Assembly: GCA_963971285.1 (NCBI GenBank)
Contig: OZ020248.1
Span: 22,279,873 to 22,343,872 of the forward strand
Direction: 5' to 3'
Length of the DNA stretch: 64,000 nt
Origin: Astropecten irregularis
Taxonomy: Eukaryota; Echinodermata; Asteroidea; Paxillosida; Astropectinidae
Shown here piece after piece: positions 1 to 64,000 of the stretch; positions within the stretch are counted from its first letter, which is position 1, and every line of letters begins with the position of its first letter. The notes below the pieces were generated by a model, which saw nothing but the letters and a program-made list of their open reading frames with translations, did not search any database and was not told the DNA's origin. The position numbers were made by a program, and so were the translations under genes.

Positions 1-829
1 GTTGGAAGAAATTTACCACTTATCCAAGGCAACGCTAAGTACATGTTCGTGGCCAATCAAAAATGACGTCGTAAGAATTTCTGCGTACCACATTGAATAG
101 AAGCAGCTCAATAAAAATGTATGTATACGAAAGTGTGATCGGTTAATGAACAAGGTTTTGTTGCGACGGAAATGTTTAAAACCTTAGCATATTTACAGAA
201 AAACTGCTTAAAAGCTCGATTGAAAGCTCTGATGGAAATGTTTGGTCCACAGAAAAACAAATTCTGCTCTTGAAGAAAGAATCGATGCTTGATTTCATGG
301 AATATTGGATTTTTATAAATATTTTACGCTCTGTAACAAATGTCATGAAAATCTGGTGTCCTTTTTGACAAGTAGAATTGAAAAAGAATTATGGAAATGG
401 GCAATGGTATGAAAATGATTTTTCTCAAATATGAATTTCTGGTGCTCTGTCTTCCAAAAATCTTATTACAGTGATTCAAATACAGGGAACATCAATAGTA
501 TTTAGGTTAATGGATACAATGAATGATTTCATCAGTAGCCTGATGAAGCCTAGCAGTTCCAGCAGCCGAAACATCGCTACCAGCAACATGACATCGTGTG
601 ACATTGATCACCTTTATCCTTATAATGAATGATTTGTTCATGAATTAACTGGTATGCAACAATAGGTTCCACGAATCCATGTAATTTCAGAATCATAGAT
701 TTCCGATAAAATATTTTAATTACTCATGACAGGAATGGTTCAGTAATGACAATTCAAAGAAAAATATCCCCGGACAACTTATTTATTTCTTTTTAAGGTA
801 AATTTTGAAAACTGTCCAAATGGACCCTT

Positions 830-1005
830 CCGGTCTGTCAATCAAACTGTGCGCATTGACTAATTGGAGGACGTCTTTTAATTAGGTGACCATGAAAGCC
901 TCGGTCAAACTCAGTCACATGCGGTTTGTAAAAACACACACTTGCGGTTTGTAAAAACACACACGTGGGCGGGGATTAATAGCAAAGCCGGAACGGTCCA
1001 TTACT
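830..1005 (+). repeat. Dispersed repeat, copy also at 9601-9782
   Basis: Contains AGGTGACCATGAAAGCCTCG and a doubled CTTGCGGTTTGTAAAAACAC-like phrase. Confidence 0.65.
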
Positions 1006-1631
1006 TCATATCAATAGTCATGTATGCAAAGATAATGTTGTACCCTAAATGTACATTTCCTTCCCACACAAAAAACATTTTCACAAGTGAAGCTTGATTT
1101 CAGGAAGTAATTCCATTTTGAATTTTTTGAGGGTTTTAATCTAAATATTTGGGAGTAAAAAATTGAAATAATGTATTGGTGATTTCTGAACGTTCCAATG
1201 AAAAACATGGGTATGCCTGTTTGTGTGGTTTCTCATGTGAATGCTGGTACCTACGGGGGGTACAAGCAAGTTATGTAACATTTACATCTAAATTTTTTTC
1301 GCAAAATAACAAGCTTTTACGGTATTGTGAACACTTGAACGCTTGCAGAGTCTGTGCGAAAACAGTGCAGTATGACACAGCTTAGAATTCAAATCAAAAG
1401 GATTTGTTTCTATGTAAAAAAAACCATGATACATTCTGAGCAAAAATTACAGCAGCGTGCTGCCTGTGATAGGTAGAGTTGTTCCCCATTTTGCTGGAGC
1501 CAAAGGAATACTTATCCTTTAGAAGCAGGGGCGGAGCTAGACATCAGCTGACCACAAGCCACAGAGGGGTCGCCAATTTGTTTTTTCTAGTATCAGAGAG
1601 AAACTGAGCTCCAACCCTGCTTAGACAACCT

Positions 1632-1879
1632 GGGGCCAATTTCATGGAGCTGCTAAGCACTAAAACTTGCTTAGCACAAGAATGTGTTGCCCAATAAAAC
1701 AAACCACCGTTATTGAACAATTCCATTTGATATTCATGGTCAGCCAACAACAGTCAAAGAACAATCACAAGCGATACAAAAACATGGAATTTTGGTTGTT
1801 AACCCTGTTTTTATTATTAAGACAGAAATGTTATGCTTAGCAAATTTTTTGTGCTAAGCAGCGCCGTGAAATTGGCCCC
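1632..1879. mobile_element. Inverted-repeat MITE, GGGGCCAATTTCATGG ends
   Basis: The ends pair over about 28 bases: GGGGCCAATTTCATGG and then GCTGCTTAGCA-like sequence. Lies downstream of the Rac stop codon. No clear target duplication. Confidence 0.78.
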
Positions 1880-2111
1880 TGAAGATACGGTGCGTGTATG
1901 AACCGAGCTGACATCAACACCTCTTTTTACATATACTTTTAGCCACACCCCTTTTCCCTTTGCTTTTTACCCACATCCTTGCCCCACCCCCTTGATTACA
2001 TTGTACGGCACGCTAGCCTGATATATATATATCTATATATATACCTTCCCTGTTACCATGGAGTCTCCTAGGAGACCAAAGCGGCACGCTGGTTGGCGGA
2101 GAGTGGACAAA

Positions 2112-23983
<21,872 letters not shown>

Positions 23984-25162
23984 TGCGACTCTTCAACAGT
24001 AGATGAGACAGTAACAACCAAAAACTGTCACCGATCTTGAAAGCAAAGGGTCTTTTTTAAGGCTTTTTCGAAACGCGGAAATGGAGCTTCTATCTCGGTT
24101 GCACACAACACCTACATGGGCAACGAGTTCAGTGCATGAAGGGTGTGATATTAATGTGGGGTGAAGTGCGCCCTCTGTTGCTTGAATTTGTCCACCCGGG
24201 TGACTGTACCGTGTTGAAATTACTGTTATGAATAAACAAACCAAGTGATAAAGGTTTATATAGGAGACTACATGGTGTTCTAAAAATAGATTTGTGCAAC
24301 AAGTTTAGTGCGGTAGCCAAGATGTACACATGTTTACATCACTATTAAAAATAAATGAAATGCAATTTTTTTTCTCAAAGATCCTGCTGGGATCAAAATG
24401 TCAGCCGCCTTAGCATTTTTCTCAAGTAATTATTTTGGTTGATGAGCAGTTTGCAGCAGTTCATCAATTTTAATTCACTTACTTGCATTGGGTTTTTCTG
24501 TAAATCAAAACACTAACAAAATTCCCTTTAGATAATTAACAGTTAAATTGAAAACAAAAACATTTTTGATTGTTTTAAAACAAATAAACGAATGAAGAAA
24601 TATGAATGATTCATTGTTTGTATTTAAGAAAGAAAAAAAAAGTTGAATCGAGGTGATTAATTAAATTTAATTATTGTTTTTGAATAAACAAAACTAATTT
24701 AAATAGCTGATAAAACAGACTTTAATTCTGGCTTTTCTCAGTCACTTTTATAGGTACACTCAAGACAGTTTGACCTTAAACATGAAATTAAAAACCAAAA
24801 CATTGGTTTGGCTAATATATTTTATATGCTTTGGAGTCATTAAGATTGACTCATCCGTTTTGTATAGATATGATAAAATATGCAGAGATAAATAAACAAT
24901 GAAGAATAGCTTTTGTCTTGTCAATGTCTATTATTTCCAATAATGATATTGTGTTTATATTATCAAGGCTTTAATTTAACGGAGGCCATGGAGGCCATGG
25001 CCTTCGTTGCCCCGGGTTCTTGGCCTTGGTGCCCCCTTCAAATGTTTCCATAGACATTATGAATTTCCAATGGAAGTGCCCCTTGCAATGGAAAAGTGGC
25101 CTTGCCCCTTTCAGAATCAAATTCAAGGCCTGTAGTATTTGGTCATACATGTACATATATTA

Positions 25163-25535
25163 AGGTGACTAGACGTTCCCGATTTCCGGGGACAGTCCCG
25201 ATTTGACAGTGCCGTCCCCGATGAAAAATTGTCCCCGAAAATGTCCCCCGATTCGACGAAATGCCCCCGAAAATTCTAATTGTCCTAAATTAAAAAAAAA
25301 TTAACACAAATGCTGTGCTGAAGAAGATCCTTTCTTCAGAGAAGTATGCGAAGACAACTGCCTAAGACATGTAAGTATGTAACCCACTCATGTCAACTGG
25401 ACAAGATGTCCGTAGATGCCACCATTTTGCATGTAGGCACCATCTGGATTCAACAATTTTTCAAAATTATACCCCTCCCCCAGGACACTGACCACTGTCC
25501 TCGGATCATCTCAACAAAATACGGTCACCTTAACA
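25163..25535. mobile_element. Non-autonomous element with TAAGGTGAC ends, inverted relative
   Basis: TTAAGGTGACTAGACG to ACGGTCACCTTAA, with GTCCCCGATGAAAAATTGTC and TCTTCAGAGAAGTATGCGAA inside. These are the complements of the interior of the element at 10337. Confidence 0.8.
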
Positions 25536-26945
25536 GATATCAATTTCATCAAATGATTATCAACGTGGCAAGATTGCTCATGGACACAAACAAAAGATGC
25601 ATAAAGGGTTTGGATGTGTTGGTCTATGTGTTTCTTCATACATAAATTTCACAAGCTGAGACACCGTTTGTTCTATTCACATTTTAATCAGGCAAAAAAA
25701 CTTTCATTATAAACAAAAGGTTTTCAATACTTCATAAATGATACATGTACTTACAATGGCGTCTCATAAAAACAAATCATCTCACGTTAACTTGAACCAA
25801 ATAATTATGCATTATCTGAAACTGTGACAACTAATCAAACAAAATTTGGCTTTTCTTTTGCTCACTTCTTCAATGGTTTGATTTTGTTCCTATGCAACAT
25901 TTTAGCTAGGATAAACTAGGGTTTTATCGTTTCTAAAATGAATTGAATTATGTTATTTGACCTTTACATGTTGTAAAAATCTTAACAGAATAACATAGTT
26001 GACCTATGGCCAATTCTCAGTTTGCATGGTGGATCAACATCGTTAATCAGTGTCAAATATTTGTCTGAAATGCAAATTTCTCATATATTTCACATTTGAT
26101 TTTTACAGCATGTGAATAATGTAGGATTTGTCATGTTGATTTCTAGAAGAAAGTATATCCAATTCAATCATCAAGTTTTCAACAAAATTTCAAACAGGTG
26201 TTCAAGTTACGGAGAAAACAACAACAAATGACTCCATTTTCTCACTTAATGAAATTGTGCCTTAATATTCATATCATTTCAAATTACAGTTCTAAAAACT
26301 GAAATCGACTGGTGCAATTTTTTTCCCAGGTTTTTGAAAGCCTACATCTTAAATCTTTTATCATTTATTGTGGAATTTTTTTCAGAAAAATACTGGTTCT
26401 AGTATGAATTTTATAAATTATAAACTTTCAGAATAAAACAAAACAATTCCCTCTTTTTTTACAAAGCCAATAGTAGTCACACACCTCAAATTTGGGCAAG
26501 AATTCAAACAAGACTGTTACAAATTGTCCGAATATAACACTTATTTGCATTTTGTTCTGAAAAATAACACAATCTCTGACAATATAACATGAATTCTCAG
26601 AAGAGATACAATCTTTAAAGCAAGGTAAGCTTTTAACTGATAAATTATTGACTACTATGGCAGGTAACTAATGATTGTAAAATACTAATAGCGATAATAA
26701 CAGGTAAAGCATATTTTGCCGGCACTGCCATTCTTCTGATTGGCCAATTCTCGATACGTCGTGCCAGCCTTCTTTCTCTAACTGTTATTTTGGTACGTTC
26801 CTGTCGGCATGACATACTGCAAATTGGCCAATCAGAGTAAGAAACGTAAAAATAGAGTTTGCAGGAAAAATGCCGGTGCTGGAAAAATATATACTCTCAT
26901 AATAATATTAATAACAGCAATATTGTTCATCTTTGTGGTTTCTTA

Positions 26946-27307
26946 AAGGTACTTTGGTAAGAATACAAAACAGAAATGTTCACAGATTTACCAATAACTT
27001 ACAAGGTATAAAGATGGTGCTGGTAGAAACATACCGTTAAAATGTCTCCGGCTGAAATGGTGCATTTATCCAGAAATTAGTAAAACAATAACCGAAAATC
27101 TTTTTGATCTTTTAAAAGATCAAAAATAAAAGAGAAAAGATTTTTAATAAGAAATATTGTAGCTGTTTTATTTTTCTACTGTTTTCTCAAAAAGTGGGCA
27201 CCGTATGGGTCTGAAATTTTCACAGATGACTGTTACTGTATCTGTCTTGGTATTTTTGCCCATGAATCTGTTTTTCCTTGATAAAAACTGAAGTATGATA
27301 TTACCTT
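26946..27307 (-). mobile_element. TA-flanked MITE, family 1, short internal loss at left end
   Basis: Reverse orientation. The left TIR lacks AGTATCAT (AAGGTACTTTGGTAAG) and the right TIR is intact. Lies between Rac and ZNF598, 30 bp from the next copy. Confidence 0.85.
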
Positions 27308-27337
27308 TAAGTGTTGCAATGTCTGCAGGCACATCTA

Positions 27338-28064
27338 AAGGTAGTATCATACTTTGGTAGCCAACCAAAACAGAAATCTTCACAAATTTACCTATAACGT
27401 ACAGGGTATAAAGATGGCGATGGTAGAAACATACCGTTAACATTATTTGCCTGAAATGCTGTATTTATCCAGAAAAGAGTAAAACCAATACGGGCGTTTC
27501 ACAATTTAGAGCGCCACCAAGAGGGCAGCAGGGAGAGGCTGATTTACGCGGTGCATGGTGGGATGTTGTCGACATCTGAGATTTTTCCCCTATACGTTCA
27601 ATCATCTTCGCCATTTAACCCACCGTATATCTTTCAACCATAGGTATTTCTCAATGTTTTCCAGTTTGGATGTGTGTGCTGTGCATCCGAAAGATTCGCA
27701 AACATAAACCATTGTGATAACACGTGAAATAAACGCACAAAACGACCCAAGAATTAGCAATAACGTTAAAGGTATAGGGAAAAATCTCCCATGTCGACAA
27801 TATCCCATCATGCACCGCGTAAATCGGCCTCTCCCTGCTGCCCTCTTGGTGGCGCTCTAAATTGTGAAACGCCCGTATTGACAAAAGATCAAAACTCCTG
27901 TGAAAAGATTTTAAAATACTGTGGGCATTTTCCACTGTTTTCTCAAAAATTGGGCACTGTATGGGACCGGGAATTGGACAGATGACTGTTACTGTATCTT
28001 TCTTTATATTTTTGCCCATGAATCTGCATTTCTTTTGACAAAATTAAAAGTATGAAATTACCTT
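27338..28064 (-). mobile_element. TA-flanked MITE, family 1, split by a nested MITE
   Basis: Reverse orientation. The ends are AAGGTAGTATCATACTTTGG and CCTT before TA. The element is interrupted at 27491-27875 by a second, hairpin-like MITE. Confidence 0.85.
27491..27875. mobile_element. Hairpin MITE (CGGGCGTTTCACAATTTAGA) nested in family 1
   Basis: Inverted repeats of about 105 bp from CGGGCGTTTCAC through GCGCCACCAAGAGGGCAGC and GCGGTGCATGGTGGGAT, flanked by TA (27489-27490 and 27876-27877). The arms are nearly identical, which suggests a young insertion. Confidence 0.9.
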
Positions 28065-28339
28065 TAAAGAAATGAATGGCTATGATGTGGCACAAGATGG
28101 TTAAACAGCACATTACAAAAAAGCCCTGAGCATGTTAAATATGTAACATATCTAACAAACTGGGTTTATTGTCATTATGAGCACGAATTCAAATTCTCGT
28201 CCCTCTCTAAGTATTGATTTGGGACAAGACTTTGAATGGTTACCTGTGGATTTGCAATGACCCGATGCATTTAAGGCCATTCTATTCTCACTATTTACAA
28301 TGACGTATTCACGCTGGCGAGCTTTTATGCAACTATGAA

Positions 28340-28466
28340 CCTGTTTGTTTCAAGCATGCAATCATGTGATCTTGCAGATCCACGTACGTCCCATGCAGGA
28401 TACGCTTAACTGGATCCGGAGCAGCAGGATCAGTGATCACGCGCCTGAAAATAAGAGGCCCTATAT
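28340..28466. mobile_element. MITE with GCCTGTTTGTTTCA-type ends
   Basis: CCTGTTTGTTTCAAGCATG to CACGCGCCTGAAAATAAGAGGC, enclosing CATGCAGGATACGC. Relative of 37915-38034. Confidence 0.6.
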
Positions 28467-28805
28467 ATGCAAGCAAATACATGTAGCTTGACCAAATTAT
28501 GTGCAATAGCAACTGTGTCCCAATAGTCGGGGGCATTCTGATGTTGGCTGTGAATATGACACTAGTGAAGTCAGTGTATTAGACATTGGTCAAAGACCCT
28601 GGTACAAAGATCTCATTAAAGGGAGCGTATAGGATTTGCATTTTGGCTAAATTTGGTACTGAAAAAGAAGTGAAGGTCTTAAACTTCTTTAAATACAGAC
28701 GTTGTTTCATGTACCTTTTTACGTTTGTTCATCTGAAATAGTGTTAAAATAATCTTGCTTAATAAATTATGAATTATGTGTCATTGAAAGGTGAAGAAAG
28801 AAAAA

Positions 28806-28870
28806 TTTACTAGAGCGGGATTCGAACAGGCAACCTCCTGAATACCGCCCCTGTGGTTATTTGATGATTA
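28806..28870 (-). mobile_element. tRNA-derived SINE fragment
   Basis: Complement of the SINE B-box region (GCGGGATTCGAACAGGCAAC). The A box is missing. Confidence 0.65.
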
Positions 28871-29204
28871 TATTATGAATTAATTTCAATTTGATGTTAA
28901 CAACCTTTTAGATACTTCAACCCATATACTGTTCATTATCGTTTAAAAAAAATTATTTTCAAAATATAAAGCACCTACATGGAGCTTTTGTTCAATACAT
29001 TGATAAATATCATGTGCTCTCTGAAACCTTAAAAAAAACTACCATAAATACGGAAATTGTTCCAATACTTCCAATACAATAAGGGTACAAGTCTGTCAAG
29101 TGATGAAGCATGGGTATACCAATCAGGAAATTTGAGTACAGGGGAATGGGGATATAATGAACCTAGCAGGATGCACAGATTTTGTCTGTTAAAGTGGTCG
29201 TTTG

Positions 29205-29475
29205 CCACCTCAATCCTCCAAAATCCTTCTGGTAGTTTGGGAGGATTTCGGAGGATTCAGAATATAATGTCATTTTCAAGTGAGGACCACTTGAGGAGTG
29301 CCAAGGATCCAGGATAAACGCATTTTTTGAGGTAGGGCCACTGAAGGATTCTGAAGGATTCAGGGTCCTCTCATTTTGAGTATAAGTGAGATCACTGGAG
29401 GATTATGGAGGATTCAGGATGAACGCAGTTTTTAAAGTGTGACCATTGGAGGATTGTGGAGGATTCAGGATGGTG
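29205..29475 (+). repeat. Minisatellite, about 60-65-bp units with GGAGGATT
   Basis: Four to five imperfect units, each with GGAGGATTNNGGAGGATTCAGG, including GGATGAACGCAGTTTTTAAA. Noncoding. Confidence 0.75.
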
Positions 29476-29875
29476 GTACACAGTAAAATGCCCCCAGGGG
29501 GTTAGGGTTAAAGAACCATATTCAGCATGGGAGTCAAGATAGCCATAAGTTTGGCATGTCAGTGTTTGTTATAGTGGCATTCCACTGTACATGTAATTCT
29601 AGATCATTAAAAAAATACAAAAAGGGTTACAATCTCTGTAACACTCTGTGTGATCACTGTTTATTTCAAAAAGAACATTTGAACAAAAAATCAGCACACA
29701 AATTTGCTCTATGGATAAATTGATGCCAAATCTTAAAAAACCAGCCATATCTAATGTTGCTTCATTGGATGAACAGTAGGTTTCATGACAAAAATATATA
29801 TGACTGCTGACAAATTTTCCAATCTTATTGTAAACGTTAAAATTAAGGATTTGCAGGAGTAGGGCCTTTACGAAA

Positions 29876-30065
29876 CCAGGCTTGAGGCTAGACTTGGGAC
29901 TTATTTCACTATAGTACAGCCATTTGAGGCCCACAAAACGAAATTAAGGGATCGGGCCACATGATGAAGCCGAAGAAAGGCTCCAGCTTCACTATGTATC
30001 TCTGGCCCTTCATTTTGGTTTAAGGCCGGTAGCAAAATAAATCTCAAGCCTAACCTCAAGCCTCA
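29876..30065. mobile_element. MITE with ACGAAA(C/T)(C/G)AGGCTTGAGG ends
   Basis: ACGAAACCAGGCTTGAGGCT to CCTCAAGCCTCATTTCGTG. Same family as 40198-40668. Confidence 0.8.
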
Positions 30066-30158
30066 TTTCGTGAACGTCCACAGAAAGAGAGGAGAAGGCT
30101 ATTTACAGGCAGCCATTAGAGGGGGGCCATCCTACAGACATACTTTGTCCTCTGGCCT

Positions 30159-30442
30159 GGGGTGCGTTCCGCTTGCGCGAACATACGCGAACATGTTCGC
30201 GCCGTTTGCGTTACGCTTGGATTTTGAAGTGGAACGCACACGCAACAAACCGCGAACATGTGTTGCGTACTGCGTCCATCTCATTCAAAGTAGTAAGCCA
30301 ACTTCAGCAAACACCTCTTCTACACCGTTCGCTATGTTAGGCGAACTTTGTGTGCGTGTTTGGCAAACAGCGCGTTCCGGTTTGAAAACGGTGGCGCACA
30401 TTGTGCGCCGTGCGCGTAGTTAGCTGGAGTTGAACGCACCCC
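30159..30442. mobile_element. MITE with GGGGTGCGTTC ends
   Basis: GGGGTGCGTTCCGCTTGCGC to GAACGCACCCC. CpG-rich interior with ACGCGAACATGTTCGCG. The open frame across it (30070-30423) is incidental. Confidence 0.75.
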
Positions 30443-30503
30443 TGTCTAATGTTTAGATGACTGAACTCAAATCAGTAGACAAACAATTAACCCTAACCCA
30501 CCA

Positions 30504-30794
30504 GGGCCCAATTTCATGGAATCCCTTACCGTAAGCAAACATTATCTGCTTACGATAGAAGACTTTTTTCGCTTATGGTTAGCGTATTTCATGGGAGAGT
30601 TTTCTTTCTCGCTAAGCTAAGCAAGGACTTTCTGCAGAATGGATAGGCCTATAACAGCGCATAGAATATAATCAAGGTTAGCCTAGAAATTCTTTGCTAA
30701 CCGAAAGTCTACAGATTCCATGAAATAGATTTCACGCTTAGCAGTGCCTTTAAGCACAAAAATAGGCCACAAAAGATTCCATGAAATTGGGCAC
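30504..30794. mobile_element. MITE with GGGCCCAATTTCATGGAATC ends
   Basis: GGGCCCAATTTCATGGAATC to GATTCCATGAAATTGGGC, with repeated GCTTACG/GCTAACC motifs. Relatives are at 15680-15880 (partial) and 34858-36113. Confidence 0.82.
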
Positions 30795-30987
30795 AGCATA
30801 CCGCAGTTCACCACACATAGTTCTTTGGTAGTGTGGTATCCCGAGTACCAAACTACACCACAGTGTGATATGTGTGGTAATACGAGGCTTATGATCCAGT
30901 TCCATAGTGGAGACTGTGGTAGTGTGTGGCAAACAGCACTTGTCTTGGTAGGTGGCAGGTGCAGAGGGTTAGAGTTAGTATCAGTTA

Positions 30988-31337
30988 GGTAGTATCATAC
31001 TTTGGTAAGAAGCCAAAACAGAAATGTTCACAGATTTATGTATAACTTACAGGGTATGAAGATGGTGGTGGTAGAACATACAGTTAAAAATTGTCCGCTT
31101 GAAATGCTGTCCAGAAAACAGTAGAACAACGACCGAAAATATTTTTGATCTTTTAAAAGATCAAAAATAAAAGAGAAAAGACTTAAGAAATACTATGGCC
31201 GTTTTTCACTGTTTTCTCAAAAAGTGGGCACCGTATGGAACCGAAATTTTCACAGATGACTGTTACTGTATCTGTCTTGATATTTCTGCCCATGAATCTG
31301 CATTTCTTTGACAAAAACCAAAGTATGATATTACCTT
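30988..31337 (-). mobile_element. TA-flanked MITE, family 1
   Basis: Reverse orientation, GGTAGTATCATACTTTGG to ATTACCTT before TA. It ends 76 bp downstream of the ZNF598 stop codon, so it probably lies in that 3' UTR. Confidence 0.87.
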
Positions 31338-31413
31338 TAAGGTCTGACGTAGCCCAGTCCAAAAAAAAATCTGAGTTGGATAGTTTACTCTTGAAGATGA
31401 AGAGGCTGAAAGC

Positions 31414-33292
31414 TTATTTTATCCGCTGCCATGCTGATGCAGCTGTACCTATTGGCTGCTGTTTACTCACTGAACTGGTAGACAGCGAGGGAAAGTCCCG
31501 ATGCATGTTCAGATGTCCCTGTAGCTCTGAGCGTTCCATCGTCTGTCCACACTGAGGGCAGGAACAGTTAGCACTGGCTGCCGACTTCCAAGCCCCAGAA
31601 CCCCGACCTTTGGCCTTCGTACTCGACGGCTCTGACTTCCCCGTTTTCAAGATGTTGTTATCTTTCTGGTGCCTCTCTTGGACTTGGAAGTCGTTCTGAG
31701 CTGCGAGGAGCTCCTGCTGTTTCATGACGTCAGGGAGCAAGCTCACAAGTTCATTGAAGATCTTTGGGAGGTTGTCTCCAAGCAAGACCCTGCACTGATG
31801 GTAATAATCGGCAGCTGTCGTAGACCCATCCCGGAACCTCCTAGAGATGGACCTGAACATGTCAAACTTGGTCTCCTGATTGTCCAGAAAGGCTTTTATT
31901 TGACTGGCTAACGTCAGGTTACGCTCTTGAAAGTTTGACGGGTGGATGTAGACGTCAAAACCAGGCGGGAGGCTACCATTAGACATGGAGACGCTGACTC
32001 CGAATCCAGGGGGCGGGCTGATCGGATGAGAAGCTGCGGCTGTGGCAGGGGGCTCGGGTTGGACAGTTGAAGGAGCGGAAACCTTGAGTGACAGTCCCGG
32101 AGGAAGTCCGGGTGGCGTACGCTGAGGAACAACAGCTTTCTTTCCTTGGGGCGCAGATGGCGCACTTTCAATCTTGTGGCTCGCAAGTCCAGGTGGTAAA
32201 CTCTGCTTTGACTCGCTAACGACGACTCCCCGAGGCTCCTTCGCAGACTTCTTCCCTTTCTTTTTGGACTTGGAGGCACCCTGCTTGGGTTCCTCGGGTT
32301 GTGGCGTCGTCTTATCTTTAGGAGCGGTCCAGGCAGACTTCTGGGACTTTGTCTGTTGATTCGTTTGGCTGGGTGCTGCTGGCTCCACACCAAGGATCCC
32401 TGCGATTGAACTCAAGGTGGGAAAGTCGTCGTCCTTATTTTGAAACGACCTCTGCGCAGGCATGGCAACTGGCTGCTTCTGTGGCTTGGGTTGAGTGTCC
32501 ACTTTCTGGAGGGCCGAGTAGAAATTGAATCCCCCTACAGCACCAGTACTCCCAGCACTTGGTCTGCCGGAGCCTCCCAGGGCTGGAAAGTCCTCCGCCT
32601 TGGCATTCAGGCCTGTCCATGCCAACGTTGTAGATTTGGATTTCAGATCAGCTTCATTACCGATGGGCGGGTAGTCCTCTTTCCTAACATCAAATGTCCA
32701 CGATGTCTCTGATGGTTTATCATCTGCCGGTTTCCTACTGCTCTGCAACGGCGCACTCTCAGCATCAGCGTCAGTGTCTGCATCGGTCTTGCTGGCTTTG
32801 TTCTTGTTCTTCTTCTTTTTGCCTGTCTCCTTAACAGTCGCTTTAGGAGCGACAGCATCACTATCAACCTTTCGCTCATCAGTGACATTCTCCGAAGTCT
32901 TTGCAGTCTTCTTTGTGGCTTCCTCCTCAACCTTCCTTTCAACCTTTTCTTCGGGTGATGTCCGTCCGCCTTTCTTCTTAACCCTCCTCTCCTTATTAGT
33001 CGTCGCTGCCTCTCTTTCTACAGTTTCCGTGGCGACCGCATCCTGCTTACTACTCTCTGTTCTCGTCTTGGAGGTGTTGTTGCCATCTGAGGAGGCATCC
33101 TCGGCTTTGGCTGAGGATTTCTTCTTGGTCTGAGGATTGTCCTTGCTCCGTTTGGACTCTCTCTCCTCCCTGTCTTGTCTGGCTTTGGACCCCCTCTCCT
33201 CTCTGTCTTGTCTGGTCGTTTCTCGCCTCTCCGCTGCTTCTCGTCTGCTGGTCTCCATCGATGCTTGCAGTGCAGTTTCTAGGTGTCCATCC
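31414..33292 (-). CDS. ZNF598: ZNF598 coding exon 6 (low-complexity middle and C-terminus)
   Basis: A large 3' exon starting DGHLETALQASMETSRREAA after acceptor CCTAGCAG. It has a lysine/glutamate-rich stretch, the DFPALGG and DFPTL motifs, Pro-Gly runs, the conserved domain NFQERNLTLASQIKAFLDNQ to LLPDVMKQQEL, a CPQCG zinc knuckle and FPSLS before the stop. The open frame by itself begins at 33258, an internal Met. Confidence 0.96.
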
Positions 33293-36200
33293 CTGCTAGG
33301 TAATAAACAGGTGAGCCAGAAATTATCTACAAGTGGTCTGCAGCCTTATATTCATTCAATCTTTTAAAGTTGCATAATTCACAATAATTATGAGCCACAT
33401 CAGGTAAAAATACAAAATGGTTATTTAAAGTAGATTACTCAATTTCTTTCAGAGCAAACTTAAACACCTTTTTCTAATCATGAACTATTTTGTCCATGGT
33501 TTGAATTACAGTCCAAACTCATAAAATGGTGGAAAAATCAGTCAGTTTCCCTTGTTTTAGGGAACAAATTTGTTTGGTATTTTGCAACAACAAAAATAAT
33601 GCTTTTCGTTTTGTTGCAAGTTTTGTTGGAAAATAACAATTCAAATTACCTGTTTCCTTGGTAACGTCTGTCCCGCCCCCTGACAAATGAAGGACCACCG
33701 CCACCACCGCCGCCTGTAATAACCGACCAATCAAATCAAGTTTTGAAATTTTGAAAATGATGATAATTTCAATCGAAAGATATTATGCTTTGCATGGTGA
33801 TATTTGGTATGTCGATCAGTTTGCGGTAACACCATGTAATATACAGTTCGTACTTTCCCACTTCTTATTTCGTTGCAAGTCTTGTTTGTTTCGACTAGCC
33901 TGCTCTAGTCAGGTCCCCTGATGATGACCAGAGCAGGCTAGTTGAAACGTTGAGATCAAGGAAAAGAGCGACGAAAAAGTGTTGAAAGTACAAACCGAAT
34001 ATTACATACCAGTGTTAAATATAGTCTTGGTTCACGACTACGGTATGTTATCATTCAACGTACGAACCAATTACCCGCACTGACCCGCAGGTACGTACGT
34101 ATGTACGTAAAGACCTGTCTAAAACATAGTCTTTGGAGTCGTGTAAGGGTCGTGAGTTGCGTGCGCACCTTGTTATGTAGCACAATACGTCGTCTTCATG
34201 ACAACACTGTTGAATATGTATGATTTCCTGCACAAGCCGCGTAGGCAAGCATGCACGGACGTGTAAGTTTGTATGTTAATAGGCTGCGCCTGATTCAAAA
34301 GTAACGCATGCGCTGTCTGTTTCCCCCCGTTTTTGGGGGGAGATTTCACACAACTACCAAGACTATGTTTGAGAGAGACCTGCGTGCGGGTCAGTGCGGG
34401 TAATTGGTTCGTAAATTAGAGTAACAACATAGTCGTGAACCAAGACTATGTTAAATACCGCAAACTGATCCACAAGATGAAAAAAAGCTCTCCAAATTCT
34501 AACTCTGGTTTTCTTGGCTGGACCAAAACCGAAGACAAACCTCGATCGGACGGTCTCGGCGGGAGATTAATCTCAACGTCAATGTGCCTCATCTGGCGGG
34601 CCTGGGCTCGGGACATCTGGCTGGTGTGAGCGGTAGCCTTGTGGGCCTTGAGATCGATGCTGGTGCGGAACACATGGGTGAACTGCTCCTGGGCACAGCG
34701 GTCCTCCTCGCAAAGGTAATGCTGCTCACTAAAGTGCTCCTTCAGGTTGTCATAATCACTACGGGTAAAATAAGAGAAAATGATTGTTTGGTCAATTTAC
34801 AAATGCCTCAGATTGCACCACATAGCACCTGGAACTTGAAGTTTTCCAGAGCCCAGGGCCCAATTTCATGGAATCCGTTAAGGCCTATTTTTGTGCTTAT
34901 GGGCACTGCTACGTGTGAAATCTATTTCATGGAATCCATTATGGCCTATTTTTGTGCTTACGGGCACTGCTGCGAGTGAAATCTATTTCATGGAATCCGT
35001 AAGCAAGACTTTCGGTTAGCGAAGAATTTCTAGGGTAACCGTGATTATTTTCTCCTAACGGGCTGTCGTATGCATTCTGCAGAAATTCCTTGCTTACCGT
35101 TACCAAAACGAAAACTCTCCCGTGAAATACGCTAACCGTAACCAAAAAAAGTCTGCTACCGTAAGCGAAGATTTTTTGCTAACGGTAACGGCAGGGTTGT
35201 TTGATTTAAATCACTCGATTTAAATCATTGATTTAAATCATGATTTAAATCAATGGAAAAAAATCAAAAAAATCGCTCATAAAAATCAATCATGATTTTT
35301 TTTTCATTTTTGATGATTTTTTTTTACGAAAATCTGAATTTCTTACTGAAAGAACACTTGCATTAACTTTTGGCTTAGTTTTTCCACTATAACAGGGTGT
35401 CTTAAAACAGTTTTTGTTGTGTTTTTACAATGAAATTTTACTGTACAAAATACGCATGCACGTATACACACATGTATGAAAAATGAGGCAGTATCCTGAA
35501 GCAAAGTACAATGTATGTGTACAGCATTACTTGTAGACTTTGTAATTTACAAGTATCTATAAAATGAATAGAATTACACCGTAAAATAATACGTACATGT
35601 ATGCAACTGCAAAGAATTAACTTTTGTTTGTGTACATGTACATCACTACAACTTGACTTTGCACACTATTACTGCCATTATTAGCTCTAATACACATGTA
35701 CTGAGATGCAAATGGACCACTGGTACGTACATGTACAAGCCATGAAACATCTTTGAATGTGGTCTTAAACATCCCATCAGCAAGGAAGCAATAGAGTATG
35801 CCTGTAGTGACTGTCAGTGACATTTTCTTTTTTTTGTTGCTTTGGATTTCTTTACTTCATTTTAATGACCACAATGCCCAAGCGACAAGAAGATGCAATT
35901 TGGCATTATTTATGGGTTTTTTAAAGCAAAATGTTATGATAGTAAAATGTTATTACGTAAAAACAATTAAGATTTTAATTTAAATCAAAAAAATCGATTT
36001 AAATCAAAAAAATCTGATTTAAATCAAATAAATCAAATAAATATTTTTGATTTTTTTATAAAAATCATGATTTTTATCAACCCTGTACCGTAACGGATTC
36101 CATGACATTTGGCCCAGATGCCAATGCTGCAAGGACTTCGTAATCAGCACTCACACAATCCATTCTTGACACCTACCAGTAATCCTTACAAAACAGTACA

Positions 36201-39200
36201 ATAACCTGACAGTGGGGCACTGTGGCCAAGTGGTCTGGCGTGTCGTACTCAAGATCTTGTGGTCAATCTACAGATTGTGGGTTCGAATGCAGCCATGGGC
36301 TAGTGGTGCTTGCGTCCTTGGGCAAGACGCTTTATCGCACATTGCTCCTCTTCACCCAGGCGTAAATGGGTACCTGTGAGGGTAGAGATGGCTTTGTTTG
36401 TTTGATTAGCCCTGCGCGCTTTGCAGGCAGCTGCGGGCTGTATACTCCCCAGGGAGCTGAGATTGTTTCAGGAATGTAAATGGGCCCAATGAACAGGGAT
36501 AATAATATATTTAAAGCATTGTAATACCCTTCTTGTGTGTAAGAACGTTATATACATGTAAATGCCCGAATTATTATTATAATTATGATGATATATCTTA
36601 CCTGTAATACTGATGGCTGACGCCGTCTGTCTCACAGAAATGACAGAAGTAATGCTGCCGTCGTAAGTGCCTCAACAGCTCGTCGTTGTCAAAGAACCGA
36701 TCGTCGCAGAACTCGCACAGCGGATGGCCACGATAGGACGTGTCCTTACCATCGCCTTTGCGTCGGTGCAGCGCAAGATCCTTGCGCGTGTAGGTCTTGC
36801 GCTCAAAGGGAAACACCTGCAACAAGATCACAAAGATTCCCAACTTGATCAACCTTGAGAATTTAATTACGCTAAGCAAGATAGTACCGAGTACTAGGCT
36901 TGGGCGGTTTACCGGTTTTACGGTTTTACTCGGTTTTATTTTTCTGTCGGTTTTTTTCGGTCGGCATTTTATGAAAACCGCAAAACCGTCTGCAACATAT
37001 TTTATTATACATCATGCTGAAAATCGTAATTACTTTATAAACTTTGTAATTACTGCAAAAGGCACCGAGATATAGACAGATAAAAGCGAAAGAAAAGGCC
37101 ACCTTTTCGGTCGTAAAGCGCCGAAACACCGCGGTACTGTAGCGTAAAAAAACACAGCGTACACGGGCAACAGAGCTCACTCAACGGCACACACATCTCG
37201 ATCGCACGGTGACTACACAGCGACCACGCGGTGTATGTTCTGAGTGCTATGCACGATGCATGGTTTGTTGCGGTCGGAATACCAGGAATGAAGAGACTTG
37301 TCTTGGTCCTTGCAATACTTTAGATGTGGTTTTTTTTACGTACGTACCGCCTATTGGGTAATTGAGATGGTGTGAATCAGTCGTGTGAGGGCGCACTACG
37401 AACAGCGATCGAACGTTTTGGATCAAGACTATGTGTGTACAAAATGGCCGACCATGCGGTCTGGTGAATTCGAAGTCGAAATGATCGCGAGCGTACGTCA
37501 AATTCAGCGAGCGTTTTCGCTGAAATTATACCGGTAATTAGGGTTAACATTATCAAGTTAATTCATTATTTCGTTTGTTCGTTTATATTTTAGTTTGATC
37601 GTTTTGTAATTTGAATGGTGATCTTTGGAGACAAGTTGTAACGTTCCTGCGTCTGTGAATTTCAGTGCGTTAGGCCCGCTTATTATTTTTGTTATGTTTT
37701 TTACTAGCCTACGGTTTTACGGTTTTACGGTTTAACCGAGTCAGGGTCTCACGGTTTTGTCGGTTTTTATTTTTTTCAAAACCGCCCAACCTTACCGAGT
37801 ACCGGTAACAAAATGAATAACATGGAAATCTGGCTGGTGAACGGTATTCCCTTAGCAAAACTGTTTTTCGTGATAAGCCAAAAGTTTCTGAACTTCTCAT
37901 GAAGTTCAATCATGGGCCTGTTTGTTTCACGTATGAGATCACGGATCCTGCTGATCCAGATCCCATTTCAGCGTATCCTGCATGGGACGTGGATCTGCAG
38001 GATCCCTGATCACGTGCCTGAAACAAACGGACCCTAGGCTATGAAACAAGAAATTAGAATGAACATTCCTCTAGGTGCGGCGTCAGGCGAAAAAAAAAGT
38101 TATTCACGGTTGAGCCATGTTGTTTCAAAACTATTGAATCAGATTCTTGCTAATAAAATGCACTTTTTTGTAAGATTTCCATCCTAATATAAACCAAAAT
38201 GACTCAGAAAACAACTAAAGATTGGCAAGAAAACTATCGGCTGAACCACTCATGATGTATGACACACAATTAATATTTCTGTGGGTGTCAATCAAAATAA
38301 TAGGATGATATAATTCATGCCTTTAGAAGTTGCTGGTAAAACTGAAAACAACAAGTAATTTGTTTGTGCGGGTGTACCAGCTAGCTGAAAGCAAAAACGG
38401 CCCAAGTTTACTTTGGGATATTGATCAGTTTTTTGATTCAATAAAAGATTCCTTTCAGTTTGTAAGCAACAGCAGTGGCTACATGTTGTTCAATAATTAA
38501 CCATACAGTGGCACTTTTGGAAACATCTGGCTTTCTACATGTATAAGTCATCTAAAACCTAATAATACAGACATGACAGGCTGTTGATTTTATGTTCAAA
38601 CCAAAGCATTTACTTTCTCATTCATATTAAGAATTATTTCATCATAATTGGAGACAGGATCCTGAAAGCTTCTCTTGTTGTGCATTTTGGTAAATTTATA
38701 CATTGTACATGTATTTAACTACCGGTACTCAAATCAATAAACCTATGTAGAGTACAGGGGCCGATTTCACTAACGCTTCGCGATCATCATAAAGCCCAAA
38801 TCCATCGCTAAACAGAAAATCGATCACTACTTTGCGTAGCAATTTTTCGTTTAGCGATTAATTTGGGCTTTACGATGATCGCGAAGTGTTAGTGAAATCG
38901 GCCCAAGGTGTGGTCTGGGTGGCTTGAGGAGTAAACTACAGTAAAACCTTGATGAGTCGAAACTCAAGGGAATGAATGTAAACTTCGACTCATCCAAGCT
39001 TCGACTCACGAATGTTTTGAATAGTCAAGTCAAATTGTGCACATAGAATAGGGGGGACCGACTCACAATAGAAGTGGCATGTTCCGTCGCTCAAATTACA
39101 TGTACAGGCACTTCATTTTCAATTATTTATTTGTATAATGTATGATGAATAATAAATTGTATGAGTTTTTATACATTTCTCACCTGAGAGTTGGTATTTT

Positions 39201-42200
39201 GCCGATATTAAGCGCCGTTATTTGTCTTCTAAAAAAAAAATACGTGTTTCATATCCGCACCGTTATTGCGATAAAAAAATAATCCATCGCCATGATCGCG
39301 TGAGATCGCTCAATTTTCAAAGACTTAAGCTTGGATTTTTGTTTGGAAAATATGATTATAAAAATGCATCTTTTATCTTTCTTAAATTAAAATGAGGTAC
39401 AAAATGATCTTCAAGCCCGTACTGCAAAACAAACATGTGTAATGTGCGTAACAACTCAGTCAACGAGCTGTCAAAAAACACCAAACCTGTAAACACACGC
39501 TGTACATACAGCAAGCACGTGCATGTTATGCTCCATAGGGGTTGGAGTCAATGATCAATTGCTGTACCCCCCTTAGTCTTTGCTCCAGATGTTAAAATGG
39601 CCAAACGTGAATGCGGTACATGTACGCGTGCATTATCACGGTAATGTGTGCGTTCAGTGCGGTTGTATTTAGGCTACGTGCGCTAACCCCGAGTCAGTCT
39701 TTGTTCCAGACGTTAAGTTGGCCGAACATGAATGGGGTGCATGTACGCGTGCATTGTCATGGGTTCAGTGCGGTTGCATTTAGGCTACGTGGATTGCGGA
39801 AGTGTTGTGTATCATGAAGCATTGTTGTGTACCGCATGGGGCCAACATAGCATAACGTGCATCACATGCAGTCGATCTCCACGCAATAGGTGACTCATTT
39901 CTTCACAATGGGAACGTGAAAGCCGAGTAACCACATTAAAATAGACACCGCGGAGTTTATAGAAAAGTTTTCAAGTCATTTTAACACCTAATTAAGACAG
40001 ACTCGGCCACGATTTTTTCATTGTTCGGAACGGGAAATCTTCGACTCAAACGGGCTTTTGACACAGGTAATTCGACATTCGAAAGTATTTTTGTACACAG
40101 AAGCCTATTTTTTCGGCGGGAATAAAGCATCACGTCGTCTTAAGCGAGCTTTCGGGTCATACGAGGTTGACTTATCGAGGTTTTACTGTATAGGCCTGTA
40201 CAAAACCAGGCTTGAGGCTAGGCTTGAGACTTATTTCGCTACTGCCACTTGAGGCCCACAAAACAAAATGAAGGGATTGGCCCACATGACATATCCGAAG
40301 AAAGGCTCTGGGAGCTTCGCAATGGCCCTTTTCCAAACCTCGGCTCCGGCTCAGGCTACAGCTATGGCTCCATTTCGTGAATCAATTTCGTAAAACAACA
40401 GGTACCAAAATAGAGACTTTTGGCTACGATTTGGAAGTAGATACTCTATTTTGAACAAGAAAACAGGGATTCGGATTCAAGGAAATCCACAACTTATATT
40501 TTTAGCATATGGATAACAGCGCCGGAGCCTGAGCCTGAGCCGGAGCCAGAGCCGAGGTTTGGAAAAGGGCCCTAGTATCTGAAGCTCTTTATTTCATTTG
40601 GGACACAAAATGGCGGTTGCAAAAAAAATCTCAAGCCTAGCCTCAAGCCTCATTTCGTAAGGCCCTATAGCAGGATGAATGCAGAAGCTTTAAGGACCAA
40701 AGAGTTATGACAAGGAGGTTTCCTACCTCATAGGTTAAACAATGACAGGTGAACTCGCCCCCCTGGCCGACTTGCCCCTTACCAACTCACACCTCGCCAA
40801 CTCGCCCCCTTACCAACTCGCCCATTAACGACTCGTCCCCTGACCGACTCCCCCCCTCCCCTCCCCCCAACTTCAAAAAGTCACAAAAACTCAGAAACAT
40901 TGTCATATTGACAAAAATACAAAAGTCGGTCAGGTAGGTCTGGGGGTGAGTTGGGGAGGGGGCGAGTTGGTAAGGGGTGAGTCGGTAAGAGGCGAGTCGG
41001 CTAGGAGGAGAGTTGACCTGTTGTTACCGGCTAAAGATACATGATCTGAGATTGAGCTGAAGCCATAGCCTTAGCCACTAAAATGGGCCCAAGGCAAGTC
41101 TAATCATTGAAATGAGACCAATGATCCAAAACACTAGTAATATGGCTGTGGCTATACTGTACCTTTAGATGTTTGATACAGAGATCACAGTAGAACAACT
41201 CGTGGTTTTTACGCATGTGATCTTGAAGTGCCTTGAAGTTCTTTTCTGGAAATCCCTTGCAGATGTGGCAGACCTCATGCAGCAGATGATAGAACTCCTG
41301 TAGGATACTGCTGTTGGCAAAGGCAATGCCCGCCTTGCGATCCACGGGGAACTTGTGGGAGATGATGCCATCGTACGGATGCAGTTTCACTGTCGCAACG
41401 ACCTGTCGGTGTCAAAAGTTTCAAAGATGAGCACAACTAGCGTACTTATGATGAAGGAACTATTCCCTGGTCAGGGCTGGATTTCACCAAACACAGCTTT
41501 AGATCTTTTTATGAGTTTGAGTTGTTGGTATCACCATAGGGATTTGTATTTTGACACTTTGCTTTTAAAAGCAATTGGAATTGATCTTGCAGTCATAACA
41601 GTTTTAGTGCTTTGTGAAATCCACCCCTGATCTTTGTGTTCCAGGAGTTCCTAGGCAAAGTGTGATGTCACAATACAAATCACTATGGTACATGGAATGC
41701 TAACAAATCATCTTAAAACGTTTAAAGGGTAAAACAGATCCTCTATTTAAACACTGTTTTTTAACGGAAATTTGCATAATTTTGTATGAATAGAAATACG
41801 TGTATGACATAGTGCTTGTGAATTGATGTATGGTTTCAAAAGTCTAGTAATAGTACATCACATCCATGTATGCACAATAAACACAGCAAGCTGTGCTGTG
41901 TGATTAAATAGAGGATTACTAATATTTCTTCAGATTTGATCGTGACCATACAACTTCCGTATTTCAAATTTCTATTTATAATCATACAGTTGCTAATTTC
42001 TTTCAAAAAAAAAATAGCCGATACGACTTTTACAAATTTTCCCAGGCTTTTTTACTTACTCCGAACTTACATGTAACATTACTTTACTAATTGCAGACAT
42101 TGTCATCTGTCAATTAAATGAACATCATTTTGGGAAATAACTATATAAATTATAAATATATTTTTACTCCACACCATGTTTACTTTAAGTTAACCCTGTG

Positions 42201-45033
42201 CCTTTGAACTGAAATGTATATCGGGTCCCTATCTGGACTAGTGTTAGGGAGGACAAAGTGAAAAATTGTTTTTATTCAATTGCTTTGAGATGTATCTAGA
42301 TTGAAAGAACACATTGTTCTGATTTCAGTGGTGGTTGTTTCATAAAAAATTGGCCAAGCGACTCCGGAGTTATGAGCAATTAAAGGCAAGTTCAAAATCT
42401 TGAGCGTTGCTATAGCAACCGATGTAAACAAAAACCAATTAAATATCAATTTTTAAATTGTCTTAATTAACAAAATAAACTTTCAAATTACACCGGACCT
42501 TACAATATATGTTCTTTACAAACAGGTCTCTGGGAAAAGAAGAAATCAGACAATTTGACTGCATGGAATTTGAATTACAAGAGCTCAAAGTAGGACCCAG
42601 GATCCTGAGGAACAGAGGAAAACCTGAATTTGGTCACTTTTTTGAAATAGGCAAATATTGAATAAAGTGTCATTTTCTGAAGCATATATCTCAACAAGTA
42701 AACATCGCATCACCTTCAATTTTGGAATAGGAATAGAGAAACATTTGTGTATCAGTTAATTGATCACAAAAAAACAAATTCACTTTGTATTTTTTATTGT
42801 TATTTTTCAAAAATGCAAATTAACCCTAATTACCATGTCCCGGGATGCGACAAATTAAGTCCGAGCAATAATTATGTGTTTGCAAAAGAACATATCTCAA
42901 AAAGTAAATAGGTCATCACCTTCATTTTTGGAATATGCACAGATAAGCAGGATTCATTTAATGTTATTGATTGAGAAAACTCAATTGACCTTTTAATTAT
43001 TTATTGTTATTAATTAAAAATGCAAATTAGACCCAGACACATGCAATATGCGTGTATACATATATCGAATATTCACATTGACAGTATTGACATTGTGTTT
43101 TCAAAAACTTGCTTAAGTTTGGGAACAGAAAACTTAAACATGTTACAGCAAGATCATGCATTGGGATTATTCAAGCAAATTTACTATTTTCCTCAACTGA
43201 TGTGTAGTTATTTTGAATTCATGTGCAAATAAAATATTGCTTTGGCCTTTGTCTGTGCATGGACATGGTTTGTGATTGAATTGTAAATAGGAAAATGTGT
43301 GACTGAAAATAAAAGTTTTAATGCTTGTCATAATTTACAAGTAACTGCATGACTGAATTGTGCTTAGATTTTTCATTAAACCTTATAAATATCTTTCACT
43401 AATTAAGACAGTTTATAAGAGATTCAAATTCTCCGCAAATGTTATTATTTTAAGCAATTTGTTTACAAAAATACTTGCAGCGAACTTTCCAACCATTCAA
43501 CAAGACATGTCTCCAATCGGATACATCGCGTGACCGTGCATTGCATGGATACACTGTGTGCATAACGCTAACGCTATAGCGCTAGCAACGTGATGCCGCG
43601 GCACCAGACTATTCTCAGCGCGTAGTCTGGTTTCGGTCCTATGACGTCACGCTCACCCGTACCGTGCACATGGCTCTGTGGTGTGTTTTATGAATGAGTC
43701 TCTGTAGGAGGTCAAAGCCAGACAAGCTCACATTCACAACCTTCACACCGGTGTTTTTAGCAGGTCCTCATTGTAAAGCGCTCTCGCGGGAAACCGCCTC
43801 GTTCCTGAACTTTGACACAGGCACCTCTAGCTGCTATAGAAATAGCGCAATCGAATGATATGCGAGTCGATCGTGAGCTAAGTCGCGAAGGTATAGTTCC
43901 CATGTAAGGAACATTTTGGTGCCGTTTTCACTATTGAAGATAATTTTTTAGGATGTGAACTTGGATATATTTGAAAAGTTCAAGATCTAAGCTTCATTTT
44001 GACACCATGCACGAAATTTTTGGACGGTTTATGTTTGAGCGGCAGCCCAAAGTATAACGCAACTCCGCACGGCAGCGGATGTGACAAGATTTGCACCGCA
44101 CGCAAAAAGGTGACATTTTCAGTGTGTAATACGGATTTTAATTTCATTTTTCTCAAAAACTACTTTTCTGATGAGATCAATATTTCATGAAGTCCTGTAA
44201 AAAGAATGGTTTAATACCTCCATGGTAGTATTTTATGTGTGGATTCTGTCAATTTTGTTTAAAAAAATTCCGAAAATGAGACATTTTCACATAGTCGTGT
44301 AACTTTTCGCCTGTTTTAGCGCGTGTCACGTGGTACGATTGACGTCCCTACTAGTGTAAATAGAGCAAGGGCCTCACTCGTAACCAACAAGTGATAATCA
44401 TAAGAAGCTTTCCAGTCATTACACAACCAATGTGTGGTTAGACAGTGTAGCACTGCCTGGTTAGGTTTCCCACAAAACCCTTGCGTTTTACTTCAGTTTA
44501 TGCCAAAAGTCAAGGTTCGACGGAATGAATTAGTTCCCACAACACACTGGTTACTTTTTACGGCATTAGTGTAGTTTACGCCACCCATATTATTTTCAGT
44601 ATTTATTTGGGTAAGAAACTGTTTTGTTTTCACTGAAATATTGCCGAAATAGGCCTTAGTTAATTTTAGAATTTAGGGTTTTCAGGACCAAGGCCATGAA
44701 TAAATTTGCTTAAAAGTTTAAGATGTTATTGTTAAGTAACGAATCTCATTTTGGAAAAGAAGAAGGTAAATAAATACTGAAAATAATATGGGTGGCGTAA
44801 ACTACACTAACCCCCTTTTTACAATAAACAATCTACATCAAAACTGTGAAAAAATGACTCACTTTGGGCATTTCAGCTCGACAGACGGAGCAGTATTTCT
44901 GTTCACACAGCACCCGCATGCGAGTGGAGCATTTCAGGCAGATATGATGGTTACACGGCCCCACGGCGAAAAACTTGATGCTACCACAACACAACACACA
45001 AGTTGACGAGATACTATCGGTAGTTTTCGACAT
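31414..45033 (-). CDS. ZNF598: ZNF598-type RING E3 ubiquitin ligase, six coding exons, complete
   Basis: ZNF598 (yeast Hel2) is a cytosolic E3 ligase that recognises collided ribosomes and ubiquitinates small-subunit proteins to start ribosome quality control. Exons: 44863-45033, 41163-41402, 36602-36816, 34541-34758, 33650-33713, 31414-33292. They total 2787 nt, exactly 928 codons plus stop, and human ZNF598 is 904 aa. The N-terminal C3HC4 RING has ligands C12, C15, C27, H29, C32, C35, C48 and C51. C2H2-type fingers follow in exons 2-4 (HPLCEFCDDRFF, HYFCHFC, HYLCEEDRC). A long basic, low-complexity middle contains DFPALGG and DDFPTL motifs and proline-glycine runs (PPGLPPGL). The conserved C-terminal block is NFQERNL to NELVSLLPD, followed by a last CPQCG zinc knuckle. 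The ATG lies just before the RING, as in the family. No break is visible. Confidence 0.96.
33650..33713 (-). CDS. ZNF598: ZNF598 coding exon 5 (64-nt micro-exon)
   Basis: A 64-nt exon encoding a glycine run followed by PSFVRGRDRRYQGN. It sits between acceptor ATTACAG and donor ACAG|GTAATT. Without it, exons 4 and 6 are out of phase; with it the full CDS is a multiple of three. Confidence 0.85.
34022..34448. mobile_element. MITE with TAGTCTTGGTTC ends and 9-bp target duplication
   Basis: The ends are TAGTCTTGGTTCACGACTA and its complement, with the inner motif CCAATTACCCGCACTGACCC. The element is flanked by TGTTAAATA on both sides (34013-34021 and 34449-34457). It lies in ZNF598 intron 4, about 90 bp from exon 4. 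Confidence 0.9.
34541..34758 (-). CDS. ZNF598: ZNF598 coding exon 4
   Basis: Runs from DYDNLKEHFSEQHYLCEEDR, the last N-terminal finger, to PSDRG. The chosen donor CGAG|GTTTGT is the one that keeps phase with the short exon 5. The frame stays open past it but loses family similarity. Confidence 0.9.
34858..36113. mobile_element. MITE (GGGCCCAATTTCATGGAATC) split by a GATTTAAATC element
   Basis: The left part has GGGCCCAATTTCATGGAATC and an internal duplication of about 65 bp (GGCCTATTTTTGTGCTTA twice). It resumes at 36088 with CCGTAACGGATTCCATGAC. The insertion 35195-36087 lies between. In ZNF598 intron 3. Confidence 0.8.
35195..36087. mobile_element. Nested element with CAGGGTTG ends and GATTTAAATC arrays
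   Basis: Ends CAGGGTTGTTTGATTTAAAT and TTTTTATCAACCCTG. Both ends have several GATTTAAATC palindromes and A/T-rich runs. The terminal CAGGG suggests a hAT relation. The target duplication is not clean. Confidence 0.75.
36213..36520 (+). mobile_element. tRNA-derived SINE, second family
   Basis: A box TGGCCAAGTGGTCTGGCG, B box GGGTTCGAATGC, then a conserved body with CTTGGGCAAGACGCTTTATC and CACCCAGGCGTAAATGGGTA. Ends in an AT-rich tail. Lies in ZNF598 intron 3. Confidence 0.82.
36602..36816 (-). CDS. ZNF598: ZNF598 coding exon 3
   Basis: Encodes VFPFERKTYTRKDLALHRRK and then the two fingers CEFCDDRFFDNDELLRHLRR and YFCHFCETDG. The acceptor is GTTGCAG and the donor is ACAG|GTAAGA. It ends in phase 2. 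Confidence 0.95.
36895..37792. mobile_element. Non-autonomous element with GGGCGGTTT ends and 9-10-bp target duplication
   Basis: The left end is TAGGCTTGGGCGGTTTACCG; the right end is the complement of AGGTTGGGCGGTTTTG. Repeated CGGTTTTACGGTTTT words lie at both ends. It is flanked by TACCGAGTAC at 36885-36894 and 37793-37802. It lies in ZNF598 intron 2. Confidence 0.85.
37915..38034. mobile_element. MITE with GGGCCTGTTTGTTTCACG ends
   Basis: The inverted ends GGGCCTGTTTGTTTCACG and CGTGCCTGAAACAAACGGAC enclose repeated GATCCTGC/GCAGGATC words. Lies in ZNF598 intron 2. Confidence 0.75.
38758..38904. mobile_element. Hairpin MITE, GGGCCGATTTCACTAACGCT ends
   Basis: Near-perfect inverted repeats of about 60 bp (GGGCCGATTTCACTAACGCT, CGCGATCATC, AAGCCCAAAT) around a short AT-rich loop. 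Lies in ZNF598 intron 2. Confidence 0.88.
38939..40188. mobile_element. pogo/Tigger-like non-autonomous transposon with TA duplication
   Basis: Starts CAGTAAAACCTTGATGAGTC and ends in the complement of CAGTAAAACCTCGATAAGTC, with TA on each side (38937-38938 and 40189-40190). These ends are typical of the pogo/Tigger branch of Tc1/mariner. No transposase frame remains. It contains a two-copy repeat at 39565-39805. Confidence 0.88.
39565..39805 (+). repeat. Two-copy direct repeat of about 120 bp
   Basis: TAGTCTTTGCTCCAGATGTT and CAGTCTTTGTTCCAGACGTT start the copies. Both contain GTACGCGTGCATT and TTTAGGCTACGTG. Inside the pogo/Tigger-like element. Confidence 0.8.
40198..40668. mobile_element. 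MITE of the AGGCTTGAGGCTAGGCTTGA family, carrying a nested MITE
   Basis: ACAAAACCAGGCTTGAGGCT to CCTCAAGCCTCATTTCGTA, interrupted at 40325-40574 by the GGCTCC-type MITE also seen at 4196. Lies in ZNF598 intron 2. Confidence 0.8.
40325..40574. mobile_element. Nested MITE, GGGCCCTTTTCCAAACCTCGG-like ends
   Basis: GGCCCTTTTCCAAACCTCGG to CCGAGGTTTGGAAAAGGGCC, with GGAGCC/GGCTCC short repeats next to the ends. Confidence 0.82.
40743..41032. repeat. Foldback repeat built of ACTCGCCCC units
   Basis: The left arm is ACAGGTGAACTCGCCCCC followed by CCTTACCAACTCGCC-type tandem units. The right arm is the complement (GAGTTGGTAAGGGG, GAGAGTTGACCTGT). Open frames here are incidental. Confidence 0.8.
41163..41402 (-). 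CDS. ZNF598: ZNF598 coding exon 2
   Basis: Eighty codons from VVATVKLHPYDG to DLCIKHLK, including the finger CHICKGFPEKNFKALQDHMR and FYCDLC. The acceptor is ACCGACAG and the donor is AAAG|GTACAG. Both ends are in phase 0. Confidence 0.93.
41403..44862 (-). other. ZNF598: ZNF598 intron 1, no other feature
   Basis: About 3.5 kb of AT-rich sequence with a CpG-containing stretch at 43.5-43.9 kb. No coding region or clear transposon ends recognised. Confidence 0.7.
44863..45033 (-). CDS. ZNF598: ZNF598 coding exon 1 (RING finger)
   Basis: Fifty-seven codons holding the whole RING: CVLC, CNHHICLKC and CSVC. It ends AEMPK with donor AAA|GTGAGT, in phase 0. Upstream sequence to about 45150 is the likely 5' UTR and promoter side; no TATA box was identified. 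Confidence 0.94.
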
Positions 45034-45968
45034 TTTCGGTGTTTAATATCACAGACCAGACGACTAAATTCAACAGAACTGTATGATAAATGAAAATATG
45101 GCTTTTTTTGATCGTGTTACTCAGCGTTAGCTAACATGAGTTCAATGATTTCAGTGTTACGTGTGGATTTGGGACTTCACAGTTGATGAGAAAATCCCAC
45201 CAAGAATAGAAATTTGCACTTGTAATAGCGCCACCAATAAAAAAAACTGGTATCCACGCCGGTGGTAGCGTACGCAAACGCACACCACATGAGAGAACCC
45301 GCGATGATGATTGCGCAATGTGAATGAAAGAAACACGTTGACCAAAAATCTATTTTTAGTCGACAGTTCAGGTTTATGAAAAATAATAGTTATTATCCAT
45401 TTCGAGTATTCTGTTATCAGGCCGGCTTTTGAAATAAGCGGGTATTACTAGTTAATTTTTAAAAGATTACCAAAGCAATATGCATTAACTGCTTTTTAGG
45501 CAAAACTTAGCCGTATTATGCCTATTTCACTGGGGAAAGTGGGGAAATGTGAAAAAATGGAAAAGGAAATAATGTAATGAATAATTGAATGCTAAATATG
45601 TAAATGAATAAACAAATTACCGATAATGGTTACTTAGGGAGACATTTGCATAAACTAAAATAAACCCTTCTTATTTTCCCTGGGTTCGTGGGAAACCCAG
45701 CTGAACCAAACCCATTGTTTCGTGAATTTAACTTGGTTCCAAACAACACACTTTATTTTGTGCAAGCAGGTAACTTTCTTTAGCTTTATTGCTGGTGATT
45801 CGTGAAATGCGGGGCGGGTCTAATTTCCAGAAAACGGGAACTGGGTGCAGAACGTTGAAATGTCAAATTTGCCATTTTCATGAAATCAAGCCCTAAAGTC
45901 GCAAGTTGGCATAAAGTGGTTGTTCGTTTGATGCCAGTCCATTTGGAAGTTTTAGGGGTATTTTTTTA

Positions 45969-46270
45969 AAGGTAGTATCATACTTTTGAATCATACCGAA
46001 ACAGAAATATACCGTTAAGATTGTTCTGCCTGAAATGTTGTATTTATCCAGAAAAGAGTAAAACAAGTGACCAAAAATATTTTTGTTCTTTTAAAAATAA
46101 AAGAGAAAAGACTTAAGAAATACTGTGGCCTAGCCGTTTTTCACTGCTTTCTCGAAAAGTGGGCACTGTGTGGGACTGCAATTTTCATGGATGACTGTTA
46201 CTGTCTTTCTTGATATGTTTGCCTATGAATCTGTATTTCTTTTACAAAAAGCAAAGTATGATATTGCCTT
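45969..46270 (-). mobile_element. TA-flanked MITE, family 1, eroded right end
   Basis: Reverse orientation. The left TIR AAGGTAGTATCATACTTT is clear, but the right end is degraded (GATATTGCCTT). Confidence 0.8.
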
Positions 46271-47072
46271 CAAGCACAAAATTTGCCGAAATATTTTTGG
46301 CGCCAATGACTGGGTGATGCTGCAGTTACATCCACAACGCTGGTTTATCAAGGACATTGAGCAATTGACCAGTGCCGTATTACCATTATACAATGCGCAA
46401 TCTGATTGGGCAAGGTGCTGAAAAGTTTCCGACATGGCGCGTTAGAATCACTTTGATTGGCTGACTGAACCACGCCACTTTGTCCGCGAAGTGCACCAGG
46501 CAGGCCGGAAGCGTATACGTTCGCTCCGCAGAAAATTTGCAGTCGAAAAATTGCAATAATGTTGTTGTTTTTCCAAGTTACCATAATATCCATCGTTGTA
46601 TAAAACAATGTGAAATAATAATGATAAGCACGCCATTATTCGTGATTCGATTTATTCTGTATTAAACTTATAGGTTTGCAATCCTGAAGAAGTCGTGCCT
46701 GAAAAAAAAAAAACGATCGCGGGACGTATAGGGTGTGTATTGCTATTATGAATTTGGGGACGGCCTTCAATTCTTCGTTTACGACAGGACATTTTTGTCT
46801 ATATTTTTTCCTCAAATCATAAAGCATAAAATATTGGGAAAATAATCAAATCACAGGTGTGATAATTATCAAACAATGAAAAATGTTTAGAAAAACTTAC
46901 ATTGGGAAGTTATTATTTTGCTTGTGCCAGACAAGAATTTTTAAAGAGTACCCTCTTTTTTAAAGAGTACCCAATTTGTCTCTATCAATTTTACTGATAT
47001 TTGTCTGCGTAATGAAAGACTATGGCGGTTTTCAAAACTTTTCATTTACATGTATAACAAAATGGCCAGCGG

Positions 47073-47451
47073 AGTATTACATACTTTGGTTTTTCTCAAA
47101 GAAATGCATATTCATGGGCAAAAATATCAAGAAAGATACAGTAAAAGTCATCTGTGAAATTCCCAGTCCCATACGGTGCCCATAAGAGTGAAAAAAAAAC
47201 GCCCATGGAATTTCTGTAATCTTTTTACAGTCTTGATCTTTTTAAGATAAAATAATATTTTCGGTCATTGCTTTTATTAATTTCTTGATAAATGCAGCAT
47301 TTCAGGTGGAAAGAATAACGGTATGTTTCTACCAGCACCATCTTTTCCCCCTCTACGTTATAGCCTATAACTTACAGATTTGCCTATAAAGGGTAAATCT
47401 GTGAACATTTCTGTTTTGATTTCATTCCAAAGTATGATACAGTAGTACCTT
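47073..47451 (+). mobile_element. TA-flanked MITE, family 1, degraded left end
   Basis: Starts GAGTATTACATACTTTGG and ends GTAGTACCTT before TA, with family internal sequence (CCCATACGGTGCCCA). A SINE pair begins a few bases to the right. Confidence 0.8.
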
Positions 47452-47461
47452 TAATAAGACA

Positions 47462-47660
47462 TTGAAAAGTGAACAAAGAAAAATTTACTGGAGCGGGATT
47501 CGAACCGGCGACCTCCTGAATACCGTACAGGCGCTCTACCAACTGAGCCATCCAGGAGGTCGCCGGTTCGAATCCCGCTCCACTCAATTTTTCTTTGTTC
47601 ACTTTTCAATGACTTTAAATTCAGTCAGTTGCCCTTGTGGTTATTTGATGATTATTTTAA
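47462..47660. mobile_element. Two SINE copies head to head
   Basis: Left copy inverted (GGAGCGGGATTCGAACCGGC to ACTGAGCCATCC), abutting a direct copy that keeps only AGGAGGTCGCCGGTTCGAAT and the 3' body. The result is an inverted pair around the B box. Confidence 0.82.
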
Positions 47661-47973
47661 AAAGAATTAGAGGAGTGCTAAATGGACATAAAGAAACAAA
47701 CAGACACACAATCATTGAGACAAAGCAGGCAGAAGCACATTGCTTGCACGCAACTCGCAAGTTACAAACAAAGCATTCATGAGATTTTCTTTTTATTGCT
47801 TTTTATTTACAACATGACATGGTATGAAGGTGGGTTAGGGTCAACAACAAGCTGGTTTGTGCCTGTAATCATGCGACAAGATGGCAGTCTCATTGGGCTG
47901 TTGGTTATCCTTGCAGGATTAAATTCTGTCAGTGACTAGTTAAACCAAAATCTTGTAGATAGAGCACTATTTG

Positions 47974-48121
47974 CTAATGGGAGACTTTGGAGAACCGGTC
48001 TTCAAGCCAACAGCGCACACGCACGCACACGCAATACAACAACGCGCGCATGCTCGCAATTGCGCAAGCATGGTTTGCGCGTGCGCTGTTGACCCAAGAC
48101 CGACTCTCCAAAAGTCTCCAA
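47974..48121. mobile_element. MITE with GGGAGACTTTGGAGA ends (family 3)
   Basis: TAATGGGAGACTTTGGAG to CTCCAAAAGTCTCCAATTA, with TA at both outer edges. The interior is purine-pyrimidine alternating (CACGCACACGC, GCGCGCATGC). Confidence 0.82.
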
Positions 48122-49300
48122 TTATTTGATTGAAACAGTCACATAGGTTTCACTGATTATCAGCTGAAGTTTGAAACAATTCAAGTGTGGACAAGCCTTA
48201 ATCTATTAATATGTGGGGTTTTTTTGTTTCAGAAGATCATAATTTCACATAAAAACAAAAAACTTGAAATTAAATTTAAAAAAGACAAGTCAAAAATAAA
48301 AATAAGAAATGTCCAGGATAACCTTCCTGCTAATCATGTCTCCACTGCATGTGCCCAACCCACCAATCAGAAACATGCTGACTCTGGATTGGACAGGACA
48401 TACACCAATCAAGGACCACAAACCAACACAGCCAAAACCAACAACGGGTATAAATTGAGGCTGTGCAAGTGTCTTCTTTAGCTTGACAAAGACTAGATGT
48501 CCGCAGCCGAAATAAAAATTAGAAAATAAGACAAAACTTGAAAGGTAGTGTTGAAAGCTTTGTCCAGCAAGAGCACCGGACAGGAACAAGAACCTGAAAT
48601 AAAAGAACAAAAGATAAACTATAAGATTTACAATTGCAAGATAGTGTTTAAAGCACTTGTGGTATAAAGGTCCCCCAAAGACCAACAATATATGTTGCTG
48701 GTTCTTTGTATTAACCACTCGGAGGTGGGGGTATCATCAGGAACCACCTGACTCATTGTTGCCTTCTTTCAAGTGCTTCAACTTACACTAACTAGTCCTG
48801 AAGCAAGATTGACCCCGATCCTGGGAGCCAAACTAAAGAATGTATTGATGGTCCCAGTGAAAAGTACCGGTAAACCAAGGTAAGATTTGCAGAAGATGGA
48901 AGTCAAATGATGGCAAAGAAGTTGACTAGAAAGTCAGACAGTAAGTACTTAAATAAAATGCCTGGATCTATAGTAGGATACCTGCAGAGAGTCAGAGACT
49001 GGAGGTGCTCTTCTTGATGAACTTGATGAGTGCCTCAGTGCTTAGTGCATGATGCTTCTTCAAAGAGCTTGTAGTAGACCAAGTCATGACCCAAAAGATC
49101 AAGGCCACTGGTTTGTAAAGAAAAACCCGTGGAAGAAGAGAATTCCATGGGATGCATTCCTTGCACTAGATGGCTATACTCCACTATGGTACCAGTGGAG
49201 CTAGTGACAGCAAAGACATCAGTGTGGAGGAAGAGGAAAGAGGATTGAAGCAGAATAGGAGGTGTATTAAATGGGACAGTTATAACTTTTTGTAAGCCAC

Positions 49301-49660
49301 TATGTCTGCAGAGGAAACATTACAACAGCTCTCCGGCGATAACCCTACAAGTTCTACTCCGGTTGTGGGGGCTTTAAGCATTTAGCTTCCCCCATTCTGG
49401 CGCGCGGACCCTCAGATATGGTTCGCACAAGCTGAAGCACAATTCGCTACGCAGCAAATCACAAGCAACAAAATACCACCATGTCATTTCTACATTGCAA
49501 CTGGAGGTTGTGCAGGAAGTACGAGATATGCTACTCAACCAGCCGGCTATGAACCGTACACCACCATAAAAGAGCAACTTATCGCGCGCACAACAGCTTC
49601 AGAACAGTGAAGCATACAAATGCTCCTTACACCGGGGAAGGAACCCGATGTGGCACAATG
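49301..49660 (+). pseudogene. Decayed Ty3/Gypsy-type gag relic
   Basis: Starts like a short retrotransposon gag. The typical motif FWRADPQIWFAQAEAQF is followed, after frame changes, by a segment in another frame and then by YTTIKEQLIARTTASEQ. Gag proteins of many animal Ty3/Gypsy elements share this block. A stop codon interrupts it near 49380, there are at least two frameshifts, and no pol or LTR is visible. It is non-functional. Confidence 0.7.
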
Positions 49661-50140
49661 GCCGTCAAGAGGAAAGAAATGAAGGAAGGAAGGAATTGAG
49701 AGAGAGGTGGAGGGAAGGTAGACAAGAAAAGGAGACAAGAAATCAACAGAGCGGAGAGGAAAGAAGGAGAAGATGAGTCAAATAAGGAGAAAGAAGGAAG
49801 TCATGGCCGCCAAGAGGATAGGAGCAACAAGAGGAAGGAAGACATCCACCTGGAGAGAAGCCCCATCTGGGATAATGGCCGCCAAGAAGAGAGGCGAAAC
49901 AAAAAGAATGAGGGAAGAGAAGGGCAGGAAGACGAAACACCCAAAAGAAGGGCGTAACGGGGCAGCGGTGGCCTCCAGGAAGAGAGAAGTAACGAAAGGG
50001 AAGAGGGGGAGAGAAAGGAGGAGGGAAGGAAGATGGGAAGACAAAACACCACAAGAAGAGGTCAACAGAGCAGAGAGGACAGAAGGAGAGAAGGGAGGAT
50101 GTGCGAGACCTACGACAGAGAAGGGGAGGAGATTGCTGCT
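49660..50140 (+). repeat. Purine-rich (GA) low-complexity tract with imperfect minisatellite
   Basis: About 480 bp almost free of pyrimidine runs (GGAAGGAAGGAA, GAGAGAGG, GAAGAGGGGGAGAG). The phrase ATGGCCG(C/T)CAAGAGGA recurs at roughly 100-150 bp spacing. Open frames on both strands here follow from the composition and are not genes. Confidence 0.8.
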
Positions 50141-50249
50141 GAAGAAGCAGCTATTTCTCTGATGGCTTCAGACAATCACATGGAGAGAGAGAAGGCTTTG
50201 GTTTATCTTCACATGCATCATTTGAGATCCGGGTACTTAAATATTATGT

Positions 50250-53189
50250 GACCTATTATTTTAGTAATCTGAGTCTATTTATTATGTAAGAGCAATTTAC
50301 ATTCAGTAATGCAAGTTTGATCAGATAATTTGAGGAGTAATAACATTTTTTTCTGAGATATAATATTATAAAATGCATAAAACTTGTTTCTTCCACAACA
50401 TGAGTAAACAATGCAATGTCACTTAAACTATATATTTCTTTGTGGCTGTAAACAAAAGTTCAAAATGGCAAAGTGCTTTCATTAACAACATTGCATAGCT
50501 CTATGAAATACAACCCAGAAATGATAAATGTAAAATTTTGCTTACAAAATCAAGCAGGTTACACATGACCGGGTAAAAATGGAATTTAAAACTTCTGCTT
50601 GCAACTACTGTACGTACACACTACTTTGTCTAGGGAGTAGGGAATATGATGAGTCAAATCAGTCAATCCGGGCGTTTCACAAAAGTGCGCCACAGTGAGT
50701 TTGCAACGCGTGGGCCAATTTGTCGACAAACTGCGCATCTTTCCACAAAATTAATTCTGCACATTGTGATTGGCCAATGCGTTGAAAACTCATTGTGAAT
50801 CGCCTGTATTGATCCATATGTTGGATAAATGTGGGATATTGACGAATACTGTATTTAAGTTAATCTCAGGAAATTCAAAAGGTACGTCCAAATGGATCAT
50901 TCCACCAAGCTTGGGCTTGCACAATTTGTGACAGGGTTAATGTTTAATTTTTAAACATGTTTTCATGACTTGCCATATGCTCCACTCCACTGTTGATGCT
51001 CACTGCTCAAGTCCACAAGTTGTTGTTGAGGATACCATGATTATCTCTGTAGTTCTGTACACACTGATGGCTTTTCACATGTATCATTCATCAGGATGTT
51101 TCACTGCATGTCATTTATCAATGAATGCTGCATGGTAGCAGTATCACTCTCCTACTGGTTGGCTGTACTGTGTGTCTGTACAGCTTCTGCAATGTAGTGA
51201 AGTTCAATGATAACACTGATGTGTGTTCACTTCATCTCAATAATCTCAATGGATTTTCAGGACTCCTGCATCTTTACCCATGCAGCACAGTTGTGCCTTC
51301 TTCATCGGGATGTCAGTTAGAGCTCTGGATGACAATTCTCAGGAAGTGTTTTTGAAAGACTTCAACAATTCCTTCCAGATTGTACATTTGTAGGTTGACA
51401 TTTCAGCAGTGAGGAGCATTTTGCAATGGCAGAGTGGAGCATTTTCAGCTGTAGTCTCATTACAAATGGCATATATCAGCATAAACTACATTCACGTATA
51501 CTTTATATTCATTTGATTTAATAATTCAAAGTCAAAGATACATCATTGAGTATGGGTCATAACCTGAACCGTCAGCTGAGGTTTGAAGCCCCAGTGACAC
51601 CCTGAAGTTGGGTCATTCCAGGGTTCAGGTGTTAACACCAACTACCTGTTGATAAAGTCTGGTCTTCAGATAAGGACATACTGTACATGTACAACCCCAC
51701 AGTGAATCTTCAGCACAGTAAAAGGGCACTATGGTAAGACTGTAAGTGAAACCAATAGGGTCTCCCAACATGATGTCCTACACATACGCGTAGTTGGTAC
51801 CCTCAATAAAATCTAGCATCTGAAAATGTTGCAGTCTGCCAAATACTGCTAAATCTACAAATTTGATGATTCTGTTAAGTATTTGAAATTTTCTCCGGCA
51901 ATGAAAAGTTACATTTTTTTGGTTTATTGCTTAACCTTAAAGATGGAGAATAACGATTTGTGAAAAAATGAAACAAATACAAATCCTTGTTTATAAGACA
52001 TATAAGAACCTTCTCATAATATTCAATGGGGCTGTTGTTTTTTCATTATTCAGTAATATTGGAAATAAAATTTGATAGTAATTGTCAATTCTTGGGACTA
52101 TTTACCCAAACTGGCCGTGGGTGGCGCTATTTAAATTCATGTCAATGTGTGACGTAGTAGAGGGGATACGGTCCACGAACGAATCCCCTCGGTGCGCGGG
52201 AGTTGTATGGGATTTCCAATGAGTTTTGTGTACATGCGGTTTTTGTATGCTAAAACTGTCCGAATCACTGCCCGAATGATCATTTATATCCGATTGGTAC
52301 ATTGATTCTTCATCGATGCTGTATTCCTACCAAGGACGGTCGCCATATGTATCATTTTCAACCATTTTACTTTCGAAATGATTGGAGTGCATGTATCGCG
52401 TGTGGGAATGTAATATGCAACACACTGTGTATAAATATTCATGAATCCCCTCTTCTACGTCACCAACTTGAGGAAAAGATGAATATTCATGATATGTAAA
52501 TGAACCAAAAACGGGCAAAGTCGAGAGAAAATTTATTATTCTTGGCGAATGTGGAACGGTAAAAGGTGGCTTAAAATTCACATCAAGAAACTTCAAAAAG
52601 TGAGGGTTTATTATATGTTTACCTTAATTGGAGCTAGGTGAACAACATTTTACGTGAACATCTTATTTTTCGAAATCGTTGGAGCCCAGCTTTAATCTAT
52701 GGGATATAACAGATTTTATCTTGCGCTAGATGATTAACAAGTAGCAAATTCTCAATGGTGTGATAGTTTATTCATGTCATTTGTAAAATGCATCATAAGG
52801 TCTCATTAAATTAGTTCTACTCTTCTATACTCATGGTGGTTGAAAGCAGAAGTGAAAAATCCCAAGTTATAAACTAGAATGTTGTTAAACACTAATTGCC
52901 ATATTGATGTGAAAATACTTACCTGATATTTCATTATAATGATACACCCAGAAGTGACATTTCAAATTGGTTACTCATTGGTGGAAAAGAATGGAAGGTT
53001 TCTTTAATACATGTAAACGTCACAGAGTTGAACGCACAGAGATTGCATAGTCATTTGGTTTAACAGATGTCAAGTATTAAGAGCCAAAAGAAAAAGAAAT
53101 TGTGATTCTTGGTACTATAGAAAAGAACCCTTGGTCTTGGTATTGTCACAATGCTGAAATGCCGTGGAAGAAAATCTCCCGTGTACGTA
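50250..53189. other. Unannotated spacer
   Basis: AT-rich DNA with a partly inverted, CpG-containing stretch at about 52.1-52.5 kb that looks like a degraded MITE. A fragment at 50670-50815 has CGGGCGTTTCACA, similar to the end of the 27491 hairpin MITE. No gene supported. Confidence 0.5.
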
Positions 53190-53945
53190 GATGCACTTTC
53201 CGAAGCAAAGAAAGCAGAAAGGAACATTGTAGATTGGTCATTCATACCCTAACATTTGAACTCGTGAATGCATTCTTCCTTCAGGAAAAAGAGGTATACC
53301 CAAGGAAAGGAACTGCTTCTTGTCACAAAGTGCGATAAGCTCGACACTGGACAAATTCAACAAGAAATTGCGTCATACCTTTGGATCTCAGGGTTAGGGG
53401 TCTTGGGGCCTAATTCACACATTCACATCAGAACTCATCAACGCATTCTTCCTTCAGGAAATAGAGGTATACTTAAGGAAAGGAACTGCTTCTTGTCACA
53501 AAGTGTGATAAGTTCAACACTGGACAAATTCAACAAGGAATTGCGTCATACCTTTGGATCTCAGGGTTAGGGGTCTGGGGTCCTAATTCACACCAGAACT
53601 TATCAGAGCGTTCTTCCTTCAGGAAATAGAGGTATACTCAAGGAAAGGAACTGCTTCTTGTCACAAAGTGTGATAAGTTCAACACTGGACAAATTCAACA
53701 AGGAATTGCGTCATACCTTTGGATCTCAGGGTTAGGGGTCTTGGGGCCTAATTCACACATTCACATCAGAACTCATCAACGCATTCTTCCTTCAGGAAAT
53801 AGAGGTATACTCAAGGAAAGGAACTGCTTCTTGTCACAAAGTGCGATCAGTTCCACCCTTGAAAGAATTAACAAAAGGAAGAAAATCCCTCCCATTTTCT
53901 TGCATTTTCGAAGCAAAGAAAGCTGAAAGGAACATTGCTGATTTC
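53190..53945 (+). repeat. Tandem repeat of about 170 bp, four copies, with open frames
   Basis: Copies begin with GAACT(C/T)(A/G)T at 53258, 53431, 53596 and 53769 (periods 173, 165 and 173). Each carries CATTCTTCCTTCAGGAAA and AAGGAACTGCTTCTTGTCAC. The block is bracketed by a direct repeat of about 40 bp (CCGAAGCAAAGAAAGCAGAA near 53199 and a close match near 53915). Two reading frames stay open across much of it, for example LINAFFLQEIEVYSRKGTA and ISSTLDKFNKELRHTFGSQ, and EAKKAERNI is conserved at both flanks. I do not recognise the product. It lies directly upstream of the RAG2-like region. Confidence 0.8.
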
Positions 53946-54034
53946 CGTAATTCTGTCTTCATGGACTGATACATTCTGCATCTGCCAGTGCCCATTTCTT
54001 ACGGTCGTTGTTAACCCGCAACGAAAAAAATGGA

Positions 54035-54480
54035 ATTTTAATCTGCAGGTAAGGATCGCTTAAGGATGCGGAAAGCCAGCTAAAGAAGCTTCTGAAAGAC
54101 TGTCAATGGGTGCCATCCAATGGGTTTCTCAGGATGGCACTCTTCAAGATGATACCACACAAGGTCGTAGAGGACCCTTACATGGGGAGGAGGGAATGGC
54201 ATCGTCAGAGTGAAAGAATCAAACCATCACTTTTTAATACTCATGGATCGCTTGAAAGGCAACAGCAGGTTATTTGCTTGTTATTCATCAACCCCATTTT
54301 TAACACCATCTGGCCAGTTTCTGGAAATAAGGAATTAATCATCCGTATAGATTCACAAGATGTATTTGTTGTCATTGACGTGACTTTTCAAATGAAATGC
54401 CTTTCAAGCAGAAGTTCAAACTGCAGCCATACCACATGACTGAAAGAGCTACTAGAGAGTGTAGACATTCCAGATTTCCT
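54035..54480 (+). other. Unrecognised open-frame segment before the RAG2-like copies
   Basis: The frame holding LKKLLKDCQWVPSNGFLRMA continues to about 54437 (the ATG frame is 54110-54439, 109 aa). A second frame across 54400-54490 is Cys-rich (ECRHSRFPCACECG). There is no clear start, stop or domain. It may be exon material of a mobile element or chance. Confidence 0.3.
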
Positions 54481-54534
54481 TGTGCATGTGAATGTGGAGC
54501 ACAATACACAATCTGAGGGTGGAGGAAAGAGACA

Positions 54535-54791
54535 TACTGTTTATATTTGGGGGTCACATACAGGAAGAACCTCCAATACAGGGACCAACCAAGGACAGCA
54601 ACATAATGTTTCAGATCGACTTAGATACAACATCTGCTTCAGTGACACGTGCAGAGTCAATGTCCAGTCTGACTACAGCTGGTGCATCTCTCCTACGGTT
54701 AGTTGAAGATGTTCTTCTCATAGCTGGTGGCACCACCCAACATTTCAGCACTTACACAAATAGAAATATAGAGGCACCATTCTGTGACATT
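54535..54791 (+). pseudogene. RAG2-like copy A, Kelch part, left of the Harbinger insertion
   Basis: Encodes the blade start ILFIFGGHIQEEPPIQGP, then IMFQIDLDTTSASVTRAESM, the next blade EDVLLIAGGTTQHF and the start of the PHD finger (EAPFCD). The sequence then stops at the Harbinger end. Homology to the sister copies begins near 54540; upstream DNA is unrelated to them, so the copy is 5'-truncated. The gene resumes after the transposon at 61385. Kelch blades followed by a PHD finger is the RAG2 layout. As it stands the copy is broken by a 6.6-kb insertion. Confidence 0.75.
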
Positions 54792-55085
54792 AGCCCTGTC
54801 CGCATTGGACTTAATTTTGTAAGAAGTTTCCGCGAGACACTGTTAACATTCCATTGCGGTAACTCTTACGGGCGTCCGCACTGGATTTATTTTGGCTGAC
54901 GGTAAGTCATAACCTTAGCACCGGTAGTCTCATGAGGGCGTCCTATTGTTGACCTTTGTTACCTGACACCGGATGTTGATGACATTTGCGAGTGCGCTTG
55001 GCGCGAAATCAGTCTTTCGAAACTCTTCCGTTCATAATTTCAGCCTTGTCGACGCGTAATTTCAAAGATTTCAATATAATACACC

Positions 55086-57688
55086 ATGTCCGACGTGTCA
55101 ACCACCGCCTCTAAAAGAAAGCACGGTGGTAAAAGTGACGGAGCCAACGACAGAAAACGAAAACGGAACTGGACGCAACAAGAATCGTCAATACTGATTG
55201 CTGTGTGGGGCGAAAAGGCTCACCAAGAGGGGTTCGAGGGCCTACAGTATAATTCGCGTGTGTGGCAATCCATACACAAGCGATTTCGAGAATTGTGCTC
55301 CGATTGCCCATATCAGACATGGGAATGTCTGAAGGACAGAATAGACTATTTGAAGAGAAAATATAGAGAGGTGAAGAAAGTGAACAATGCATCGGGACGG
55401 GGAAGGATCACTTGCCCTCACTACGATGAGCTTGATGAAATTCTAGGTGAGTAACAGTTAGCATGGTTAGGCCTACATCATGATATACAGCCTGTCACTT
55501 TAGCTATAAGTAACATTAGGGCGTACCTGTTGAATTTTTAGTCTGAAAAATGTATTTTGTTATGCGAGATGAAAATTCTAAATGGGATGCAGTACCAAAA
55601 ACAATTTTAAAGTACGGTTCAGTGATTAATAATTTTTTTTTAAATTATAGGCTATTATTAGACCCAGTAGCTGTGGCGCTGAACTCCCTTTTTAATTTTG
55701 GGGTTGACGGTCGGTCTAGCGCCCCAGAGAATTGTATAGGGCTAGATGTGTTGTACACAGAAATTGTAGTTTTTGCACTTCACGCTACTTGTGCCGAAAA
55801 TGTCCCCAAATAACAACAAAGACATCACATATCAATCGTCCGCCATCTTGTGTGGCTCTCCGCCACACACACCATACACATGTGACTTCATGCTCGTTTC
55901 TGATTGGCAGAGAGCCAATCCAAGATGGTGGACGATTTTAAACGATGTCAAAATTTTCATTGGAAAACATTGATTTTCATCAAAAGGAATGATTGTGAGT
56001 ACAAAAAATAGCCTGCATTTCATCCTTGACAATCGGAGAAGAGATTGAGCGATTTTCAACCCGATCTGTGGTGTCTTTGTTGTCATTTGGGGACGTTTTC
56101 GGTGCAAGTAGCGTGAAGTACAAAAATTGCAAATTTTTTCCGCGTACAACACATCTAGCCCTATACAATTCTCTGGGGCGCTAGACCGACCGTCAACCCC
56201 AAAATTAAAAAAGGGAGTTCAGCGCCCCATTTACTGGGTCTAGGCTAGTAAACAAAATGATATACATTTTCATAAATATTGAATTTGTATACGACGATGT
56301 AAAATCCAGTAGGGCCTCATTTTTAGAAAAGTATGGTGGCTTGTCATTTTACTCTGAGCAAAATGAGAAATGAAGCATCTGCTTACAATATTTCAAGAAA
56401 TGTTTGTGTCATGGCTAGCAATTACCATGTTTTGTTCAAATTGTCATTGTCAACAGGGAGACGTCCAATGACGAATTGCCGGGCTTTTCATCACGCTGAT
56501 GCAGACCTGAGCTCAGATGAAGATAGCTCACAAGATAGTGCACCCCCATCTGTACAAAGTGACCTGGTGAACTACGCACGAGGTATTGAATTGTAGATAT
56601 TAATATATAATTGTGTTCCTCACCGAAGTACACTGCAAACCTTTACATTTGAGTAGAGTAATGAGACTTGATTCAATATTTGCCTTTCAGAAACAATAAC
56701 CGACGACATGAATGCGATGGATGAAGAAAGTGGGCATACATCAAATGACACATCATCACAGAGTTTGAACACATCTGCGGAACTCGAACCAGAGAGTGCA
56801 GTTGATCAAACAAAAAAGAAAGCAAAGCAGGAGAAGTACAATGGTATGTACTAGTTGCTTTATTTTGAGAACATTGTTTGAAAATTAATTGGGTGCTTTG
56901 ATTTGATTTGAAATGGTTTATTAAGTTAAAATTTATTCTCCGCCAAAGGCCGAATTGAAAAATTTGTATATGGACATGAACTTAGAAAATGATAAATAGC
57001 ACATAAACAAAATTCAAGAGAAAAAAAGGAAAATTAATGGTTAATAGCACACCCAAATTTTTTTTAAAATCAACTTTAACAGATAAACTAGAGATTTTTT
57101 TCTTAAAAATAGGAATTGCAATTTGGAGGAGTTACTTTATTTTAAAATCAGAGCCATATTTGCCGAGTGAATAAAAACTGAGAACCAAGTATGGTACTGC
57201 GTAACCCTATGGTGTGTGTGTGTGTGAAAAAGTCATAAAATTAACTGTGTAGTCTGTTTGTCTTCCCAAACTTATCAGGTCTAATGACAAGGAAACGGCG
57301 TGGGAAACGTTCCCAGATTGAGGAGGCCATGGCGACCAGCATCTCAACGCTCATTGAGTCCCAACAAGCTACAAGAGATGACTCAATGTTGGAACTTCTT
57401 CAACTTGAGAAGGATCGCTTCCAGTGGGAACGAGAGAGAGACCGTAGAGAAGACCAGTGGAGACGTGACAAGCTGGCAGCACAGCAAGCAGCACAGCAAA
57501 CAGCAACTCAGCAAAATCACCAGTTGCTGCTACAGCTTGCCAGCATGTTTGCAAATAACAGCAACACAAAAAGTTATGCAAATTTGGCCCCATGCAACCC
57601 AACACCAAACAAGGACATGCCGGGCCCAGTACACCCTTACATTGATCACAACACCTTCAATTTCAATCCACAGCCACCTCATTTCTAG
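55086..57688 (+). CDS. Harbinger Myb/SANT-like DNA-binding protein, four exons
   Basis: The accessory protein of a PIF/Harbinger transposon. In characterised elements it helps the nuclease enter the nucleus and bind the transposon ends. Exons: 55086-55446, 56457-56582, 56691-56843, 57279-57688. They total 1050 nt, giving 349 aa plus stop, all joined in phase 1 with GT-AG borders. A basic start (KRKHGG, DRKRKR) leads into a Myb/SANT or trihelix-like domain at about 28-100, with tryptophans in NWTQQESSILIAVW, VWQSIHKRF and TWECLKDRI. An acidic Ser-rich linker follows, then a coiled-coil-like stretch (LEKDRFQWERERDRREDQW) and a Gln-rich tail. Intron 1 holds a 584-bp foldback MITE. No stops or frameshifts were seen. 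Confidence 0.88.
55659..56242. mobile_element. Foldback MITE of the TAGACCCAGT family inside the Harbinger intron
   Basis: The ends are TAGACCCAGTAGCTG and a near-complement, with about 170-bp arms that include CGGTCGGTCTAGCGCCCCAG and CCGAAAATGTCCCCAAAT. The flanks GGCTATTAT and GGCTAGTAA match at seven of nine positions, an aged 9-bp duplication. It lies in intron 1 of the Myb-like gene. Confidence 0.85.
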
Positions 57689-58929
57689 AAACTTCCCATT
57701 TCCAACAACTCCCTCTCCAGAAATCATTTGTTTTAACCATAGTGTAGTATGAACCTTACTAATGAAAATTAAAGAAAATATATCCCTTTTCAGCTGCATC
57801 ATTTTTTTTTGTTAACGAAAGCTAGATTCTTAGTACATGTACATTCTTTTGATGTTCAAGTTCATTAGCATTGAACATTGATATGACTCGATAAAAAACT
57901 TTCATTCATTTATTTTTTCTAATTTTTTGCCATTTTAATATATTCATGTGCAGTCTTTATACATCATTCCGTCCATGTTGAAAGGAGTGACCTGTAATAA
58001 CAACATTAATTTAACTGCTTTTTTTATTTTACGGGTTCTTGTTACGGGTTAACCAATGCCAAAGTTATGTAAGTTTGTAGTTATATGTATTTGTAACCAC
58101 ATATTTTGCCATTTTCAGAGTTTGAAATTTACAGCCATTTCTTGCAAACTATATTAAGAAAAACATCAATTTTTTTTATTGGTATTATCTAAGGAAATTT
58201 GTCAAGTTTCTGTGCAGTATGATCAGTCATGTCAAGCAAACATATACCGGTAGTCAAGGTTTTTGTTTTTATTTACAGATTTAGTTGTACATGCATTATA
58301 ACAAAGTGTCAATCAGAATTCAGAAGTATGTTGTTATACTTATACTTGTGTATTACTTTGATGAATATTTAATTACTTATACACAATCACGTGTAGTAAA
58401 CACCTTGATACACGTAGTACAGATACATTGTTATGCCACTCATCCTAAGTTCCTAACAATCGCTACCAGCCCTAACAGAACATTTCATTTTTGCAATATC
58501 TAATTGTATACAATTATTACTTCTTGCCATAAAATAGAACCTTCATGTCAGTTTTTTTAACACATCTGTCAGGTTTAGTGCCCATTGTTTTATCATCAAT
58601 CTCTCCTACTATTAACGGTCTTTCAAAATGTTTAATGGCAATAATTATATTCTCATTGTTTACACAAACTTCAAATTATATCAGTAGTTGGGTTATTTAA
58701 TCGTAATAAAACAAGTTTTAAGACTATCACATCCTTGTCGTCACTGTGTTTTCAACCAACCCTGGATCAGATGCATGCGCAGACAAAAGTCAGACCCATT
58801 TTATCACTGGATTTATCAATGAGATAACATGAAATGATGACAATCAAACAATACAGCTAATAAGGATCATAAAATTAATGAAGACACTTGTTATTTATTT
58901 AATTTAATTACTGTATCTAATTTATTTAT
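57689..58929. other. Spacer between the two convergent Harbinger genes
   Basis: AT-rich, noncoding; expected to hold both 3' UTRs. Nothing else seen. Confidence 0.6.
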
Positions 58930-61030
58930 TTAATTATTTAAGAAATGCCTTGTCAGTGCATTACGTATTTGTTCTCCGGTAGCAGTGGCAGCAATTTCCT
59001 CTTCATTGTTAACTCTTTCGTCAGGCTGGTCAGCATCTTCAGGTTTATCTTGTTCCAAATCCCCATTGTCCAGTTTCCACGTTTCACAGAAGTTGTGCAG
59101 TACAATGCATGCAGAGACTAAAATATGAACATTTTTAGCATGCGAGTCATTTCTCTTCATGATACACCTCCAACGTCCTTTCAAACGGCCAAAGGCATGT
59201 TCCACCAGGATGCGGGCTCCACTAAGTCTTACATTGAAGCGAAGTTGTTCAGGAGTTGCTATTGCCTCTGCGTATGGTTTCATCAGAAATTCCGTAAGCC
59301 CATATGCGGAATCTCCTAATATGACAATTGGAACATCTTGGTCGTCAATTTGTCTTGTCAGTTTGGGATAGAAAGTTCCATTCTTAAGTTTAAAGAAAAG
59401 TTTAGATGATTCAAACACCCAGGCATCATGGCATTTGCCAGGTTGTCCAACGTCAAAGTCAATAAATTTAAACTCGTGGTCAACTAGGCCTTGCAAAATA
59501 ACACTGTACCAACCTTTTCGGTTGAAATAATCAGTGTGGTATTGATCTGGGGCAATGATTGGAATGTGAGTCCCATCAATTGCCCCACCACACATCGGGA
59601 ACCCATATTTAGCCTCAAATATGCGGATCATTCTGTTGACACTCTCACCCTTTGGTCTCTTCACATAGATGGGCTTCAGAAATGTGCAAATGGCATTGCA
59701 CACATCCCAAAAACCATCACAGGCTGTAGTGCGTCCCACACCAAACAAATTGCTAATGGTGCGGAATGACTCGCCAGTAGCTAGCCGATACAATGTTAGT
59801 GCTACAAGCTTAACTGTGCTCACAGGCTGCCTCATGTTTGTATCTTGACGCATGATGTGTTGCTGCAGTTGATTGCAGAGGAGCTGAAAGGCTGCTCTTG
59901 TCATCCGAAAGTTCTCGTACCACTGCCTGTCTGTGAACTGTGTAAGGACATCTATTTCCCACCACTGGCAACTGCGTTGTCTTCTCCAGACTGATATTGG
60001 TGAATACACAGCAGAAACTGTTGGGGGAAGAAAGACAACAAATTGAAACATACATGTAGCAATTTCTGTAGCAAAGTTTGTCCATTATTCCATTACTAAA
60101 ATGGATGCCTGTGCGTACTTCATCTGGTTGTGTGTGATTTTGAAAGAGTAGGTCTCTTGCGCAGCTATTGCCTCTTAAGTTACTAGCCCGGCAGTAGTAC
60201 TAGTAGTGGCGGGTTGTGCAATAATTTTCAAGACATGACAAGACAAATTTAGTTTAAAGGTAGTATCATACTTTGGTTTTTGTCAAAGAAGTACAGATTC
60301 ATGGGTAAAAATATCAAAGAAGATACAGTCACAGTCATCTGTGAAAATTTAAGTGCCATACGGTGCCTACTTTTTGAGAAAACAGTGAAAAACGGCCATG
60401 GTATTTAAGTCTTTTCTCTTTTATTTCTGATATTTTAAAAGACCAAAAGAAAAAAAGAAAAAAAATTTTGGTCGTTGTTTTATTAATCTGAATAAATACA
60501 CCATTTCAGGCGGAAAAATTTTAACGGTAGGTTTCTACTAGCATCATCTTCATACCCTGAAAGTTTTACGTAAACATATGAACATTTCTGATTTGGTGTA
60601 ATGGTGTAATTACCAAAGTATGATTCTACCTTTAAAAAAGTATTTGAGATCGAGATTTTTCATTCACATAGATCATTACAAATGCTATGAAATGGTGGAC
60701 TTAAAAAATGCTCTGAAATATTGGTCATTTTAACTCACATAATCCACTCAAAATCACGGCGAAAAAAAGCGTTGACTCGTTCTGTCTTCGTTGTTGGTTC
60801 TCAAAACATCTCCGTAGCAGCCGCATTCTCCGTCTGTTCCGCGATCTTTCTATCGCCCGAGACCCCTGTCGTCGTTGTGACTCCTGAGAAGCTTGAGGGA
60901 TTGCCCTTATACCAACTAAATCGCTCAATATCTCCACCAATTCTGCCATTATTAAATCTTGAAAATACAACCCGTACTTTTCACGAAACTGTTGCAACGC
61001 TGAAAGACCGGAACGTACATGTACGTACAC
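58930..61030 (-). CDS. HARBI1/PIF1-type DDE nuclease (Harbinger transposase), two exons
   Basis: The catalytic protein of the Harbinger element, a DDE_4 superfamily nuclease that cuts and pastes the transposon. Exons: 60739-61030 (donor TTAT|GTGAGT) and 58930-60017 (acceptor CCAACAG). They total 1380 nt, giving 459 aa. An internal ATG at 60949 would give 432 aa, and the true start is uncertain. The catalytic triad is visible as GAIDGTHIPI (D245), GDSAYGLTEF (D333) and LVEHAFGRLKGRWR (E370), numbered from the longer start. A helix-turn-helix-like segment (FRTISNLFGVGRTTACDGFW) precedes it. The intron contains a TA-flanked MITE. The open frame and intact triad suggest recent activity. Confidence 0.92.
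60257..60632 (+). mobile_element. TA-flanked MITE, family 1, nested in the Harbinger nuclease intron
   Basis: Full copy with both TIRs (AAGGTAGTATCATACTTTGG), flanked by TA. It lies between the two nuclease exons, so it jumped after the Harbinger arrived. Confidence 0.9.
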
Positions 61031-61387
61031 GCTCGAGCTGTGACTTCCGTACTATACTGTGTCGAGTGTGAAAACTCGCGCGCGAATAGTGCCAAAGGTC
61101 ACTGGGATATCTGACCCGGCGGATGTCACGTGACAACATTGTAAGTTTTACTTGACAAAACCCGTCCGCACTGGACTTTACAGCGACGTAAAACTAACAT
61201 TGTAACTCTTCAGCTACCCAGTTGGCCCTGTAAGATTTACCGCTGTGGAGGGTAAAATTAACAATCGACGTCCGACACTTGACAATTTGGGAAGTCTTCC
61301 GGCCGTCCGCATTGGACTTAATTTGGTAAAACTGACAAGAGTCTCCGTAAGAGTTACCAAAATAAGTCCAATGCGGACAGGGCTATA

Positions 61388-61450
61388 GCCAACTGTCAAA
61401 TTAATGATCAAAACAGACCTGAAATTATTGACTGGGTGCAGTGTTCAGAA
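61388..61450 (+). pseudogene. RAG2-like copy A continued: PHD finger fragment
   Basis: Directly right of the Harbinger end. It continues the reading frame as ANCQINDQNRPEIIDWVQCSE, the first and second zinc knuckles of the PHD finger. At about 61449 it switches by a deletion junction into the Kelch part of another copy, so the HxxC and final CxxC ligands are missing. Confidence 0.75.
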
Positions 61451-61670
61451 AGACAAGAAATACATATCGATGACAGCAACAACCAGCATCAGAAACTCCT
61501 TCTTTATATTTGGGGGTCACATACAGGAGGAACCTCCAATACAGGGACCAACCAAGGACAGCAACATAATGTTTCAGGTCGACTCAGATACATCTTCTGC
61601 TTCAGTGACGTGCTGAGTCAATGCCCAGTCTGACTACGGCTGGTGCATCTCTCCTACGGTTAGCTGAAGA
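61451..61670 (+). pseudogene. RAG2-like copy B, Kelch fragment
   Basis: Reads KYISMTATTSIRNSFFIFGG and then IMFQVDSDTSSASVTC in one frame. It loses the frame near 61615 (the ACGTGC context is shortened) and ends in LTTAGASLLRLAEDV before another deletion junction at about 61670. Both ends are recombination joints to neighbouring copies, so it is not a gene on its own. Confidence 0.7.
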
Positions 61671-61689
61671 TGTTTGTTCTGAAGAAGCT

Positions 61690-62165
61690 TTGATGCCATT
61701 CCAGCAGACAAGAAATACATTTCGATGACAGCATCAACCAGCATCAGAAACTCCCTCTTTATATTTTGGGGTCACATACAGGAGGAACCTCCAATACAGG
61801 GACCTGCCAAGGACAGCAACATAATGTTTCAGGTCGACTTAGATACAACATCGGCTTCAGTGACACGTGCAGAGTCAATGTCCAGTTTGACTACAGCTGG
61901 TGCATCTCTCCTACATTTAGCTGAAGATGTTCTTCTCATAGCTGGTGGCACCACCCAACATTTCAGCATTTACACAAAAAGAAATATAGAGGCACCATTC
62001 TGTGACCTGGCCAACTGTCTAATTAATAATCAAAACAGGCCTGAAATCATTGACTTGGTGCAGTGTTCAGAAAGGACATGCAGCAAGTGGTGTCATATAT
62101 TTTGTTGCAGCCTGGAGGAAGTACCTGCTGATAATGTATGCTTCACCTGTCCTGAGTGCAAATAG
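61690..62165 (+). CDS. RAG2-like copy C: two Kelch blades plus complete PHD finger
   Basis: The best-preserved copy. An open frame runs from FDAIPADKKYISMTAS through the blades LFIFWGHIQEEPPIQGP and EDVLLIAGGTTQHF into a PHD finger and a stop after CPECK. The longest ATG frame is 61725-62165 (146 aa). In it the zinc ligands are C93, C98, C114, C119, H124, C127, C139 and C142, including the typical WxHxxC (KWCHIFC). RAG2 has a six-bladed Kelch propeller followed by a PHD finger that reads H3K4me3, and the partner RAG1 carries the nuclease. Only the last two blades are present here, and the 5' side is cut by a deletion junction, so this is either a terminal exon or a fragment. It could be another Kelch-PHD protein, but blade order and spacing favour RAG2-like. 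Confidence 0.72.
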
Positions 62166-62189
62166 CTAGAGGTATGCCCCATGACCTTC

Positions 62190-62930
62190 AGAAAGCAAAA
62201 CAATTCTTGCACAGCAAATGGGTCTACGAAACGAAGGAGGACAGCTCTTTGGCACAAGATATAAATTCAGTTATGAGAGAAAAAGAACTGGAGAAGATGT
62301 AATAGAGTCAACTCGACCCATCTCATTTGAACCGATCCCTCTGTGCAGCAGTAAGTCGAGCAGAATTCAGCGAGGGACATGTTTACAGCACAGAAACCCT
62401 ACATGAGACATACTGCTTGTTGGGGGATCAATGCATTTTGTAGGCCACAAGGCAGACAGAATGCCAGTTAATTATGTAGATATAATTCATATAAATGACT
62501 TTACCAATAACAGGTTTTCAACTGAAAACATATGCTTTGATGTCACTCCAGCAGACAAGAAAAAATACATATCGATGACAGCAACAACAAGCATCAGAAA
62601 CTCCCTCTTTATATTTGGGGGTCACATACAGGAAGAACCTCCAATACAGGGACCAACCAAGGACAGCAACATAATGTTTCAGGTCGACTTAGATACAACA
62701 TCTGCTTCAGTGACATGTGCTGAGTCAATGTCCAGTCTGACTACGGCTGGTGCATCTCTCCTACGGTTAACTGAAGATGTTCTTCTCATAGCTGGTGACA
62801 CCACCCAACATTTCAGCATTTACACAAATAGAAATATAGAGGCACCATTCTGTGGCCTGGCCAACTGTCAAATTAATGATCAAAACAGACCTGAAATTAT
62901 TGACTGGGTGCAGTGTTCAGAAAGACAAGA
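62190..62930 (+). pseudogene. RAG2-like copy D: longest Kelch run, PHD truncated
   Basis: Begins with an earlier propeller part (GQLFGTRYKFSYERKRTGED, then RPISFEPIPL and the blade motif IQRG). It passes an in-frame TGA near 62404 into LLVGGSMHFVGHKADRMPV and VDIIHIND. From 62431 it is open through PADKKKYISMTATTSIRNS, LFIFGGH, VDLDTTSASV and EDVLLIAGDTTQHF to VQCSER, where it jumps into copy E. The order of blades parallels RAG2. The stop and the frame slip around the RGH blade motif suggest decay, or an exon border I cannot resolve. Confidence 0.72.
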
Positions 62931-63145
62931 AATACATATCGATGACAGCAACAACCAGCATCAGAAACTCCTTCTTTATATTTGGGGGTCACATACAGGA
63001 GGAACCTCACATACAGGGACCAACCAAGTACAGCAACATAATGTTTCAGGTCAACTTAGATACATCATCTGCTTCAGTGACGTGCTGAGTCAATGCCCAG
63101 TCTGACTACGGCTGGTGCATCTCTCCTACGGTTAGCTGAAGATGT
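62931..63145 (+). pseudogene. RAG2-like copy E, Kelch fragment (duplicate of copy B)
   Basis: Same structure as copy B, displaced by 1472 bp, with the same left and right deletion junctions. It encodes KKYISMTATTSIRNSFFIFG and then IMFQVNLDTSSASVTC, with the same frame loss. Confidence 0.72.
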
Positions 63146-63159
63146 TTGTTCTGAAGAAG

Positions 63160-63649
63160 CTTTGATGCCATTCCAGCAGACAAGAAATACATTTCGATGA
63201 CAGCATCAACCAGCATCAGAAACTCCCCCTTTATATTTTGGGGTCACATACAGGAGGAACTTCCAAAACAGGGACCTGCCAAGGACAGCAACATAATGTT
63301 TCAGGTTGACTTAGATACAACATCGGCTTCAGTGACACGTGCAGAGTCAATGTCCAGTCTGACTATGGCTGGTGCATCTCTCCTACATTTAGCTGAAGAT
63401 GTTCTACTCATAGCTGGTGACACCACCCAACATTTTAGCATTTACACAAAAAGAAATATAGAGGCACCATTCTGTGACCTGGCCAACTGTCTAATTAATA
63501 ATCAAAAGTTCAAAACAGGCCTGAAATCATTGACTTGGTGCAGTGTTCAGAAAGGACATGCAGCAAGTGGTGTCATATATTTTGTTGCAGCCTGGAGGAA
63601 GTACCTGCTGATAAATAATGTATGCTTCACCTGTCCTGAGTGCAAATAA
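63160..63649 (+). pseudogene. RAG2-like copy F, Kelch plus frameshifted PHD (duplicate of copy C)
   Basis: Duplicate of copy C with small changes. A short insertion near 63507 shifts the frame inside the PHD finger, so the middle ligands are lost. A later small insertion near 63612 restores the frame for CFTCPECK before the stop. Copy C, not F, is the intact version. Confidence 0.72.
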
Positions 63650-63659
63650 CTTTATAGAG

Positions 63660-64000
63660 GTATGCCCCATGACCTTCAGAAAGCAAAACAATTCTTGCAC
63701 AGCAAATAGGTCTACGAAATGAACAAGGACAGCTCTTTGGCACAAGATATAAATTCAGTTGAGAGAAAAAGAACTGGAGAAGATGTAATAGAGTCAACTC
63801 GACCCATCTCATTTGAACCGATCCCTCTGTGCAGCAGTAAGCCAAGCAAAATTCAGCGAGGACATGTTTCCTGCGAACACTATACATGTAAGTGATCAAA
63901 ACAAAGCTCAGGATCGCTTTGCTGATGACATCAGTCACAGGGTGCGAGTAACTAGAGCAAAACAAAGTATAGGACAGGCACGCAGAAACCAGAATCCATG
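63660..64000 (+). pseudogene. RAG2-like copy G, early propeller segment, runs off the window
   Basis: Repeats the sequence that follows copy C (TATGCCCCATGACCTTCAG), then GQLFGTRYKFS, a frame slip, RPISFEPIPLCSSKPSKIQR and the blade motif RGHVSCEHYTC. Beyond 63885 it departs from copy D with SDQNKAQDRFADDISHRVRV and RAKQSIGQARRNQNP, which may be genuine RAG2-like sequence lost from copy D. It is cut by the window edge. Confidence 0.6.

Follow-up and report, generated by a model that had tools for sequence, protein, structure and literature searches.

Degenerate RAG2-like fragments with a PHD finger form a tandem array in the starfish Astropecten irregularis

RAG2-like (RAG2L) proteins are invertebrate cousins of one half of the enzyme that shuffles human antibody genes. 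A RAG1-RAG2-encoding starfish transposon, TransibSU of Patiria miniata, was published in 2015 (PMC4411706); that paper mentions that the starfish RAG1L and the oyster RAG2L gene are each partially duplicated, but not a tandem RAG2L array. Echinoderm RAG transposons, as described in PMC4411706 and PMC7204232, have RAG1L and RAG2L genes, and both are also present in the genome of Astropecten irregularis. The mitochondrial contig of this genome reads with the echinoderm code (AAA aligned with Asn in 5 of 5 cases, ATA with Ile in 7 of 10, AGA with Ser in 4 of 6), and by eye ND1 is on the opposite strand near COI, a gene order that favors a sea star over a sea urchin. A lancelet host, suggested at first by the ProtoRAG similarity, was discarded on this code and on a lancelet fluorescent-protein query, run with no positive control, that had no match.

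The locus described here lies at the right end of a 64-kb stretch of that genome, referred to below as the window. It differs from the published transposons in having no neighboring RAG1L and no full RAG2L, and in being joined to Mutator-like and BEN pieces. It is very probably the fossil of a ProtoRAG-type RAG2L gene, scrambled and multiplied in tandem, with no working gene among its copies. A first-pass annotation had seen in it a bearing on how the RAG partner was retained or lost in non-jawed lineages. The locus serves that question weakly, as RAG-like transposons from starfish are already known. The fossil itself belongs to a known type.

Anatomy of the RAG2L array

The window contains six partial copies of the RAG2L 3′ part, four with blades 5-6 and two shortened (Table 1), and three further partial copies follow immediately beyond it. 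The resulting nine blade-5 copies extend across about 12 kb, of which 6.6 kb is a Harbinger insertion. The motifs quoted in the first-pass annotation lie where it placed them, and the RAG2-like copies it assigned to 54535-64000 are real, but most of that interval (54791-61385) is a PIF/Harbinger transposon that went unrecognized. No clean target duplication was found in the Harbinger flanks read. At about 62306-62384 and 63792-63950, the segments taken for an early propeller part and an "RGH" blade proved to be other frames of a Mutator-like transposase fragment. Pfam assigns open frames on contig C19 that are related to this fragment to the Mutator family (E 1.7e-45 and 1.9e-46).

In copy C (61683-62165), the frame runs through two blades and, as had been claimed, straight into a Cys4-His-Cys3 finger. 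This finger is intact, whereas that of copy D is disrupted by insertions. Of the six kelch blades of a RAG2L propeller, only about 4-6 were recognized; blades 1-3 were not seen in any array copy read. Extension past position 64000 yielded the three additional copies and a BEN-kelch-PHD frame, but neither blades 1-3 nor an adjacent RAG1L. AlphaFold models of copies C and B have mean pLDDT values of 36.7 and 30.0, too low for use.

Table 1. RAG2L fragments and transposon sequences at the right end of the window (window positions)
Feature	Position	Strand	Evidence
RAG2L fragment, first copy, blades 5-6, cut by transposon	54537-54788	+	92-96% identity to other blade-5-6 copies; lancelet RAG2L tblastn match 54531-54761, E 4e-5
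PIF/Harbinger-type transposon inside first copy	54791-61385	.	32-bp inverted ends 54791-54822 and 61354-61385; Myb-like and DDE_Tnp_4 proteins inside
Harbinger Myb/SANT-like open frame	55080-55454	+	PF13837, E 1.1e-14
Harbinger transposase open frame, 384 aa	58930-60084	-	PF13359, E 4.2e-31
PHD region start of first copy, right of insertion, ended by next unit	61388-61452	+	92% identity to 62010-62074
Truncated blade-5 copy with 2-bp deletion	61451-61674	+	Comparison of copies
Copy C, blades 5-6, open frame	61687-62006	+	Best PDB match 6b40_M RAG2L, E 0.15
Copy C PHD finger, intact C4HC3	62001-62159	+	Sole window match to published RAG2L spacing pattern
Mutator-like transposase fragment, ends approximate	62306-62384	+	62306-62374 has peptide LDPSHLNRSLCAAVSRAxFSE in common with C19 frame
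RAG2L blade 4 (LLVGGSMHF ... VDIIHIND), left end approximate; open frame 62407-63105	62385-62604	+	Alignment with lancelet RAG2L 234-365
Second unit, blades 5-6 with cut-short PHD start	62605-62924	+	Lancelet RAG2L match; copy comparison
Second truncated blade-5 copy, 2-bp deletion	62923-63146	+	Comparison of copies
Copy D, blades 5-6	63159-63478	+	Comparison of copies
Copy D PHD, insertions disrupt finger	63473-63652	+	Alignment
Second Mutator-like transposase fragment, ends approximate	63792-63950	+	63819-63953 matches Mutator-like query, E 2.9e-6

Similarity to lancelet RAG2L and the PHD finger

Searches of 62407-63102 against 177,635 distinct PDB sequences rank the lancelet ProtoRAG protein BbRAG2L (PDB 6b40, chain M) first (E 0.0076). 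The alignment is collinear over blades 4-6 and stops just short of the C terminus of the 366-residue chain, with about 21-28% identity. Unlike BbRAG2L, the locus is broken and repeated. In the reverse direction, lancelet RAG2L residues 234-365 have three matches in the window at E 1.2e-5, 4.0e-5, and 5.5e-5, all at this locus (next 0.073). Against the whole 475.7-Mb genome, the array takes the first five of the six places listed for the lancelet segment (E 0.006-0.6). None of 300 shuffled queries attains the third-best real score (33.5 bits; top shuffle 31.6). A kelch match on C28 from the genome search (E 0.87) was inspected by eye and set aside as belonging to an ordinary kelch protein. Two-way best hits point to RAG2L rather than to another kelch protein, less strongly for copy C (E 0.15). 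Against lancelet RAG2L, the E-values of 0.0076 and 0.15 from the PDB searches are weak, as is the best one genome-wide (0.006). RAG2L is absent among the 18 PDB matches of the longer downstream frame, which are headed by a BEN domain.

The vertebrate-type Pfam RAG2 profile (PF03089) has no match at the locus or genome-wide, a null result that is uninformative because the profile is also silent in 14 control genomes. Pfam matches on the locus are generic kelch hits below cut-off, or none. Viral contigs gave three pattern matches, with no relative among them.

The invertebrate RAG2L PHD spacing given in PMC7204232 is Cx4-7Cx14-16Cx2-4Cx4Hx2Cx11-18Cx2C. It occurs once in the six frames of the 64 kb, in copy C, and in none of 60 first-order simulated windows; a generic PHD pattern, in which the first gap is short as usual, has no match anywhere in the window. 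The RAG2L spacing also occurs in three of nine further stretches scanned (L034, L036, and L038). Many ordinary PHD fingers are also among the PDB matches. PMC7204232 also describes the acidic linker between propeller and PHD as absent from invertebrate RAG2L and, in echinoderm RAGL_B, places the PHD directly behind the propeller, as at the window locus. In copy C, counting on from the YTK that ends blade 6, the eighth residue is already the first cysteine of the PHD, with no acidic run between them by eye, and a dispersed copy at 21.70 Mb of the window's contig, C11, likewise has its PHD behind blade 6. BbRAG2L differs here, being described in PMC7204232 as without a PHD.

RAG pieces elsewhere in the genome

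The mammalian RAG1 core gives six matches at five places on C11, between 19.00 and 20.84 Mb. RAG2L pieces at 19.80-22.35 Mb interleave with these, so that all lie within 3.35 Mb. The window itself has no credible RAG1 match (best E 0.28), the nearest on the contig being about 1.5 Mb off. One RAG1L piece (L042) scores 226 bits against lancelet RAG1L and 111 against vertebrate RAG1, and three C11 pieces join lancelet RAG1L in a seven-sequence tree (aLRT 94, UFBoot 97). Given the two-way best hits, the PHD spacing, and RAG1L pieces on the same contig, the degenerate RAG2-like kelch and PHD locus recognized at the outset is supported.

A genome search for RAG2L pieces returned eight weak places (E 0.06-0.66) among 27 listed. 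Two lie in the array, and the six outside it were regarded as further genes or elements that carry a PHD. BEN-like stretches precede a PHD at 19.80 and 21.36 Mb, but by eye the frame stops at the junction, hence neither is an in-frame fusion; the 21.36-Mb stretch has no Pfam BEN match.

A small separate contig, C5, carries a second RAG1L and a kelch-PHD gene. This element has 13-bp ends opening with an exact CACAGTG heptamer and a 5-bp duplication. Its RAG1L has a RING match above cut-off and groups with mammalian RAG1 in the tree (aLRT 88, UFBoot 92); the longer C5 kelch protein scores 16.6 bits with Pfam RAG2 (cut-off 21). The C5 RAG1L thus leans towards RAGL_A and vertebrate RAG1-RAG2, whereas the affinities of the window locus tend towards the lancelet. 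RAGL-A elements in echinoderms were reportedly described by Martin et al. in 2023.

Decay and origin of the locus

Small deletions affect four of the nine copies, besides truncations and the transposon insertion. Blade variable sites number 11/12/16 by codon position over 83 columns each, compared with 8/5/15 for the PHD in eight copies, and PHD dN/dS is 0.11-0.34 between array and dispersed copies. From this codon pattern and dN/dS, the PHD appears more constrained than the blades and may have remained under selection for longer than a simple fossil implies. No complete open gene was found, and signs of purifying selection are limited to some constraint in the PHD. No convergent RAG1L gene lies alongside. 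The locus is classed as a RAG2L relic and not as a RAGL transposon. The alternative first offered, terminal exons of a live gene, is much less well supported than a relic, and the fragments are most likely without present function.

Because the window has no RAG1L and blades 1-3 are missing, we infer the transposon itself from scattered pieces. On this reading, the chromosomal region would formerly have housed all or part of a ProtoRAG-type (RAGL-B-like) transposon. Its RAG2L gene would have contributed the 3′ portion (blades 4-6, PHD, and a short tail) to a unit that also took in fragments of a Mutator-like element and of a BEN exon, and tandem amplification of this unit would then have given the nine blade-5 copies. 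The Harbinger insertion probably came later, splitting the first copy, while loose RAG1L and RAG2L pieces would have been left scattered across 3.35 Mb of C11. By analogy, the source protein would have been a RAG2-like cofactor of a RAG1L transposase, with a propeller aiding binding and cleavage of transposon ends; its PHD, judging from known RAG2 and RAG2L, was probably a reader of methylated histone H3.

How the array multiplied has a second possible, though unlikely, answer compatible with a fossil. Plant Pack-MULEs are Mutator-like elements that capture and multiply gene pieces, and such an element may have captured the RAG2L and BEN pieces here. Mutator-like fragments lie between the units, and C19 holds close Mutator relatives and a BEN-exon relative. 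However, head-to-tail units are also produced by unequal crossing-over, and another close Mutator relative is on C24.

The sole hint of more than a fossil is a 282-aa frame just right of the window (L034:1171-2019), open from a BEN part through an intact PHD. That it belongs to a host gene that is live, or was until recently, is very unlikely; such a gene would encode a domesticated chromatin-binding protein, from a BEN exon joined to RAG2L blades 4-6 and PHD. Its best PDB match is BEN domain-containing protein 6 (E 7e-5), a sister copy is ungapped over 600 nt, and the DNA that borders the BEN part on its left looks, by eye, similar to that of the C19 BEN relative. However, the BEN match spans 32 of 76 profile positions at 16.2 bits, below the 23.2 cut-off. 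The 13 differences from the sister in 600 nt fall 3/5/5 by codon position, with nine replacement and three silent codons; the sister hits a stop in blade 6, and the first blades are missing. That BEN, half propeller, and PHD were kept as a chimeric chromatin protein, a RAG2 partner domesticated without RAG1 and without recombination, is decidedly improbable. An ordinary kelch protein and an unrelated PHD finger as chance neighbors would fit the weak E-values, the generic, sub-cut-off, or absent Pfam kelch matches, and the many ordinary PHD fingers among PDB matches, but this is far-fetched against the two-way best hits, the shuffles, the exact invertebrate spacing, and the PHD after blade 6 at 21.70 Mb.

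Read as a RAG2L fossil, the locus is of value as a record of loss, and because it documents a RAG2L with a PHD on the ProtoRAG side; its lancelet counterpart, as described in PMC7204232, is without this finger. One genome holds a decayed ProtoRAG-type family, its detected pieces confined to one chromosomal region, and a separate vertebrate-leaning RAG1L. Such an animal is a place for watching two RAG lineages in parallel.

Probable RAG2-like identity of the kelch and PHD segments

The first-pass annotation read 54535..64000 as a degenerate RAG2-like (Kelch plus PHD) locus, and searches in both directions bear this out. The frame at 62407–63102 finds the lancelet ProtoRAG RAG2L (invertebrate RAG2-like) chain, PDB 6b40_M, first (E 0.0076) of just two PDB sequences listed. 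Copy C (blades 5–6 plus PHD, from 61687; copy D starts at 63159) also finds it first (E 0.15, 13 matches), followed mostly by PHD fingers. These E-values are not poor for such a divergent family, since 6b40_M is absent among the PDB matches of mouse RAG2 itself at E up to 10. Conversely, lancelet RAG2L residues 234–365 return to the array, with window matches at E 1.2e-5, 4.0e-5, and 5.5e-5 (next 0.073; composition correction and low-complexity filter off); real scores were 35.4, 33.9, and 33.5 bits, against a maximum of 31.6 for 300 shuffled queries. Across the genome (475.7 Mb, 168 contigs), five of the six places listed for this query lie in the array (E 0.0058 to 0.60, 22–28% identity), the sixth being on C28 (E 0.87). 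The best window place for mouse RAG2 is also within the array (E 0.98). Pfam RAG2 has no match in the window, a result that lends the identification no help.

Passages of PMC7204232 give the zinc-ligand spacing of invertebrate RAG2L PHD fingers as Cx4-7Cx14-16Cx2-4Cx4Hx2Cx11-18Cx2C, describe the acidic linker of vertebrates as missing from invertebrate RAG2L, and name lancelet RAG2L as the exception without PHD. Copy C agrees with this spacing at all steps, while the PHD of copy D is broken up by insertions. The pattern occurs once in the six frames of the window, in 0/60 simulated windows, and in three (L034, L036, L038) of nine further stretches scanned (L034–L040, L050, L054). The window locus is very probably a RAG2L relic. 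PMC4411706 reported a transposon encoding RAG1-RAG2 in a starfish, and mentions partial duplication for starfish RAG1L (RAG1-like) and oyster RAG2L genes.

Anatomy of the array and related pieces

The right end of the window (C11:22279873–22343872), from 54537 to 64000, carries RAG2-like fragments arrayed head-to-tail. The array extends a further ~2.8 kb, to ~66797 in window numbering, where a Mutator-like piece follows. Nine blade-5 copies are present, six in the window and three outside; four in-window copies span through blade 6 (54537, 61755, 62605, 63230) and two are shortened (61503, 62975). The first copy is interrupted by a Harbinger-type element encoding a Myb-like protein (PF13837, E 1.1e-14) and a transposase that matches DDE_Tnp_4 (E 4.2e-31), and picks up again with its PHD start at 61388; a clean target duplication was not found in the element's flanks.

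Coordinates of features in the window, its right flank, and the C5 locus
Feature	Position	Strand	Remarks
Blade-5 copies, in window	near 54537, 61503, 61755, 62605, 62975, 63230		
Blade-5 copies, outside window	starts near 64520, 65555, 66401		window numbering
Harbinger-type element, inverted ends	54791–54822, 61354–61385		32 bp; inserted in first RAG2L copy
~370-base repeat pieces	13051, 17434, 19095, 26950, 30987, 46003, 60253, and others		window
C5 kelch frame	C5:134979–136286	+	
C5 second frame	C5:136232–136720		overlaps kelch frame; acidic stretch and PHD-like finger
C5 RAG1L frame	C5:141641 to 138420	-	1074 aa; RING match and core

The RGH blade and "early propeller" part of the first-pass annotation did not hold, being other frames of Mutator-like transposase DNA; after the first such stretch, RAG2L starts at ~62385. 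A Mutator-like transposase is the source of the peptide LDPSHLNRSLCAAVSRAxFSE, which occurs both before blade 4 and close to the window end. A Mutator-like query (L034:2903–3253, just right of the window) has 21 genome places listed, including window 63819–63953 (E 2.9e-6); beyond C11, its best listed matches fall on C19 (residues 11–116 and 11–114 of 117, at 77% identity) and C24 (81%). Two C19 frames, one of 608 aa and one of 707 aa, have PF20700 Mutator matches (E 1.7e-45 and 1.9e-46), and the LDPSHLNRS peptide is common to both.

Right of the window, two open frames (L034:136–738 and 1171–2019; C11:22344008–22345891) combine RAG2L blades 4–6 with a truncated BEN domain, the longer including an intact PHD. 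In PDB the longer frame matches a BEN domain and PHD fingers, with RAG2L absent among 18 matches, which likewise gives the RAG2L identification no help. On C19 lies a relative of its BEN part (81% over 47 residues).

Genome-wide, copy C matches at least 27 places, and all of the at least 19 with E up to 0.01 lie on C11 at 19.80–22.35 Mb. A PHD, or just its end, stands without kelch at C11 19.80, 20.89, 21.26, and 21.36 Mb (L038, L040, L039, L036), in pieces having ~1.1–2.8 kb in common at 85–91% identity. By eye, a BEN-like stretch of another kind lies upstream of the PHD at 19.80 and 21.36 Mb, and at 21.70 Mb (L037) blade 6 and a broken PHD precede a piggyBac-looking peptide.

Elsewhere in the window, exon-like pieces at 31414–41411 (-) resemble, by eye, what we take to be a ZNF598-like gene. 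A ~370-base repeat has 16 matching pieces, mostly 79–91% identical, and one copy adjoins the C5 pair. On mitochondrial contig C168, a COI query aligns AAA at Asn (5/5), ATA at Ile (7/10), and AGA at Ser (4/6), codon use that reads as the echinoderm code; ND1 appears to lie near COI on the opposite strand, presumably the sea-star gene order.

Constraint and decay

Among nine copies of blades 5–6, variable sites number 11/12/16 at codon positions 1/2/3 (83 columns each) and 4/9 copies carry small deletions; no constraint is visible, at low power. Eight PHD copies give 8/5/15 (64 columns each), with dN/dS of 0.11–0.34 when array copies are compared with dispersed ones, 0.26 for the pair of dispersed copies, and 0.7 among array copies. 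The PHD looks to have been under some constraint earlier and little after array formation. L034:1171–2019 differs from its sister copy at 13/600 nucleotides (3/5/5 by codon position), with nine replacement and three silent codons.

RAG1L families and the C5 pair

A separate locus, C5:134647–143791, holds a tail-to-tail pair of a kelch gene (+) and RAG1L (-). Its ends are 13 identical bases, CACAGTGTAACTT, at 134647 and inverted at 143779–143791, both bordered by CACCA, a 5-bp duplication. A lone 13-bp inverted match is expected ~0.3 times by chance in the flanks searched; the ends are credible because a heptamer and the CACCA duplication accompany the match. Two results count against this: ordinary kelch proteins are the best PDB matches of the kelch frame (KLHDC2, E 8e-6; lancelet RAG2L twelfth, E 0.0011), and its Pfam RAG2 score is below cut-off. 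The PHD-like finger does not fit the RAG2L spacing. C5 has just 206,701 bases, though a neighboring repeat has copies at 99% identity on C27, C12, C10, and C3.

Nine matches are listed genome-wide for a mammalian RAG1 core. C5 has one and C11 has six (at five places, 19.00–20.84 Mb), while the remainder lie in Transib-like elements on C23 and C25 that are near-identical to each other. The transposase frames of these elements (C23:10195629, C25:7719960) are 422 aa long and may represent a recently moving element. The C5 RAG1L protein scores 458 bits to vertebrate RAG1 vs 272 to lancelet RAG1L, and for a C11 piece (L042) the scores are 226 bits to lancelet RAG1L and 111 to vertebrate RAG1. In a tree of seven sequences and 296 columns, C5 groups with mammalian RAG1 (aLRT 88, UFBoot 92), and lancelet RAG1L with the three C11 pieces given (aLRT 94, UFBoot 97). 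On this grouping the C11 pieces would be RAGL_B and C5 RAGL_A, seven sequences being too few for firm published family names. RAGL-A elements were reportedly described in echinoderms in 2023.
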